NCBI RefSeq assembly: GCF_000317515.1
Contig: NC_019738.1
Span: 3,312,001 to 3,376,000, forward strand
Length of the DNA stretch: 64,000 bases
Source of the DNA: Allocoleopsis franciscana PCC 7113
GTDB taxonomy: Bacteria > Cyanobacteriota > Cyanobacteriia > Cyanobacteriales > Coleofasciculaceae
Direction: 5' to 3'
Of the stretch, positions 1 through 64,000 are shown in pieces; the stretch's first letter is position 1; the number at the start of each line of letters is the position of its first letter. Both the position numbers and the translations under genes were made by a program. The notes beneath the pieces are model-generated. The model did not search any database. It was not told the origin of the DNA and was given only the letters and a program-made list of their open reading frames with translations.

Positions 1-470
1 TAGTGGGAGATTCCTTCGACGACACCACTAAACAGTCTTCGCGTCCTGGCATCCTCCAGGGAACCGAAGCGCAGAGAGTTGAGGACGGCAATGGGACGCG
101 CACCCATTGTAAAAATATCCCGCAGGATTCCTCCTACTCCCGTTGCTGCACCTTGGAAGGGTTCAACGGCGGAGGGGTGATTGTGTGATTCGATTTTAAA
201 CGCCAGTCTTAACCCGTCTCCTAAGTCTACAACTCCGGCATTTTCTCCGGGGCCGACTAAAATGCGATCGCCTTCTGTGGGAAACTGCTTGAGTAAGGGA
301 CGCGAGTTTTTGTAACAGCAATGCTCCGACCACATCACGCCAAACATTCCCAGTTCAGCCTTATTGGGATGACGCCCTAGCCGATGAACAATGTCTTCGT
401 ATTCTTCAGGCTTCAAGCCTTCAGCGGCAATTTCTTCGGGAGAGAATGGAGCAGAGGAGATGCTGGACAT
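1..470 (-). CDS. purL: Phosphoribosylformylglycinamidine synthase subunit PurL, 5' part only
   Basis: This is the N-terminal part (about 156 residues) of the large FGAM synthase subunit; the gene runs off the left edge of the window. The enzyme converts FGAR, glutamine-derived ammonia and ATP to FGAM in purine synthesis. From the ATG ending at 470 the reading is [13 protein letters not shown], then [15 protein letters not shown] with the conserved histidine, then [15 protein letters not shown], then the family signature [19 protein letters not shown] and a GARPIA segment. These are the hallmark PurL N-terminal motifs and the frame is open throughout. It lies 139 bases downstream of dhaK on the same strand. 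The family assignment is firm; nothing can be said about the missing C-terminal two thirds. Confidence 0.95.
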
Positions 471-609
471 GAACACTTTGCAATGGGCGGGACAGTGCTT
501 TATTTTATCGATAATTGGGGCTGAGGAATTTTAGATTTGGGAATTGGGATGGGTTGAGGTGTTGTTTTCCCTAGCATTGGCAACGGTATCCTCTCTTTTG
601 AAATTGGAA

Positions 610-1683
610 TCACATTCCCCATCGTAAGGCAGGGGTTTTCACGGGTGCATCCCAAAATTTAATCATCTCTTCATCTAGTTTGAGTAGGGTGATTGAGCAT
701 CCTTGCATTTCTAGGGAGGTGATGTAAGGGCCAATTAAGTTTCGCACAATCTGAAGGTTATGCTTTTGGCAGACTTCTGCTAATTTGCGATAAACGATGT
801 ACAACTCAGACAGGGGAGTGCCACCCATACTATTAACAAAGGCGAGGACGGAATCACCGCTTTGCAAGGGAGGGTCTGTTAGTTCTACCTCTATCCATTG
901 TGATGTGTCTGCATCCCACTCTCGCACTGTGCGTGAGTAGTTCGTGTCTTCGATGATAGAAACTGCCAGCATCTCGGTGATTTCATCGGCTGACTTGAGA
1001 GGCATTCGTTGCCGTCCCGGTTCCCCGTGAATGCCGATACCCGCTTCCATTTCATCTTCACCCAATTCAAAGGTGGGGCTACCATTGGCCGGTACGGTGC
1101 AGGAAGTAAGTGCTATCCCCATGCTGCGTCCGTTGAGGTTAACCTTGCGGCAGAGGTTGGCAAGTTGCTGCAAGTCATATCCCTGTTCAGCCGCAGCACC
1201 ACAGATTTTTTCAGCCAGTACAGTGGTGCCCACACCCCTACGCCCTTGGGTGTAGAGGCTGTCTTTAACCGCAATATCATCATCAATCAGAATATTGGAT
1301 ATGGGGATGCCCTCAGAGTGGGCGAGTTCGGCTGCCATCTCGAAGTTCATCACGTCACCACTGTAATTTTTAACGATATTGAGGACACCAGCACCACTAT
1401 TAACCATATTGGCAGCTTCTAGCATCTGGTCAGGAGTAGGAGAGGTGAAGACTTCACCGGGACAGGCAGCATCTAACATGCCGATGCCGACAAAGCCGCC
1501 GTGCATGGGTTCATGTCCACTGCCACCACCGGAGATAAGGGCGACTTTGTTTTGAATGGGTGCGTCAGCGCGATAGATGAAGTGGGGGTCGAGGTGGACT
1601 TTGATCAGGTCGGAATGGGCGACTGCCATGCCTTGGAGACTTTCGCGTACTACGTCGTCGGGGTTGTTGATGAGTTTTTTCAT
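610..1683 (-). CDS. dhaK: Dihydroxyacetone kinase subunit DhaK
   Basis: The DhaK subunit binds dihydroxyacetone covalently as a hemiaminal on a histidine and presents it for phosphorylation by the ATP- or PEP-dependent partner DhaL. The 357 residues are a full-length DhaK: the glycine-rich [16 protein letters not shown] loop lies at 51-66, the NYSGD motif with D110 follows, and the hemiaminal histidine is H219 in [10 protein letters not shown], matching His218 of the E. coli protein. The usual start [12 protein letters not shown] is kept. No dhaL or dhaM lies beside it: the next gene downstream is purL after 139 bases, and the upstream neighbour is divergent and unrelated. A partner must be encoded elsewhere if the enzyme is active. 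The assignment is firm. Confidence 0.95.
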
Positions 1684-1830
1684 AGCTTAATGATGAGGAT
1701 GGGGCACGGAGCGATTGCTTTCTGGCTATCCTGATAATGTGTCTTTTTCCGATGTTATGCCAGATCGTAACTTGCACTTACCCTCAACTTTGATGAAAAT
1801 CAGCGACGAGCTATTAAACAAATAGGAGTC

Positions 1831-2292
1831 ATGGATAATGGGCGAAGCCAAACGCAGAAAGCAACTAGACCCAAACTATGGGAAGGAAACCTAATTTATG
1901 AGATAGCAAAAACCTTAAACTCCTTTTTGGCCGCAAACACGATTCAAACAGCTGTTGCTGCCTTCCAGATGTTGACTTTCAAAGACATTGTGTTTGTCAA
2001 TATGCGCCCAGATGCCTTAACCGATGAAGACAAGAAGCAGTTCGGTATGAATGGTAACAACCCTATAAGGATTGAGGGTTATAAGGCTAGCGACACAAAT
2101 TTGCCAGATGTTACAGACCTCCAACATCTGATAAAAGAAGTGAATTTCAGCCAGCAACGGGTTTTGGTGATGTGGTTTCCTGACAATGTTGCGGTTCCCA
2201 ATCGCATTGACACGGATAAACCGCTCAATATGTCAATCATGGCTTTACCTGTTTCAGTCGTAAAAACTGAGTTGGCTAGGTTCAATCCTTGA
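1831..2292 (+). CDS. Hypothetical protein, 153 aa
   Basis: I do not recognise this protein. The ATG follows an AGGAG ribosome-binding site seven bases upstream, which supports the start. There is no signal peptide or membrane segment; the sequence is mixed hydrophilic, with a central region rich in Asp/Glu/Lys (residues 60-90) and a hydrophobic strand-like segment, RVLVMWFPDNVAVP, near residue 115. It stands alone, divergent from dhaK and convergent with the DNA methyltransferase 58 bases downstream. A T-run follows the stop at about 2313-2320 and could end transcription. It is probably a genuine soluble protein given the ribosome-binding site and codon use, but no function is proposed. Confidence 0.7.
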   Translation: MDNGRSQTQKATRPKLWEGNLIYEIAKTLNSFLAANTIQTAVAAFQMLTFKDIVFVNMRPDALTDEDKKQFGMNGNNPIRIEGYKASDTNLPDVTDLQHLIKEVNFSQQRVLVMWFPDNVAVPNRIDTDKPLNMSIMALPVSVVKTELARFNP

Positions 2293-2350
2293 GTACTAAC
2301 CCTCTTCTCAGGCTTTTTTTTATTACCGATTTAAGATGAATGTCACTAAC

Positions 2351-3376
2351 CTAAGATAATTCAAACTCCGTTCTTGATATCGACTCATGAGCTTGTAAAC
2401 ATGCTTTGACAGAACAAGCTACAGCATGAGCCAAGATAGGAGGAACTGCATTGCCAATCTGGTTATACTGGCTGTCTTCAGAACCCTGGAATTCAAACCA
2501 ATCGGGAAAACTCTGTAAACGAGCACCTTCACGAACCGTCAGCCTACGCCTGCGTCCATCGGGCAAACGAATCCGCAGCATATCGCCAGTCGGAGCACTC
2601 AGGTTGCGGCAAGTCACGGTTCTAGAGGGAGCATCAAGGTGCAAATCTCTGGGTTTGATACATTTGGAGGCTATCTCATATTTCTTGACATATTCATCCA
2701 TGCTGGAAGTGAGAAACTTTGAGTTAGGAGGTGCAACAAATGCGAATTCTCCGAGTGCTTCACCAGCGGTGTAAGGTGAGTTTAAATGGGTTTTTTCTGG
2801 CCATTGCCATCCTCCTTGATGAGCAACGCAAAACAGACGCTCTCTACGCTGAGGCACGCCATAATGGGCAGCATTAAGAATATTCCACTCCACGATATAG
2901 CCTAGTTCTTTTAGAGCTATGACAATCTCTTCAAAGTAGGCTTTGTTGCGAAATAGCATTCCGCGCACATTCTCAAATAAGGCTATTTTTGGGCGATAGC
3001 GGTCAACGGCATCGATAAAAATTGGGAAACCATCGCGACTATCTTGGAGTCCCAACTGGTGTCCATTGACGCTAAAAGGCTGACATGGGGGGCCTCCAAC
3101 GAGCACATCTGGTTCAGTCATTAAATTGGGGTTGCGTGTCAAAGTTAACTGATAACATGTGCCGTGCAAGTTGTGCTGATAAGTAGCGCAGGCGTCCTCT
3201 AGCATTTCATAACCAATTGTTTTAAAGCCAGCTACTTCAAAACCCAGCGCTAACCCCCCACAACCGGCAAACAGATCGATTACTAAAGGTTCAGTTGGCT
3301 CCCTTGGAGGGAGTTGGAGTTCTAGTTCTAGGAAATCCCAGTAGAGAGGTTTGTTGTTGAAGATAGCAGTTTTCAT
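2351..3376 (-). CDS. DNA (cytosine-5-)-methyltransferase
   Basis: The enzyme transfers a methyl group from S-adenosylmethionine to C5 of cytosine in a DNA target. The m5C motifs are in order: motif I IDLFAGCGGLALGFE at 33-47 (AdoMet binding), motif IV GGPPCQPFS with the catalytic cysteine C98, motif VI ENVRG at 135-139, motif VIII QRRER at 176-180, a short variable target-recognition region, and motif X GNAVPP near 310. At 341 residues it is a compact but complete enzyme. No restriction endonuclease or Vsr-type gene lies on either side, so it looks solitary. The target cannot be read from the sequence. A housekeeping role on the CGATCG core of the abundant HIP1 octamer is one possibility, by analogy with known cyanobacterial m5C enzymes. 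Confidence 0.93.
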   Translation of the reverse strand: MKTAIFNNKPLYWDFLELELQLPPREPTEPLVIDLFAGCGGLALGFEVAGFKTIGYEMLEDACATYQHNLHGTCYQLTLTRNPNLMTEPDVLVGGPPCQPFSVNGHQLGLQDSRDGFPIFIDAVDRYRPKIALFENVRGMLFRNKAYFEEIVIALKELGYIVEWNILNAAHYGVPQRRERLFCVAHQGGWQWPEKTHLNSPYTAGEALGEFAFVAPPNSKFLTSSMDEYVKKYEIASKCIKPRDLHLDAPSRTVTCRNLSAPTGDMLRIRLPDGRRRRLTVREGARLQSFPDWFEFQGSEDSQYNQIGNAVPPILAHAVACSVKACLQAHESISRTEFELS

Positions 3377-3400
3377 GGAGGTCTAGGTTTCGTGCGTTCC

Positions 3401-4060
3401 TCATTCTCCTACTACTTGGATATCTCTATACTTAAACCCCCTGACAATAAAATATAATCCTGCGCTGAGAACAGCCGCAAAAAAACACCAGACTGAAACA
3501 AACGTAACTTTGTAGAATAACTCCGATATACCAAAAGAAAGAAGAACAAACGCACCAAATAGTTTGAGCCGAAGTTCACTCGCCAACAAAAAAGGAAAAG
3601 CAGTCACGATAAGATAAAGGTATTTGTTGCCCTCATAAAAGGGTATAAAATTTAAGTCATAAAGCAAATTTCCTGAAAACTTGGCTGAATCTACTCCATG
3701 TATTAATACAAAGCCAAAAAGATAAATGCCAAATGCAAGACCAATAAAAGCTAACCCCAAGCTCATTTTTCTTTTTACAGCCTGAGTCTCCAATAAATAA
3801 ATAGCGAGAGGGCACGATATAGGCCATATCACTGTGGCAAAGAACAAAAAGTTGTATGTAACTAGAGCATTAATTGGTTTTAAAGAAGCCTGTCCTAAGG
3901 TTAACCATACCAACCCTTCAGAGAATTGCTGAATAGCAAATAATAAGGGAAATGTTCCCAATAGAAATTCCCGTCTTGAGGGAACTTGTTTAAGCGTTAT
4001 AATTCCTAATACAGATAAAGTGATTCCTGCCGTAAAACTAGCGGTTGCGGAAAAGCACAT
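3401..4060 (-). CDS. Multi-pass membrane protein of the MCFSATASF family (probably DUF6629)
   Basis: A 219-residue integral membrane protein with about seven hydrophobic spans and few charged residues. The N-terminus MCFSATASFTAG is the signature I associate with the DUF6629 family of bacterial membrane proteins; the function of that family is not known to me. The conserved Cys-2 and the small-residue start look like part of the family core rather than a cleavable signal. It lies 24 bases upstream of the methyltransferase gene on the same strand, so the two could be co-transcribed. Its base composition is more AT-rich than its neighbours, as is common for membrane proteins. The membrane topology is clear; the family name is from memory. 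Confidence 0.8.
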   Translation of the reverse strand: MCFSATASFTAGITLSVLGIITLKQVPSRREFLLGTFPLLFAIQQFSEGLVWLTLGQASLKPINALVTYNFLFFATVIWPISCPLAIYLLETQAVKRKMSLGLAFIGLAFGIYLFGFVLIHGVDSAKFSGNLLYDLNFIPFYEGNKYLYLIVTAFPFLLASELRLKLFGAFVLLSFGISELFYKVTFVSVWCFFAAVLSAGLYFIVRGFKYRDIQVVGE

Positions 4061-4177
4061 AAAAATTTCCGAGCTTCACTCTTGATATTTTGGCGTGTTT
4101 CATCATAAAACTGAATCACTTTGCACAGGCGATCGCGTGGGGTTGCATCGTACCAGTTTCAACTCAATTGCTCAAAA

Positions 4178-4555
4178 TTACCTTGACTCGGACTCAATCC
4201 ACACGGTAACCGCAGCCACAGCAACCAGCATCTCATCATTTTTATCATGAAGAGAGGGAATGGCTCGACCCTGAACCACCATTCCACCCGACTCAACGGT
4301 AAGCGTCTTTTGCCCAAAAGGGAGGACAGCTAATACTTCAGCTTCCCGCACTTGTTCCGGATAAGGGACAGCCACTTGGACTTCAACCATCATTTGATCC
4401 GGATCGCTCAAACCGGCAACTTCCCAAACACCGGGCAAGGCATTGTGTGCGATCGCATTGCGTACAGCCCTTGCGGCAGCAACAGTGGGTTCTTGTCCGT
4501 GCTGATCGACTCCCATACCCATTTCGATAATCAATCGTTTACGCGCCACAGCCAC
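4178..4555 (-). CDS. Lin0512 family protein
   Basis: A 125-residue protein matching the small Lin0512 family: the conserved pieces are LIIEMGMGVDQHGQEPT near the N-terminus, AAARAVRNAIAHNALPG at about 26-42, and a C-terminal half of alternating hydrophobic strands with VQVAVPYPEQV. Members are short single-domain proteins widespread in bacteria and have no established biochemical role. There is no signal peptide or membrane span. Just upstream on the same strand is the wreck of a protein-kinase start (4556-4712), so this gene has probably acquired or kept an independent promoter. The start at MAVARKRL is the only in-frame ATG before the family core. Confidence 0.82.
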   Translation of the reverse strand: MAVARKRLIIEMGMGVDQHGQEPTVAAARAVRNAIAHNALPGVWEVAGLSDPDQMMVEVQVAVPYPEQVREAEVLAVLPFGQKTLTVESGGMVVQGRAIPSLHDKNDEMLVAVAAVTVWIESESR

Positions 4556-4712
4556 CTCTTTTATTTTCAGCTTTTCTTCTACAGGTTAATACAACAAAGC
4601 GTTGGCTGTTAATTTCATTCCCTAGGTAGGTGACTCAACCCTCAGCACGATTGTGTCCCAATTCTCGGATAATTTGATTGCCGTAGTTGAAAAAATCGGG
4701 ATAGCTGCTCAT
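4556..4712 (-). pseudogene. Remnant of the N-terminus of a Ser/Thr protein kinase
   Basis: From the ATG at 4712 the frame reads MSSYPDFFNYGNQIIRELGH then NRAEG, stops at TGA, and continues in the same frame as VTYLGNEINSQRFVV. This resembles the start of cyanobacterial Ser/Thr kinases, where a YPDF...GYQVIRELG segment leads into a glycine-rich loop of the type NRAGGRVTYLA. The stop falls exactly where the family has Arg, as expected from a CGA to TGA change. Homology-like sequence fades about 25 codons further on, before the Lin0512 start, and no catalytic HRD or DFG motif is present. The family assignment rests on remembered consensus. Confidence 0.5.
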
Positions 4713-4860
4713 GATCATTTCTTCCCCCTTGCCAGGACTCATCCCATTTTTGATTTTGCATTTTAGATTTCGGATTTTGCCACCATCGCCAATAGGTAGT
4801 TTCAGGATTTCAAATGTAGCAACTCTCAACTTACTGGGTGTCCATTGTCAGTAGAAGGAA

Positions 4861-5244
4861 ATGGCAAAATCCAATTGTGAACACTTGCAAATTTACAAAC
4901 TTGCTGAGAGCCTCGCTGACGAAATTTGGGATATAGCTGGAAATTGGGAGCAATTCGCTAAAGATACTATCGGAAAACAAATCGTGCTTTCTGTAGATAG
5001 CATTGGTGCCAATATCGCAGAAGGTACTGAGCGGCATAATTTTGCAGACCACCAACGTTATATTAGGCAGGCGCTCAGCTCTTTGAATGAAACAAGGTAC
5101 TGGTTGCGACGAGCTTACACTCGACATCTCTTGACACGAGAACAAATCAAAAAACTCAAACCCATCGTAGATGAACTCTCTTTGAAGCTAAACACTTACC
5201 TAAAATCCATGGGAGCTGTTCCAGAACAACACGAACCCTCTTAA
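4861..5244 (+). CDS. Four-helix bundle protein (S23 / 23S rRNA-IVP family)
   Basis: A 127-residue all-helical protein of the family named after proteins encoded in 23S rRNA intervening sequences. The visible signature is the N-terminal LQIYKLAESLADEIW helix, the central SIGANIAEGTER segment (the family's most conserved piece, residues 53-64), then RYIRQALSSLNETRYWL and a charged C-terminal helix. Members form pentameric helical bundles and are proposed to bind nucleic acid; no enzymatic role is known. It is a free-standing gene here, not inside an rRNA operon. It converges with the small gene ending at 5258, 13 bases away. The start follows a GTAGAAGGAA sequence that can serve as a ribosome-binding site. 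Confidence 0.88.
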   Translation: MAKSNCEHLQIYKLAESLADEIWDIAGNWEQFAKDTIGKQIVLSVDSIGANIAEGTERHNFADHQRYIRQALSSLNETRYWLRRAYTRHLLTREQIKKLKPIVDELSLKLNTYLKSMGAVPEQHEPS

Positions 5245-5257
5245 GTACTCACTGGTT

Positions 5258-5590
5258 TTATGGCTTGCTCACATCTTGAGGAAGATGACGGCTAATCCAA
5301 TCAGCATTTTCTCGGAGTACATGATAAATACTGCCGCGAATCAAAGTTTCTAGACGCACTCGCTCCTCTAAGGAATGATGAATAGAATCCATGGTACTGT
5401 CTGAGGCTTTTTTCCCCTCGATAACGCTATCGCGACTGGGCAGATTCTTAAGGACTTGAGCAATCAGCTTTTTCCGTAATTCCTGCATCGAAAATGCTAC
5501 TTGATAGGGGTGTTGAGGATACTCTTCCAGAATAGATTCAATTTTGTTAATCACAAATCGCAATGTTGACTGGCTAATTTCCTGAGACAT
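5258..5590 (-). CDS. Hypothetical protein, 110 aa
   Basis: A small soluble, mostly helical protein that I do not recognise. I place the start at the ATG giving MSQEISQST rather than the TTG four codons earlier, because GAGGTG lies a few bases ahead of this ATG. Visible features are a helical N-terminal half (FVINKIESILEEYP), a Lys/Ser-rich middle, and a C-terminal helical part containing RLETLIRGSIYHVL. No membrane span, cysteine cluster or known motif is seen. It converges with the four-helix-bundle gene. A 1.1-kb gene-poor stretch lies upstream. Probably real on the strength of the ribosome-binding site. Confidence 0.65.
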   Translation of the reverse strand: MSQEISQSTLRFVINKIESILEEYPQHPYQVAFSMQELRKKLIAQVLKNLPSRDSVIEGKKASDSTMDSIHHSLEERVRLETLIRGSIYHVLRENADWISRHLPQDVSKP

Positions 5591-5970
5591 TATGCACCTC
5601 AATATAAGTGAAATCGTTTTTGATATCAGAATACCTAATCCTTCTTCTGTTTAAATAGTTTAATCCCAACAAACCACTGACAAAAGGAATATTTCTGGAA
5701 AAATATTGGGAGTAGCCCTCTAGGGCGCGATTGATTCTTCCCACACCTCAATAAAATATGCCCTTGAGTACATGCCAAAAAGTCCACAGGAATCAATTCA
5801 TGACTAACTCGCTCAAGATAAACGATGAGGGGGCATCTACAATTTTGCACAATAGTGTTTTTGTGGATGAGTTGTGGTGACTGGTGCCCAGAACCCCTCT
5901 CCTTTTAGGCAATCACCTGAATTGAAGGAACAATCATCAATCGATGCCTGTAACAGCTTCTTGAATTGAA

Positions 5971-6048
5971 CTATAGTCCTTCTCGATTGGATGCGGTACA
6001 CCCCTAGGGTGCATCGTCGTGCGCCCCAACAATCTGGTGTCTCATACG
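5971..6048. repeat. Dispersed repeat, copy 1 (partner near 10079)
   Basis: The segment aligns with 10079-10145: both begin with a CTATAG-like or ATATAG-like start followed by a CCTTCT block, then an ATTGGATGC block, then GTACA and a palindrome-like run rich in GCGC. About three quarters of the positions agree over roughly 70 bases. Both copies are intergenic and in the same orientation. Neither encodes a protein. This is probably a short non-autonomous repeat of the host genome. Confidence 0.5.
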
Positions 6049-6337
6049 CCATGAAAAACCTCTATGTCTAACTCTATAATCCTAAATATGCCAGTTAATA
6101 TGTATCGATAGTTTTAGTAAGAATTGGCTTGCTTGGTTACGTTTGCAAGACTTTTTAATTTTATCAAAGATGATAAGCAGTCTAACTCTTCCCAGAAATA
6201 GAATTTCAATGAACGGTTAAGAAAGGGTTGTAAAAAATTAATTTTGGAGAATATAAACATTATCTTAAGGGGCATATTTACTCAAATAAATTCTTTGTAC
6301 AAATTTAAAAATGTTAATCGCATAGGCTCAAGTTGAG

Positions 6338-6511
6338 TCACTTCAAGAGTTGCTCAATCTGACCTTTGAAGCCTTTAGCAAGTGAGCAAAGCACTGCATC
6401 GACTCGCCAGGGAGCGCGATCCCCATCCGTAAAGACAGTTAGCTGATGAGTGCTGTATGCCTCAATGCCAAAGACATCGACTGAGTGAAAAATCAATTTT
6501 TTATCCTTGGT
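6338..6511 (-). pseudogene. Short protein-like remnant of unknown family
   Basis: Between an upstream TAA (512-514 of the 6000s) and a TGA at 6338 the minus strand reads coherently: KDKKLIFHSVDVFGIEAYS, then THQLTVFTDGDRAPWRVDAV, then a C-terminal AKGFKGQIEQLLK. Composition, codon choice and the amphipathic end look like the C-terminus of a real protein. There is no ATG and no ribosome-binding site, and the upstream sequence is closed by a stop, so if it was coding it is a fragment. I do not recognise the family. Confidence 0.35.
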
Positions 6512-6718
6512 TTAATGGCTGGTATGGTAACACAGCCACTGCCACCTAATATTGATTTGAAGCATTTTTTTTATCTTCAAAACCCAGTCACTCAGAGCCT
6601 TCTAGGATTTATGTAGGTCCTGGGATCACTCCAGGGACGGATCTTTTGATCCCGCTTCTCTGTATACTGTATGACGGTTGATTAGTCTGAGTATACTTAT
6701 CTCAAGATATTACAGCTC

Positions 6719-8044
6719 ATGCAGTTTTTCGGACTTGTTTGGGTGACTTCCTGGGTCAGCTATATCCTTACCTCCAGCCAAGGTTTATTCAAAGTACCTA
6801 ATTACTTTGTCAGTGCTTTTCCTGCCAACCTTTTTTCAGTGGTCAACAGCCCAACTGAATTACCCACTCCTCTGGTTTCGACACCCCTTTACTCAAAAAT
6901 CTGGTCTTCTAAATCCCCGGTTGCCACTTTCCCTAACCTAGGCTTCCACATGGGTGCAGGCAGTTCTCAATTTCGACCCCAGCCCACCCAAACGTCCGTT
7001 CGTCCTCCAGTCCAACTCAATTTGCTACAAAACACGTTCTGCCATCCCCAGCCAGAGTCAGAAAACGACTTCCTGCGAATGGCACCCCTCTCCTCTGCAT
7101 CCGTTTCTTGGGAGGAAACGTCTCCCCGTGAGAGTTCAAAAGCGACGTTCCCTCAGCAGATTTTTCAGGTTATACAGAATTTGTTGCCTTGGCGTCAGCG
7201 CCGCGAACCCGTCAAAACTCTCGCGTCATCGGTTGTAGTTGTTAGTACTCACTCGTCGGAACCGATCGCGGACAAGCACCAGGGGGAGGGACAGCGTGTC
7301 AAGCGAGGCTTTTGGCGGTATTCACAACTTCTCACCAATAGAGCGTTTGCAGCGTCTTCTAAACCGGAGCCAGAGAAGTTTCAAGTTTGGCTCAAGGAGC
7401 GCTTAATTGCGGAATTTCCCAGCCAGAAGCCAGCAGAACTCATGGCTGATCGTCTCAAGCAATTTTTGTCCAACCCCTCTGATCCTTATTTGAATGCTTC
7501 ACCCGTTCTACCCGCCGTCTGGGAAGGACAACCCGCTCTCAAGGTCGGCGATCGCCTGTTGTTTAAAATGGATGATGCCTTAGCCGCAGATTTAAACCGC
7601 AATCCACAACTGCTGGTGATTGAATGGGCGAACAATCTCCGCATGGCTTTGGGAAAAGTGTCTTTGAAACTGGCAGATGCCCAAAAGCAGATGTACAACT
7701 TGGTAGAAACGCCAAGGATGTTTAAGGGCAACGCTTCTTGGTACGGTGGTTATTTTCATGGACGCTTGACGGCGACAGGAGAAACTTATAGTCAGCATGA
7801 ACTGACAGCCGCTCATCCCTCGTTGCCCTTTGATACCTATCTAAAGGTGAAAAACCTGAACAATGGCGCGTCTGTTATTGTCCGAATTAATGATCGCGGC
7901 CCCTATATCTCTAATAGACATCTGGATTTATCGCGGGAGGCGGCTCGTTGCATTGATAGTGAGAAGGTGGGTGTTGTACCTTTTGAAGCTGTGATTATGC
8001 AACCAACCTCAGTTCAAGCCAATGAGTACCTGACTAAGAATTAG
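6719..8044 (+). CDS. RlpA-like double-psi beta-barrel protein (septal ring lytic transglycosylase family)
   Basis: RlpA proteins cleave or bind peptidoglycan, in studied species glycan strands stripped of stem peptides. Here a 441-residue protein carries the RlpA double-psi beta-barrel at its C-terminus, about residues 336-425: GNASWYGGYFHGRLTATGE, then HELTAAHPSLPF, then VRINDRGPY and HLDLSREAA. The conserved Glu, His and Asp of the family active site are all present. The first 30 residues are hydrophobic and may act as an export signal; residues 40-300 are Pro/Ser-rich with a basic patch and no recognised domain. It is a single transcription unit by spacing. The barrel assignment is firm; catalytic activity is inferred. 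Confidence 0.87.
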   Translation: MQFFGLVWVTSWVSYILTSSQGLFKVPNYFVSAFPANLFSVVNSPTELPTPLVSTPLYSKIWSSKSPVATFPNLGFHMGAGSSQFRPQPTQTSVRPPVQLNLLQNTFCHPQPESENDFLRMAPLSSASVSWEETSPRESSKATFPQQIFQVIQNLLPWRQRREPVKTLASSVVVVSTHSSEPIADKHQGEGQRVKRGFWRYSQLLTNRAFAASSKPEPEKFQVWLKERLIAEFPSQKPAELMADRLKQFLSNPSDPYLNASPVLPAVWEGQPALKVGDRLLFKMDDALAADLNRNPQLLVIEWANNLRMALGKVSLKLADAQKQMYNLVETPRMFKGNASWYGGYFHGRLTATGETYSQHELTAAHPSLPFDTYLKVKNLNNGASVIVRINDRGPYISNRHLDLSREAARCIDSEKVGVVPFEAVIMQPTSVQANEYLTKN

Positions 8045-8166
8045 GAACGCGAGAAGGGGAGCAGCAACTCCATCTGTAGGAAACATTGAATCGAACTATC
8101 TGAGCCTAAAATTTACGGATATGCTTGAGATTCGGTTTTGTCTGTTGCGTCCCTAACGACTTAATT

Positions 8167-8844
8167 ATGACCTTGATTCTCACGAATGACGACGGCATAG
8201 ATGCTCCCGGCATTCGGGCGCTTCTGAATGCAGTAGATGGCAAAGGCGTGATTGTGGCTCCCAAAGACCATCAATCAGGCTGTGGTCATCAAGTTACCAC
8301 GACTCGACCCATTCACGTCCATCGCCGTTCTGATACCGAGTATGCGGTTGGTAGTACCCCAGCCGACTGTATTCGCCTAGCTCTTTCACATCTTTGCGAA
8401 AATGTCAAGTGGGTACTCTCAGGTATCAACGCTGGTGGCAACTTAGGGATGGATGTTTATATCTCCGGAACTGTAGCCGCCGTGCGAGAAGCTGCCATGC
8501 AAGGCATCCCCGGTATCGCCGTTTCCCACTATCGCAAAGGGAAAGTCAATGTGGATTGGGACGTGGCAGCGCGATGGACAGCGAAGGTTTTAGACGAGTT
8601 ATTCAACCATCCCCTGGAACCGGGATGCTTCTGGAATGTCAACTTGCCGCACCTGCTACCGGGAGAACCCGACCCAGAGGTGGTATTTTGTACACCCTGT
8701 ACGCAACCGTTGCCAGTCAAGTATCGAGTCGAGGGAGATTCCTATTACTACATCGGGGAATATGCCAAGCGTGGACGTACTCCGGGAAGCGACGTTGATG
8801 TCTGCTTTTCAGGTAAAATCGCCGTGACGATGCTACGACTCTAA
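8167..8844 (+). CDS. surE: 5'/3'-nucleotidase SurE
   Basis: SurE dephosphorylates nucleoside 5'- and 3'-monophosphates with a divalent metal. I take the ATG at 8167, giving MTLILTNDDGIDAPG, because the family always begins with this strand and metal-binding pair. Motifs: D8 and D9, S37 in the DHQSGCGH loop, GSTPADCIR, and SGINAGGNLG with N92, the same residue numbers as the metal ligands in characterised SurE proteins. At 225 residues it is shorter than the roughly 250-residue E. coli form and lacks part of the C-terminal swapping arm. It stands alone between the RlpA-like gene and a CSP41-like gene. Confidence 0.94.
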   Translation: MTLILTNDDGIDAPGIRALLNAVDGKGVIVAPKDHQSGCGHQVTTTRPIHVHRRSDTEYAVGSTPADCIRLALSHLCENVKWVLSGINAGGNLGMDVYISGTVAAVREAAMQGIPGIAVSHYRKGKVNVDWDVAARWTAKVLDELFNHPLEPGCFWNVNLPHLLPGEPDPEVVFCTPCTQPLPVKYRVEGDSYYYIGEYAKRGRTPGSDVDVCFSGKIAVTMLRL

Positions 8845-8889
8845 TCTGAAAATAAAGCAGAAGGCAGTTCGCGCAGCGTTCTGGGCAGG

Positions 8890-8932
8890 AGTAGGCAAAA
8901 GGCAGAAGGCAGAAGGCAGAAGGGATAAGAAT
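8890..8932. repeat. Tandem GCAGAAG short repeat
   Basis: After surE the sequence carries four consecutive copies of a GCAGAAG heptamer, preceded by a less regular GGCAAAAG unit. It has no coding potential. Related CTTCTGCC units appear near 13040, so this is a simple-sequence family of this genome rather than a unique element. Confidence 0.6.
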
Positions 8933-9059
8933 TTTCATGCCTTCTTGTGTCCTCGCGTTCATGGCCATTTAACTTCAGAAGAGGCAGGAGAGAGGCTGGT
9001 CAGTAATATGGCTTGCTCCTCCGGTAAGATAGCTTTAGGGCGTCGTTTATTAAGAAATT

Positions 9060-9995
9060 ATGCGAATTTTAATCATGGGTGGTACCCGGTTTATTGGGGT
9101 CTACCTCACTAAACTCTTGGTAGAACAAGGTCATGATGTGGTGCTGTTCAATCGCGGTAAGAAACCCGCACCTGTAGAAGGCATTCAACAAATTCATGGC
9201 GATCGCACCGATGCCTCTCAACTTAAAAACAAATTATCACAAGAACAGTTTGACGCCATCTTTGACAATAATGGTCGGGAACTCAGCGATACTCAACCCC
9301 TAGCCGAAATCTTTAAAGACCGGGTGAAACACTTTGTCTATATGAGTTCTGCTGGCGTTTACCTCAAATCTGACCAATTACCCCATATTGAGGGTGACCC
9401 AGTTGACCCAAAAAGCCGCCACAAAGGCAAACATGAAACGGAAGCTTTCTTGGCACAGTTGGGACTACCTTGGACATCCATTCGCCCGACCTATATTTAC
9501 GGCCCCCAGAACTACAATGACTTAGAAGCTTGGTTCTTTGACCGAATTGTACGCGATCGCCCCATCCCCATCCCTGGAAATGGAATGCATATTACCCAAT
9601 TCGGTCATTGTAAGGACTTAGCTAGGGCAATGGCTCAGGTTTTAGGGAATGATCGTGCGATCGGGCAGATTTATAATGTATCGGGCGATCGCTACGTGAC
9701 TTTTGATGGACTAGCACGCGCCTGTGCACAAGCCGCAGGTAAGTCCGCTGACTCCATCAAAATTATGCATTACGACCCTAAGAAATTCGATTTTGGTAAA
9801 CGTAAAGCTTTCCCAATGCGAGTGCAGCACTTCTTTGCTGATGTGAATAAAGCCATGACTCAGTTGAATTGGCAACCGGAATATGACCTGATTTCTGGTC
9901 TTAAAGATTCCTTCCAAAATGATTACCAGGCATCTGGGCGTCATGAATCTGAGGTTGATTTCTCCCTGGATGACGAGATTCTAAAAGGAATTTAA
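9060..9995 (+). CDS. NAD-dependent epimerase/dehydratase, CSP41-like atypical SDR
   Basis: A 311-residue Rossmann-fold protein. The N-terminal dinucleotide-binding motif is MGGTRFIGVYL (GGTRFIG), and residues 85-115 include the MSSAGVY strand. The active-site tyrosine is not in a plain YxxxK: the region reads HKGKHETEAFL instead, as in the atypical SDR group that includes the chloroplast RNA-binding proteins CSP41a/b and their cyanobacterial relatives. The SIRPTYIYGP and ITQFGHCKDLARAM segments also fit that group. A role in rRNA or mRNA stability is therefore possible, but simple sugar-nucleotide chemistry is not excluded. It is a single gene with the start at the edge of an AAGAAATT leader. 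Confidence 0.85.
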   Translation: MRILIMGGTRFIGVYLTKLLVEQGHDVVLFNRGKKPAPVEGIQQIHGDRTDASQLKNKLSQEQFDAIFDNNGRELSDTQPLAEIFKDRVKHFVYMSSAGVYLKSDQLPHIEGDPVDPKSRHKGKHETEAFLAQLGLPWTSIRPTYIYGPQNYNDLEAWFFDRIVRDRPIPIPGNGMHITQFGHCKDLARAMAQVLGNDRAIGQIYNVSGDRYVTFDGLARACAQAAGKSADSIKIMHYDPKKFDFGKRKAFPMRVQHFFADVNKAMTQLNWQPEYDLISGLKDSFQNDYQASGRHESEVDFSLDDEILKGI

Positions 9996-10078
9996 CGGTA
10001 AAACTCATTAAACTGCCGATGTAGTTTGGTTGTCTTGAAAGGGTCAACCTGCAATATAGCAATTCTCATTTGGCTCAA

Positions 10079-10145
10079 ATATAGCCCTTCTAAATTGGAT
10101 GCAGTACATCCGTAGGGGCGCAAGCTTTGCGCTCCTACCATTCTA
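10079..10145. repeat. Dispersed repeat, copy 2, with GTAGGGGCGC palindrome
   Basis: Partner of 5971-6048. It contains an almost perfect hairpin at 10112-10138, with arms built from GTAGG-GCGCAA and TTGCGC-CCTAC. It sits between the CSP41-like gene and the serine hydrolase gene and could act as a transcription end or as a mobile repeat. Confidence 0.5.
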
Positions 10146-10193
10146 TGTATTATGCACTATTGAGAAACGCTAGACAATTTCAACAATTAATCT

Positions 10194-11252
10194 ATGAAAC
10201 AATCGCTCAAAAATGCACTACAAGACCAGCTAAACCAATCGCTTTTATTCGCTCCCTGCTTAGGTATTAACGTTACCCTGAAAGATGAAAAACATGGCTA
10301 TTGGACGGCAGCCAGTGGTTTTGCTGAGCCAAAAACAAGAACACCGATGTCGGTAGATGGGCAGTTTTATATATATAGCATTACCAAAACATTTACGGCT
10401 ATTGCTATATTACAACTGGCTCAAAACCAAAAATTATCGTTAGATGAACCAGTTACAAATTGGTTGCCCGATCTACCGTTTCCACCCTCTGTAACGATAC
10501 GGAGATTGCTCAATCACACAAGCGGCGTACCCAATTATGTAAGTTTAGAAACTTATTTGCCAGCCGTCGAAGAAAGCCCCTCTGTTCCTTGGTCATATAA
10601 CAAAGTACTGGAGTTAACTTGCCATAGAAAACTAGATTTTGAACCTGGATCAAGTTGGAGGTATTCCAATACCGGCTATATGTTACTACTTAAGGTCATC
10701 GAAGCCGTAAATGGAGATACTTTTGCTAATGTTTTGCAGAATAATATCTTTAATTTTTTAGGGCTTGAAAAAACTTATGTAGCTACTGAGATAGATACAG
10801 GAGACTTAGTTCCAGGGTTTTCTAGAGAGCTAAATTCCAATCGATTAATGGAAAATGTTATTCCTAAATATCATCCTGGCTGGTGCGCTACAGGTGTAAT
10901 CGTCTCCACAACCAGTGATGTTGTTCAGTTTTATGACAGTATTTTTAGCGAAAAATTGATTAGTGCCGAACAACTGGGGGATATGCTTCAGCCAATCTTA
11001 ACCGATGAGCCTCCATCTTCCTTTTTTAGGAAACCTTGTTACGGCTTAGGTGTGATGCTTGACCCTGAATCTGAGTATGGTAAAAAAATCGGACATGGTG
11101 GCGGTGGCCCAGGGTATAGCACTTGGGTGATGCACTTGACGAACTTTCAAGGGCGTAAACTTACAATGGCTGTATTTTGTAATACGAGTATGGGGCTTTA
11201 TCCATTGTTGTCTCTAACGAATGACTTACTTTTCGTTCTTGGGGATGCATAA
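10194..11252 (+). CDS. Serine hydrolase of the beta-lactamase/PBP-related family
   Basis: A 352-residue protein of the class C beta-lactamase / D-alanyl-D-alanine carboxypeptidase clan. The three active-site motifs are visible: S62-I-T-K65 (nucleophile serine and general base lysine), Y157-S-N159, and the third-strand motif as HGGGGPGYS near residue 302. The length is normal for the family. No signal peptide is seen, which argues for a cytoplasmic esterase or peptidase rather than a periplasmic beta-lactamase. Its base composition is more AT-rich than the flanking genes, which could mean horizontal gain, but no mobile element is beside it. The substrate cannot be told from the sequence. Confidence 0.88.
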   Translation: MKQSLKNALQDQLNQSLLFAPCLGINVTLKDEKHGYWTAASGFAEPKTRTPMSVDGQFYIYSITKTFTAIAILQLAQNQKLSLDEPVTNWLPDLPFPPSVTIRRLLNHTSGVPNYVSLETYLPAVEESPSVPWSYNKVLELTCHRKLDFEPGSSWRYSNTGYMLLLKVIEAVNGDTFANVLQNNIFNFLGLEKTYVATEIDTGDLVPGFSRELNSNRLMENVIPKYHPGWCATGVIVSTTSDVVQFYDSIFSEKLISAEQLGDMLQPILTDEPPSSFFRKPCYGLGVMLDPESEYGKKIGHGGGGPGYSTWVMHLTNFQGRKLTMAVFCNTSMGLYPLLSLTNDLLFVLGDA

Positions 11253-11268
11253 GCAGTCAACACTAACT

Positions 11269-12180
11269 TTATGGCTTCACAACTGGCTTCCCGTTCACAT
11301 CTACCTCTAACTCTTCCCGACGAAGTGTTTCTGTCGCCTCCACCGTATCCCGCTCAATTTCTTTCCTAACAGTGACTTCCTCTCGCACAAAAGCCTGCTT
11401 TCCGATTTCCGCCGTCTCTTCGTAGACACTTATGTGAGCCACTTCGCCTTCACGGAAATCCCCAACACCGGGAGTAACTGTAGTCCCAACGCCTTCCGGT
11501 GTTCTGCGCTCAATCACCAGTCGTTCCTTCTCCACCGGAACCGAAACTCGTGCCGTTTCTGTTTCAACCCGCTTGCCGATCGCAACTTCACCCGTCTGAC
11601 GACGGCGCTTATTTGCAATTAGCCGTTCTTCATACAGTCTAAGGCTTTGATGCTCCTGCTCGTTCATTTGGTACAGTGCAGGCTCATGTTCGTATGTGTA
11701 GAGATTGCGGTCATCAGGAACAGACCTAGGTTGAGGGGAAACCGGATGTGTGGTAGCCGATTGAGCCGGTACCCTGGCAATTCCTGATGCCTCTACAGGC
11801 ATTGAGGTTTCTACTGTGGGAGTGCGATAAACGTGCCGCACTCGCTCTTCGTAATCGTAATCAACCGTCATACTGTCATCGTATTCAGGTAATCTTTCCG
11901 CTTGCTCTTTGTTGGAAATTCCTACGGCATAGATGCGTCGTGCAGCCGTATCAACATGGCAACGACCGACTGGAAGCAAGACCTTCTTGCCAAAAATCCA
12001 GAAGCCTGTATCAATGACAAGATATCGGAAACTCCCTTTTTCATCCACTAGCACATCATGAATGGAGCCAATTTTCTCATGGGTTCTCCCAGCATAGACA
12101 TCCAGTCCCTTGACATCTTCACCCTCAAAGGCTTCTTCGCGGTAGTTTGGATTAAAATCCCCAATTTTGAAAAGAGCCAT
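11269..12180 (-). CDS. PRC-barrel and DUF2382 (YsnF/AvaK) stress-type protein
   Basis: I choose the ATG at 12180 (MALFKIGDFNPNY) because CAGGAGC lies directly upstream; a longer reading from 12273 has no such signal. The N-terminal part (about 1-100) is a PRC-barrel: VKGLDVYAGRTHEKIGSIHD then FRYLVIDTGFWIFGKKVLLP. A Pro/Tyr-rich linker follows. The C-terminal 110 residues are a DUF2382 domain with alternating charged strands (VPVEKERLVIERR, VREEVTVRKEIERD, EELEVDVNG), the domain of YsnF and AvaK. Members are linked to stress or akinete states, but the molecular role is unknown. It lies 97 bases downstream of pgsA on the same strand. Confidence 0.87.
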   Translation of the reverse strand: MALFKIGDFNPNYREEAFEGEDVKGLDVYAGRTHEKIGSIHDVLVDEKGSFRYLVIDTGFWIFGKKVLLPVGRCHVDTAARRIYAVGISNKEQAERLPEYDDSMTVDYDYEERVRHVYRTPTVETSMPVEASGIARVPAQSATTHPVSPQPRSVPDDRNLYTYEHEPALYQMNEQEHQSLRLYEERLIANKRRRQTGEVAIGKRVETETARVSVPVEKERLVIERRTPEGVGTTVTPGVGDFREGEVAHISVYEETAEIGKQAFVREEVTVRKEIERDTVEATETLRREELEVDVNGKPVVKP

Positions 12181-12277
12181 GCTCCTGTCCCCAACGTCAT
12201 CTATGTTCCAGTACGCCCATATTAGGAATTGGAAGAGGTTGGTTCCTCTGGCTAATGGATGAGAAATGGACAACTAG

Positions 12278-12838
12278 CTATTCAACCGTCAAACCACTCG
12301 TTTTCACAGCCGGCTGAGTACTTTTTTGAGGCCAAAGATAGATTGCACCCGAAATCCAAGTGAGGATGACTGATATCCAGAAGGCAACTAAAGATGGGGT
12401 TTCCCAGGAGTTGGGAGTTGGGGCAATTAAAAGTGCGATCGCCAAAATCTGACTCACGGTTTTGAGCTTACCCCAGAGATTAGCACCGCTAATTTTCGTG
12501 CTACCTGTCAGGTTAGGGTTAATTCGCCAACCCGCAATCAGCAATTCCCGCGCCAAAATCAGAAAGACTCCCCAAGCCGGTACCTGACCCAACTGAATTA
12601 ATGCCAACAAGGGAGCTAATACTAAAAATTTATCGACTAATGGGTCAAGAAACTTGCCTAAGTCGGTCACTTGATTTAGTTTACGCGCCAAATAACCATC
12701 CAACCAATCGGTTCCGGCTGCAACCAGAAAGACGGCTAAACAGATCCAGCGCATTCGGTCTGTGGGATTGTGAAGGCCGTATAGGAGAAACGGCAACCCA
12801 AGTAAACGAGAAAAGGTAATCGAGTTCGGTAAATTCAT
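12278..12838 (-). CDS. pgsA: CDP-diacylglycerol-glycerol-3-phosphate 3-phosphatidyltransferase
   Basis: The enzyme makes phosphatidylglycerophosphate from CDP-diacylglycerol and glycerol 3-phosphate, the committed step to phosphatidylglycerol, the main phospholipid of thylakoids. The 186-residue protein carries the CDP-alcohol phosphotransferase signature DGYLARKLNQVTDLGKFLDP (D-G-x2-A-R-x8-G-x3-D-x3-D), preceded by the NLPNSITFSRLLGLP start typical of PgsA. Four to six hydrophobic spans surround it. It may be the first gene of a unit with the PRC-barrel gene. The assignment is firm, although the family also includes close relatives with other alcohol acceptors. Confidence 0.92.
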   Translation of the reverse strand: MNLPNSITFSRLLGLPFLLYGLHNPTDRMRWICLAVFLVAAGTDWLDGYLARKLNQVTDLGKFLDPLVDKFLVLAPLLALIQLGQVPAWGVFLILARELLIAGWRINPNLTGSTKISGANLWGKLKTVSQILAIALLIAPTPNSWETPSLVAFWISVILTWISGAIYLWPQKSTQPAVKTSGLTVE

Positions 12839-12934
12839 GAAAACGCTAAGAATTAAGATGCTTCTGTCTTAACTCTTAGCTCAAATCCTACCAAAGCTCC
12901 ATTTTTGACCAAAAAAGGCAAACCAGAGCTAAGC

Positions 12935-13084
12935 GTGAGGACAAAAGACTTTTATGCTTTTATACTCCGCAGTGAACAAAGTTTACAAGCACTCGTTCAG
13001 GCAGGACTTGAATCCCCATCTGAACGAAACCTTTTGCCTTCTGCCCTCCTTCTTCTGCCTTCCTCAAGCTTGCAAGAGGTTTAA
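12935..13084 (+). CDS. Possible small ORF, 49 aa
   Basis: From a GTG at 12935 the plus strand reads RTKDFYAFILRSEQSLQALV then QAGLESPSERNL, followed by a Leu/Pro/Ser tail that comes from CTTCTGCC-type simple repeats. The first 30 residues look like a genuine amphipathic helix, but there is no ribosome-binding site and no family match. The end overlaps the end of the sugar transferase gene by four bases on the opposite strand. It may be a decayed or chance frame. Confidence 0.22.
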   Translation: MRTKDFYAFILRSEQSLQALVQAGLESPSERNLLPSALLLLPSSSLQEV

Positions 13085-13779
13085 TAAGCGTCATCTTTGC
13101 ACACAACAACCAGAATCGTTTTCAGAATCAACTTGAGGTCGTAGGCAAGCGACCACTTTTTTTGATAAGCAAGATCCATGCGAACGATTTCTTCAAAATC
13201 TGTGATGCTAGAGCGCCCATGGGCTTGCCACTCACCGGTCATTCCAGGTTTAATATTTAATCGTTCCCAGTGATGTTTTTGATAATTCATCACCTCTTCC
13301 AGCGTCGGTGGACGAGTTCCAACTAAGCTCATATCTCCTCTGAGGACATTCCAGAATTGCGGCAATTCGTCCAAGCTAGTGCGGCGTAAAAATCGACCAA
13401 CACGAGTCACACGAGGGTCGTTTTTATTTTTGAAAATATTACCTTTTGCTTGATTGTGTACAAGATGCTGTAGGCGGTGAGCATCCACAACCATTGAGCG
13501 AAATTTCCACAGGCGGAAAGGCTTACCCCTCACGCCACAGCGAATTTGACTATAAAAGATTGGCCCTGGATGGTCTAGCTGAATCGCGATCGCGATCGGA
13601 ATCATTAGGATGGCAGTAATGGCTAGTCCCACTAACGCTCCTATAATATCCAGCAATCGCTTACGCTTGCTGATCGCTGAGTAATGTAGACGTTGCCGGA
13701 CTTTATAACCCCGGCTAGGTTTCGCCAGAATTGATGAGTCAACCGGCAAGGAAGCAGAAGACTTGGATGTGGTAGACAC
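13081..13779 (-). CDS. Polyprenyl-phosphate sugar-1-phosphate transferase (bacterial sugar transferase family)
   Basis: A 232-residue enzyme that starts exopolysaccharide or O-chain repeat units by moving a sugar phosphate from a UDP-sugar to undecaprenyl phosphate. One membrane span is seen at about 40-65 ([20 protein letters not shown]), followed by the family core: [68 protein letters not shown] and [14 protein letters not shown]. It has only the C-terminal catalytic part and lacks the N-terminal membrane domain of WbaP-like enzymes, so it is the short PglC-like form. The next genes are unrelated, so the pathway genes must be elsewhere. Confidence 0.92.
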
Positions 13780-13999
13780 GGCTTGCGATCGGTTGTTGAT
13801 ACAGGTTAGGCTTTTGAGTAATTACCTACCTCGGAATATTTATCTTTTTTGAGAGCTTGATTGGTAGTCGGTTCTGCCTATTTCACAAATTCTTCACAAT
13901 TGGGATCTTTTTTTTAAAGCTATTGTAAAGTTCTTGGCTTTTAATTGAAAAAAATACCTTAACGTTGCTATCTTGGTAAGATTAAGCTTTATTAAGTTA

Positions 14000-15973
14000 T
14001 TATCTTAAAATTAGCGGTTCTTCAAACTTTTGATAGATGCTAGACAAAATAATTTTCATATAATTGTGCAAAAATGATTGTTGTTTAAGATTGAGACGAT
14101 AGAGCCGATTCCCTTTTCCTGTCTCCTTTGAGCCATCATCTTCTCTCGAAAAAAGTCCTGGACTCGCAGCAACCTGACCGTAGATTGAATTTTGCTTGGA
14201 AGTGGGAGATAACAGAATCGCCTCTTCCAAAGCAGGCACCAAACCCTCTGGTAATTGACCCTCTACCAAGCGGACAATTCGTTCGTAACAAGCGCCTGTA
14301 TTCACGCCCCGACGTTCTAGCTGTTGCATAATTTCCTCTAAGCTGTAAGCACGAGTTGCCGCTTCGCCTGTGGTTTGTGCAAAAGCCCGTAAAAGCTCTA
14401 ACAAGAGGAAGTAGTCACTGTACTGTTGGCGAGTGCGATTTAACACTTGGGGATATAAGGGCAAACTCGCCAGTCCAGCCGCTAGCCAACTTTCACGGGG
14501 TAAATCAATATCCTGAATCAGAGTAGCGTTAGGGAGTCGTTTCTGAAGCCACTGAGTCAGTGCAATTAGATTCGCCGTACCACCCAGCAACAAAATTTGC
14601 TCAATACCGTGTTCCGATATACCCGTTTCAATCAGCAAGACATTGAGTTGTTGATTGAGGACTTGAAGGAAGGGTTGAAGCACACGGTCTTCTAAATCTA
14701 GACGAGTCAGGGTAAACTGCTGTTGGCTCAGGTCTAAACTAAATTTCTCTTGATGTTGCAAAATTAACTTCAAGCAACTCGCCGCTTTGAGAAGCGCCTG
14801 TCCTAAGGGAGAACTCTGTAACATCCATGCCAAGCGATCGCGTCGTTGGGACTCAGGTTGACCTGGTTGCAGTGCTTTTAACTCTTCATGCAGTGCAAGC
14901 TGCTGCTGTTGCTCAGCAGATAGTTGGGGATACAACAGTTGGCACAAAATATCTTGCTCGATCGCATCACCCGCATAAGGCAAACTACACAGACTAAAAT
15001 CACTGTAGATTAAGTCTTGCAAGTCAACGGGCAAATTCACTAAAGTGAGTTCCGTTGTGGTCGCACCGATATTGAGTACCAAGGTACCTCCGCGCCAAGG
15101 GGAAGGTGAGGAGGCGATCGGACTTTGAGTGAGCAGCTCAGGCGATGAGAGCGTCGTGGAAGAAACTTCAGCAGTGAAAGATTGTTCCTTCTCGTGGGTT
15201 GGATTTGATAAATTCTCCCCCGCTCCCCCGCTCCCCAAACTGAGTAAACCCGCCAGCACAGAAGCGATCGCATCCTCCACAAAGAAAATTTGTTCTGGAT
15301 ATTTCACCAACTTAGCCGCCAACACAGCTTCCCGCACATTCAGGCGGTAAGTATCTCCCCAAGTCGCTGGACTTCCCATAATCACGCCTTGGAGTTGTTG
15401 TAAGGCGGCAGTAAGAGTTTCACTACCCAAACCTTGAGCTCCCACCTGAATCAGATCATTGGGTTGGGTACGATTCGGCGTTAGTGTGGCTAATAATGCC
15501 TGCAAAGACTGCCGCACCCTATACAGAGAAATGATCTGCTGATTGGGTAAGTGTAACGTCGGTTCCCACTCATGACGTTTTGGACAATAGTAGGGAATCC
15601 CAAGATTCAAATAGGGCTTAAACTTTTCCAAGAATACCCCTGGCTGGTTATGAGCGAGGGGAGAAGCCAAAGCACCCACCACCATGGCTGTACTCGACGG
15701 CTCAACAGAGAGCGAATTTGTGGCTGGTTCCGAGTAAGTGAGTGCGGGTAAACGAAAGATCGGCTTGTCAGAACCATAGAAGGTGAACGGGGGCTTCACC
15801 GTTGGTAATTCCTCAGGCTGTCGGGCAATTTCGTAAGACCAATAGATGGGGTATCGCTGTCCCGTCGTAGAGTTTAAGAGGACAGCAGAAACACCAGTGG
15901 TACCCAAGTCAATTCCTAAATACCAGGCAGCGTTGTTAGCGATCGCTTCTGGTTGCTGTGATGGTTCGGGCAT
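14000..15973 (-). CDS. Actin/Hsp70-fold ATPase-like protein
   Basis: A 657-residue protein of the ASKHA (actin-sugar kinase-Hsp70) superfamily. The phosphate-1 loop is WYLGIDLGTTGVSAVLLN at the N-terminus, the phosphate-2 loop is GTLVLNIGATTTELTLV near residue 300, and the adenosine motif is EQILLLGGTANLIAL near residue 465. There is no DnaK-type substrate-binding domain; the C-terminal 150 residues have no recognised domain. It starts 94 bases downstream of the acidic coiled-coil gene on the same strand, probably in one unit. In cyanobacteria Hsp70-like proteins have been linked to motility and polysaccharide secretion through coiled-coil partners, so a similar pairing is possible here but not shown. 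Confidence 0.75.
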   Translation of the reverse strand: MPEPSQQPEAIANNAAWYLGIDLGTTGVSAVLLNSTTGQRYPIYWSYEIARQPEELPTVKPPFTFYGSDKPIFRLPALTYSEPATNSLSVEPSSTAMVVGALASPLAHNQPGVFLEKFKPYLNLGIPYYCPKRHEWEPTLHLPNQQIISLYRVRQSLQALLATLTPNRTQPNDLIQVGAQGLGSETLTAALQQLQGVIMGSPATWGDTYRLNVREAVLAAKLVKYPEQIFFVEDAIASVLAGLLSLGSGGAGENLSNPTHEKEQSFTAEVSSTTLSSPELLTQSPIASSPSPWRGGTLVLNIGATTTELTLVNLPVDLQDLIYSDFSLCSLPYAGDAIEQDILCQLLYPQLSAEQQQQLALHEELKALQPGQPESQRRDRLAWMLQSSPLGQALLKAASCLKLILQHQEKFSLDLSQQQFTLTRLDLEDRVLQPFLQVLNQQLNVLLIETGISEHGIEQILLLGGTANLIALTQWLQKRLPNATLIQDIDLPRESWLAAGLASLPLYPQVLNRTRQQYSDYFLLLELLRAFAQTTGEAATRAYSLEEIMQQLERRGVNTGACYERIVRLVEGQLPEGLVPALEEAILLSPTSKQNSIYGQVAASPGLFSREDDGSKETGKGNRLYRLNLKQQSFLHNYMKIILSSIYQKFEEPLILR

Positions 15974-16067
15974 TCAGTGTTGAGCCGGTAGATACAGATT
16001 CTGGAGAGAGGTAGTGGTTTGTTGAGTTTTTAGAACCTGCCCAGAGCTGATGCTGGTTCTGGTCTAT

Positions 16068-19000
16068 TTACGGTTGAGCGTCTGAGTCTGAACTAGGGTT
16101 CATTTTTTGAGGGTTGTCGGATGGTTCTGAGTTAGACGCTTCAGTCTCAGGGAAGTTTACCTCAAAATTCGCCTCACCTGAAGCCTGCTCCTCTGGTGTC
16201 AGGTTTTCTGATGGCATATCTTCCGTTAAGCCTTGAGCAGGGGGTGGAACTTGCTCCTGTGGTGGTAAGAGCTGATCTTCTGGCGTGGATTGTTCTAAGT
16301 GTTCAGTTTTATGTTGCCCTAAGTCCACTTCATCTTTTGGTAATGGCTCCAAATCATGGGCTAAAACATCTTGGGGCAACAGGAGGTCTGGTGTGGGGTT
16401 AGAAGACTCTGAGTGTTCCTCGTCTCTCAACGCTCCAGGCATCATTGAACTACCTTCACCCTCTAGGTCTGTGTCCAAGGCATCTTGGGTAAAGAAATCC
16501 GAGTCTAACTCCAACTCTGGTGCGGGACAGGAAGCGACAGCGTCCCATTGAGCCATTAGCGCTTCCTCCGTCATGCTATCCGTTGGCTCATCCCACCGCA
16601 TCTCATCCACCAGATTTTCCTCTTCAACGGCGAAGTACGTAGGTGCATCCCCCGGTTGTATCAGTTCTGAGGGTGGAACGAACTCTTCTGATGTGGCTTC
16701 ACGACGCTGTATCGTACTTTCTTGATCGAGTTCGAGGGCTTCTGAGGGAAACAAATCTGGGTCAAAATCTGATGCTACTAATTCAGGGGCGGTCGAGATT
16801 GCCTCGTCATCCAACTCGTGTCGGGTTATCCAATGCTGGATGACAAACTCCTCCCAATCTTCTGCCAATGACTCCTGCGGTGGCATGAAAAATGGCTGGT
16901 TGTGTTCATCATCTGGAACAGTTTCTGGGGCAGAAGTTGATTCCTCTAAATCATAGCTGAGCCAACTCTGCTCCTCCTGTCTTGGGGCATTCTGCTCGAA
17001 GGATGTCTCAAAACTGTAGAGGTCTTGCTGGAGCTGCTGAAGGGTGTTTGGGTCTAAGCAAATTGCCCTGTCTGGATCGCTTTCTAAGCTAGCTGTTTCC
17101 AACAAATCCTCTTCGGGTGAGGCGGTGATGTAATGATCTTCGGCTAAACTGGCTTCTGGGTCTGGGGTTGAGCATTCGGACTGGGGAGGAGCAGGCATGG
17201 GCATGGAGTGATTTTCTGTAGCCTCTGTAGCCGTTGCCGGGGGATTTAAACCCATCTCCTCAAATAAATCGGTCAACGCTCCAATGGTCTCAATGTCTTC
17301 TTGCTCATTAATACCAATGCGATGCAATAGGGAATCGTCTGTGTTGGATGAGAGCTGAGCGTCTTGCCCTCTTGCTGTTTGGTTTGGGGTGTGAGGCGCT
17401 GGCTCCTCAAACAAGACAGCCTCCCAGGACGGTGCCAACTCTCCCACGGCTTCTATGGCAGGTTGAGTTGGGGAGCTTAAGCTGGCTGGATGCGCTGGCT
17501 CCGCCGCTGAATCCATCCCTAGTCCTGCAAACAAAACATCTTCAACCTGAGCCGGTAAGGGCATGACTGAGTCAGTATTAATGCTGTGGTGATCGGTGAT
17601 GGCTTCCCCCTCCTGGGAGGCGGCTATCGGCTCTGAGGCATCTGCCTCACCCTCAACTAAATCTGATTCATTTAAATGGGATGTGTCGGTTAAAGCCTCT
17701 GTGCCAAATAAACTTTGATATAGTTCATCGATTTCTTGGCGACGGCGGTCAAGGCTTAGGGTGAGTTCAGCCGCCACCTCGGTTTTGTCTAATTCTGTGA
17801 CTGCATCGGCGGGTAAGTCCGAATCACTTTGCTGTCTTTCATTAAGCCAATTCAAAAGGAAATCGGCCTGTGGATCATCTAAGGCGTTTGGTGTATTGAC
17901 AACGTCTTGTGAGGAAAAAAAACCCTGCTCATTGATGTCTAGCTGAATAAACGTCTCTAGAGGGTCGTTTTCACCTCGTTCTAAGTCCAGATTTTCTGTG
18001 TCTAATCCTTCGACGATTTCCCAATCTTCTGAGATTAGGTTTTCCAGAGCCTTGTCGGGTGAGGGTGACTCAGATGTGTCGGGATGCGATCGCCCCAAAG
18101 GCTGAGCACGAAGCGATTGCCAAGAATCTGCCTGGGGCATCATCTGTGGGTCATCGGTAGAGAGAGGTGAGCTATCCTCTTCCTTGGCTGTTTCGGGTTG
18201 TACCGATCGTGGCTCTTGCTCTGCCACGGGGAGGGGATCGGACGGCTGCGTTTCTGGTGTTGTGGCACGGATACCTGTCGCCTGTGTGGGACTCGCTAAA
18301 TCAGAGGGTGGCACCGATGAAGAAAGAGGTGCTGAGGTTTCTCGTGCCAAAGCTTCAAGAGTACGATTGACCCAGGCTGTAAACACCATTTCGCTTTGAG
18401 AGCCTAAACTGTGCATCCTCTCCAATCCCTGAGACAAAGAGGTTTGATAAGCCTGAAGATCTTGACTTAAGGTCTCAAAGATCGCCCGTTGGTTAGCCTC
18501 TAGAGTGGTCAGCCATTGATCGGAATTCTTTTGTAGCTGCCGCAGTTGTTCCTGGCTTGCTTGTGCCTGCATCACCCCTTCCATTGGATTTTGTTCAGCA
18601 GTCGCGGGTGCGATTGCCCATTGAGGAACAACAGATGTATCAAGCAAGCGCTGGGGTGATTCCGCATTTATCACACGACGCTCGAAATTCGCTAGAATTT
18701 GAGCTAGATGTTGCGTTAAGCTTGCGGTGCAACGGTCGATTACCCCTTGGGACAACTCTGAAATCATCTGCTGCTGGGGGGTACTACGCTGGTTTATGGA
18801 ATCAATCTGCCGTCTTTGGTGTTCGAGTTGCTGAATTTCTTGAACCAGAGCCTCTCTTTGTTGACGTAGAACGTCTAAGTCGGCCTGCAAGGGTTGCATT
18901 ATGTCGGCACGTAGAAAACTCATTTCTTGAGTAACCGCTTGCACAATCTGCTGTACGACAGCTTCGGGCTGAGCTGGCGTTGTCGGTACAGGCGACTGTT

Positions 19001-19175
19001 TAGAGCCGATGACCAGATTCTGTTGTTGGGAAACTAAATAGCTACGCACTCGCTCCAGTACACGGCGTTCTCTAGCGACATCACCGGGCTTAGACCAGGG
19101 AAGACGGGTCTCAGCTTTAGGGAGGATGCTGTCAAGATCAGCGATCAGAGATTGAATATCCTTCAAAGAAGTCAC
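16068..19175 (-). CDS. Large acidic protein with N-terminal coiled coils
   Basis: A 1035-residue protein with no signal peptide or membrane span. The first 50 residues are a conserved-looking helical cap (SLIADLDSILPKAETRLPW, then ARERRVLERVRSYL). Residues about 75-290 are Gln/Glu-rich helices with heptad-like spacing, including VLRQQREALVQEIQQLEHQR. From about 295 to the end the chain is very acidic and rich in Asp, Glu, Ser, Pro and Thr, so it is probably disordered. Short degenerate repeats of the type ALELD, SEDWE and EEFV occur there. I do not recognise the family. Its downstream neighbour is an actin/Hsp70-fold ATPase, which suggests a scaffold-plus-ATPase pair. Confidence 0.75.
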   Translation of the reverse strand: MTSLKDIQSLIADLDSILPKAETRLPWSKPGDVARERRVLERVRSYLVSQQQNLVIGSKQSPVPTTPAQPEAVVQQIVQAVTQEMSFLRADIMQPLQADLDVLRQQREALVQEIQQLEHQRRQIDSINQRSTPQQQMISELSQGVIDRCTASLTQHLAQILANFERRVINAESPQRLLDTSVVPQWAIAPATAEQNPMEGVMQAQASQEQLRQLQKNSDQWLTTLEANQRAIFETLSQDLQAYQTSLSQGLERMHSLGSQSEMVFTAWVNRTLEALARETSAPLSSSVPPSDLASPTQATGIRATTPETQPSDPLPVAEQEPRSVQPETAKEEDSSPLSTDDPQMMPQADSWQSLRAQPLGRSHPDTSESPSPDKALENLISEDWEIVEGLDTENLDLERGENDPLETFIQLDINEQGFFSSQDVVNTPNALDDPQADFLLNWLNERQQSDSDLPADAVTELDKTEVAAELTLSLDRRRQEIDELYQSLFGTEALTDTSHLNESDLVEGEADASEPIAASQEGEAITDHHSINTDSVMPLPAQVEDVLFAGLGMDSAAEPAHPASLSSPTQPAIEAVGELAPSWEAVLFEEPAPHTPNQTARGQDAQLSSNTDDSLLHRIGINEQEDIETIGALTDLFEEMGLNPPATATEATENHSMPMPAPPQSECSTPDPEASLAEDHYITASPEEDLLETASLESDPDRAICLDPNTLQQLQQDLYSFETSFEQNAPRQEEQSWLSYDLEESTSAPETVPDDEHNQPFFMPPQESLAEDWEEFVIQHWITRHELDDEAISTAPELVASDFDPDLFPSEALELDQESTIQRREATSEEFVPPSELIQPGDAPTYFAVEEENLVDEMRWDEPTDSMTEEALMAQWDAVASCPAPELELDSDFFTQDALDTDLEGEGSSMMPGALRDEEHSESSNPTPDLLLPQDVLAHDLEPLPKDEVDLGQHKTEHLEQSTPEDQLLPPQEQVPPPAQGLTEDMPSENLTPEEQASGEANFEVNFPETEASNSEPSDNPQKMNPSSDSDAQP

Positions 19176-19756
19176 GGTGAAACCCTTGACGAGAATAAGT
19201 TCACAGATACAGGAGCGAGTATGATTCCCCTGTCTTTCATGTTAAATAAACAGGAGCAACGAACGCTATGGGGATGGTTGGAACTGAGGAACTCAGATTT
19301 AAAGCGGCAATGCGGGGCAGAAAAATCCTTTTACCCGTTTTTCTATTAAAATCCGGTCATTTAAAAAAATTGAGCAATACTCGACTTCCTGGTAATCATC
19401 ATAAACTCATTACGGCTTCTACTTAATGGATTAACCCAGAGGCTCCCTGACACCATTGGAAATTTTGGAGGTCGATCAATATAGAGGATAATAATGGACA
19501 CATGACTCGAAAAGTGCCTTAAACTCTGACAGAATTAACCATTGCAGGCACCTCCCTTAGGGGTAGAGCCGTCCTGTGTTAGGAAATAACCTCTACTGGT
19601 GTCATTGTGGCTTGTCTAGAAAGATTGGTGAGGTGCCTGAACCCAAATGTTCTATTGCGATTGCTTTGGTTAAATATCCGAACAGCCTCCTGCTTCAATT
19701 TAGAGGACAGCTGAGAATTTATCTGTCCACCGCGTTTACAATGTGCTCGTGATTTC
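19176..19756. other. Intergenic region between divergent units
   Basis: About 580 bases separate the divergent acidic-protein gene and the Crp/Fnr gene, so promoters for both must lie here. The only structure I see is the nested inverted repeat at 19545-19639. A short plus-strand frame at 19152-19349 overlaps the opposite gene start and is not supported. Confidence 0.5.
19545..19639 (+). ncRNA. Candidate structured RNA or leader upstream of the Crp/Fnr gene
   Basis: A perfect 10-base inverted repeat (CAGGCACCTC at 19545-19554 and GAGGTGCCTG at 19630-19639) closes a 75-base interior that itself contains a hairpin with GTAGAG at 19563-19568 and CTCTAC at 19591-19596. The region ends about 118 bases before the Crp/Fnr start codon. 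It could be a small RNA, a 5' leader element, or a site for a dimeric regulator. No Rfam family is recognised, and the strand is assumed from the downstream gene. Confidence 0.35.
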
Positions 19757-20464
19757 ATGGAAGACCGTTACAACTCACACGAAATGAACTCAAATGTTAA
19801 TGAGTTGATTTGCGCGGCACCTTTTTTTGCTGGCTTACCAGAGGCTACTGTGGAGCAATCCACTGCTCACGTTGTCACCCGTAGCCATCCTGCCAATCGA
19901 GTAATCTTGTTGGAAAATGACTGGGGTGGCTCTGTCTACTTCATTTTGGAAGGATGGGCAAAGATTCGCACCTACAACCTTGACGGCAAAGAGGTGACCC
20001 TCAACATCTTAGGAAAAGGAGAACTTTTTGGCGAAATGGCGGCGCTGGATGAGGTGCCGCGTTCAACAGATGTGATTACCCTAACTCCCACTACGATTGG
20101 CAGTATTCCAGCTCAGGATTTTGTCCAGCTAGTCCATAGTGAACCCTTAGCCGGTGTCCGCTTATCTCAGCTGCTGGCAAAACGTCTGCGTCAAGTCAAT
20201 CGGCGTCTCCGCTTACGGGAGTCGGATAGTACGTCGAGAGTGGCAGATACGTTATTGTTTTTAGCAGAAGGACAAGGGAAATTGAAACAAGAAGGAACTG
20301 AAATTCCCAACCTACCCCATCGAGAGTTGAGTAGCCTCAGTGGGTTGGCGCGGGAGACGGTGACACGAGTGTTGACCAAACTCGAAAAGAAGGGGTTAAT
20401 TAAGCGTGATAACGACATCATGTATATCCCGGATGTAGGGGCATTGGAAAAGATCATTGCCTAA
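19757..20464 (+). CDS. Crp/Fnr family transcriptional regulator
   Basis: A 235-residue regulator. Residues about 18-130 form the cyclic-nucleotide-binding-type jelly roll (LENDWGGSVYFILEGWAKI, then ILGKGELFGEMAALD); the PRSTDV segment after it occupies the phosphate-binding-cassette position with Arg and Ser, so an effector may bind. The C-terminal 70 residues are a Crp-type winged helix (LPHRELSSLSGLARETVTRV, then LEKKGLIK). There is no N-terminal cysteine cluster, so it is not an FNR-type iron-sulphur sensor. An alternative start nine residues on (MNSNVNELI) is possible; neither has a clear ribosome-binding site. A structured element lies upstream, and a universal-stress-protein gene lies downstream. 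Confidence 0.9.
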   Translation: MEDRYNSHEMNSNVNELICAAPFFAGLPEATVEQSTAHVVTRSHPANRVILLENDWGGSVYFILEGWAKIRTYNLDGKEVTLNILGKGELFGEMAALDEVPRSTDVITLTPTTIGSIPAQDFVQLVHSEPLAGVRLSQLLAKRLRQVNRRLRLRESDSTSRVADTLLFLAEGQGKLKQEGTEIPNLPHRELSSLSGLARETVTRVLTKLEKKGLIKRDNDIMYIPDVGALEKIIA

Positions 20465-20633
20465 CACAACCGTCGTGACTTGTCCAAAATGACGAAACCA
20501 CTTCTTTGGGTGGAGGGTGAGCCTTGACCACCCTACGATTAAATTGAAAGCACAAGGACGTTATTTTTGGACAAGCTATCAGGGCGTCGAGCACCAATAT
20601 TTCTGGAACACCCTGCACTCACTGGAAGACGTT

Positions 20634-21155
20634 ATGAGTTTTAAGAAAATCCTGGTTGCGATTAATCATTCGCCGCTAAGCCCCCATATCTTTAGGGCGG
20701 CGATGGAACTCGCCCAACCCAATCACGCCGCACTCAGGCTGATTCACTGCATTGCCACCGAGATGATCGCTGAACCCACGGTTCCGATGTCCTACGATCC
20801 GGGTTTACAGCCAACCCAGGCGATGGGTGGCTACCAAACTCAACAACTTCTGATGGAACAGCAGATTGAGTCGGCACAGGCGTTACTGGATCGCTATCGT
20901 CAAACAGCATTAAACCAAGCTGTAATCATAGAGGCTGATTATCACGTTGGGGAAGCGGGGCATCTCCTGTGTCAAGTTGCTAAAGATTGGCAGGCCGATT
21001 TAATTGTGGTCGGGCGTCGGGGTCTTTCAGGATTAGCAGAAGCGTTACTGGGAAGCGTGAGTAACCACGTGGTACACCATGCTCCTTGCTCGGTGTTGGT
21101 GATTCAAGAAATAGAGTCTGCAATTGATGGGGAGGTTGTCACCGATCTGGCGTAA
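20634..21155 (+). CDS. Universal stress protein (UspA family)
   Basis: A 173-residue Usp domain. I take the ATG at 20634, giving MSFKKILVAINHSPLS, because this is the invariant first strand of the family; the 39 residues readable upstream do not resemble Usp. The ATP-binding signature GRRGLSGLAEALLGSVSNHV fits the G-x2-G-x9-G-[ST] pattern, followed by HHAPCSVLVI. Members of this ATP-binding class respond to starvation and other stresses by unclear means. It lies 169 bases downstream of the Crp/Fnr regulator on the same strand, which may control it. Confidence 0.9.
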   Translation: MSFKKILVAINHSPLSPHIFRAAMELAQPNHAALRLIHCIATEMIAEPTVPMSYDPGLQPTQAMGGYQTQQLLMEQQIESAQALLDRYRQTALNQAVIIEADYHVGEAGHLLCQVAKDWQADLIVVGRRGLSGLAEALLGSVSNHVVHHAPCSVLVIQEIESAIDGEVVTDLA

Positions 21156-21258
21156 GTGGAACCTTCTGTGACCCCAAGTTACCAAGGGTAAGCCGCAATG
21201 GGAAACCAATCACCCATGATTTAAGACTATGGCTAATGACTAATGGCACTAAATTGGC

Positions 21259-22161
21259 ATGAGCGATCCTTTTGATAATGCCCCAGCGTCCCGTCCCGAT
21301 CCTTCGGAGGAAACCAAGAACAAGCCTTTAAAATCGGAAGCGGAACCCTTAAGCGGCAATTCTAACTCAGCCGATGAAGCTGAGCAAAGCACCTTACCCA
21401 ATACGGCAATAAGCCAAACCGATGAGTTTTCCCAGTCACAGGCGAGTGAGATGTCGATAGACGAAGATTATTTGATCGACTCTCCAGAAGAAGCCACTTT
21501 TCCTCCCAAATATGCCCAGCAAGAGCGCTCCCAAGTTGTCCCAAAAGCGCCTCTGGCGATGGTGGAAACCGCGTTTCTAGCCAGTGCCGCTAGCTTAATC
21601 TGGCTGATTAATTATTACTTTCCCTTGGGGCCAGTGCTGCGGATGTTTTTCCCCATACCGATCGCCTTAGTCTATCTTAGGTGGGGAAACCGAGCCTCTT
21701 GGATGGCGGCAATTGTTTCGGGGTTATTGCTCTCCGTCCTGATGGGGCCAACCCGTAGCATTTTGTTTGTCATCCCCTATGGCTTGATGGGGGTGCAGTT
21801 GGGAGCGATGTGGAGACGCCAATCTAACTGGCTGTTTTCCATCCTGACAGGAGGGCTGCTGGGGACATTAGGCTTCTTTTTCCGGTTTTGGTTGCTCTCC
21901 CTGCTCTTAGGAGAAGACCTGTGGGTTTACGTGATGACTCAGATTACCCAGTTGACGGAGTGGGGATTTACCAGATTAGGCTTGCTCGCTCAGCCGAGTC
22001 TAACGCTGATTCAAGCCCTCGCTGTGGTGATGATTATCATCAGTAACTTGGTTTATTTATTCGTTGTCCATCTTGTGGCTTTACTCCTGCTCGATCGCTT
22101 AGGTAACCCCATTCCCCGACCCCCAAACTGGGTTCAAGTGTTGCTGGATTACGAGGGCTGA
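21259..22161 (+). CDS. DUF2232 family multi-pass membrane protein
   Basis: A 300-residue protein with an acidic, Ser/Glu-rich cytoplasmic N-terminal tail (about 1-92) and then six to eight hydrophobic spans. The membrane part carries the DUF2232 pattern: LRMFFPIPIALVYLRWG, VLMGPTRSILFVIPYG, LGFFFRFWL and a C-terminal IISNLVYLFVVHLVALLLLD. This fold resembles energy-coupling or S-component-like membrane proteins, but the substrate is unknown. It is a single gene; the C-terminal NPIPRPPNWV segment is typical of cyanobacterial members. The family assignment is good, the function open. Confidence 0.85.
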   Translation: MSDPFDNAPASRPDPSEETKNKPLKSEAEPLSGNSNSADEAEQSTLPNTAISQTDEFSQSQASEMSIDEDYLIDSPEEATFPPKYAQQERSQVVPKAPLAMVETAFLASAASLIWLINYYFPLGPVLRMFFPIPIALVYLRWGNRASWMAAIVSGLLLSVLMGPTRSILFVIPYGLMGVQLGAMWRRQSNWLFSILTGGLLGTLGFFFRFWLLSLLLGEDLWVYVMTQITQLTEWGFTRLGLLAQPSLTLIQALAVVMIIISNLVYLFVVHLVALLLLDRLGNPIPRPPNWVQVLLDYEG

Positions 22162-22176
22162 TACGAAGTTGCGTTC
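22158..22176. repeat. Dispersed 19-mer CTGATACGAAGTTGCGTTC, copy 1
   Basis: The same 19 bases occur at 56001-56019, and diverged versions at about 36688 and within 62031-62132. Here the repeat overlaps the stop codon of the DUF2232 gene. It is probably an end sequence of a short mobile repeat. Confidence 0.6.
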
Positions 22177-22187
22177 ACAGGGGATAG

Positions 22188-22264
22188 AGCGGGGGTGCGG
22201 GGGTGCGGGGGTGCGGGGGTGCTGAGGTGCGGGGGTGCTGAGGTGCGGGGGTGCTGAGGTGCTG
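22188..22264. repeat. GC-rich tandem repeat
   Basis: Roughly ten units of GGGGTGC or GAGGTGCT follow each other between the DUF2232 and CobT-like genes. The plus strand has many runs of four or five G, so quadruplex formation is conceivable. It is non-coding. Confidence 0.75.
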
Positions 22265-22396
22265 AGGAGCTTATACGAAGACGGGGAACGAAGGGAAAAG
22301 TCTGCTATCTTTAACTGCAACTTGGTAAGAGAAGAGTTGCAGGTTGCAGGTTAGAACACTAGCTTGAACTTTCTAACCGTCCAACATCTAAACTAA

Positions 22397-23587
22397 ATGA
22401 TCCGAATTTATACCCAAATTCCTCAGGGAAATCAATGGTTGCAGCAGTATCAGGGACGCCGCCCCATACTCGCTTGTATTTTAGGCTTTACTGCCACCGC
22501 TTTGATCCCCGGTATTTCAGCCGCCGGTGCAACACCAGAGGATAGGCGATATACTGCGATCGCAGATGCAGAATTTTTGGTCAATGGTGTCACACCCCAG
22601 CCTCAATATCCTCTCCCTCCCCTAACCGCTGGAGCCTCCCCTGTCTTGATTTCCCGTGCGGTGGTTGAGGCATTGGAGCTTCCTGTCTATCTGTTCAATG
22701 CGGGTTTACCCCAACCTCCCGCCGTACCCGCCATTGACTTAGGGGGAGTTCCAGCCAAATGTCTGAGTTCTGGGGATGCTCTCCCCCTCGGCACGGTAAA
22801 GCATCTGTTTGAGCAAGGCTTAAAATGGGGGCAAAAGCTGGCAGACGTGACGGATGGAGGGTATCTGATTCTCAGCGAGTGTGTAGTGGGAGGAACCACA
22901 ACAGCTCTGAGTATCCTCACTGGTTTAGGGATTAGGGCAGATGGCAAGGTCAACAGCAGCCACCCCACTTGCAATCATGCCCAAAAGTGGCAAATTGTAC
23001 ACCAGGGGTTGCGACGCGCAGGGCTGGAAAGTGACCCATTCCAGTTAGTAGCGGCAGTAGGAGACCCCATGCAAATTGCCGCAGCCGGGATGGTGATTGC
23101 GGCGACACGTCGCTGTGGTGTATTGCTTGCGGGTGGTACACAAATGCTAGCCGTTTATGCTCTAGCGCAGGCGTTAAGCCAGCAGCCAACTTCAGACCTT
23201 GCAGTTCCACCTCCCAGCTCCGAAACAGGCATGGGGGAAGGGGAGACGGGGAAAGAAGGCTTTCTCCCATCGTCTAATCCCCCAATTACCCCATTGATCT
23301 GGCAACCCGAACGAATTGTCGTGGGAACAACTCGTTGGGTTGCGGAAGACCCCACAGGTGACACGGTTGGATTAGCACGAGACATTGGTGGGGTACCGCT
23401 TTTGGCAACACAGCTCAGTTTTGCTACGTCTCGCTATCCACAGCTACAAGCTTATGAACAGGGATATGTCAAAGAAGGTGTGGGAGCAGGGGGATGTGCG
23501 ATCGCAATCCATCTTTACCAAGGCTGGAATACTGTGCAATTACTTCAAGCGATTGAAGCCTTAGTAGAGCGATACTGCCGAAGTTAA
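22397..23587 (+). CDS. CobT-like nicotinate-nucleotide phosphoribosyltransferase family protein (TIGR00303 type)
   Basis: A 396-residue protein of the cyanobacterial and archaeal branch related to CobT, the enzyme that activates the lower cobamide base with nicotinate mononucleotide. Features: LACILGFTATALIPGISAAG near residue 26, the TDGGYLILSECVVGGTTTAL segment with the family E-x-x-x-G-G-T-T-T motif near residue 160, and MVIAATRRCGVLLAGGTQM near 235. A Ser/Pro/Glu-rich insertion at about 270-295 is not part of the core. Most cyanobacteria make pseudocobalamin, and this branch is a candidate for the activation step, but the biochemistry has to be inferred. No other cobamide gene lies in the window. 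Confidence 0.82.
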   Translation: MIRIYTQIPQGNQWLQQYQGRRPILACILGFTATALIPGISAAGATPEDRRYTAIADAEFLVNGVTPQPQYPLPPLTAGASPVLISRAVVEALELPVYLFNAGLPQPPAVPAIDLGGVPAKCLSSGDALPLGTVKHLFEQGLKWGQKLADVTDGGYLILSECVVGGTTTALSILTGLGIRADGKVNSSHPTCNHAQKWQIVHQGLRRAGLESDPFQLVAAVGDPMQIAAAGMVIAATRRCGVLLAGGTQMLAVYALAQALSQQPTSDLAVPPPSSETGMGEGETGKEGFLPSSNPPITPLIWQPERIVVGTTRWVAEDPTGDTVGLARDIGGVPLLATQLSFATSRYPQLQAYEQGYVKEGVGAGGCAIAIHLYQGWNTVQLLQAIEALVERYCRS

Positions 23588-23872
23588 TACTATTGTGTCG
23601 AAGTGAGTGAAAGTAGTGTGACAAGAACCCCATCAAGGAAGACCCGATGCACTAGTACAACGCCGGGTTTTTGTCCCCGTTCAAGTACACTTCACTTTAG
23701 TTCTAGCTATACAGTTACAGTTGCACCCGTCCTCAATCCTACCAAAGATGATTTGGCTATATTGGCGTACAGATACTACACTAACTTGAGATTAATCTTC
23801 TTTATAGACAAGTAACGCTGTACCCTTTCAGGTCGTCTGAGGATTGTTGTTAAAAGCTCCTCAATGGGGGAG

Positions 23873-24253
23873 TTAAGAATGGATTCTGCGAGCGAGTAGC
23901 TGTTCTTCTAAAGCTGCAATGCGATTATACGCGGCTGTCAGTTGAGCGGTCAGGCGTTGGACTTGAATGTCGGCAGACAGCGCATTCTCACTGTTTTGAT
24001 GAGAATTGGTAAACTCGCTTTTGCCATCAATCAGAACGTCTTTATGTTCCATGACTGAGTCAAGAAGACTTGGACTTTGATAGCCATGCGACCTGAACTG
24101 TCCTGCTGACGAAAAAGGATTCGTTTCCTGACGTGGCATCTGTTTGATTTCAGTCAGAGAGTCTGAGACTTTGCAACTCAGCTGATCAATCATTTGGTAG
24201 AGTGCATCGATTTTATGACTCAGGGCGACGATTTGCTTTTGAACGGCATCCAT
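23873..24253 (-). CDS. Small coiled-coil protein, hypothetical
   Basis: A 126-residue protein with two helical coiled-coil segments: residues 1-35 (QKQIVALSHKIDALYQMIDQ) and 92-122 (VQRLTAQLTAAYNRIAALEE), joined by a Ser/Asn-rich flexible middle. No membrane span or known domain. It stands alone on the minus strand between plus-strand genes. A structural or adaptor role would fit but is only a guess. Codon use is normal for the window, so I regard it as a real gene. Confidence 0.65.
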   Translation of the reverse strand: MDAVQKQIVALSHKIDALYQMIDQLSCKVSDSLTEIKQMPRQETNPFSSAGQFRSHGYQSPSLLDSVMEHKDVLIDGKSEFTNSHQNSENALSADIQVQRLTAQLTAAYNRIAALEEQLLARRIHS

Positions 24254-24728
24254 GCGATTTCCTAGTGTCCGAAATGGGATTCACTTTTATGCTATTAAAT
24301 TTATGGCGAAATTGGCCTTGATTGCTGATTGATTTAACTATTGTAAAAAATGAGCGGCTCAAACCGTGGACTCATTTGTGCAAGGGAATTTTAAGAAAAA
24401 TTGACGATTCCTCTAACCAGCAAATATACTTGATTCTATTTGTGATCGCTGACCTGTGCCAAATTTATTGTACTCATCATGTAACAACCCCAAAGGCAAA
24501 CAATTCCGAGCATTAGAAATAGCAAAATTGATACCGAAAGCAGAGTGATTTTCCATTGATGTCGAAGCGTAGGATTTCCTCGGCTGTGTAATGTCAATTT
24601 TTAGGCTAAGGAAATTGTTACTCTGTGGAGTTCTCCTGTCTGTCTAAGAGATAACAAAAATTATGCTAATTTGCTTAAATAAGCTTATCCTCCTCTTTTG
24701 AGTACAGATTTAAGCCATTTCCAAAAAT
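24254..24728. other. Intergenic, nothing supported
   Basis: 475 AT-rich bases between divergent genes. A 64-codon frame at 24322-24516 has no ribosome-binding site and no recognisable content. I see no terminator, repeat or RNA. Confidence 0.5.
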
Positions 24729-25373
24729 ATGCTTGATTTTCAGGAATTTTTTACCGCCTGTACGGGTTTATGGAAAACCGAAAGAATTTATCATTCTCTC
24801 ATAGAAGGCCAAGTTGAACGTTCGTTCACAGAATTTCGGGTGGAATCCTTAACGGGTGACCAAAAACAGCAAATTTTGTCTTTATCCTCCCTGGAAGGGA
24901 TGCAATTTGACTTGGCGCAAGTTGAGTCCGGTGAGATTGTCTGTCCAGGGTTTGCGATCGCTTTTGATACCCTCTCAGAAACTGGCGAACAGGTGTCGAT
25001 GAGTCTTAAGGCTCTGTTTATCCCAGATACTTATTTTGATGGAGTCCCAGAAGAAACATCGGCGGCTGTACCACCACTGCCGCTAACGGCTCAAGTTCCC
25101 GCAACCCCAGAGGTGATTAAGGGCTATTATCTACGAGATGAGGGTTACTCCGAACCTGGTGCGGTCAAGAGTCGCTTTACCTATCTGCCCAGTCGTCAAA
25201 CGTTGGAGATGACAACCTACTATCGGCGTTCAGTTGCCATTGATCAAATGCGGCTGGTCGCACCCGATTTACGATTACGCACCATTATCACCTATAAGCG
25301 TCCGGAAACAGGCGAGGCACCCACAGTTATTGACCTTGTGGGCTTTGGTGTTGAACGGCGGCAGGATTTGTAG
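24729..25373 (+). CDS. CpcS/CpcU-type phycobiliprotein chromophore lyase
   Basis: CpcS/CpeS-type lyases attach phycocyanobilin to the Cys-84 type site of phycobiliprotein subunits; some work as CpcS-CpcU heterodimers. The 214-residue protein begins with the family pattern MLDFQEFFTACTGLWKTERI and continues with the lipocalin-like barrel: RSFTEFRVESL, SMSLKALFIPD, KGYYLRDEGYSE and SRFTYLPSRQTLEMTTYYRR. The C-terminal VGFGVERR end also fits. The N-terminal GLWKTERIYH rather than GxWxSxRTxH leans towards CpcU-like members. It lies 76 bases before the solute-binding lipoprotein gene on the same strand, with no obvious functional link. Confidence 0.85.
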   Translation: MLDFQEFFTACTGLWKTERIYHSLIEGQVERSFTEFRVESLTGDQKQQILSLSSLEGMQFDLAQVESGEIVCPGFAIAFDTLSETGEQVSMSLKALFIPDTYFDGVPEETSAAVPPLPLTAQVPATPEVIKGYYLRDEGYSEPGAVKSRFTYLPSRQTLEMTTYYRRSVAIDQMRLVAPDLRLRTIITYKRPETGEAPTVIDLVGFGVERRQDL

Positions 25374-25449
25374 AGTGGAGGAGGGTGCTGATGAGGGAAG
25401 AACCATTCTCTCTCGCCTCTCCTACTGTGTTATCCCTAATTCCTTAATA

Positions 25450-26673
25450 ATGAAGCGACGCTCTTTTTTAGTAAGTGCCAGTGCTCTAGCGCTGGGTCAA
25501 CTGGTGTCTGGGTGTACTCGTGAGCAACCCCAGTCTTTGAACGTGCAGTTGTTGAAAGGTTCAATTCCAGCTCGGATACTGAATGAATTTCGTCAGGAAT
25601 TACAGCTACCTGCTCAGCTTAATTTTGACCCAGCCAATCAGTTAAAAGATTTATTTAAACGACTGCAAACCTGGAAGCAGCTAGCTGAAAAAAAGGACGA
25701 TAGGCAAGGATTTTCCTTACCGTTCGTTGGCAAAAAAACGCCAAAACTTGCGGATTTGGTCACCTTGGGGGATTATTGGCTAGAATCAGCCATTGGGCAA
25801 GGACTGATTAAACCTCTAGAAGTACAAGAGTTAGAGGGATGGAAGAATCTACCGTCTCGTTGGCAGGAGATTGTCACGCGCAATCAGCAAGGGCTACTCG
25901 CTAAGAATGGTCAAGTGTGGGGCGCACCCTACCGTTGGGGTACCACGGTTATTGTCTATCGCCGCGACAAGTTTGAAGAGTTGGGCTGGACACCGAAGGA
26001 TTGGAGCGATTTGTGGCGTCCGGAATTACGCGATCGCATTTCTCTTTTAGATCAGCCTCGCGAAGTGATTGGTCTGACCTTGAAAAAATTGGGGTTTTCC
26101 TACAATCACAAAAATTTGAGTCAGGTACCTAACCTCAAGGAAGAACTGCTGAAGCTGCATCAACAGGTTAAATATTATAGTTCTAACCAATATTTAGAAC
26201 CCTTGCTTTTAGGAGATACTTGGTTAGCGTTGGGTTGGTCTACGGATGTATTATCAGTGCAATCGGGTTATCGCCAAATTGACAGTATCGTGCCCTTATC
26301 GGGAACAGCGCTTTGGGCAGATGTCTGGGTGCAACCAGCCCCCATAGCTGCTAGATCCAATACTGTAAAGACATCGGCTTCTTCAACACCACAACAAGAT
26401 TCCAGCGTCAACATGCCTTTAACAAAGCAATGGATTGAGTTTTGCTGGAAGCCCCTGCCAGCCCAGCAAATTTCTGTCTTGAGCCATGCCGCCTCGCCCA
26501 TGTTTGCCGATGTCGAGCCGACTAAGTTACCGAAAACTCTTCGAGAAAACCGCTTACTTGTACCGGATAGTAAAGTTCTGAAAAAATGTGAATTTCTTGA
26601 ACCTTTGCCACAGGAAATATCTCAAGACTATGAAAAACTGTGGACAGAAATCCGTAATGTTAGGCATAGTTAG
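25450..26673 (+). CDS. Extracellular solute-binding lipoprotein (PotD/spermidine-type), Tat signal
   Basis: I take the ATG at 25450; the sequence readable upstream lies out of frame over the end of the lyase gene. The 407-residue product begins MKRRSFLVSASALALG with a twin-arginine KRRSFL motif and a lipobox LVSGC, so it should be Tat-exported and lipid-anchored. The rest is a type II periplasmic binding fold as in polyamine or iron binding proteins: WGAPYRWGTTVIVYRRDKFE, then DLWRPELRDRISLLDQPREV, then WLALGWSTDVL. No permease or ATPase genes are adjacent. The ligand is unknown; similar cyanobacterial proteins are annotated as polyamine-binding. Confidence 0.85.
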   Translation: MKRRSFLVSASALALGQLVSGCTREQPQSLNVQLLKGSIPARILNEFRQELQLPAQLNFDPANQLKDLFKRLQTWKQLAEKKDDRQGFSLPFVGKKTPKLADLVTLGDYWLESAIGQGLIKPLEVQELEGWKNLPSRWQEIVTRNQQGLLAKNGQVWGAPYRWGTTVIVYRRDKFEELGWTPKDWSDLWRPELRDRISLLDQPREVIGLTLKKLGFSYNHKNLSQVPNLKEELLKLHQQVKYYSSNQYLEPLLLGDTWLALGWSTDVLSVQSGYRQIDSIVPLSGTALWADVWVQPAPIAARSNTVKTSASSTPQQDSSVNMPLTKQWIEFCWKPLPAQQISVLSHAASPMFADVEPTKLPKTLRENRLLVPDSKVLKKCEFLEPLPQEISQDYEKLWTEIRNVRHS

Positions 26674-26688
26674 CAACCCGTTACCAAC

Positions 26689-27261
26689 TTATTTGCTACG
26701 AACAGGTAAACTATCTCTCCCAAAAGAGTCGAATACTTTAAGCTGGCAATCGGGTGGAGTTGTACTGTAATTACAGGTATAGGTGGCTAATAGCCCTGCT
26801 CGCTCGTTAAATACCCGGACATTATACTGATAATCTCTGGCAGCAGCCCCAAATCGGCTCAAGAAACTGTATCGTCCTAAATAATCGAGAATACTCCAGA
26901 GTTGGCGGTTGACCACCAAATCTACTCTCTTCTTGCCGCGATAAGCAATCCAATTTTGAATCAGTTTGCCATCAAATTCATCAAACTGTTCTTCTGCCCA
27001 CCACAGACTAGGGTTCGTTAAACTTGTGGGCGAGATGGTATTGGCTGTTACCCAATCACTGGATGGGGGTAGAGTCGTCTCGTCTAGAAGTTTTGTCTCT
27101 AGGGGTTCGAAGGAGGGAGTTGGTATCGATGATGTTTGTGCCCATGTTGACTGAGGCATCAAAAGTGCGAGAGCAGTGAATAGCAGGCACACTCCAGAAA
27201 CCTGCTGACTTAATTTTGAGGCAAAATCCCGACTCTTGATGCGAACAGTGGAAGCCGTCAT
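26689..27261 (-). CDS. Secreted hypothetical protein, 190 aa
   Basis: A signal peptide is clear: a basic start, then CLLFTALALLMPQSTWA followed by a cleavage site after AQ. The mature part has a Pro/Thr-rich section to about residue 85, then a conserved-looking domain with WWAEEQFDEF, LIQNWIAYRGKKRVDLVVNR and WSILDYLGRYSFLSRFG, ending with two cysteines (CNYSTTPPDC) that could form a disulphide. I do not recognise a named family, but the layout resembles a cyanobacterial periplasmic protein. It converges with the binding-protein gene, 15 bases away. Confidence 0.72.
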   Translation of the reverse strand: MTASTVRIKSRDFASKLSQQVSGVCLLFTALALLMPQSTWAQTSSIPTPSFEPLETKLLDETTLPPSSDWVTANTISPTSLTNPSLWWAEEQFDEFDGKLIQNWIAYRGKKRVDLVVNRQLWSILDYLGRYSFLSRFGAAARDYQYNVRVFNERAGLLATYTCNYSTTPPDCQLKVFDSFGRDSLPVRSK

Positions 27262-27347
27262 GTCTTATTGTCTTGACAGTTTTACTTCTTTATGCATGAC
27301 TAAGTAACACTTCAATGGTTCCCTTATCTCTCATGGGTTCTACCGAT

Positions 27348-27378
27348 GGTGGGGCAACTTCTCATGAGTTGCCCCACC
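27348..27378. terminator. Perfect 12-base-pair hairpin downstream of the repeat-rich gene
   Basis: Arms GGTGGGGCAACT (27348-27359) and AGTTGCCCCACC (27367-27378) with a seven-base loop. It lies just past the minus-strand stop at 27406. No T-run follows in that direction, so it may be a transcript-end stabiliser rather than an intrinsic terminator. Confidence 0.55.
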
Positions 27379-27405
27379 CAATTACAGCATCACTCCATCA
27401 TCATC

Positions 27406-30241
<2,836 letters not shown>

Positions 30242-32302
30242 CTAGAAGGTAAAGGTTGTGCGGAGCGCACCAATCGTAATGTTGTCGTTGTTGTCGTTGT
30301 GATTAGGATTGAGAATCACAATCACTCCGGGTGTCACACTGATATTATCGGTCACTCGGATGCGATAGAATCCCTCTAAATGAAGTGTCGTATCGGGCTG
30401 ATCCCCTTCACCTGCTGAGAAGTCACCCCGATTCACGAAGCTGGGGCGATTTCTGCCCGTTGGCAGGTCACTACTGGTAATCTTGGGGGGTTGACCAACA
30501 TAGATGCCAGCCAAGTTCCCTTCACCCAGCAAGTCTGGGAAATTCATAAATGCCATCCAGTTAACGGTTTCTACACTTCCTGGGCCATCTTTGAAGTTGG
30601 ACGTGGTGTAACCACCCCATCCCCCAATGGTAAAGCGTGGTGACAAGCGCCATTCCACACCCAAACCAAAGGCATTGGTTTGCATCGGTGCTCTGAGAAA
30701 TCCTGCGGCATTAACCGTTTGTATGGCTAAAACATCATCCCCAACACCCGTGAGTAAGTCCCCAGAGGGTGAGTAGTTGTTGAGGTATTGCAGAGAAACA
30801 TCCAGAGTATCCATAGGTGACACGACTAACTGCGCGCCGGCTGTCGTTGACCCTTCATTTCCCCCAAAGATGCCGCCGTTAAAGGGATCATTAGAGCGGT
30901 TGGCGGAGTAGACGCCTTGTAAGCTGACACGTGTGGCAAGTTGGTAGTCAAAACCGATGCCACCACCATTACCACCAATGTTGATGATGGGGTTACGCTG
31001 GGCAAAGCGAGAAAGGGGGCCAGAACCAGCACTTTCTACACGATTGACACCTCGGAAAACGTTAACCGGGTTAACCCCCACCGGACCCAAGATGACGGCT
31101 AATTTATTCGTGAGCAGGTGACGAAAGTTGAGGTCACTCAGCTCTAAGTTGTTATTATTACCGCTCTCATAACCCAGTGACACAAATTTGTCTAAACGGG
31201 TGGTACTGTTGTTGCCATTACCGGCGGCGAGTCCAGTCAGCAATAAACTACGAGGGCTGAACTGAGTAAACAAACTCAACTGTACGTTGTCAACGACGTT
31301 AATATTCGTGCCTTGGTCTTCTAATCGGTTCAAGAAGAAATCAAAGCTATTGTCACTGCGTCCCTGAACCCCAAAAATGGCTTGACCAAAAAGCTTAGTT
31401 GTGGTAGAAAATTGATTGTCTTCTAAACGCGCTGTGCGGCCTTCTAGGTTGTCCACTCGCGTGCCGATCGCAGCGAGTTCGGTCTGAAACTCATTGGTGA
31501 GACGGCGCAGAGCTTCTAAATCTTGCTTGGAAGCGAAATTTGAACCACCCCCGCCGACAAGCCGCTCGATTTGTTGCAAACAAGCATTCAGACCCGCTGC
31601 AAATTCATAGCGTGTCATGGCTCGATTGCCTCGGAATGTGCCATCGGGGTAACCCGCGATACAGCCGTAACGCTCCACCAAACTTCTCAGCGCTTCATAC
31701 GCCCAATCTGTGGGTCTCACGTCAGATAATTGAGTAACATTGGTAACCTGATCCATTGAGGCATCGGCCTCAACTTCCTCTAGCGGGTCTAGGGGCATTA
31801 TCGCTGGAGACAGGGATTCGCTTGCCTCATCGGCTGGCAGGACTTGAGCCTGAAGTGGCGGTTTAATGGTTAAATCCTTGAGGTTCGTTTCGCCCAATGC
31901 CTCGGTTGAGCGACGCGCTGTCTTTAAGTCGGTGAGAGAAGTGTCCGGCTGTAAGAGGGGATGGGTTGGCGTGACTACAGCGATTTCGTTCACTGTCGGT
32001 TCTGTAGCCTCAACCCCTGCCTGTTCAGTCGGAGTAGTAATTGCGAACTCATCGGTGGGATTTGCTAGTGCTAATCCTGTTTGCGGGTTGGTGGCAGGTG
32101 CGAGTTCGGCTGTTTGTGTGAGTTTTAATAAATCTGTAGAAGCCGAGAATTCCTGTGTTGAAGATTCAATCGATTCACTTACTGTTGCTGGGCGGGTAGG
32201 GGGGGCAGCATGAGCAGGGGCGAAATTGGCGGTGAAGCAACTCAAGGTTGCAAATATCAATGCCGAAGAGGCTGTCTTTTCAAAGCTCAGACAGGATTTC
32301 AC
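30242..32302 (-). CDS. SLH-domain OprB-type outer-membrane porin (iron uptake porin family)
   Basis: A 686-residue outer-membrane protein. The signal peptide ends at AHAAPPT; a Thr/Glu/Pro-rich stretch follows to about 190. Then comes one S-layer homology domain (VTQLSDVRPTDWAYEALRSL, then GYPDGTFRGNRAMTRYEFAA), which in cyanobacteria ties the barrel to pyruvylated peptidoglycan-linked polymer. A short coiled coil (LEALRRLTNEFQTELAAIGT) and then a 16- or 18-strand OprB-type beta-barrel end with the C-terminal aromatic TTFTF. Such porins (SomA/SomB-like) pass small ions and iron. It is a single gene. The domain order is diagnostic. Confidence 0.93.
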   Translation of the reverse strand: MKSCLSFEKTASSALIFATLSCFTANFAPAHAAPPTRPATVSESIESSTQEFSASTDLLKLTQTAELAPATNPQTGLALANPTDEFAITTPTEQAGVEATEPTVNEIAVVTPTHPLLQPDTSLTDLKTARRSTEALGETNLKDLTIKPPLQAQVLPADEASESLSPAIMPLDPLEEVEADASMDQVTNVTQLSDVRPTDWAYEALRSLVERYGCIAGYPDGTFRGNRAMTRYEFAAGLNACLQQIERLVGGGGSNFASKQDLEALRRLTNEFQTELAAIGTRVDNLEGRTARLEDNQFSTTTKLFGQAIFGVQGRSDNSFDFFLNRLEDQGTNINVVDNVQLSLFTQFSPRSLLLTGLAAGNGNNSTTRLDKFVSLGYESGNNNNLELSDLNFRHLLTNKLAVILGPVGVNPVNVFRGVNRVESAGSGPLSRFAQRNPIINIGGNGGGIGFDYQLATRVSLQGVYSANRSNDPFNGGIFGGNEGSTTAGAQLVVSPMDTLDVSLQYLNNYSPSGDLLTGVGDDVLAIQTVNAAGFLRAPMQTNAFGLGVEWRLSPRFTIGGWGGYTTSNFKDGPGSVETVNWMAFMNFPDLLGEGNLAGIYVGQPPKITSSDLPTGRNRPSFVNRGDFSAGEGDQPDTTLHLEGFYRIRVTDNISVTPGVIVILNPNHNDNNDNITIGALRTTFTF

Positions 32303-32825
32303 GGTAATATTCCTCGAAACACCACAGTCGGGTTTGATTTTAGCTGAGATTTAAGGCTAACGGCTAACCGGCTTTTTATTCCTTACTCGGAGTGAAGTTT
32401 TTCTCCCTGTTTGAGCAACGAGTATAACTTTGGTGCAGTGAGCCTGGGACAAGTATAAATCTGTAAGGCGAGAAGAGCGATCGCCCTGATTAAACAACTT
32501 CACAAAACGTGGATTGGATGAGTTATCACCAACTCTTAGGAATGGACACAGCTTAAACGTCAGGAATCTGTCCAAACCCGATGTAGTACCATATAATACA
32601 AACATCCCATCTACCAAAGCCAAGATGCTTCAGTATGCTGCCCCAATTCCTTTTAGTATCCTGCGCTAGCGTCACGCCAATGTTTATGATACGCGCTACT
32701 GAAGGAGATTTCTAAACAATAGGTTACCCAATCCTGAGGATCAGACGACACGAGTAATGACGGGTTAAGTTACCTTGCATCCAAAATAGTCTGACTTCCA
32801 AGTCCTATTGGCATAAGAGGAACTC
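32303..32825. other. Intergenic, no gene supported
   Basis: About 520 bases between the divergent porin and kptA genes. A minus-strand frame of 88 codons at 32357-32623 has unremarkable composition, no ribosome-binding site and no family. Promoters of both flanking genes must be here. Confidence 0.45.
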
Positions 32826-33371
32826 ATGAACAATTCTCGCCTAGTCAAAATCAGCAAATATCTGAGTAAACATCTTCGACACACACCTGAACAAATTGGC
32901 ATCGAACTTTCCCCCGGCGGCTGGGTGGCTGTCGATGAACTTCTGGCTGCCTGTAAAAAGCGTTCCTTTGTCATCAATCGGAGCGAATTGGATGAAGTAG
33001 TCGCTAAAAACGACAAAAAACGATTTGCTTTTGATTCTACAGGTAGCTTAATTCGAGCTAATCAAGGTCATAGTGTAGAGGTCGATTTGCAATTAGAGCC
33101 AGCAATTCCGCCTGATATTCTGTACCATGGGACGGGTCATGGTGCTGTTGAGGCAATTCTTCAGGAGGGTCTTTGCAAAATGTCGCGGCACCATGTCCAT
33201 TTATCGACTGATATCACGATAGCTGAAAAGGTAGGATTACGGCACGGTCGTCCCGTTATTTTTCAAGTCAATGCTGCCGCCATGTATGAGGACGGTTATA
33301 CCTTCTACTGTTCCGAAAATGGAGTTTGGTTAGTGGATAATGTTCCATCTGAGTATCTACAACTGCTCTGA
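32826..33371 (+). CDS. kptA: RNA 2'-phosphotransferase, Tpt1/KptA family
   Basis: KptA/Tpt1 removes an internal 2'-phosphate from RNA using NAD+, releasing nicotinamide and ADP-ribose 1'',2''-cyclic phosphate. The 181-residue protein is full length: VKISKYLSKHLRHTPEQIGI (first half with the LRH motif), GWVAVDELLAACKK, IRANQGHS, YHGTGHGAVEAIL, MSRHHVHLSTD and VIFQVNAAAMYEDGYTFY. The Arg-His-Arg-Arg active-site set is present by motif. A GAGGA ribosome-binding site precedes the ATG. It is followed after 31 bases by a NUDIX gene and then an AAA ATPase gene. Bacteria lack tRNA splicing of the type that needs Tpt1, so the substrate is unknown. Confidence 0.94.
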   Translation: MNNSRLVKISKYLSKHLRHTPEQIGIELSPGGWVAVDELLAACKKRSFVINRSELDEVVAKNDKKRFAFDSTGSLIRANQGHSVEVDLQLEPAIPPDILYHGTGHGAVEAILQEGLCKMSRHHVHLSTDITIAEKVGLRHGRPVIFQVNAAAMYEDGYTFYCSENGVWLVDNVPSEYLQLL

Positions 33372-33402
33372 TTTATTTAGCAAAGAATGACAACCTATTA
33401 GT

Positions 33403-33843
33403 ATGCGACAGGTCAAATCATGCGGCTTCATCGTGATGCGGACTCAACCCCAATTAAGTTTCTTATTGCTGATGAAGCATTCCTCTCGCTACGACTTACC
33501 CAAAGGTCATATTGAAGTGGGTGAAAATGAGTTAAGCTGTGCCTTTCGTGAACTCTATGAGGAGACTGGAATTGCAGCGAGTAGTTTACATTTAGATCAA
33601 ACATTTCGTTTTACCACTATTTATCAAACTTCTGAGCAGCGGTTTGGGCTACAAGAAATTGCAGAAAAAACATTGGTAATTTTTTTGGGATGGTTGAAAC
33701 AAGACGTTAAGTTACAACTCAGTGAGCATGATGCTTATATTTGGGTGGACTGGAAGCCACCTCATGCTATTCAGAAAAAAACAATTGACCCTTTGTTGGC
33801 AGAATTGGAACAACATTTTCACAAAAATGAAATCAGGTTTTAA
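33403..33843 (+). CDS. NUDIX hydrolase, Ap4A-hydrolase-like
   Basis: A 146-residue NUDIX protein. The Nudix box GHIEVGENELSCAFRELYEE then TGI fits G-x5-E-x7-R-E-U-x-E-E-x-G-U completely, so it should bind Mg2+ and cleave a nucleoside diphosphate linkage. The SCGFIVMR start, LPKGHIE and the DWKPP segment resemble the asymmetrical Ap4A hydrolase group more than ADP-ribose pyrophosphatases. It sits between kptA (31 bases upstream) and the AAA gene (74 bases downstream), all in the same direction. KptA makes a cyclic ADP-ribose phosphate, so hydrolysis of an ADP-ribose-type product is a natural possibility, though not shown. Confidence 0.92.
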   Translation: MRQVKSCGFIVMRTQPQLSFLLLMKHSSRYDLPKGHIEVGENELSCAFRELYEETGIAASSLHLDQTFRFTTIYQTSEQRFGLQEIAEKTLVIFLGWLKQDVKLQLSEHDAYIWVDWKPPHAIQKKTIDPLLAELEQHFHKNEIRF

Positions 33844-33917
33844 AATTGATTAAATTAATCAATTTTTGTCATTCTTTGATTCTTGAAACATTTCTCAGGT
33901 ATTGATAGATCGAAATC

Positions 33918-35123
33918 ATGAGTTCAGGCTATTTTAGTAACGAAGAAAATCCTACACGCCATAACCTGCAAAGTCGAGGTTTACTCGGAGCTGGTTGGCG
34001 GCCTTTGTCCCGACAATTTGATTTAGATTTTTTATTACATCTTGCCTCTAAAGACCCTTGGGAATTGACTCAAAAAACTCTAGATTTTGCTAGTGATATT
34101 GCTGATACGCTCGGTCGTAATCAGTATGCCTGGTGGGCAAATATTTTGAATATTTTTTCGGAGAATATGCGGTATGAACTTGATGAATTTTGGGATTATA
34201 TCACGCCTACACCGCCAGTCCCCGATCATCGCTATGGAGATGTTTTGAGTGTTGATACGCCTGTTAATCAACTTGTGAGCCGCAACAGTATTCCTATTGA
34301 TTATGTTCTGACTCGATTACAGGAAATTACGGTCTTTAACGTTCTAGATTTACTGGGTAATCCTGAACTCATCACTCAGTACTATATGGAGCGGATTTTT
34401 TATTTTCCGGTGAATCGTTTTGTCAATTGGGAGCGACTGGAAATTATTGGAACGGCTTTCGCTTATTGGTCACAACAACAGGTTTGGTTACAAATTGATC
34501 ATCTGGGTAGAGGACAACGACGGTATACGATCATTGCCAAAAATATAACACCACTCATTAATAAGGCAACCTACAATTTAGCCGTGATGCTAAGTGGGTA
34601 TCAAAGCCGTGTGGGGCAAATTCATAGTCAGTTTCCGATTCGGACATTTCCAGTGGATATTCAAAGCTTTACAGATACGGTTCAACAGGCCATTCTTGAC
34701 CAAAACCAACTGGCTGTTTTAGTGAGTGGGGAACCGGGTACTGGTAAAACGGCATGGACACAAGCCGTGGCTAAAGAAATTCTCATGCCGTTAGGATTTG
34801 TCATTTTTATCCTAGATCATGATGCGGTGGAAAATTTTGTTCCACCCAATTACTTGGAGCGGATTTGTATTATTATTAATGAGGCAGATAATTTGGCGCA
34901 AAATCGAGCGAGTACAGCGGCACAATCCAGTAATAAAACTGAGCATATTCTAAGTTTGTTGGATGGAACTTTGTATCAGAGTGTGGTTGATGAATCGGGG
35001 ATTCAGCATCGGCAAAAATTAGTTGTTTTGATGACTTGTAATACCACAGAAAGACTTGATCCAGCGATTTTACGTAAGGGAAGAATTGACCTCATGAGTG
35101 AATTTACTCACCTATATGTATAA
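33918..35123 (+). CDS. AAA ATPase with altered Walker B and no lid domain
   Basis: A 401-residue protein. Residues 1-250 have no recognised domain and are rich in aromatic residues (FAYWSQQQVWLQIDHLG, WWANILNIF). The AAA core starts near 255: Walker A GEPGTGKT at 271-278, Walker B CIIINEADN with N321 where nearly all relatives have Asp, then sensor 1 in LMTCNTTERLDPAILRKGRI with N375, and arginines R386 and R389. The chain ends about 11 residues after the RID motif, so the usual C-terminal helical lid is missing; no frame continues downstream. It is the last gene of the kptA-NUDIX-AAA unit. ATP binding is likely; hydrolysis may be weak. Confidence 0.85.
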   Translation: MSSGYFSNEENPTRHNLQSRGLLGAGWRPLSRQFDLDFLLHLASKDPWELTQKTLDFASDIADTLGRNQYAWWANILNIFSENMRYELDEFWDYITPTPPVPDHRYGDVLSVDTPVNQLVSRNSIPIDYVLTRLQEITVFNVLDLLGNPELITQYYMERIFYFPVNRFVNWERLEIIGTAFAYWSQQQVWLQIDHLGRGQRRYTIIAKNITPLINKATYNLAVMLSGYQSRVGQIHSQFPIRTFPVDIQSFTDTVQQAILDQNQLAVLVSGEPGTGKTAWTQAVAKEILMPLGFVIFILDHDAVENFVPPNYLERICIIINEADNLAQNRASTAAQSSNKTEHILSLLDGTLYQSVVDESGIQHRQKLVVLMTCNTTERLDPAILRKGRIDLMSEFTHLYV

Positions 35124-35140
35124 TTGCCGTAAAATTCCAG

Positions 35141-35190
35141 AGTGAAAAGAGAGCCTGTCACTTTCTTGGATTAATCTCTGGCTCTCACTA
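35141..35190 (+). terminator. Possible intrinsic terminator of the kptA-NUDIX-AAA unit
   Basis: GAGAGCC (35149-35155) pairs with GGCTCTC (35180-35186) across a 24-base loop, and AT-rich sequence with TTTTT follows on the plus strand. The loop is long, so the call is weak. The opposite-strand gene ends at 35270. Confidence 0.35.
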
Positions 35191-35269
35191 TAAATTTTTA
35201 GACTTTCAATTCGTAGTTCCTCTACCGTATGGTCAATTTAACTCTCGACCGCTATAACCTTATTTCCTA

Positions 35270-37101
<1,832 letters not shown>

Positions 37102-37824
37102 ATGCCTGCCAAAGATTTCCTCAATTCAGTGCAAAAAAAGCAGTTACAGCAAACTTTACGAGACAGTGAGCAACCGCATTTAAGAGAAGGATGCTTGATT
37201 CTGCTGTTAATAAATGATGGAAAGACGGCTAGAGAAATTACTGACTTACTTGGTTGTTCCTTCCGCACCGTAGCTTATTGGCAATTCAATGGTTTTCCAG
37301 AGAATTTAGAGTCCCTACCAGACGAACAAGAACTGGAGTACCGACCAGATCAGCAAGAACCGGAGTACCTAGCACATCAAAGAGAACGAAGGAACTCTCA
37401 CAAAGCCCTAGAAGACTTTATCCCGTTATCAGACATAAAAGTTTTAGAAGTCAGTTTTGCTCTAATCCAACCTCAGGCGACAGAGTTTGCCTCGAAGTTC
37501 TATAAGAACCTGTTTACTGACTATCCCCAGCTTCAGCCCTTATTTGCCTACACTCACATAGAGGTTCAAGAGAAGAAGTTAATCACGGCTTTGGTGTTGG
37601 TGATCAATAATCTACGTAAACTCACTTACTTGAAGAACATACTAAAAGACTTGGGAACCAGACATGTAAGGTATGGCACTATTCAGGAACATTATCCGAT
37701 GGTGGGTGGAACGCTCCTTAAAACTCTTGAGTCTTTTTTAGGAAAGGAATGGACACCAGAGGTTAAGCGGGCATGGACGCATGGATATAAAGCTATCGCT
37801 AACCTGATGCAAGAAGAGCACTAG
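37102..37824 (+). CDS. Helix-turn-helix-globin fusion protein
   Basis: A 240-residue chimera. Residues about 1-72 match the N-terminal DNA-binding domain of IS630-type transposases: MPAKDFLNSVQKKQLQ, REGCLILLLINDGKTAREIT and LLGCSFRTVAYW. The linker holds a 9-residue unit repeated twice (PDEQELEYR, PDQQEPEYL) plus a degenerate third. Residues about 112-236 are a globin of the flavohaemoglobin single-domain type: FYKNLF with Y134 at B10, PLF with F148 at CD1, VQEKK with Q156 at E7, TRHVRYG with H188 at F8, then HYPMVGGTLLKTLE. All haem-pocket residues are kept and there is no reductase domain. It converges with a LOV-GAF histidine kinase, 69 bases away. A haem-based DNA-binding sensor is the simplest inference. 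Confidence 0.85.
   Translation: MPAKDFLNSVQKKQLQQTLRDSEQPHLREGCLILLLINDGKTAREITDLLGCSFRTVAYWQFNGFPENLESLPDEQELEYRPDQQEPEYLAHQRERRNSHKALEDFIPLSDIKVLEVSFALIQPQATEFASKFYKNLFTDYPQLQPLFAYTHIEVQEKKLITALVLVINNLRKLTYLKNILKDLGTRHVRYGTIQEHYPMVGGTLLKTLESFLGKEWTPEVKRAWTHGYKAIANLMQEEH
37318..37371 (+). repeat. 27-base tandem duplication in the HTH-globin linker
   Basis: Units 37318-37344 and 37345-37371 differ at five positions and encode PDEQELEYR and PDQQEPEYL; a third degenerate unit (AHQRERRNS) follows. It sits exactly between the DNA-binding part and the globin. Confidence 0.75.
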
Positions 37825-37893
37825 ATAGAGACGCTCTATAGGAAGTGATTAACGGGAATAGATGTCTCTATTGATAACAACTCTATAAAACCG

Positions 37894-40683
37894 TCACCCT
37901 TCACCCGAAGGCAATGTCGTGGTTTGTAGAGTTTTAATCTTAGAGGGAGCAAGGGGAATTTGAACAATAAACTCTGTTCCTTCTCCAGGAACCGAGAGGC
38001 ATTCCAGTTGTCCCCCATGTTTTTCGACAATAATTTGATAGCTAATTGATAAACCTAAACCCGTCCCCTCTCCCACCGGTTTCGTGGTGAAAAATGGGTC
38101 AAAAATTCGTTTTTTAACGTCTTTAGGAATGCCAGAACCATTGTCGGCAATCCGAATAATAACATTTTGTGGCGTCCCAATTTCATCCGAATTAGAAGTT
38201 TGGGAGGGGGAACAGTCTGCAACCTCAGTAGAAATTTTAATGATTTTAGTTTTGGGCTGGCTGGGAGTTGTGGCTTGGGTTGTGTGGTGTTCTGTAGTAA
38301 CGACTGGAACCGATTTTTCTAAAGCATCGATCGCATTATTCAAAAGATTCATAAAAACTTGATTGAGCTGCCCTGGATAACACTCTACAAATGGCAGATT
38401 ACCGTACTCCTTCACTAGCTGAATATTACCCGCTTCCGGCTTTAAGCGATGTTGCAAAATTAATAGGGTATTCTCAATTCCCTCATGAATATCTACGAGT
38501 TTACGCTCCGCTTCATCCACGCGGGAGAAATTTTTTAAACTCAAGACAATCTGACGAATGCGATATGCCCCAATTTCCATTGATTTCAGCAATTTTGGGA
38601 AATCCTTTTTGAGGAAATCAAAATCAATCACCTCTATCTGCTTGGCAATGGCGGGTACCGGTTGAGGATAGTTTTCGGTATAAAGCTCAACCAATTCCAG
38701 CAAATCCTGAGCATACATTTCTGCATGGGTAATATTGCCAGAGATAAACGTCACTGGATTATTAATTTCATGAGCAACACCCGCGACTAACTGCCCCAAT
38801 CCCGACATTTTTTCGGTTTGAATTAGTTGGAGTTGGGCTTGTTTGAGGTCGTTAAGGGCTTTTTTCAGCTCAGTCGCTTGCGTTTTCAGAGCTTGTTTTG
38901 ATCGTCGTAATGCGGCTTCCGCTGCTTTTCGCTCGGCTAATTCTTCGGCTAACTGCTTGAAGAGTGCGGCTTGCTGAATGGCTACGCTCAACTGTACACT
39001 AATCTGTCTGAGTAATTCAATCGTCGAGTCCTGCCAATCCCGTGTTTTAGAGCATTGATGAGCAATCAATAACCCCCAAAGTTTATCCCCTTGTAGGATA
39101 GGAACCACGAGGTTGGCACGTACCTGAAATCGCTCTAATAATTGAATATGACAGGGACTTAAGTCTGTATTGTAGATATCATTAATCGCTCGAATCCGTC
39201 CTTTTTGGTAGAGATGAGCTTTGCTTTCTTGAAAACAGGTATCCTGAATATTGATGGCTGAAGCTGGCGTCCATTCTTCACCCACGGACTCCACCACAAT
39301 TGTGCCACTCCAATCGAGGTTAAAGCGACAAATCAAAGTGCGATCGCAAGCTAAAAATTGTCGCACTTCTTCCACAGCCGTGTTCAGGACTTCATCTAGA
39401 TTCAACGACTGACGGATGCGCTGATTAATCCCGCTGACTAACCGCTCTCTTTCGGCTTGCTGTCGGAGTCTCGTTTCCGTTTGCTTTTGCTCGGTAATGT
39501 CCTGAAACGACCAAATTCTACCGTAAGATTCACCTTCGGGCGATCGAGCCGGAGCCGAATAACAATCGAAAACCCGCCCGTTTGTCAGATGAATTTCCTC
39601 ACGGCTGATTAGGGAGGGATTCTCTTCCAAATATTCCATCTGGCTAAAAACTCTTTGTGGCTCTTGGATTAAGGGCAGCAACCAGTTAAAGATGATTTTG
39701 TGCTCTCCCAATTGCCGCATCCCCTCAGGGATTTGCCACATTTCACAAAAACGCTGATTGTAGCTTAATGTTGCTCCTGTTTCATCCGTTACCAGAACAC
39801 CATTAGGATCGGATTCTTGTTGCGCCTTCAATAAGGCATTACTGCGTTGCAAAGCCTTTTGAGCTTGCTTGCTTGCTTGAGCTTGCCGATAGGCTTCGCT
39901 AATGTCACGGGCAAACGCACAGTTATACTCCTGATTGTTAAATCTTAAATAGTTGAATGTGACTTCTACGGGAAAGACTTGACCATCTTTAGCGCGATGC
40001 TGAGTTTCAATTGAGAAAGAGCCACCTTCCCTTACCTGTTGCCAATGTGACTGCCAGACGGAGAGGGAAAAATTGGGGTCAATGTCCTGGATACTTAACC
40101 TCAGCAGTTCTTCACGGGAATATTTCAGCGCTTTACTTGCAGTCTCGTTAACATAGAATAATGTCCCATCCGGTCGAATATAGAAGACAGCATCGGCAGC
40201 GCGATCAATCGAAAACTGCATTAATTGTTGGGTTTCTTCCGCCTGCTTGCGCTCAGTGATATCGGTTTGAACGCCAATAAAGTGCGTTACCTTGCCTGAG
40301 CTATCTCTTACTGGCGAAATCGTTAGATCGTTCCAGAACAGTGTGCCATCTTTGCGATAATTTTTTAAGACAACTCTGACTTCTTGCCCTGTCCGGATCG
40401 ATTGGCGAATTTGCTCAACAGCAATTGGATCAGTATCATGGCCTTGCAAAAACCGACAATTCCGTCCTATCACTTCCTCTTGGGAATAGCCTGTGATTTT
40501 CAGGAAAGCCGGATTGCAATATATTATAGGATTGTCGAAACAGCGAGCATCACTAATCACGATGCCACAGCTTGTGGCAGCTAGCGCACGGTCATATACC
40601 CTCTTGTTGCCTATATCCACTGGTTCTGATTGATTGGCGTCTAAGACCCTACAACTAGCTTTCTTGGCGACCATGGCTTTCAT
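37894..40683 (-). CDS. LOV-PAS-PAS-GAF sensor histidine kinase
   Basis: A 929-residue cytoplasmic kinase without membrane spans. Domain 1 (about 27-145) is a LOV domain: GRNCRFLQG with the flavin-adduct cysteine C76, NYRKDG with N108, FWN with N118, and GVQTDIT with Q139, the complete flavin set. PAS domains follow at about 155-265 and 285-400. Residues about 415-575 are a GAF domain with DTCF (C483, a DXCF motif) and SPCHIQLLERF (C511-H512), the cysteine pattern of bilin-binding cyanobacteriochromes, then LWGLLIAHQC. A coiled coil leads to the phosphoacceptor H638 in VAGVAHEINNP and a full HATPase (N-, G1-, G2-boxes; EGTGLGLSISY). No receiver domain or response regulator is adjacent. Confidence 0.9.
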   Translation of the reverse strand: MKAMVAKKASCRVLDANQSEPVDIGNKRVYDRALAATSCGIVISDARCFDNPIIYCNPAFLKITGYSQEEVIGRNCRFLQGHDTDPIAVEQIRQSIRTGQEVRVVLKNYRKDGTLFWNDLTISPVRDSSGKVTHFIGVQTDITERKQAEETQQLMQFSIDRAADAVFYIRPDGTLFYVNETASKALKYSREELLRLSIQDIDPNFSLSVWQSHWQQVREGGSFSIETQHRAKDGQVFPVEVTFNYLRFNNQEYNCAFARDISEAYRQAQASKQAQKALQRSNALLKAQQESDPNGVLVTDETGATLSYNQRFCEMWQIPEGMRQLGEHKIIFNWLLPLIQEPQRVFSQMEYLEENPSLISREEIHLTNGRVFDCYSAPARSPEGESYGRIWSFQDITEQKQTETRLRQQAERERLVSGINQRIRQSLNLDEVLNTAVEEVRQFLACDRTLICRFNLDWSGTIVVESVGEEWTPASAINIQDTCFQESKAHLYQKGRIRAINDIYNTDLSPCHIQLLERFQVRANLVVPILQGDKLWGLLIAHQCSKTRDWQDSTIELLRQISVQLSVAIQQAALFKQLAEELAERKAAEAALRRSKQALKTQATELKKALNDLKQAQLQLIQTEKMSGLGQLVAGVAHEINNPVTFISGNITHAEMYAQDLLELVELYTENYPQPVPAIAKQIEVIDFDFLKKDFPKLLKSMEIGAYRIRQIVLSLKNFSRVDEAERKLVDIHEGIENTLLILQHRLKPEAGNIQLVKEYGNLPFVECYPGQLNQVFMNLLNNAIDALEKSVPVVTTEHHTTQATTPSQPKTKIIKISTEVADCSPSQTSNSDEIGTPQNVIIRIADNGSGIPKDVKKRIFDPFFTTKPVGEGTGLGLSISYQIIVEKHGGQLECLSVPGEGTEFIVQIPLAPSKIKTLQTTTLPSGEG

Positions 40684-41138
40684 ATCAATAAACCCATTAA
40701 CAAGAGAGGAACCTCGCTAGTTATCCCTACGCTTGTCCTAACCTTAAACAAATATAAAAATAGATTAATATATCCAAAGAAAGAAACCGCAAAAGTTCAG
40801 TATAGAAGGCAACTCAGTGTTTGTCCAAGCCGTCTTTCACGCTATGTGTTGAGGTTTCCGGTCGGGTCTATCCCTCAAGCGTCTGGAAAGGTAGCTGCTC
40901 TTTTTTCTCGCTTTTCTTGGGATATTTGGACTTACACGTTAAAGGTTGAACCTGTAAGTGATGTCTCGATGCTTTGTTAAGTATTGTGTTATTGTACATA
41001 ACCTCATGGCTTTTTTTTGCAAAGAGTTTGTGAAGTTGACGACAGACCTGCCACTCTAGGAAGTAAACAACCTGTTAGATAGGAGATTTGGCGTCAGCCT
41101 TAGAACTTCTGCAAGTCCTTAGCCTCTGGTCTTCCATT
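40684..41138. other. Intergenic, no gene
   Basis: 455 bases between the divergent kinase gene and the beta-propeller gene. Long runs of T and A but no recognisable element; both promoters must lie here. Confidence 0.45.
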
Positions 41139-42647
41139 ATGTCCGGTCAAACTGTAACCCCCAAAAAATTCCTCCAGCCCATTGATCGTGCCGCTTTGGG
41201 TGTAATGGTAGTACTCAGTCTTTTGATCTCAATCTTGCTGTTGAGTGGCGATCGCACAGCCCCTAGAGTGCGCGATTTTAGTTGGCAGAATCAACAAGTG
41301 AGTGCAGAGGATACGGCCTTTATCCTGACCTTTAGCCGTCCCATGAACCACGATAGTGTAGAGGCCAACCTAAAAATCGAACCGCCTATCCCCGGAAAAT
41401 TTAGCTGGGCGGGGCGTCGCATGGCTTATACCCCAAAGTTTCCCGTGCCCTATGGGAACCAGTATAAAGTCGAACTCAAGGGAGCGAGAGACCAAATTTC
41501 TGCCAGGGAGAACGAAGGCAAGCAGATGCAGCCATTTTCGGCTTCCTTTCGTACCCGCGATCGCGCTTTTGCTTATATCGGCGTTGAAGGAAAAGAGCAG
41601 GGACGGCTAATTCTTTACAACCTCACGACTCAGAAAAAAAGTATCCTGTCGCCGGCTGATTTAGTCGTCATGGATTTTAAACCCTACCCAGAGGGTGAAA
41701 AAATCTTGTTCTCGGCTAGCGATCGCAAATATCAAGAAAAGGGCTTACTCAATCAGCAATTGTACACGGTAACCACAGGAATCTCATTTCAATCGGACGA
41801 TCAATCAGCGGCTGAACTACCGCCAGAAGGCCGACTGAATTTAGTGTTAGATAGCAAAGACTATCAGAACCTAAAATTTGACCTGTCAGGTGATGGCAAG
41901 ACTATTGTTGTCCAACGATTGAATCGGCGTAATCCCGGCGATTTTGGTCTGTGGATTATCCAACCCAACGCCAAACCCCGCTCATTGGGAAACCAGCCCG
42001 GAGGGGACTTTATCATCGCTCCCGATAGTGGTTCTGTGGCTGTAGCACAAGGGCAGGGCGTGGCGATTTTACCCTTACAACCACAGACCAAACCCTTAGA
42101 TTTTCTGCCCAAGTTTGGCATTCTACTGAGCTTTGCCAAGGATGGTTCGGCAGCCGCCATGGTTAAATTTAATACGGATTACACGCGATCGCTTTATTTG
42201 GTCACAAACCAAGGCACTCAGAAAGAACTGCTGCGTACCACCGGCTCCATCCAAAGCTGCGAATTCGCCCTGGGGCGCAACACTCTCTACTGCTTGTTAA
42301 CTCAACTAATTAAAGGGGAACAATACGAGGAAGAACCCTTCTTTGCCACCATTGACTTCACACCAGACCCCAAGAGTACGCAGGTGTCCGTCAAGCCATT
42401 AGTTGTCTTACCCAATCAACGAGATATTCAAATGAGTTTGTCTCCCGATGGCTTAGCCTTGCTGTTTGATCAAATCGTAACTCGTCCCCCCACCGCGACC
42501 GATACCTTAAGATCCAATGATGGGCAAGCGATCGCTACGGGTTGGTTATGGATGTTGCCCTTAACCGAGGATACATCCTCAACCCCCCCATCTCAGATCA
42601 AGCCCGAACAGTTGTTACCAGGATTCCATCCTCGCTGGTTGCCTTGA
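41139..42647 (+). CDS. Membrane-anchored Ig-like and beta-propeller protein
   Basis: I prefer the ATG at 41139 (MSGQTVTPKKFLQ); an upstream TTG at 41088 follows AGGAG too closely. The 502-residue product has one membrane anchor at about 22-37 (GVMVVLSLLISILLLSG), then an SbsA/Big-type Ig-like domain (about 50-140: FSRPMNHDSVEANLKIEPPI, YGNQYKVELKG), and then a TolB/WD40-like six- or seven-blade propeller to the end (ILYNLTTQKKSIL, NLKFDLSGDGKTIVVQRL, IQMSLSPDGLALLFDQ). The chain should face the periplasm. Probably a scaffold; the partner is unknown and no Tol-Pal genes are nearby. Confidence 0.75.
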   Translation: MSGQTVTPKKFLQPIDRAALGVMVVLSLLISILLLSGDRTAPRVRDFSWQNQQVSAEDTAFILTFSRPMNHDSVEANLKIEPPIPGKFSWAGRRMAYTPKFPVPYGNQYKVELKGARDQISARENEGKQMQPFSASFRTRDRAFAYIGVEGKEQGRLILYNLTTQKKSILSPADLVVMDFKPYPEGEKILFSASDRKYQEKGLLNQQLYTVTTGISFQSDDQSAAELPPEGRLNLVLDSKDYQNLKFDLSGDGKTIVVQRLNRRNPGDFGLWIIQPNAKPRSLGNQPGGDFIIAPDSGSVAVAQGQGVAILPLQPQTKPLDFLPKFGILLSFAKDGSAAAMVKFNTDYTRSLYLVTNQGTQKELLRTTGSIQSCEFALGRNTLYCLLTQLIKGEQYEEEPFFATIDFTPDPKSTQVSVKPLVVLPNQRDIQMSLSPDGLALLFDQIVTRPPTATDTLRSNDGQAIATGWLWMLPLTEDTSSTPPSQIKPEQLLPGFHPRWLP

Positions 42648-43231
42648 GTAGGAAAGAGGGGGAATAAGCTGTTACGCATTTAATTTGCCTATTGAGGCTG
42701 CGGGGGCGCTGGGGAGAGGATTTGAGCTGAGCATTTTTATGCTGTGTTTAGAATGTACAAGTTTAATGCACTGTAGCTTAGTAATATTTCTCCTCGACCC
42801 TAACCGATTGGGTTGCCCATGAAGACCTAAATCCATCAGTGATGCTAGCTGATGAAAGACAGCAATTAACAGCTTGATGTTGACCTTTGAGCTATTAGGA
42901 AAAAATATCACGGGCACGCAGAAATTCACACTCACTAACAGCAGAACTCTACTCTGCTGGATAAAACTTAACATTTTAAGTCGTTTGGTCACTTCCGTTA
43001 GGAAAAGATACAAAGGTGAAAATCCCCTCGCCTTGATGGCTGGGGGTGTCAACACTCTTTGAGCCGGGGTGTTTACTATGTCTTCTGGCAGAAGTTAGTT
43101 GCCCAAAAATTAGAGATGATTTGTAAAGATAGTAACCAAATCCCTTCAAAATTGTTACCCAGTTTTGAAATAAAGCTCATCGAAAGATAACAAGACAAAT
43201 TCAGCAAATGTAGTTTTCGTAGGAGGCCAAC
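42648..43231. other. Intergenic, no gene supported
   Basis: 584 bases. The longest frame (42672-43055, minus strand, 127 codons) has no ribosome-binding site and no recognised content, and an overlapping plus-strand frame is equally unsupported. The segment just before 43232 contains the AGGAGG ribosome-binding site of the lipoprotein gene. Confidence 0.45.
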
Positions 43232-43672
43232 GTGAATCTATTTCAGCATTGTCGCAAAATTCTGACGGCTCTCGTCTTGATTTTAGTTCTGACGACAACG
43301 GCTGCCTGTAGCGGCGGGGTTCAAGCTAAACAACCCTCGAACAGTTTACCGACAACCCTAAATTCCAACGGGTACTATACTCAATTGGAACGCGGAAATA
43401 GTCCTGTGGGACAAGATTTTGGCAATTGGGTTGTCCAGACGGCTCAGGGAGTGGTTCAAGATGCTTATGTGCGTGACAACAATAAGCTAGGTGTCGTGAT
43501 TACGCGTCAAGTTCGTCCGAATGAAGTGAAGCCCTTAGCTAAATCTTTGGTTCAAGGATTCCATAAGAATTTTCCCAATCAAGATTTAAAAGTTTTGGTT
43601 TACGCACCGGACAAAAAATTGATTTTGACCGCTCAATATGATGAGCAGTCCAAGCTGATTGAATACCAATAA
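43232..43672 (+). CDS. Small lipoprotein, hypothetical
   Basis: A 146-residue protein starting at a GTG six bases after a strong AGGAGG. The signal peptide ILTALVLILVLTTTAACSGG has a lipobox TAAC, so it should be lipid-anchored. The mature domain (about 45-146) is a small alpha/beta unit: FGNWVVQTAQGVVQDAYVRD, LGVVITRQVRPNEV, KPLAKSLVQGFHKNFPNQDL and KVLVYAPDKKLILTAQYD. I do not recognise a named family. It lies 90 bases before the next gene in the same direction, possibly one unit. Confidence 0.78.
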   Translation: MNLFQHCRKILTALVLILVLTTTAACSGGVQAKQPSNSLPTTLNSNGYYTQLERGNSPVGQDFGNWVVQTAQGVVQDAYVRDNNKLGVVITRQVRPNEVKPLAKSLVQGFHKNFPNQDLKVLVYAPDKKLILTAQYDEQSKLIEYQ

Positions 43673-43762
43673 AGCGGCTGAGTCAGTAAAATTAGCAAAC
43701 TTTGAAAGAGCTTTAGACGGAATTCAAAGCCTAAAGCTGAGATAAAAAAGGAGAAATTTAAA

Positions 43763-44287
43763 ATGACAAGTAGCGAACAGTACAAGCGTCAAATCTTGAA
43801 TGATTTGGCTCAGGGGAATGTTGAATCTCTCGATGATGCCCCGACCAATACGGCGCAGGAATACGAAAATTTTGATGATTTTGCCCAGCGTTCCTCAGCG
43901 GCTGAACGTCGCCATTTGTTTGGTCGGTCTTTACATCCCGACAAAATTCCCCCTAGCCAGATGGAGCCAGAACTGCAAAAGGCGATCGCTCAAATTAAGC
44001 CCAATGAGCGGGATGATGTGGCTCGTGCCTTTTTCAAACATTTAAAGCAACGAGGACTCAGCGATCGCAACCTAGAGCAACAGTTGGGACTTTCCACCCA
44101 CCATGCCAGTCGCATGAGTGCGGAGGATGTCAGTAAACTCGCCTCCTTCGCCTATCATTCCCACCCTGATATCTTCCAAGAGGTACTCACCGAGCAACCG
44201 GGAATTATGAAGTTTCTCAGTAATCCCGTGGTAGCAGCGGTTTTAGGAGTGGCAGCGGCTAAGTGGCTGGGGAATCGCCACAAGTAA
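43763..44287 (+). CDS. Hypothetical cyanobacterial protein, 174 aa
   Basis: A helical protein with a good AAAGGAGAAA ribosome-binding site. The N-terminal 40 residues are acidic, the middle carries RRHLFGRSLHPDKIPPSQME and AIAQIKPNERDDVARAFFKH, then LKQRGLSDRNLEQQLGLST, and the C-terminus ends in a single hydrophobic helix (FLSNPVVAAVLGVAAAKWLG) followed by NRHK. That helix may insert in a membrane or pack against one. I recognise no named domain. It may be co-transcribed with the lipoprotein gene upstream. Confidence 0.72.
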   Translation: MTSSEQYKRQILNDLAQGNVESLDDAPTNTAQEYENFDDFAQRSSAAERRHLFGRSLHPDKIPPSQMEPELQKAIAQIKPNERDDVARAFFKHLKQRGLSDRNLEQQLGLSTHHASRMSAEDVSKLASFAYHSHPDIFQEVLTEQPGIMKFLSNPVVAAVLGVAAAKWLGNRHK

Positions 44288-44324
44288 TATCATCTCCGGT
44301 GAATTACCCATCGTAAAATCCTGT

Positions 44325-44347
44325 TTGTAGTAGGCACAAAGAGTGCC
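44325..44347. repeat. GTAGTAGGCAC hairpin repeat, degenerate copy
   Basis: GTAGTAGGCAC-AAAGA-GTGCC resembles the left half of the element at 54811-54858. The hairpin arms are GGCAC (44333-44337) and GTGCC (44343-44347). It lies between two convergent genes. Confidence 0.5.
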
Positions 44348-44423
44348 CCCGACAATTTACAGCGTGTAGGGCACGGCAACTGTAACCTCTGGTTAAAGCA
44401 GAATCATTAAAGATGCCGTGTCT

Positions 44424-45437
44424 CTACTTCAACTCACTTAAATCATCAGGATGGCCAGGGGGATAGATTGGGGTCAATTTCTTTTTGTAAGCAGAATCTG
44501 GATCAGCAAACCCTCCCACCTCCGATAACACATAGAGGGGTCTTCCCTTTACCTCTTCATAAATACGCCCCACATACTCACCCAAAATCCCAATACTCAC
44601 CAACTGCACCGCACCCAGAAAGAACATGGCAATCATAATGGTTGCCAAGCCTGTCAAGGGGGAAGATGGGGCAATAATGCGCCAATAAAAGACGAGTATT
44701 GCCATCAGAACCGCCACCGTTGCCGCGAGTAAGCCGAGGTAAGTTGAGATCCGTAACGGCACTCTAGAAAAAGAAATCAAACCAATTGCCGCAAGGGAGA
44801 GGGACTTGCGAAACGTGTACTGCACTTCACCCGCAAAACGGGGGTCACGTTCAAAGCAAATGCAAGTCTGCTGCAACCCCACCCAGGAACGCAGTCCCCG
44901 AATGAAGCGGTTGCGTTCTGGCATGGAATTGAGGACATCCACCACCTTCCGATCCATCAAACAAAAATCCCCCGTATCGAGGGGAATTTCGATATCTGCC
45001 AGACGCCGCAGGATACGATAAAACACATAAGCAGGGAGGCGCTTGAGCCAGCTTTCTTTCTTGCGCTGAGTGCGTTGGGCATAGACAACTTGGTAACCTT
45101 GTTGCCACTTTTCCACAAGTACCGGGATTAATTCGGGTGGGTCTTGTAAGTCGGCATCCATTACCACGATCGCATCACCGCGCACAAAATTGAGACCGGC
45201 AGTAACGGCAATTTGATGACCAAAGTTACGAGCGAGACTAATGTAGCAAATGCGTGGGTCTTTCTCATGCAGTTCTCGCAACAGGGAAAGGGTGCGATCG
45301 CGGCTACCATCATTAATTAAAATGACTTCCACCGGTTCCCCAAGTTGATCGATCACCGCACTCAATCGTCGGTACAGTTCCGTAATAATCTTTTCCTCGT
45401 TATAGACGGGAATCACTAGGGAATACTTGGGGCGCAC
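44424..45437 (-). CDS. GT2 glycosyltransferase, DPM1/GtrB-like
   Basis: A 337-residue enzyme that should move a sugar from a nucleotide sugar to a polyprenyl phosphate on the inner face of the membrane. The GT2 domain has [42 protein letters not shown] and the metal-binding [14 protein letters not shown]; two C-terminal membrane helices (about 235-262 and 268-295) are typical of GtrB/DPM-like enzymes. The start is a GTG. It is followed upstream on the same strand, 104 bases away, by a PIG-V-like mannosyltransferase gene, so a polyprenyl-linked donor could be made by this protein and used by that one. Confidence 0.92.
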
Positions 45438-45541
45438 AGTTCATCTATCCTTGGAATCGGGTAATCAGTATTGAGTTACAGAATATCAAGCAAGAACGCC
45501 CACTGCTTCTAGTGCTGGGATGAATTCAGCCATGAGCGCCC

Positions 45542-46729
45542 TTAGGCTACCCAATACCACCAAGCAAACCGAAGGGCGAAGCGTACTAAGATGACAGCGA
45601 ATAAGCCTAGAGTCAGGTATCCCCACCGGGGATGACTGGCGAACAACCAGCCGAGTGCTAAGGCGATCGATACAATTCCATAAACATAGCGGCTGACGGA
45701 ACTGAGAGAGCCAGTCGCTAAAATAATTCCTAGGGAACAAAAACCATAGGCCACAGCAACAGGGGGAAGTTTGGCGCGTAAGTACCATAACAAATAACCT
45801 CCACCCCAAAACGTGACGACTCTCAGTAAATTTTCCTCGTCCAACTTTAAAGCGTTGATCAATACTCTAAACCAATTCGGATGCTGCGATTTCCAGGCTT
45901 GCTGTACATGTACGAATGCTAATGGGTCGGCAAAATCAATCGCGCAATATAAACTAAATAACAGCAGTCCACCCATCGCCGCCAAACCAGCAATGTAGGC
46001 GATCTTCGGCCTTTTTTCCTGCCACGCCACGATGAGAAAGGCCGGAATCAGCGCCACCCCTGTTGACCGAGTGGCAGTTGCCAGTGTTCCCCACAAAGCC
46101 GCTTTGGTATACTGACCCTGATCGAACGATCGCAAAGCAGCGGTTGTGACTAACAGAAATAATCCTTCGGAATAAACAACCGTTCCATATAAGGAAAAGG
46201 GACACCAAGCCAGCACGGCTGTTGCCCACCTTGCCACACTGACGCTATACCGCTCTTCTGCCCAACGGTACAATAGCCACAGCGCACCCAGCAAAGCTAG
46301 ATTATTGACCAAAGTGCCTGCAATTTGAGACGGCAAGCCGAGGCTCATCACCGCCCGAATAGCTAAGGGAAATAGGGGAAAAAAGGCGATCGAGTGGTAT
46401 TTTCCATCCTGGGCATAGTCGTACCCTAGGGTGGCAATTTTCCGATACCAGGCTCCATCCCAGTGAGCAAATAGGTTCCAGCTCGTTTGGGGAACAAAGT
46501 CGGGAGTATAATCCAGGGGCAGTGTGCCGCTATGAGTAACGGGTGAGATGGGACTGACTGGAGCCAGCAGTTGCATCGCTACGAAGATGACGAGTCGGCT
46601 CAGCAGCCAGATGGCAATGACAAAAATCAACCCCTCCGCCCATGTTTGGGTTTTGAGCCTGACTTTGAAACCATCTGTTTCCCCTGGCTCTATGGTTTTC
46701 ATCGCTAAAGAAGTGGGATTTGTGATCAC
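45542..46729 (-). CDS. PIG-V-like polytopic mannosyltransferase
   Basis: A 395-residue membrane protein with about ten spans. The large first periplasmic loop carries FAHWDGAWYRKIATLGYDY, the HWDGxWY pattern of the PIG-V family of mannosyltransferases that use polyprenyl-phosphate sugars. SIAFFPLFPLAIR, NNLALLGALWLLYRWAEER and ATRSTGVALIPAF also fit. The GTG start at 46729 is uncertain; an ATG nine codons later (MKTIEPGE) is an alternative. The neighbouring GT2 gene downstream would supply the lipid-linked donor. The acceptor is unknown. Confidence 0.82.
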   Translation of the reverse strand: MITNPTSLAMKTIEPGETDGFKVRLKTQTWAEGLIFVIAIWLLSRLVIFVAMQLLAPVSPISPVTHSGTLPLDYTPDFVPQTSWNLFAHWDGAWYRKIATLGYDYAQDGKYHSIAFFPLFPLAIRAVMSLGLPSQIAGTLVNNLALLGALWLLYRWAEERYSVSVARWATAVLAWCPFSLYGTVVYSEGLFLLVTTAALRSFDQGQYTKAALWGTLATATRSTGVALIPAFLIVAWQEKRPKIAYIAGLAAMGGLLLFSLYCAIDFADPLAFVHVQQAWKSQHPNWFRVLINALKLDEENLLRVVTFWGGGYLLWYLRAKLPPVAVAYGFCSLGIILATGSLSSVSRYVYGIVSIALALGWLFASHPRWGYLTLGLFAVILVRFALRFAWWYWVA

Positions 46730-46803
46730 AGACTCAGCGGCAAGCCCTGTGAAAATTTTAAGCCTATAAGACTCAAGATAGATGCATCAAATCATGACAA
46801 TCT

Positions 46804-48117
46804 CTAACGACCCAATTTATTAGGAAGTCCGTCACAACCACCGGGAATCGTCCGACGAGAACGCTCCCCACACCAGTAACAGCAGTATTTGCGCTGTTCT
46901 TCGTCCAGCCGCTGCACGTCTGTAAAATTGGCATTTTCCACCACCGCGCCCGTGTGTGCCCCTGTATTGTAGTCGGGAGGTTTACTCCGGCTGCGGGGGC
47001 TGGCGGTTTCCAGTGAGCCATAGAACAGACGAACTCCCTTGAGATCCGCACCCGAAAGGTTGGCTTCGTACAAAATGGTTCGTGACAGGTTGGCTTTGAC
47101 CAAATCGCAACCGCTGAGATTGGCTCTCACCATATTCGCCTCGCTCAATTCCGTCCAGCGTAAATCTGTTCCAGACAAATCGGCTCCAGCTAACATAATA
47201 TTCAGGTCAATCACGCGCACCCCTCTTTCGCGATCTTCCTGGTAACCTCCGTTTCCATCCAGGATGGGGCGTCCTAAGTGGGTATCCCGCTTTAGGGGTG
47301 TTAATAATCGAGATTGGGACAAAAAGCGCAGAACTTTTGCTTTACCTAAGGGATCGACACTACCCAAGATGGCAGCCGTGCGTCCTTCGGAAAATGCCCG
47401 TTCTTGAGGCCAATCTTCGAGCAAGCCTTCATCATCCAACGCTAAGTCACAGACACCTTGAAAGTAAGCATCAATGGTTTGCTGTTGGGTAATAACGTTT
47501 TGTTGGATGGTTAAGTCTTTAGAAATTACATATTGTCGCCATGCAATATAAACGGCAAGGACGGCAATCATGATTTGGCCTAAGGCTCCAATCCACTCAG
47601 CTAAGGAACCAATGGAGTCGGAGTCGATGCTTCTGAGGACTTGATCAAAACGTTTTGTGACACCCGTTAGGGAGGCTAAACCGATGATCGCAGCGATTAA
47701 TCCAAAGACAGCCACGAATTGCGATCGCTCTTCCGGAGATAGCGTCTGAATTAGCGATCGCTTCACGGGAGGCCAAATCACGGGGATGGATAGCAACAAC
47801 GTGACAATCGCGCCCGACATGCCAATCCAGAAGTTATTGATCGATAACCCCAGAATCAGAATTGCGATCGCCATGAAGGTAATCAACGGAAGCAGCGATG
47901 GGGTCATATTTTGAGTCACACTGGGTTGGTTGCTACGACCCGATAGCGGCAGGATAGACAACGGACTTGGCTCTTGAGGTAGCGTTACTTCTGCCAAAGA
48001 GGGGTCAAGAGGGACGGGATTCAAGACGGTACCATAGTCACTGGAACCATTCGGATGATCGGTCTGCGGACTGGACTGAGGAGGATTGGGCTGATTGGTC
48101 ATCGTGTTCCCAGACAA
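46804..48117 (-). CDS. Membrane protein with pentapeptide repeats
   Basis: A 437-residue protein. Residues 1-75 are Pro/Ser-rich. Hydrophobic spans follow at about 80-95, 100-118, 137-155 and 180-200. A helical soluble part comes next, and from about 312 there is a run of pentapeptide repeats of the A(D/N)LSG type: IMLAGADLSGTDLRWTELS, EANMVRANLSGCDLVKANLS, RTILYEANLSGADLKGVRLF. The C-terminal 40 residues hold a CCYWCGERSR cysteine cluster of unknown role. Pentapeptide repeats form a right-handed beta helix. The function is unknown; members are frequent in cyanobacteria. A second Met at position 6 could also be the start. Confidence 0.82.
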   Translation of the reverse strand: MSGNTMTNQPNPPQSSPQTDHPNGSSDYGTVLNPVPLDPSLAEVTLPQEPSPLSILPLSGRSNQPSVTQNMTPSLLPLITFMAIAILILGLSINNFWIGMSGAIVTLLLSIPVIWPPVKRSLIQTLSPEERSQFVAVFGLIAAIIGLASLTGVTKRFDQVLRSIDSDSIGSLAEWIGALGQIMIAVLAVYIAWRQYVISKDLTIQQNVITQQQTIDAYFQGVCDLALDDEGLLEDWPQERAFSEGRTAAILGSVDPLGKAKVLRFLSQSRLLTPLKRDTHLGRPILDGNGGYQEDRERGVRVIDLNIMLAGADLSGTDLRWTELSEANMVRANLSGCDLVKANLSRTILYEANLSGADLKGVRLFYGSLETASPRSRSKPPDYNTGAHTGAVVENANFTDVQRLDEEQRKYCCYWCGERSRRTIPGGCDGLPNKLGR

Positions 48118-48342
48118 TTAGGCGAAGCGGAATACAACGTCATAGATATACTTAGAAAATTTTAACGAAGCCAGAATTTAGCACAGTGCCAGACAATCAA
48201 GTTTTAATCCTCGGCTCTATGCATTTTTTTAGCTTCTAGTCAATAATAGTATTTTAATTTTTATTGATAAAGTGCAAATACCCTGTGTGTTCTCTATGTC
48301 TATGTGGTTTAATCGTAACCTTGATTTGTGTAGCACTCACCC

Positions 48343-49218
48343 ATGAAAAAGCTCTTAGTTACAGGTGCCAGTGGTTTTTTGGGATGGAATCTTTGCCAGA
48401 TAGCTAAACAAGAATGGGATATTTATGGCACGTCTTTTTCACACGCTATAGAAATTCCAGGTATCACTCTTCTGAAAGTTGACTTAAGAGATTTTGAGGA
48501 ACTCAAGCGCATCTTTCAGGAAATTCAGCCCGATGCCGTTATCCATACAGCCGCGCAATCCAGTCCTAATATTTGTCAAAGTAATCCGGAAGAGTCCCAT
48601 AAGATTAATGTAACGGCATCGTGTAATCTTGCAGGGCTTTGTGCGGATTATTCTATCTCTTGTGCTTTTACTTCAACTGACTTAGTTTTTAATGGATTAA
48701 ATGCTCCCTATAAAGAAACAGATTCCGTGTCTCCTGTCAACTTATATGGGGAACAAAAAGTCATGGCAGAAGAAGGGATGTTAGAGCGTTATCCGATGAC
48801 GGCTGTTTGCCGGATGCCGTTAATGTTTGGGGTAGCTGCACCTCCTGCTCAAAGTTTCATGCAGCCATTTATTCAAACGTTGAGAGAGGGTAAAGAGCTA
48901 AGTTTATTTACCGATGAATTTCGTACCCCTGCTAGTGGTTCCACAGCGGCTAAGGGACTTTTATTGGCATTGGAGAAGGTGAATGGACGCATTCATTTGG
49001 GAGGAAAAGAGCGGATGTCGCGTTATGATTTTGGTCGTTCATTAGTAGAAGTATTTGAATTACCAAGTGAAGGGTTGAAAGGTTGCGGGCAAGCGGATGT
49101 AAAAATGGCGGCATCAAGACCTCCTGATGTTTCTTTGGATAGTTCAATGGCGTTTGATTTAGGGTATGCTCCGTTATCGTTGCGGGAGGAATTAGAGGCG
49201 TTACGAGGTAAGGTTTGA
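48343..49218 (+). CDS. RmlD-like NAD(P)-dependent sugar reductase
   Basis: A 291-residue short-chain reductase of the RmlD type (dTDP-4-dehydrorhamnose reductase). The Rossmann motif is VTGASGFLGWNL (TGASGFLG) at 6-17, followed by DAVIHTAAQSSPNIC, SISCAFTSTDLVFNG with the catalytic Thr and VNLYGEQKVMAEE with the Tyr/Lys pair. The C-terminal GKERMSRYDFGRSL and SRPPDVSLDSS pieces match RmlD. No rhamnose-pathway genes are adjacent, so the natural sugar is uncertain, and closely related proteins reduce other nucleotide sugars. Confidence 0.85.
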   Translation: MKKLLVTGASGFLGWNLCQIAKQEWDIYGTSFSHAIEIPGITLLKVDLRDFEELKRIFQEIQPDAVIHTAAQSSPNICQSNPEESHKINVTASCNLAGLCADYSISCAFTSTDLVFNGLNAPYKETDSVSPVNLYGEQKVMAEEGMLERYPMTAVCRMPLMFGVAAPPAQSFMQPFIQTLREGKELSLFTDEFRTPASGSTAAKGLLLALEKVNGRIHLGGKERMSRYDFGRSLVEVFELPSEGLKGCGQADVKMAASRPPDVSLDSSMAFDLGYAPLSLREELEALRGKV

Positions 49219-49229
49219 TATTCTCTGAC

Positions 49230-49516
49230 TCAGCCAGATGAAGCTGAAATCACTTGTTTGCCATTCGGGGTTACGGCTACTGCATTTACTGAGTTGCTAT
49301 GACCAGTGAGAGTGCATAGTAACCGTCCACCAGGGGGAGTTAAGCTAAGTGTCAAGGAACACAACCAAGGTTAATCTTTTTCGTCAGGAATTTAAAATCA
49401 GTCAGGGTTTGGAAATACTCTTCTAAATTCCCCGAATTCACCAGATTATAGGGAAACCTGTCCAGATACGCTTTTTGGACGTAGGATTTTTTTGCCTTTG
49501 ATTTTTTAGCAATCAT
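49230..49516 (-). pseudogene. Remnant of a STAND-type (NB-ARC/NACHT) WD40 protein
   Basis: From an ATG at 49516 the minus strand reads YLDRFPYNLVNSGNLEEYFQ then TLTDFKFLTKKI, the helical segment that links the NTPase to the WD40 propeller in STAND proteins. It stops at TGA (49352-49354). After a shift of one base the next 39 codons read LTPPGGRLLCTLTGHSNSV then NAVAVTPNGKQVISASSG, an unmistakable first WD40 blade, ending in a TGA at 49230. The NTPase part and the remaining blades are missing. Both stops and the frame change show that it is dead. Confidence 0.7.
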
Positions 49517-49537
49517 CTTGCACCTACCCACTCACCC

Positions 49538-49661
49538 GCCAAGGGTTTAAACCCTTGGCTCATAGCGAAAGTCCTCTGAAGAGGACTAAATACTGACTCG
49601 ACAAGGATTTCAGTCCACTTTAGTGGACTTGATCTATTAGCCCGGAGTTTAAACTCCGGGC
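49538..49661. repeat. Cluster of four palindromes
   Basis: Four hairpins in a row: a perfect 22-mer palindrome at 49538-49559 (GCCAAGGGTTT and its complement), AGTCCTCT/AGAGGACT at 49570-49587, AGTCCACT/AGTGGACT at 49612-49629, and a perfect 22-mer at 49640-49661 (GCCCGGAGTTT and its complement). Each has different bases but similar size. They lie between the STAND remnant and the TRADD-N-associated gene. Confidence 0.85.
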
Positions 49662-49886
49662 GGGTTTTAGGGTCTACCAGAAAGTTTGCAATACATCAGG
49701 TATAGCTAATTTAGGATTTTGCTGTCTAGGGCATATAGGTTTTCCTACTTTGCCCTATCTGCCCCAAAATCTAGGGCAAATACTCAATCCAAACAAAATC
49801 TATCTGCCCTGGAAACTACCTCTTTGCCTTCAGTAGGATACCAGTATCGAGATTCAACAACTCAACAGTTTAGAGGGTAAAAAAAA

Positions 49887-50192
49887 ATGAATTTCAATGT
49901 TTCCAGAAAGCTCAAATCCGATAATCAGCCAAATTCTAACGAGGCTAATAGCAATATCAAACAAGAGATTATGCGAGAATTATTGCGCCAAGTTCGTCGA
50001 AGCTATAACTTCGCGCTTGCCATCACCACAGCATCTGCCCTCATGACTTTATCTGGTGTTGGGCTTCTTTATTTCAACAAAGTACCCGAAGCCAGCCTGA
50101 CAACAACAGGAGGAGTACTGGCAAGCCTTCACAGTGTCCAGTTGGCGAAGGAAGCAAAAGAGGAATTGCGTCAGATGATAGATGAGGATTGA
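49887..50192 (+). CDS. TRADD-N-associated two-transmembrane protein (CyanoTRADDas_TM type)
   Basis: A 101-residue membrane protein. After a polar N-terminus, the segment REL-LRQVRRSYNFALAITTAS leads into two hydrophobic spans (about 44-64 and 73-86) joined by a short turn with NKVPEASLTTTGG, then a helical tail KEAKEELRQMI. This matches the small membrane module that accompanies TRADD-N domains in cyanobacterial conflict and programmed-death systems; the name is from memory of published domain analyses. The usual partner gene with the TRADD-N domain is not seen here, but a decayed STAND-WD40 gene lies 370 bases upstream. It is probably free-standing or an orphan. Confidence 0.65.
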   Translation: MNFNVSRKLKSDNQPNSNEANSNIKQEIMRELLRQVRRSYNFALAITTASALMTLSGVGLLYFNKVPEASLTTTGGVLASLHSVQLAKEAKEELRQMIDED

Positions 50193-50245
50193 TTGCTGCC
50201 CAAATCCCCGACTTCTTTAAGAAGTCAGGGATCTAGATATTCAAA

Positions 50246-53200
50246 TCACCCCTGCGTATACGCCTCCATTCCCACACAAGAACAGACTAAATTGCGATCG
50301 CCAAATGCATTATCTATCCTACCCACCGTAGGCCAGAATTTGTGTTCCCTTGTCCAAGGTGCAGGATAAGCCGCCTGTTCACGAGAATAAGGATGAATCC
50401 ATTCCGAACTCATCAGAAATTCTGCCGTATGGGGCGCATTCTTCAACACATTATCCTGATCATCCACCTTACCCGTTTCAATCTCTTCGATTTCCTTACG
50501 AATCGCAATCATCGCCTCACAAAAACGGTCTAATTCTTCCTTCGATTCGCTTTCCGTTGGTTCGACCATCATCGTCCCCGCCACCGGCCATGAAACCGTT
50601 GGGGCATGGAAACCATAATCCATCAAACGCTTAGCAATATCATCCACTTCAATCCCCGCCGACTTTTTCAACTGTCGCAAATCCAAAATACATTCATGGG
50701 CAACTAACCCCGATTTCCCCTTATATAAAACCGGATAATAAGCTTCTAACCGACGGGCAATATAGTTAGCATTTAAAATCGCCACCTTCGTGGCTGCCGT
50801 CAATCCTTCTGCCCCCATCATGGCAACATACATCCAAGAAATTGGCAGAATACTCGCACTCCCCCAAGGTGCCGCAGAAATTGCCCCAATCCGTTGTTTC
50901 CCCCCTATCTCCACCACAGAATGCCCAGGTAAAAATGGGAGCAAATGCGCCATTACCCCAATTGGCCCCATCCCTGGGCCACCACCTCCATGAGGAATAC
51001 AGAAGGTTTTGTGCAAATTCAAGTGGCAGACATCCGCGCCAATATCACCCGGACGGCACAAACCCACTTGGGCGTTCATATTCGCCCCATCCATGTAAAC
51101 CTGTCCCCCGTGGACATGAACCATCTCGCAGATATCCCGAATCGACTCCTCAAACACACCGTGAGTCGAAGGATAAGTCACCATCAAGGCGGCAAGTTCT
51201 TTACTGTACTTTTCAGCTTGGCGTTTCAAGTCATCCAGGTCAACATTTCCCTGATTATCACACTTAACCGCCACTACCTTCATCCCACACATGACAGCAC
51301 TTGCGGGATTGGTACCATGCGCCGACTCTGGAATTAAACAAATATTGCGATGTCCTTCCCCTCGCTGTTGATGGTACTGACGAATCACCTGAAGTCCGGC
51401 ATACTCCCCCTGAGAACCCGCATTCGGCTGGAGAGAAATGCCTGCAAAGCCGGTAATTTCTGCCAACCATTCTTCTAACTGCTGGAATAACACTTGATAC
51501 CCAGCGGTTTGCGACAGGGGGGCAAAGGGATGAATCTTACCAAACTCCGACCAAGTGACGGGTATCATCTCAGCCGTTGCGTTTAGCTTCATCGTGCAGG
51601 AACCCAAGGGAATCATTGAGGTTGTCAGCGACAAATCCTTCGCTTGCAGGCGATGCAGATAACGCAACAATTCCGTTTCTGAGTGATAGCGGTTAAAGAC
51701 AGGGTTAGTTAAATAGCTGCTTTTACGGGCAAAAGGTTCTGCAAACGCAACATTGACCCCCTTGGCTACATCTTCCACCCCAAAAGGCAACTCTGCCAGA
51801 CCTTGCACCCCAACACCGGCGAAAATCTTCCACAAGTCGAGTAAGTCTGCAATGGTGGTGGTTTCGTTTAAAGTGATGCCAACCGCCGTTGTGTCAAAAA
51901 TTCGCAGGTTAATCCCACGCACCTGAGACGCTGTTAAAATCTCTTCCAACTTGTGGATGCCCAATTCCACCCGCAGCGTATCAAAGAATAATTCTGACCC
52001 AAGTCTGTAGCCCAGTCGCTTCAATCCCGCCGCCAACGTTGCCGTTAAGCCATGTACCTTCTGGGCAATGCGCTTAATTCCCTCACAACCATGATAAACC
52101 GCATACATCGAAGCCATTACTGCCAGTAGTACCTGCGCGGTACAGATATTACTCGTGGCTTTGTCACGGCGGATATGTTGCTCACGAGTTTGCAGGGCTA
52201 AACGCAGTGCGGGCTTACCCTGAGCATCTTTGGAGACACCCACAATCCGCCCTGGAACTTGCCGTTTGTAGGCTTCTCGCGTGGCAAAGTAGGCGGCATG
52301 AGGCCCCCCGTATCCTAGAGGCACACCAAAGCGCTGTGTGCTTCCTACCGCGATATCCGCACCAAATTCTCCAGGGGGGGTGAGGAGGGTAAGACTTAAG
52401 GGGTCGGCGGCAACGGTGACTAATGCACCCGCTTCATGAGCTTTTTCGATAAACTCCCGATAGTCGTAAATCGTGCCATCCGTGGCTGGGTACTGGAGGA
52501 GTGCGCCAAACATCGGTTGTTCAAACTTGAAGGTTTGATGGTTGCCGACAATCACCTCAATCCCTAAAGGTTGAGCACGGGTTTGTACCACTTCAATCGT
52601 CTGAGGATGACAGGCGCTGGAGACAAAAAAGGCATTGGCTTTGGTTTTACACAAGCCATAACTCATCGTCATCGCTTCAGCGGCGGCGGTGCCTTCATCC
52701 AGTAAGGAAGCATTGGCGATTTCCAAACCCGTTAAGTCAATAATCATGGTTTGGAAATTCAGGAGTGCCTCTAGACGCCCTTGAGCAATTTCAGCTTGAT
52801 AAGGGGTGTAAGCCGTGTACCAGCCTGGGTTTTCCAGAATGTTGCGCTGGATGACGGGCGGAGTGATGCAGTCGTGGTAGCCCATGCCCATAAACGACCG
52901 AAACACTTGATTTTTAGAGGCAATTTCTTTAATCTGAGCTAATGCTGCCTCCTCACTTTGAGCGCTGGGTAATTGTAGGGGTCGATTGAGACGGATGGCG
53001 GCAGGGACAGCTTGGTCAATTAGGGCGTCAAAATTGGAGCACCCCAAAAGGTTTAGCATTTGTTCAATTTCAGCGGCGCTGGGGCCGATGTGCCGCCACA
53101 CAAAGGAATCGGTAGACGCAGGGACGACTGATGAGGATAAATTCTGCTGAGAGTCAAGCACGGTTTGAGGGTGTTTCGCTTCAGGATTAACGGTGACATC

Positions 53201-53257
53201 CAAGTTAGGCATAGGAAACCGACTCATTGAGGGACTGTGGCGCGTTACAAATGTCAA
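50246..53257 (-). CDS. gcvP: Glycine dehydrogenase (decarboxylating), P-protein
   Basis: GcvP is the PLP-dependent P-protein of the glycine cleavage complex; it decarboxylates glycine and passes the aminomethyl group to lipoyl-GcvH, which in cyanobacteria serves photorespiratory glycine. The 1003 residues cover both halves: [18 protein letters not shown] and [20 protein letters not shown] in the first, [12 protein letters not shown] and the PLP lysine in [20 protein letters not shown] (near residue 749) in the second. It is a single-chain, type I P-protein. No gcvH or gcvT lies within the window; the divergent neighbour 89 bases away acts in folate one-carbon metabolism. Confidence 0.96.
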
Positions 53258-53346
53258 GACGTGGCGCTACCACTTTATTATTTTGTAACAAACCTAGGAA
53301 AATAGCGGTGTATAGAAATTGCCAAGTTGAACCATGGATGTGATTA

Positions 53347-54117
53347 ATGTCTAACCCGGTTAAAACTTCTTGGAGTGGTTACCATCCCGATAAGGATGAA
53401 TTGAGGGCTGAGATTTGGGCGCTACTCCAACAACAGGGGGTAGCGGTTGGAGAACCCTGTGGTCACATTCCCAATTTTGTCGGGGCACAGCAGGCGGCTG
53501 AACAACTGGCAGCTTTACCCATTTGGCAGGATGCTTTTGCCATTAAGTGCAATCCAGATTCACCACAAATTCCAGTCCGGTTGCGTGCTCTGCAAGATGG
53601 CAAACGCCTCTACATGGCGGTACCCCGTTTGACGAATACCCGTTGTTTTGTGGAATTGACGAGGGAGGATTTGCAGCAACGCCAGATCTCGCTGGAAGAC
53701 GCGGCAATTGCCCGCAAGGCACTGAATTATGGTCGATTGGTCAGTTTTGAGGAGATGCAACCCATTGATTTAGTGATGGTGGGTTGTGTAGCAGTAACGC
53801 GCCAGGGAGGACGAACCGGCAAAGGGGCGGGATTTGCCGACTTGGAACTTGCCATGCTTCAAGAGTTTGGGTTGGTGCAGCCCCATACCCCGATTGTGAC
53901 AACGGTGCATCCTTTGCAGATGGTTGAACCGGAGCGTTTACCGATGCAAGCTCACGATTGGGCACTCAACTGGATTATCACCTTGGAGGAAGTGATTGAA
54001 ACCCATACAGCCTACCCACGCCCAACTGGATTAGATTGGGATACCATACGCTCTGAGCAATATACACAAATTCCTATTTTGCGACAGTTGAGAGAGCGAT
54101 TTGCTCCTCTCGAATAG
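53347..54117 (+). CDS. 5-formyltetrahydrofolate cyclo-ligase family protein
   Basis: The family converts 5-formyl-THF to 5,10-methenyl-THF with ATP. The 256-residue protein has the substrate-binding basic N-terminal region, then RLYMAVPRLTNTRCFVEL, and the signature QGGRTGKGAGFADLELAMLQ near 156-175 (G-x-G-x-G-Y/F-x-D). The upstream lysine and arginine positions look like the plant and cyanobacterial branch (longer than the 190-residue bacterial YgfA form). It is divergent from gcvP with an 89-base gap, and 5-formyl-THF inhibits glycine-handling folate enzymes, so joint control of the two genes makes sense. Confidence 0.83.
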   Translation: MSNPVKTSWSGYHPDKDELRAEIWALLQQQGVAVGEPCGHIPNFVGAQQAAEQLAALPIWQDAFAIKCNPDSPQIPVRLRALQDGKRLYMAVPRLTNTRCFVELTREDLQQRQISLEDAAIARKALNYGRLVSFEEMQPIDLVMVGCVAVTRQGGRTGKGAGFADLELAMLQEFGLVQPHTPIVTTVHPLQMVEPERLPMQAHDWALNWIITLEEVIETHTAYPRPTGLDWDTIRSEQYTQIPILRQLRERFAPLE

Positions 54118-54367
54118 TAACGACAGACTTAATTTTTATCAATTAATTGGCAAATTAAATCATTAAGTTTATCTCCGCAATTCTTAAATTTAATAAACAA
54201 CAAATCGAAGTATCCTTTTACAAAACAAAACACTTATTTGTTTTAATCAATAACCTTTTAGCTAGGAATCGTATTGATTGATACGGAAGTTTTCAGCTAA
54301 TTTTTACTACAAAATTATATAAAGAGTATTGCCAATATGAGTAAACAACAAAGGGTGTATAAAATCA
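54118..54367. other. AT-rich intergenic stretch
   Basis: About 250 AT-rich bases after the cyclo-ligase gene. No repeat, RNA or terminator is visible; it likely holds the promoter of the two small genes that follow. Confidence 0.4.
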
Positions 54368-54526
54368 ATGCAAATCTTAGGAGCAACTCGATTCGATCAG
54401 TGTGTGATCAATATGGCTCTTATTAACATTTGCAACCAAGAGAGTTATGTAGGGAAAGAAATGCGAAAAATCTACAACTCTTGGAATGAGGTTTATGCAG
54501 CAGAAAGGGGATTTATTCATTTTTAA
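54368..54526 (+). CDS. Possible small ORF, 52 aa
   Basis: An ATG at 54368 opens MQILGATRFDQCVINMALIN then ICNQESYVGKEMRKIYNSWN and ends AAERGFIHF at 54526, only five bases before the next start. The composition is protein-like, with two cysteines, and the tight spacing suggests translational coupling to the 86-residue gene. No family is recognised and the ribosome-binding site (AAAGGG, 12 bases upstream) is weak. Confidence 0.35.
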   Translation: MQILGATRFDQCVINMALINICNQESYVGKEMRKIYNSWNEVYAAERGFIHF

Positions 54527-54531
54527 ATTCT

Positions 54532-54792
54532 ATGTTAAAGACCACCTATTATTATGTAATTGATGGGGAAGGCTTTTACCCGAAACAAGCCTTTGATAAT
54601 GCAACTTGCTTTAATTGTGAGCAGGAAGCTCAGGATATCGCCCGCACCTATGGGGGTCGCATCCTGGCTTTAGATTTTATTACAGAGAGTGGCGAAGAAT
54701 GGCTGACGGCTGAGTCGGAAGCAAAGGTTTGTGCCCTTGAGGAGGAATGGAATCGATCCGTGGATATTGCCGAGGCTGAACTCGATTTCTGA
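54532..54792 (+). CDS. Hypothetical acidic protein, 86 aa
   Basis: A small soluble acidic protein: a beta-type start (TTYYYVIDGEGFYPKQAF), then NATCFNCEQEAQDIARTYGG with a CxxC pair, and an acidic helical C-terminus (SEAKVCALEEEWNRSVDIAE). I do not recognise the family. It has no clear ribosome-binding site of its own and may be coupled to the short frame ending five bases upstream. A hairpin repeat follows 18 bases after its stop. Confidence 0.6.
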   Translation: MLKTTYYYVIDGEGFYPKQAFDNATCFNCEQEAQDIARTYGGRILALDFITESGEEWLTAESEAKVCALEEEWNRSVDIAEAELDF

Positions 54793-54810
54793 GCAACAGA
54801 GAGCCGGTTC

Positions 54811-54858
54811 GTAGTAGGCACTAAAGTGCCTTTCTAAGAGGACTTTAGTCCTCACTAC
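54811..54858. repeat. Two-hairpin element with outer GTAGT/ACTAC stem
   Basis: GTAGT (54811-54815) pairs with ACTAC (54854-54858) and encloses two perfect hairpins, GGCACT/AGTGCC at 54817-54830 and GAGGACT/AGTCCTC at 54838-54853, so the single strand can fold into a three-way junction. A degenerate left half occurs at 44325. It could act as a terminator of the upstream gene, but the structure looks like a short mobile repeat. Confidence 0.7.
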
Positions 54859-54986
54859 AAACTCTCCACATATTATGGTTGTATGCCGGACACCCTATTA
54901 CTTCCACCACATTGTAGGGGGTAAGCCTACGCCCATTAGGGAACTCGAACGCCAAAGGGCGCAAACCCTACACCCCTACACAAGGA

Positions 54987-56384
<1,398 letters not shown>

Positions 56385-59348
56385 ATGGTAAACACCCATC
56401 AACCACTTTGGACATTGCCCGTTGAAGGCGTCTACGAATCATTAGGAGCCTCTGTCGGAGGCTTGTCTGAATTCGAGGCCGCGCAACGATTGGAACGCTA
56501 CGGTGCCAACGAACTGCCGGAACCCGCTCATCGCCCCATGTGGCTACGATTTACCGATCAACTCACCCACTTCATGGCACTACTGCTGTGGGTTGCAGGT
56601 ATTCTCGCCTTTATTTCCCGCACACCGGAATTAGGTTGGGCAATTTGGGCTGTTATTTGGATTAATGCCCTGTTCAGCTTTTGGCAGGAATTTCAGGCAG
56701 AACGGGCACTGGCGGCGTTGAAAAACGTGCTTCCGGTACAAGTGCGGGTGTATCGAGACGGGGAGTTAAAACAAATCCAGGCACGAGAATTAGTGCGGGG
56801 CGATGTGATGCAACTGGAAGAAGGCGATCGCATTTCGGCAGATGCTCGATTGGTTTCTGCGGATAATCTGTATGTCGATGCCTCCGTTATGACTGGGGAA
56901 TCGTTACCTGTCGCCAGGAATGCCTACCCTGTGCGTCCCCGTCAAGCGGTACCGATTCGGGGGGGGAAAACCCTGCTGCATCCTGGAGAACATCCCTTGC
57001 AAGAGCGGGTGCAACCGGCGGAAATTGCCAATTTGGTGTTGGCTGGAACGAATGTAGCGGCGGGACGAGCAGTAGCGGTAGTTTATGCTACGGGTGCCCA
57101 GACGGAGTTTGGACATGTTGCCCACCTGACAACGATGGTGAAGCGAGAACCCAGCACCTTAGAAATCCAGGTTGCCCGTATCGTGCGAATTATTACAGCG
57201 ATCGCCATCAGCATGGGCGTCATCGTATTTCTCCTGACGTCTCTGCTAGTCGGTATGGAGATTAAGGAGAGCTTTATTTTTGCCATTGGCATCATCGTGG
57301 CGCTGGTTCCAGAAGGCTTGCTGCCCACGGTAACGCTGGCATTAGCGCTGGGCGTGCAGCGCATGGCACGTCAGAATGCCCTAGTTCGCCGCCTGTCTGC
57401 CGTTGAAACGCTGAGTGCAACCACGGTTGTCTGCACGGATAAAACCGGCACCCTAACCAAAAATGAAATGACCGTCCGTTATGCCTGGATTCCCGTCAGC
57501 ACCGGGAATGGGAACTCAGAACAGCCTCCAGCGTCGAATTCGGCGTTGAAACCCAAGAACGGCAATCCAATATTACCCACGCTCATCGAGGTGACGGGAG
57601 TGGGTTACGATCCGACAACGGGGCAAGTTCGTATCCCGGATGATTTAGAAGCATCCTGGCAGGTACATTTGCTGTTAGCCGGGTCAGCCCTATGTTCCAA
57701 TGCCCGCCTGATTCATCTTACTGGCCCCAGTCGCTGGCAAGAGATTGGCGACCCAACGGAAGCCGCGTTACTGGTAGCTGCCGCGAAAGCGGGATTGAAT
57801 TTAGAACAGTTGCAACACCAGTTTCCCCGACGGCGGGAAGTGCCGTTTGATTCCCGCCGACGTATGATGACGGTGGTGCTGGATTGGCAGTCGTCCGAGT
57901 TATGGGCGAATGAATTTCCCTATCTAGCATTTACGAAAGGAGCGCCGTTGGAAGTGCTGCGTCACTGCCAGTCGTTTTTGCAACGGGGAACGGTTCGGGA
58001 TTTAACTCAACTTAATCGCGATGAAGTTATCACAGCAAACGACGATTTAGCTCGACAGGGATTTCGCTTGTTGGGTGTTGCGGCGCGTAAGGGAAGTGAA
58101 GAATTGCTGGAATTGCGCTCGCAAGACTTAGAACAGCACTTGATTTTCATCGGCTTAGTGGCGATGTTCGATCCACCTCGTCCGGAAGTGGAAGATGCGA
58201 TCGCACAATGCCATCAAGCCGGGATTCAAGTCACAATGGTGACGGGTGATTACGGGTTAACCGCAGAAGCAATCGCTCGACGCATCGGACTGGCAACCCA
58301 TCGAGTGCGAGTCGTGACTGGGGAAGGGATGGGACATTTATCCGATGCCCAATTGCGACAAATTTTAAAATATCGCTCCGGCTTAGTGTTTGCCCGGATG
58401 TCCCCGGAACACAAGCTACGACTAGTACAAGCTTACAAAGACTTGGGAGAAATTGTAGCCGTGACTGGCGATGGCGTGAATGATGCTCCAGCACTGCGGG
58501 CGGCTAACATTGGCATTGCTATGGGCATGAATGGGACGGATGTTGCCCGCGAAGCGGCTGACATTGTTTTAACGGATGATAACTTCGCCACAATTGTCAG
58601 CGCGATCGAGCAGGGTAGAGCTGTCTATCAAAACATCCGCAAGTTTATGACCTACATTCTCGCCTCGAATGTGGCAGAAGTCGTCCCGTTCCTGGCAATG
58701 GTGGCGCTCAAAATTCCGCCTGCCCTAATCATTATGCAAATTCTCGCGGTTGACTTAGGCACGGATATGGTACCAGCATTAGCCCTCGGTGCAGAACGAG
58801 CGGAAGCAGGTACGATGCAGCAACCCCCTCGTCCCAAGTCTAAACCTCTACTCGATCGCTCCTTGCTTTTACGGGCCTACTGTTTCCTGGGATTAATTGA
58901 GGCAGTATTAGGGATGACGGGCTTTTTCCTCGTCTGGTGGAGCTATGGGTATGGACTGACTCAATTGCAAGCGATTGCTCCTGGGATCTTGTCTCATGCC
59001 GCCAATGCCACGCTCGTTGCCATCTATGCTCAAGCGACGACGATGACTTTAGCGACAATTGTGGCTTGCCAAGATGGAAATGTCTTTGCTTGCCGATCTG
59101 AACGTACCTCGATCTTACGCTTGGGGTTCTTTTCCAATCCACTGATTTGGTTCGGGATTGCCATAGAATGGGCGTTGATTTTGGCGATCGTTTTTCTCAC
59201 GCCGCTCAGACAGATTTTTGCAACGGCTCCGTTAGCATCCTGGCAGTGGTTAATCTTGCTAACCTGCCCACCCATACTGTTAGGAGCAGAGGAGCTGCGA
59301 AAAGTTATGAGTGATAAGTGGAGACGGCTGACTAAACGGATGATCTGA
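56385..59348 (+). CDS. P2C-type (Na+,K+-ATPase-like) cation-transporting ATPase
   Basis: A 987-residue P-type ATPase. The actuator loop has MTGESLPVAR; M4 reads VALVPEGLLPTVTLALALG; the phosphorylation site is CTDKTGTLTKNEMTV with D352; the ATP-binding domain carries FTKGAPLEVL; the hinge is TGDGVNDAPALRAANIGIAM. M5-M6 reads LASNVAEVVPFLAMVALKIP and ILAVDLGTDMVPALALGAE. These last two and VPEGLL fit Na,K- and H,K-ATPases (P2C) rather than SERCA Ca pumps. No beta subunit is adjacent. The ion is inferred, not proven: Na+ extrusion is the natural guess for a cyanobacterium. An EF-hand protein gene starts 77 bases downstream on the same strand. Confidence 0.9.
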   Translation: MVNTHQPLWTLPVEGVYESLGASVGGLSEFEAAQRLERYGANELPEPAHRPMWLRFTDQLTHFMALLLWVAGILAFISRTPELGWAIWAVIWINALFSFWQEFQAERALAALKNVLPVQVRVYRDGELKQIQARELVRGDVMQLEEGDRISADARLVSADNLYVDASVMTGESLPVARNAYPVRPRQAVPIRGGKTLLHPGEHPLQERVQPAEIANLVLAGTNVAAGRAVAVVYATGAQTEFGHVAHLTTMVKREPSTLEIQVARIVRIITAIAISMGVIVFLLTSLLVGMEIKESFIFAIGIIVALVPEGLLPTVTLALALGVQRMARQNALVRRLSAVETLSATTVVCTDKTGTLTKNEMTVRYAWIPVSTGNGNSEQPPASNSALKPKNGNPILPTLIEVTGVGYDPTTGQVRIPDDLEASWQVHLLLAGSALCSNARLIHLTGPSRWQEIGDPTEAALLVAAAKAGLNLEQLQHQFPRRREVPFDSRRRMMTVVLDWQSSELWANEFPYLAFTKGAPLEVLRHCQSFLQRGTVRDLTQLNRDEVITANDDLARQGFRLLGVAARKGSEELLELRSQDLEQHLIFIGLVAMFDPPRPEVEDAIAQCHQAGIQVTMVTGDYGLTAEAIARRIGLATHRVRVVTGEGMGHLSDAQLRQILKYRSGLVFARMSPEHKLRLVQAYKDLGEIVAVTGDGVNDAPALRAANIGIAMGMNGTDVAREAADIVLTDDNFATIVSAIEQGRAVYQNIRKFMTYILASNVAEVVPFLAMVALKIPPALIIMQILAVDLGTDMVPALALGAERAEAGTMQQPPRPKSKPLLDRSLLLRAYCFLGLIEAVLGMTGFFLVWWSYGYGLTQLQAIAPGILSHAANATLVAIYAQATTMTLATIVACQDGNVFACRSERTSILRLGFFSNPLIWFGIAIEWALILAIVFLTPLRQIFATAPLASWQWLILLTCPPILLGAEELRKVMSDKWRRLTKRMI

Positions 59349-59425
59349 ACAGTATCGCCTTATCTACACTGGATACCAGACGTGTCGGCTTAATCGCCAT
59401 TCATTCTAACTATAGTAGGAAACCC

Positions 59426-59971
59426 ATGTTGACTGAACTCCAAAAGCGAAAACTGATTAAATTTTTTAGTATGTATGATGCCAATTGTGATGGGGCTTTA
59501 GTCTGTCAAGACTTTGAAAATCTTGTCAAAAAATTAGCGGATTTAAGAAACTGGGGTTCACGCTCTCCCAAGTATCAAGTCATGCTCAATCGCTGTATGG
59601 ATGATTGGAAAAGCTTGAAAGGGGATGCTGACACCAGCCAGGATAAAAAAGTAAATTTAGAGGAATGGTTGAACTATTATGATGCCATTCTGAGTGATGA
59701 GAAAAAATACGAACAAAAAGTTCGATTCTTCATGGAATTAGTTTTTGATGTGTTTGATGGAGATGAGGATGGCAAAATTAGCCAACAGGAGTGGGCGGGA
59801 CTGTTAAGTGTGTACAATGTATCGCCCGTTTATGCGCCGTTGGTATTTCCCAAAATAGATACCAATCAGGACGGTTTTGTGAGTAAAGAGGAAGCCCTAC
59901 AATTGATTCGAGACTTTTTTTATAGTAACGATCCGGAAGCACCGGCTAATTCGATGTTTGGGCCGTATTAA
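59426..59971 (+). CDS. EF-hand calcium-binding protein (calerythrin-like)
   Basis: A 181-residue soluble protein with four EF-hand-type loops: DANCDGALVCQD near residue 18, DADTSQDKKVNLEE near 67, DGDEDGKISQQE near 111 and DTNQDGFVSKEE near 145. Loops 1, 3 and 4 have the normal D-x-[DN]-x-D-G spacing; loop 2 is longer by one residue (DTSQDKK) and may not bind. The helical spacing resembles calerythrin-like sarcoplasmic Ca-binding proteins. It lies 77 bases downstream of the P2C ATPase gene in the same direction, so the two may be one unit, with the Ca sensor possibly tuning the pump. Confidence 0.88.
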   Translation: MLTELQKRKLIKFFSMYDANCDGALVCQDFENLVKKLADLRNWGSRSPKYQVMLNRCMDDWKSLKGDADTSQDKKVNLEEWLNYYDAILSDEKKYEQKVRFFMELVFDVFDGDEDGKISQQEWAGLLSVYNVSPVYAPLVFPKIDTNQDGFVSKEEALQLIRDFFYSNDPEAPANSMFGPY

Positions 59972-60074
59972 TCAGCTAACTGGCATTCAAGTGGCAGGGT
60001 AAGAAGATAGGGGAACTGGGGGAGATGGGGGGTAAAATTAGACCATGTTTGATGTTGTATACACATCAGTTTCC

Positions 60075-61433
60075 CTAAACTGAACGCCGCCCTTGCATGA
60101 TCATCCTTACTCCTGTATGAGGAGAAAAAGTTACTCCCCGCCGCTTGGGACGTTCGGGTTCCTGCTGCACTAAAGTCAATTCATATCGCGAAATTATTGT
60201 CGCTAACACTAACTTCATTTCAAAAAGTGCCAACGCTTCCCCTATACAGCGACGTACCCCACCCCCAAATGGCAAGAACTCATAGGGAGAGAATTGACGT
60301 TGTAAAAATCGCTCTGGCTTAAATTGTTTTGGTTCAGGGTATAAATCCGGGCGATGATGGGTGAGGTAAATGCAACCATAGACTTTGGTACCGGGTTCTA
60401 GTTGATAACCCATGAGTTCTACAGGCTCTTTTACCGCTCTCGGTGTGGTGAGAATCGCAACCGGATAAATTCGCAACGATTCATTGCAAACGGCTGTGAG
60501 ATAAGGCAGACGGGAAATCTCTATGGGTGTTGGTGTATTCCCTAAAGAATCCAATTCTTGAAGCAATTGGCTGTGAACGTTAGGAAATCGGTGTACCCAA
60601 TATAACGCCCATGCGATCGCTGTGGCTGTAGTTTCGTGTCCCGCTAACAACAGCGTCATCAACTCATCCCGCAATTGTTCATCTGTCATGGGTGCACCAT
60701 CTTCATCTCTCGCTTCTAGCAGTAGGGAGAGGATGTCTGAACGAGAAGAATCATACTGTTGGCGGCGATCGCGGATTTCTGCAACCAGAAGCTGATTAAT
60801 TTGCTGCTGCTTACGAAGGAAAGAACCCCAAGGACTCCAACGGCCTAAATCCTTCTGAAGTGCTGGAAAAAAGAGTAAACCTGATGTTAGGGGAGATTTG
60901 AATTCACTGAGCAGACTAACAATACAATCTTTCAGTTGACGAAACCGTTCCCCTTTGTGAAGACCAAAAACAACCGTTAGAATCACTTCTAAGGAAACAT
61001 TCTGCATCAGATCACGCGCCACAAAGACTTCTCCAGGATGCAACGATTGCATCACCTTTTCCGTGAGTTCACAAATCAGTTGTCCATTGGAGAGCATTTG
61101 TTCGCCGTGGAACGGAGGCATTAAGAGTTTGCGTTCCTTGCGATGGCGATCGCCTTCCAGCACAAACACAGAATAGTCTCCCACAATCGGGTGTAAAAGT
61201 GGATTAGAGGGAGCGATAAAATGATGCGGGTTAGAAAAAATCTGCTGAAGTGCCTGGGGATGACTCACGAGCAACAGTTGGCGATAATTACCGATGACGG
61301 GTGCGTTAAAGATGTCACCATACTTTTGCCCAGCTACATCCATGTAAGCCAGGGAATTATTAATCCACTGTATCTTCTGCAACCATCGGGGAGATTGAAA
61401 TCCATCCGGGAGTTTGGCTTGTGATTGGATCAT
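60075..61433 (-). CDS. Cytochrome P450, CYP110-like
   Basis: I choose the ATG at 61433 (MIQSQAKLPDG), which matches the N-terminus expected for soluble CYP110-type enzymes; the 29 residues readable upstream are not P450-like. The 452-residue protein has the I-helix oxygen-binding LLAGHETTATAIAW, the K-helix E-x-x-R in NESLRIYPVA, and the haem ligand cysteine in LPFGGGVRRCIGEALALFE. CYP110 enzymes of cyanobacteria hydroxylate fatty acids or terpenes and lack an attached reductase. There is no terpene synthase or other pathway gene nearby, so the substrate is open. Confidence 0.92.
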   Translation of the reverse strand: MIQSQAKLPDGFQSPRWLQKIQWINNSLAYMDVAGQKYGDIFNAPVIGNYRQLLLVSHPQALQQIFSNPHHFIAPSNPLLHPIVGDYSVFVLEGDRHRKERKLLMPPFHGEQMLSNGQLICELTEKVMQSLHPGEVFVARDLMQNVSLEVILTVVFGLHKGERFRQLKDCIVSLLSEFKSPLTSGLLFFPALQKDLGRWSPWGSFLRKQQQINQLLVAEIRDRRQQYDSSRSDILSLLLEARDEDGAPMTDEQLRDELMTLLLAGHETTATAIAWALYWVHRFPNVHSQLLQELDSLGNTPTPIEISRLPYLTAVCNESLRIYPVAILTTPRAVKEPVELMGYQLEPGTKVYGCIYLTHHRPDLYPEPKQFKPERFLQRQFSPYEFLPFGGGVRRCIGEALALFEMKLVLATIISRYELTLVQQEPERPKRRGVTFSPHTGVRMIMQGRRSV

Positions 61434-61659
61434 TACCCTATTTACCTTGGAGTCAAGACACGCCATGCTATGAAAACAGCAAAGGCTAGATAACCAAACA
61501 CCGTTACCCAATCTTGCCAATGCTCGGAAAACATCAAAAAATTGTCATCCACAGGCACCCTCACCTTAGCGATTTCATTACCGTTATTCTAATCGCCAAC
61601 TTAGCTTTAATTTGTGCTAATTCTATGCCATTGTTTTAAAGCTTATCGTCAATTAAGCA

Positions 61660-61959
61660 CTACTTTTGAAAGAAACTACAAATCAGCTCACCTGCACCAT
61701 GATCATCGAACCAGACAAAGGTGCCATCGGGACGAACCCTAATGCGATCGCGACAATTGTATAGTTCTACCGGCCTCTTAACCCCGTCAATGCTCACAGA
61801 TGCCCTGTACTCCCAATAATTCTTAGCACTGCGCTTAATACTCAGGATGCAAATGGAGTGGTTATGAGAATCGCGGCAGAAGGCAGCCAATGCCGGAAGT
61901 GGCGCTGCCAACCATAACGTCAGGGACAACAGTAGGGCAATTAATTTCACGATGTCCAA
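61660..61959 (-). CDS. Small secreted protein, four cysteines
   Basis: A 99-residue exported protein: signal peptide IALLLSLTLWLAAPLPALAA, then a mature part of about 73 residues with four cysteines (C28, C37, C69, C93) that could form two disulphides. Strands such as YWEYRASVSIDGVKRPVELY and RIRVRPDGTFVWFD suggest a small beta domain. No family is recognised. It lies between the P450 and the mazG region without close partners. Confidence 0.68.
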   Translation of the reverse strand: MDIVKLIALLLSLTLWLAAPLPALAAFCRDSHNHSICILSIKRSAKNYWEYRASVSIDGVKRPVELYNCRDRIRVRPDGTFVWFDDHGAGELICSFFQK

Positions 61960-62030
61960 AATTTGTCACCACTTTAAAAGATACATGGCGATCGCCTACG
62001 GTTGTAGATTGAGCCGCATTCCTTGCGGGA

Positions 62031-62132
62031 TTGATACCAAGTTGCAGTCAAAGATAGTAGATAGGGAGACAAGGAAGACAAGGGGGACAAGGGAGAGAGA
62101 AAATACTACGTTTGAACGCAACTCGGTATGAA
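62031..62132. repeat. Inverted-repeat element (MITE-like), related to the 19-mer
   Basis: Left arm TTGATACCAAGTTGCAGTCAAA (split here: 62031-62052) and right arm 62111-62132 are complementary at about 18 of 22 positions and enclose 58 bases of purine-rich GACAAGG-type repeats. Each arm resembles the dispersed 19-mer at 22158 and 56001. It has no coding capacity. Confidence 0.5.
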
Positions 62133-62215
62133 CGCTAAACTCCTAATCCATACCTTATGATTGGCAAGCTAGAAAATCTCGTGAAGAATAGTTAAATGGT
62201 TGTTGGTTTTCCTTT

Positions 62216-63058
62216 ATGTCCGGTTCCCACGAGCAAACTCAGCTCATGACTGAAGCGTCGGTGTTACAAGCACTGCAACAGTTAATCGATGTCGTTGCCC
62301 AATTGCGATCGCCTGAAGGGGGCTGCCCTTGGGATTTGGAGCAAACACCCCAAACGCTGATTCCTTACGTGATTGAGGAAGCCTATGAGGTTGTTGATGC
62401 GATTCGCAGTGAGGATAAAGATGCGATCGCAGAAGAACTAGGAGACTTACTATTACAAGTCGTTCTCCAAGCCCAGATTGCCAGTGAAACCGATCAATTT
62501 AGCCTTAAAGAAGTCGCTCAAGGCATTACCCAAAAGCTGATCCGGCGTCATCCCCATGTCTTCGCAGATGTCCAAGTCCAAAATGCCGCAGAAGTCCATC
62601 AGAACTGGGAGCAAATCAAAGCAGCGGAAAAAGGAGAAACTACAGCCGATGCTCATTTCCTCAGCCGCAAACTAACTCGCTATGCCCGAACTTTACCTCC
62701 CTTAATGGGAGGGATGAAAATATCCCAAAAAGCAGCGGCGGCTGGCTTTGAGTGGGAGAATGTTGAGGGTGTCTGGGAGAAGTTTAGCGAAGAATTAGCC
62801 GAATTCAAAGAGGCACTTGAGCATAAAGATCAAGCTGAACAAGAGGCTGAACTCGGAGATTTACTCTTTACCCTGATTAATATTGCACGCTGGTACGACC
62901 TCGACCCTTCGGAAGCGTTGCATGGAACAAATGATCGCTTTATTCAAAGATTATCCAAAATGGAGACTGTTGCTGATCGCCCGCTTTCAGATTATACCTT
63001 GGATGAGTTGGAAACTTTGTGGCAGCAAGCTAAAGCCAGACTTGCTAAGGAACGCTAA
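62216..63058 (+). CDS. mazG: Nucleoside triphosphate pyrophosphohydrolase MazG
   Basis: MazG hydrolyses NTPs and dNTPs to the monophosphate and pyrophosphate, removing non-canonical or excess nucleotides. The 280-residue protein has two MazG domains in tandem: the first with CPWDLEQTPQTLIPYVIEEA then YEVVDAI and ELGDLLLQVVLQ, the second with EKFSEELAEFKEAL and ELGDLLFTLINIAR. The E-x-x-E and E-x-x-D metal motifs are kept in both, and the C-terminal domain (about 150-275) is normal for the long form. A bidirectional terminator hairpin follows the stop. Confidence 0.94.
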   Translation: MSGSHEQTQLMTEASVLQALQQLIDVVAQLRSPEGGCPWDLEQTPQTLIPYVIEEAYEVVDAIRSEDKDAIAEELGDLLLQVVLQAQIASETDQFSLKEVAQGITQKLIRRHPHVFADVQVQNAAEVHQNWEQIKAAEKGETTADAHFLSRKLTRYARTLPPLMGGMKISQKAAAAGFEWENVEGVWEKFSEELAEFKEALEHKDQAEQEAELGDLLFTLINIARWYDLDPSEALHGTNDRFIQRLSKMETVADRPLSDYTLDELETLWQQAKARLAKER

Positions 63059-63087
63059 TTGCACTCAAAGTTAGTGATAAAGTTGGC

Positions 63088-63137
63088 AAAAAAAACTCCC
63101 GTTAAATTCTTTAGATACTAACGGGAGCCTTCTCTTT
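63088..63137. terminator. Bidirectional intrinsic terminator
   Basis: CTCCCGTTA (63096-63104) and TAACGGGAG (63119-63127) form a nine-base-pair stem with a 14-base loop. A run of eight A at 63088-63095 becomes a T-run for minus-strand transcripts from the dioxygenase gene; the CTTCTCTTT on the other side gives a weaker stop for mazG. Confidence 0.8.
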
Positions 63138-63222
63138 AATTTCCCTTACCTATTTAACAAATCACCTATCAAAATTTAATAAAGCCTATTTCTGATTAAC
63201 TCTGCCTTGAGCATATTCCCAT

Positions 63223-63936
63223 TTAATCAGAAATTAAGCTGGGAGAAGTCAGCACAAAAACATCCCTTGTCCCTTGCTGCTCTAATTCGGGCTTAACGGG
63301 AGTCGTAAAATGTAGAAATTCATGGTCATTGACTAAGAGCAATTCCCCTGGATTCAGCATTTTCCTAAAGACAGGCTTTTCTTTTCTTTCTAGATAGAGA
63401 TGGGTTTCTCCACCTTGAATATTGTCTCTATCTACGGCGAATATACCGATAAAATCCGTCCCATCCCGATGAATTCCTTCTGGTGCTGGGTTGCCATAAT
63501 TATTCGGTGAACAAGTTGTTCTGATCTGATGAATTCCAATTTCGGCTTCTGGGTGCAGTTTGCAAGAATCACTGAAAGCTAAGACCATTTTTCTAAAACT
63601 ATCTAGCTTGATCAGTTCCTCATCGAGTTCAGCAAACTCTCGCTTGATATCCCCTACTAATGGGTTATAGCTTTTGCTTTGATACAGATAGCCATGAGGT
63701 AGCTTAATTAACTCATCGTTAGAGATGGTAAAGCGTGATAAACGCCTAAATCGATAGTTACCTTTGATGTAGGGGTCAACTGGAAGAGTTCTAAAAAAGG
63801 GCTTGATGTCTTCTAGTTTGAGCGCGTTTACCTTTTTGAAGGTAAACATAAACGCATATTCCAGTTCCGTCGATCCCCATACTTTTTGCATGGTATTTTC
63901 ACCTGTTTCCCCTGATCCCATTGCGATTTGCTCCAC
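63223..63936 (-). CDS. 2-oxoglutarate/Fe(II)-dependent dioxygenase (PF10014-type)
   Basis: A 237-residue jelly-roll oxygenase. The Fe ligands are visible as the H-x-D pair in EGIHRDGTDFIGIF and the distal histidine in NDHEFLHFTTPV; the 2-oxoglutarate arginine is in QGTRDVFVLT. GGETHLYLER and the PGELLLVND turn also fit. The family includes free amino-acid hydroxylases such as L-isoleucine 4-hydroxylase, so a small amino acid is a plausible substrate, but related members act in other pathways. The N-terminal 15 residues (MEQIAMGSGETGENT) may not be part of the protein; MQKVWGST is an alternative start. Confidence 0.85.
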   Translation of the reverse strand: MEQIAMGSGETGENTMQKVWGSTELEYAFMFTFKKVNALKLEDIKPFFRTLPVDPYIKGNYRFRRLSRFTISNDELIKLPHGYLYQSKSYNPLVGDIKREFAELDEELIKLDSFRKMVLAFSDSCKLHPEAEIGIHQIRTTCSPNNYGNPAPEGIHRDGTDFIGIFAVDRDNIQGGETHLYLERKEKPVFRKMLNPGELLLVNDHEFLHFTTPVKPELEQQGTRDVFVLTSPSLISD

Positions 63937-64000
63937 AAAGAGGTCTATATCCTCAGTATAGAGTAAATTTTTGAGAGTGTTGCTAATTACACTACAGAAT

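Follow-up and report, generated by a model that had tools for sequence, protein, structure and literature searches.

Known chimeric globins have a flavin reductase, a signalling domain or NOS as their partner. In globin-coupled sensors (GCS) the globin belongs to the sensor family and occupies the N-terminal position (PMC1457004). In SETMAR, a fusion of the Hsmar1 transposase with a SET methyltransferase, a dimer formed by the first helix-turn-helix (HTH1) binds the terminal repeats of the protein's own transposon, and seven of the nine major-groove contacts are made by HTH2 (PMC9062482). The F-box A2 proteins of Caenorhabditis have captured a single mariner HTH, which is under selection, showed no binding of transposon repeats and may mediate protein contacts (PMC12062965). 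The co-option of mobile-element HTH regulators in bacteria has been reviewed without mention of IS630 (PMC8987985). Among the open papers searched, no report was found of a fusion between a haem globin and an HTH, be it from a transposase or of another kind.

The open reading frame (ORF) described here lies at positions 37102-37824 on the forward strand of a 64,000-nucleotide stretch of cyanobacterial DNA (hereafter the window), and in it the N-terminus of an IS630 transposase is joined in frame to a complete 3/3 globin. A preliminary description had read it in this way and proposed a domesticated DNA-binding head turned into a gas-responsive regulator.

Architecture of the Fusion Protein

The ORF is open from ATG to TAG without an internal stop (240 aa), both of its halves are matched by profiles, and a syntenic copy exists in a second species of the genus (G388; L060 8864-9559); the fusion is thus real as first seen. 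The syntenic copy also rules out a frameshift or assembly error joining two frames.

Residues 1-74 (37102-37323, forward strand) correspond to the N-terminus of an IS630 transposase with its HTH1 at about residues 28-64, as indicated by profile matches, alignment and predicted helices. The head is matched by the NCBIfam model transpos_IS630 (E 3.6e-05) and, below the threshold, by Pfam HTH_23 at residues 32-60 (E 1.1e-4), and residues 1-77 are 61% identical to IS630-type N-termini (E about 1e-26 to 1e-28). Using an alignment that included full-length cyanobacterial IS630 transposases (372-379 aa, DDE present; L072, L075, L077, L084) and orfA-type copies, homology was traced over residues 1-74 and again over residues 93-108 (37378-37425, forward strand), where RERRNxHKxLEDxI of the fusion corresponds to RExGNYRKAxxxYI of IS630. 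The 18 residues between the two blocks (residues 75-92; 37324-37377, forward strand) are two inserted units of a 27-bp (9-aa) tandem repeat, of which G388 has one. The IS630 HTH core GCSxRTVAYW is retained, with the recognition-helix motif preserved letter for letter. The IS630 origin of the head is therefore upheld by protein homology and by a transposon end upstream (see below), while its extent, initially given as residues 1-72, has to be revised, since the homology reaches residue 108.

Only globin follows after residue 108. Of the parts that characterize an IS630 transposase the N-terminal HTH1 region is present, whereas HTH2 (winged HTH_33; IS630 residues about 106-140) and the DDE domain are absent, and Pfam finds neither; judged by its domains, the fusion protein is no longer an IS630 transposase, and the catalytic part is gone as previously stated, whereas the loss of HTH2 had been overlooked. 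Head and linker lack a net positive charge, and IS630 heads are similar. A search of viral contigs with the head gave no match.

The closest heads belong to solo 148-aa proteins without DDE (L063 3120-3566, reverse strand; L065; L066 2149-2595). These are stand-alone double-HTH proteins resembling IS630 orfA, with the common ending RILRKHKVRLPxSR and no DDE downstream; L063 adjoins a NusA-like gene and L066 an ilvA-like gene. They are possibly domesticated solo IS630 regulators. Derivation of the head from such a solo HTH protein instead of a transposon is countered by the presence of an IS630 left end ahead of the fusion's ATG.

Residues 110-240 (37429-37824, forward strand) form a single-domain flavohaemoglobin-type globin according to Pfam, PDB, alignment and fold matches. 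The Pfam Globin model (PF00042) matches residues 132-234 (E 1.3e-15), the NCBIfam flavohaemoprotein model matches the fusion protein at 9.1e-22, and the best PDB matches in phmmer are the globin domain of HGbRL (3wfw, E 9.5e-25) and Hell's Gate globin I (HGbI; 3s1i, E 5e-23), with flavohaemoglobins likewise among the closest PDB relatives. The haem-pocket residues Tyr134 (B10; 37501-37503), Phe148 (CD1; 37543-37545), Gln156 (E7; 37567-37569) and His188 (F8, the proximal haem ligand; 37663-37665) are kept, as had been noted, and are unchanged in all of the 11-12 aligned relatives. With homology across the entire globin domain and B10 Tyr, CD1 Phe, E7 Gln and F8 His in place, the globin is classified by its sequence as a member of the single-domain flavohaemoglobin-type (F-family) globins.

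Globin homology starts at approximately residue 110, corresponding to codon 3 of stand-alone globins (MSLxVEVLExSF), and the alignment indicates that the globin's own start codon is lost in the fusion. Between fusion codons 33 and 139 neither ATG nor GTG nor TTG occurs in frame, so that with standard starts the globin can be made only as part of the fusion.

In a tree of globins the fused globins grouped with globins of Scytonema/Tolypothrix (98/91) and apart from the stand-alone globins of their own family, Coleofasciculaceae. These nearest relatives (L131-L133, L138) bear a hydrophobic C-terminal tail and are apparently membrane-anchored; the tail is missing from the fusion. The host genome has no second copy of the fused globin, only a 34% globin ending a cyclase-like protein. 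Cyanobacterial ORFs with 2-5 tandem globin domains are common (L143, L144; G400:C164, 788 aa; G510:C121, 1050 aa; G583, G622, G651).

An AlphaFold2 model of the fusion was built with 12 sequences. Most of the globin had a pLDDT above 90 and head helices 9-63 one of about 85, with the HTH helices predicted at residues 25-38, 43-50 and 54-63, followed by a disordered stretch (69-86) and a helix (88-104) leading to the globin. Model residues 107-238 matched HGbI (3s1i_A) with Z 22.5 and an rmsd of 1.1 over 131 residues; the list of fold matches was filled by globins and thus covered only the globin part. The structure prediction of the whole chain, which had been suggested earlier, thus gave well-modelled globin and HTH helices but not the relative placement of the domains (pTM 0.58 for the whole chain).

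Transposon Remnant and Origin of the Fusion

A position weight matrix (PWM) was built from 17 cyanobacterial IS630 left ends and scanned on both strands of the window (~128,000 positions). It matched at 37039-37069, on the same strand as the fusion and 63 bp upstream of its ATG, with 16.9 bits, the second best score in the window; it was surpassed only by a MITE at 42665 (30.7), and unrelated sites reached 10.4 at most. The matched stretch, a remnant of an IS630 left terminal end, contains a -10-like TATAAAA. In the multi-copy IS630s of G269, G351 and G304 the left end (TAAGCT...) is situated 55-65 bp before the ATG. No IS630 right end was detected downstream of the globin up to 38400, so that of the left and right terminal inverted repeats of an IS630 element only the left one is represented. 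From the left end upstream, the homology up to residue 108 and the missing right end we infer that in the common ancestor of the two species of the genus an IS630 integrated 5' of a globin gene, and that a deletion then removed HTH2, DDE and the right end and joined transposase codon ~90 (fusion codon ~108) to globin codon ~3. What is left of the element is its left end, its start codon and about the first 90 codons.

Promoter scans and Rfam gave nothing usable at the locus. A search for an empty site via the flanking genes yielded no clean one, the DUF3050 gene and the histidine kinase gene not being adjacent outside the genus. The 60 bp just upstream of the IS630 end (36960-37019) are 97% identical in G388, with surroundings at 80-88%; this segment is single copy and has no Rfam match.

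The MITE at 42665-42780 is a 116-bp IS630-type element with the inverted ends TAAGCTGTTACGCA... and TAAGCTACAGTGCA..., which has 36 matches in the host genome and none in G388. A second MITE family of ~100 bp comprises near-identical copies (L126-L130; G000:C1:6886314, 1114747, 2357075, 664871, 3535895) with the common 23-bp end TAAGCTGTTACGCATTTAATTTG, and their near-identity suggests recent mobility. Dozens of IS630-type ends are thus present in the host genome as MITEs, and potential binding sites for the fusion therefore exist. No close IS630 of the head's subgroup was found in this genome, where the DDE_3 elements belong to another subgroup.

Distribution and Selection

The architecture was searched for in overlapping samples of 20 family, 389 order and 388 class genomes, in which the genus was represented by one further genome, G388. 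Among about 700 cyanobacterial genomes searched, two have the fusion, both of one genus; the family, order and class samples yielded no further fusion, and neither did 80 globin loci from GTDB genomes. Longer matches in G419, G277, G651 and G443 were only apparent, the globin there following stops or a further globin. The proposed check for the same architecture in other cyanobacteria was accordingly positive for one related genome, G388, and for no other.

In G388 the fusion has 231 aa, is about 87-90% identical and stands at the same place, with a DUF3050 gene upstream and a histidine kinase gene downstream in both genomes; the sole indel between the two fusions is one in-frame 9-residue (27-bp) repeat unit. 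G388 has about 3.8 kb of additional NACHT-like/repeat genes (L060 3289-5750) between an AAA ATPase gene and the DUF3050 gene, which the window lacks.

Selection was estimated as dN/dS by NG86, with every estimate resting on a single sequence pair (window vs. G388). The whole fusion gave 0.33 (19 synonymous and 24 nonsynonymous differences; p 0.0009), the head 0.18 (Fisher p 0.004), the lowest of the three parts, the globin 0.39 (p 0.036 for dN<dS) and the linker 0.56 (not significant). DNA identity to G388 was 94.6% for the head and 94.5% for the globin vs. 83.6% for the upstream intergenic DNA (p 3e-5 and 5e-7), with an overall p of 4e-10 for the fusion against intergenic DNA. Both halves of the fusion are kept under purifying selection, in agreement with the selection earlier read from the intact haem pocket. 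The IS630 left end is 77% identical between the species and scores poorly by PWM in G388; it is diverging like ordinary intergenic DNA, evidence against a conserved operator at this site. Synonymous divergence is 0.14 for the fusion and 0.11 for DUF3050 vs. 0.33 for the neighbouring genes on either side (block 35231-37900 vs. L060). This block may have been exchanged between the two lineages by recombination or transfer, and its shared history may therefore be short.

Putative Function

As a regulator, the protein would bind haem and a diatomic gas (O2 or NO) through its globin like the single-domain relatives; HTH1 would mediate homodimerisation, as in mariner transposases, and bring the protein to DNA, possibly to IS630-type terminal repeats or AT-rich DNA; and the haem ligand or redox state would alter the helical linker and hence the DNA-bound state. 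Haem binding is likely because the ligands are conserved, and dimerisation through HTH1 is likely by analogy. DNA binding is uncertain on two counts: without HTH2, specific binding is less to be expected, and the singly captured mariner HTH of the F-box proteins did not bind repeats. Neither a target regulated by the fusion nor an informative gene neighbourhood was found.

We regard a gas-responsive, DNA-bound one-component regulator as a serious possibility that falls somewhat short of an even chance. It is consistent with a syntenic fusion in G388 differing in length only by the in-frame indel, with the low dN/dS of the head and its DNA identity well above that of intergenic DNA, with the retained HTH core, the left end upstream and the invariant haem ligands, and with a model in which well-predicted HTH and globin are joined by helix 88-104. 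MITE ends offer potential sites, and SETMAR provides a precedent for an HTH1-formed dimer on terminal repeats (PMC9062482). However, HTH1 alone is left, while HTH2 gives most base contacts in SETMAR, and the captured HTH of Caenorhabditis showed no binding of transposon repeats (PMC12062965); moreover, a conserved operator is not evident, given the divergence of the left end and the absence of the 116-bp MITE family from G388, head and linker have no net positive charge, and at a pTM of 0.58 the relative placement of the domains is not predicted. About equally likely is an ordinary globin that has kept its stand-alone role in O2 binding or NO dioxygenation; here the head would bring along a promoter, a start codon and a module for dimerisation or protein binding, and would not bind DNA specifically. 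The fusion removed the globin's own start and an IS630 left end lies upstream; the solitary HTH1 and the F-box precedent of an HTH that may act by protein contacts point in the same direction, as do the full conservation of the globin and its stand-alone or membrane-tailed closest relatives. Against the ordinary globin stand the letter-for-letter retention of the recognition-helix motif and the constraint on the head, which is the strongest of the three parts and more than a mere start donor needs.

A more specific form of the regulator, a bacterial counterpart of SETMAR in which a gas-responsive dimer acts on the IS630-type ends of MITEs and on its own transposon-derived promoter, is unlikely; if true, it would be a gas-sensing regulon made from transposon debris. 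Still less probable is a repressor of transposition, in which the head would occupy IS630/MITE ends or poison transposase dimers and the globin would be a passenger or stabiliser. The genome does contain IS630-type MITEs, some of them near-identical and so recent, but it retains no close IS630 of the head's subgroup, G388 keeps the fusion without the 116-bp MITE family, and the globin is conserved. Of similarly low probability, and disfavoured, is a recent relic on its way to decay that happens to be unbroken: its restriction to one genus and the possibly short shared history of the block would suit it, but neutrality would give several times more than the 24 nonsynonymous differences seen beside 19 synonymous ones, and the only indel is in frame.

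Comparison with Known Systems

As a gene, the fusion fits the kind of host-transposase fusion known from animals: a transposase DNA-binding part is in frame with a host domain and is kept by selection. Like SETMAR and the F-box A2 proteins, it is a lineage-restricted capture of a Tc1/mariner-type HTH by a host gene; these differ in being eukaryotic and without a haem sensor, and SETMAR keeps HTH1, HTH2 and the catalytic domain. Cyanobacterial IS630 transposases share residues 1-108 and the left end with the fusion, which lacks their HTH2, DDE and right end. In this bacterial case the origin is readable from the left end, the junction, the lost start codon and the sister species, and a small protein thereby offers a direct test of how new regulators come about.

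HGbI of Methylacidiphilum (3s1i), Vitreoscilla haemoglobin and Campylobacter Cgb resemble the fusion in sequence, 3/3 fold and haem pocket but have no N-terminal HTH head. HGbRL (3wfw; globin and Roadblock/LC7) and cyanobacterial NOS with a globin domain (PMC6104048) place the same globin family in chimeras, with different partners that are not transposon-derived. The globin-coupled sensors combine a globin with an output domain, as in the working idea for the fusion, whose globin is in contrast of the flavohaemoglobin family and C-terminal, which sets it outside the GCS. MabR of the PucR family (PMC11617747) likewise unites a globin fold and an HTH in one regulator; its globin is a non-haem 2/2 globin, a GGDEF-like domain lies between the two, and its HTH is unrelated.
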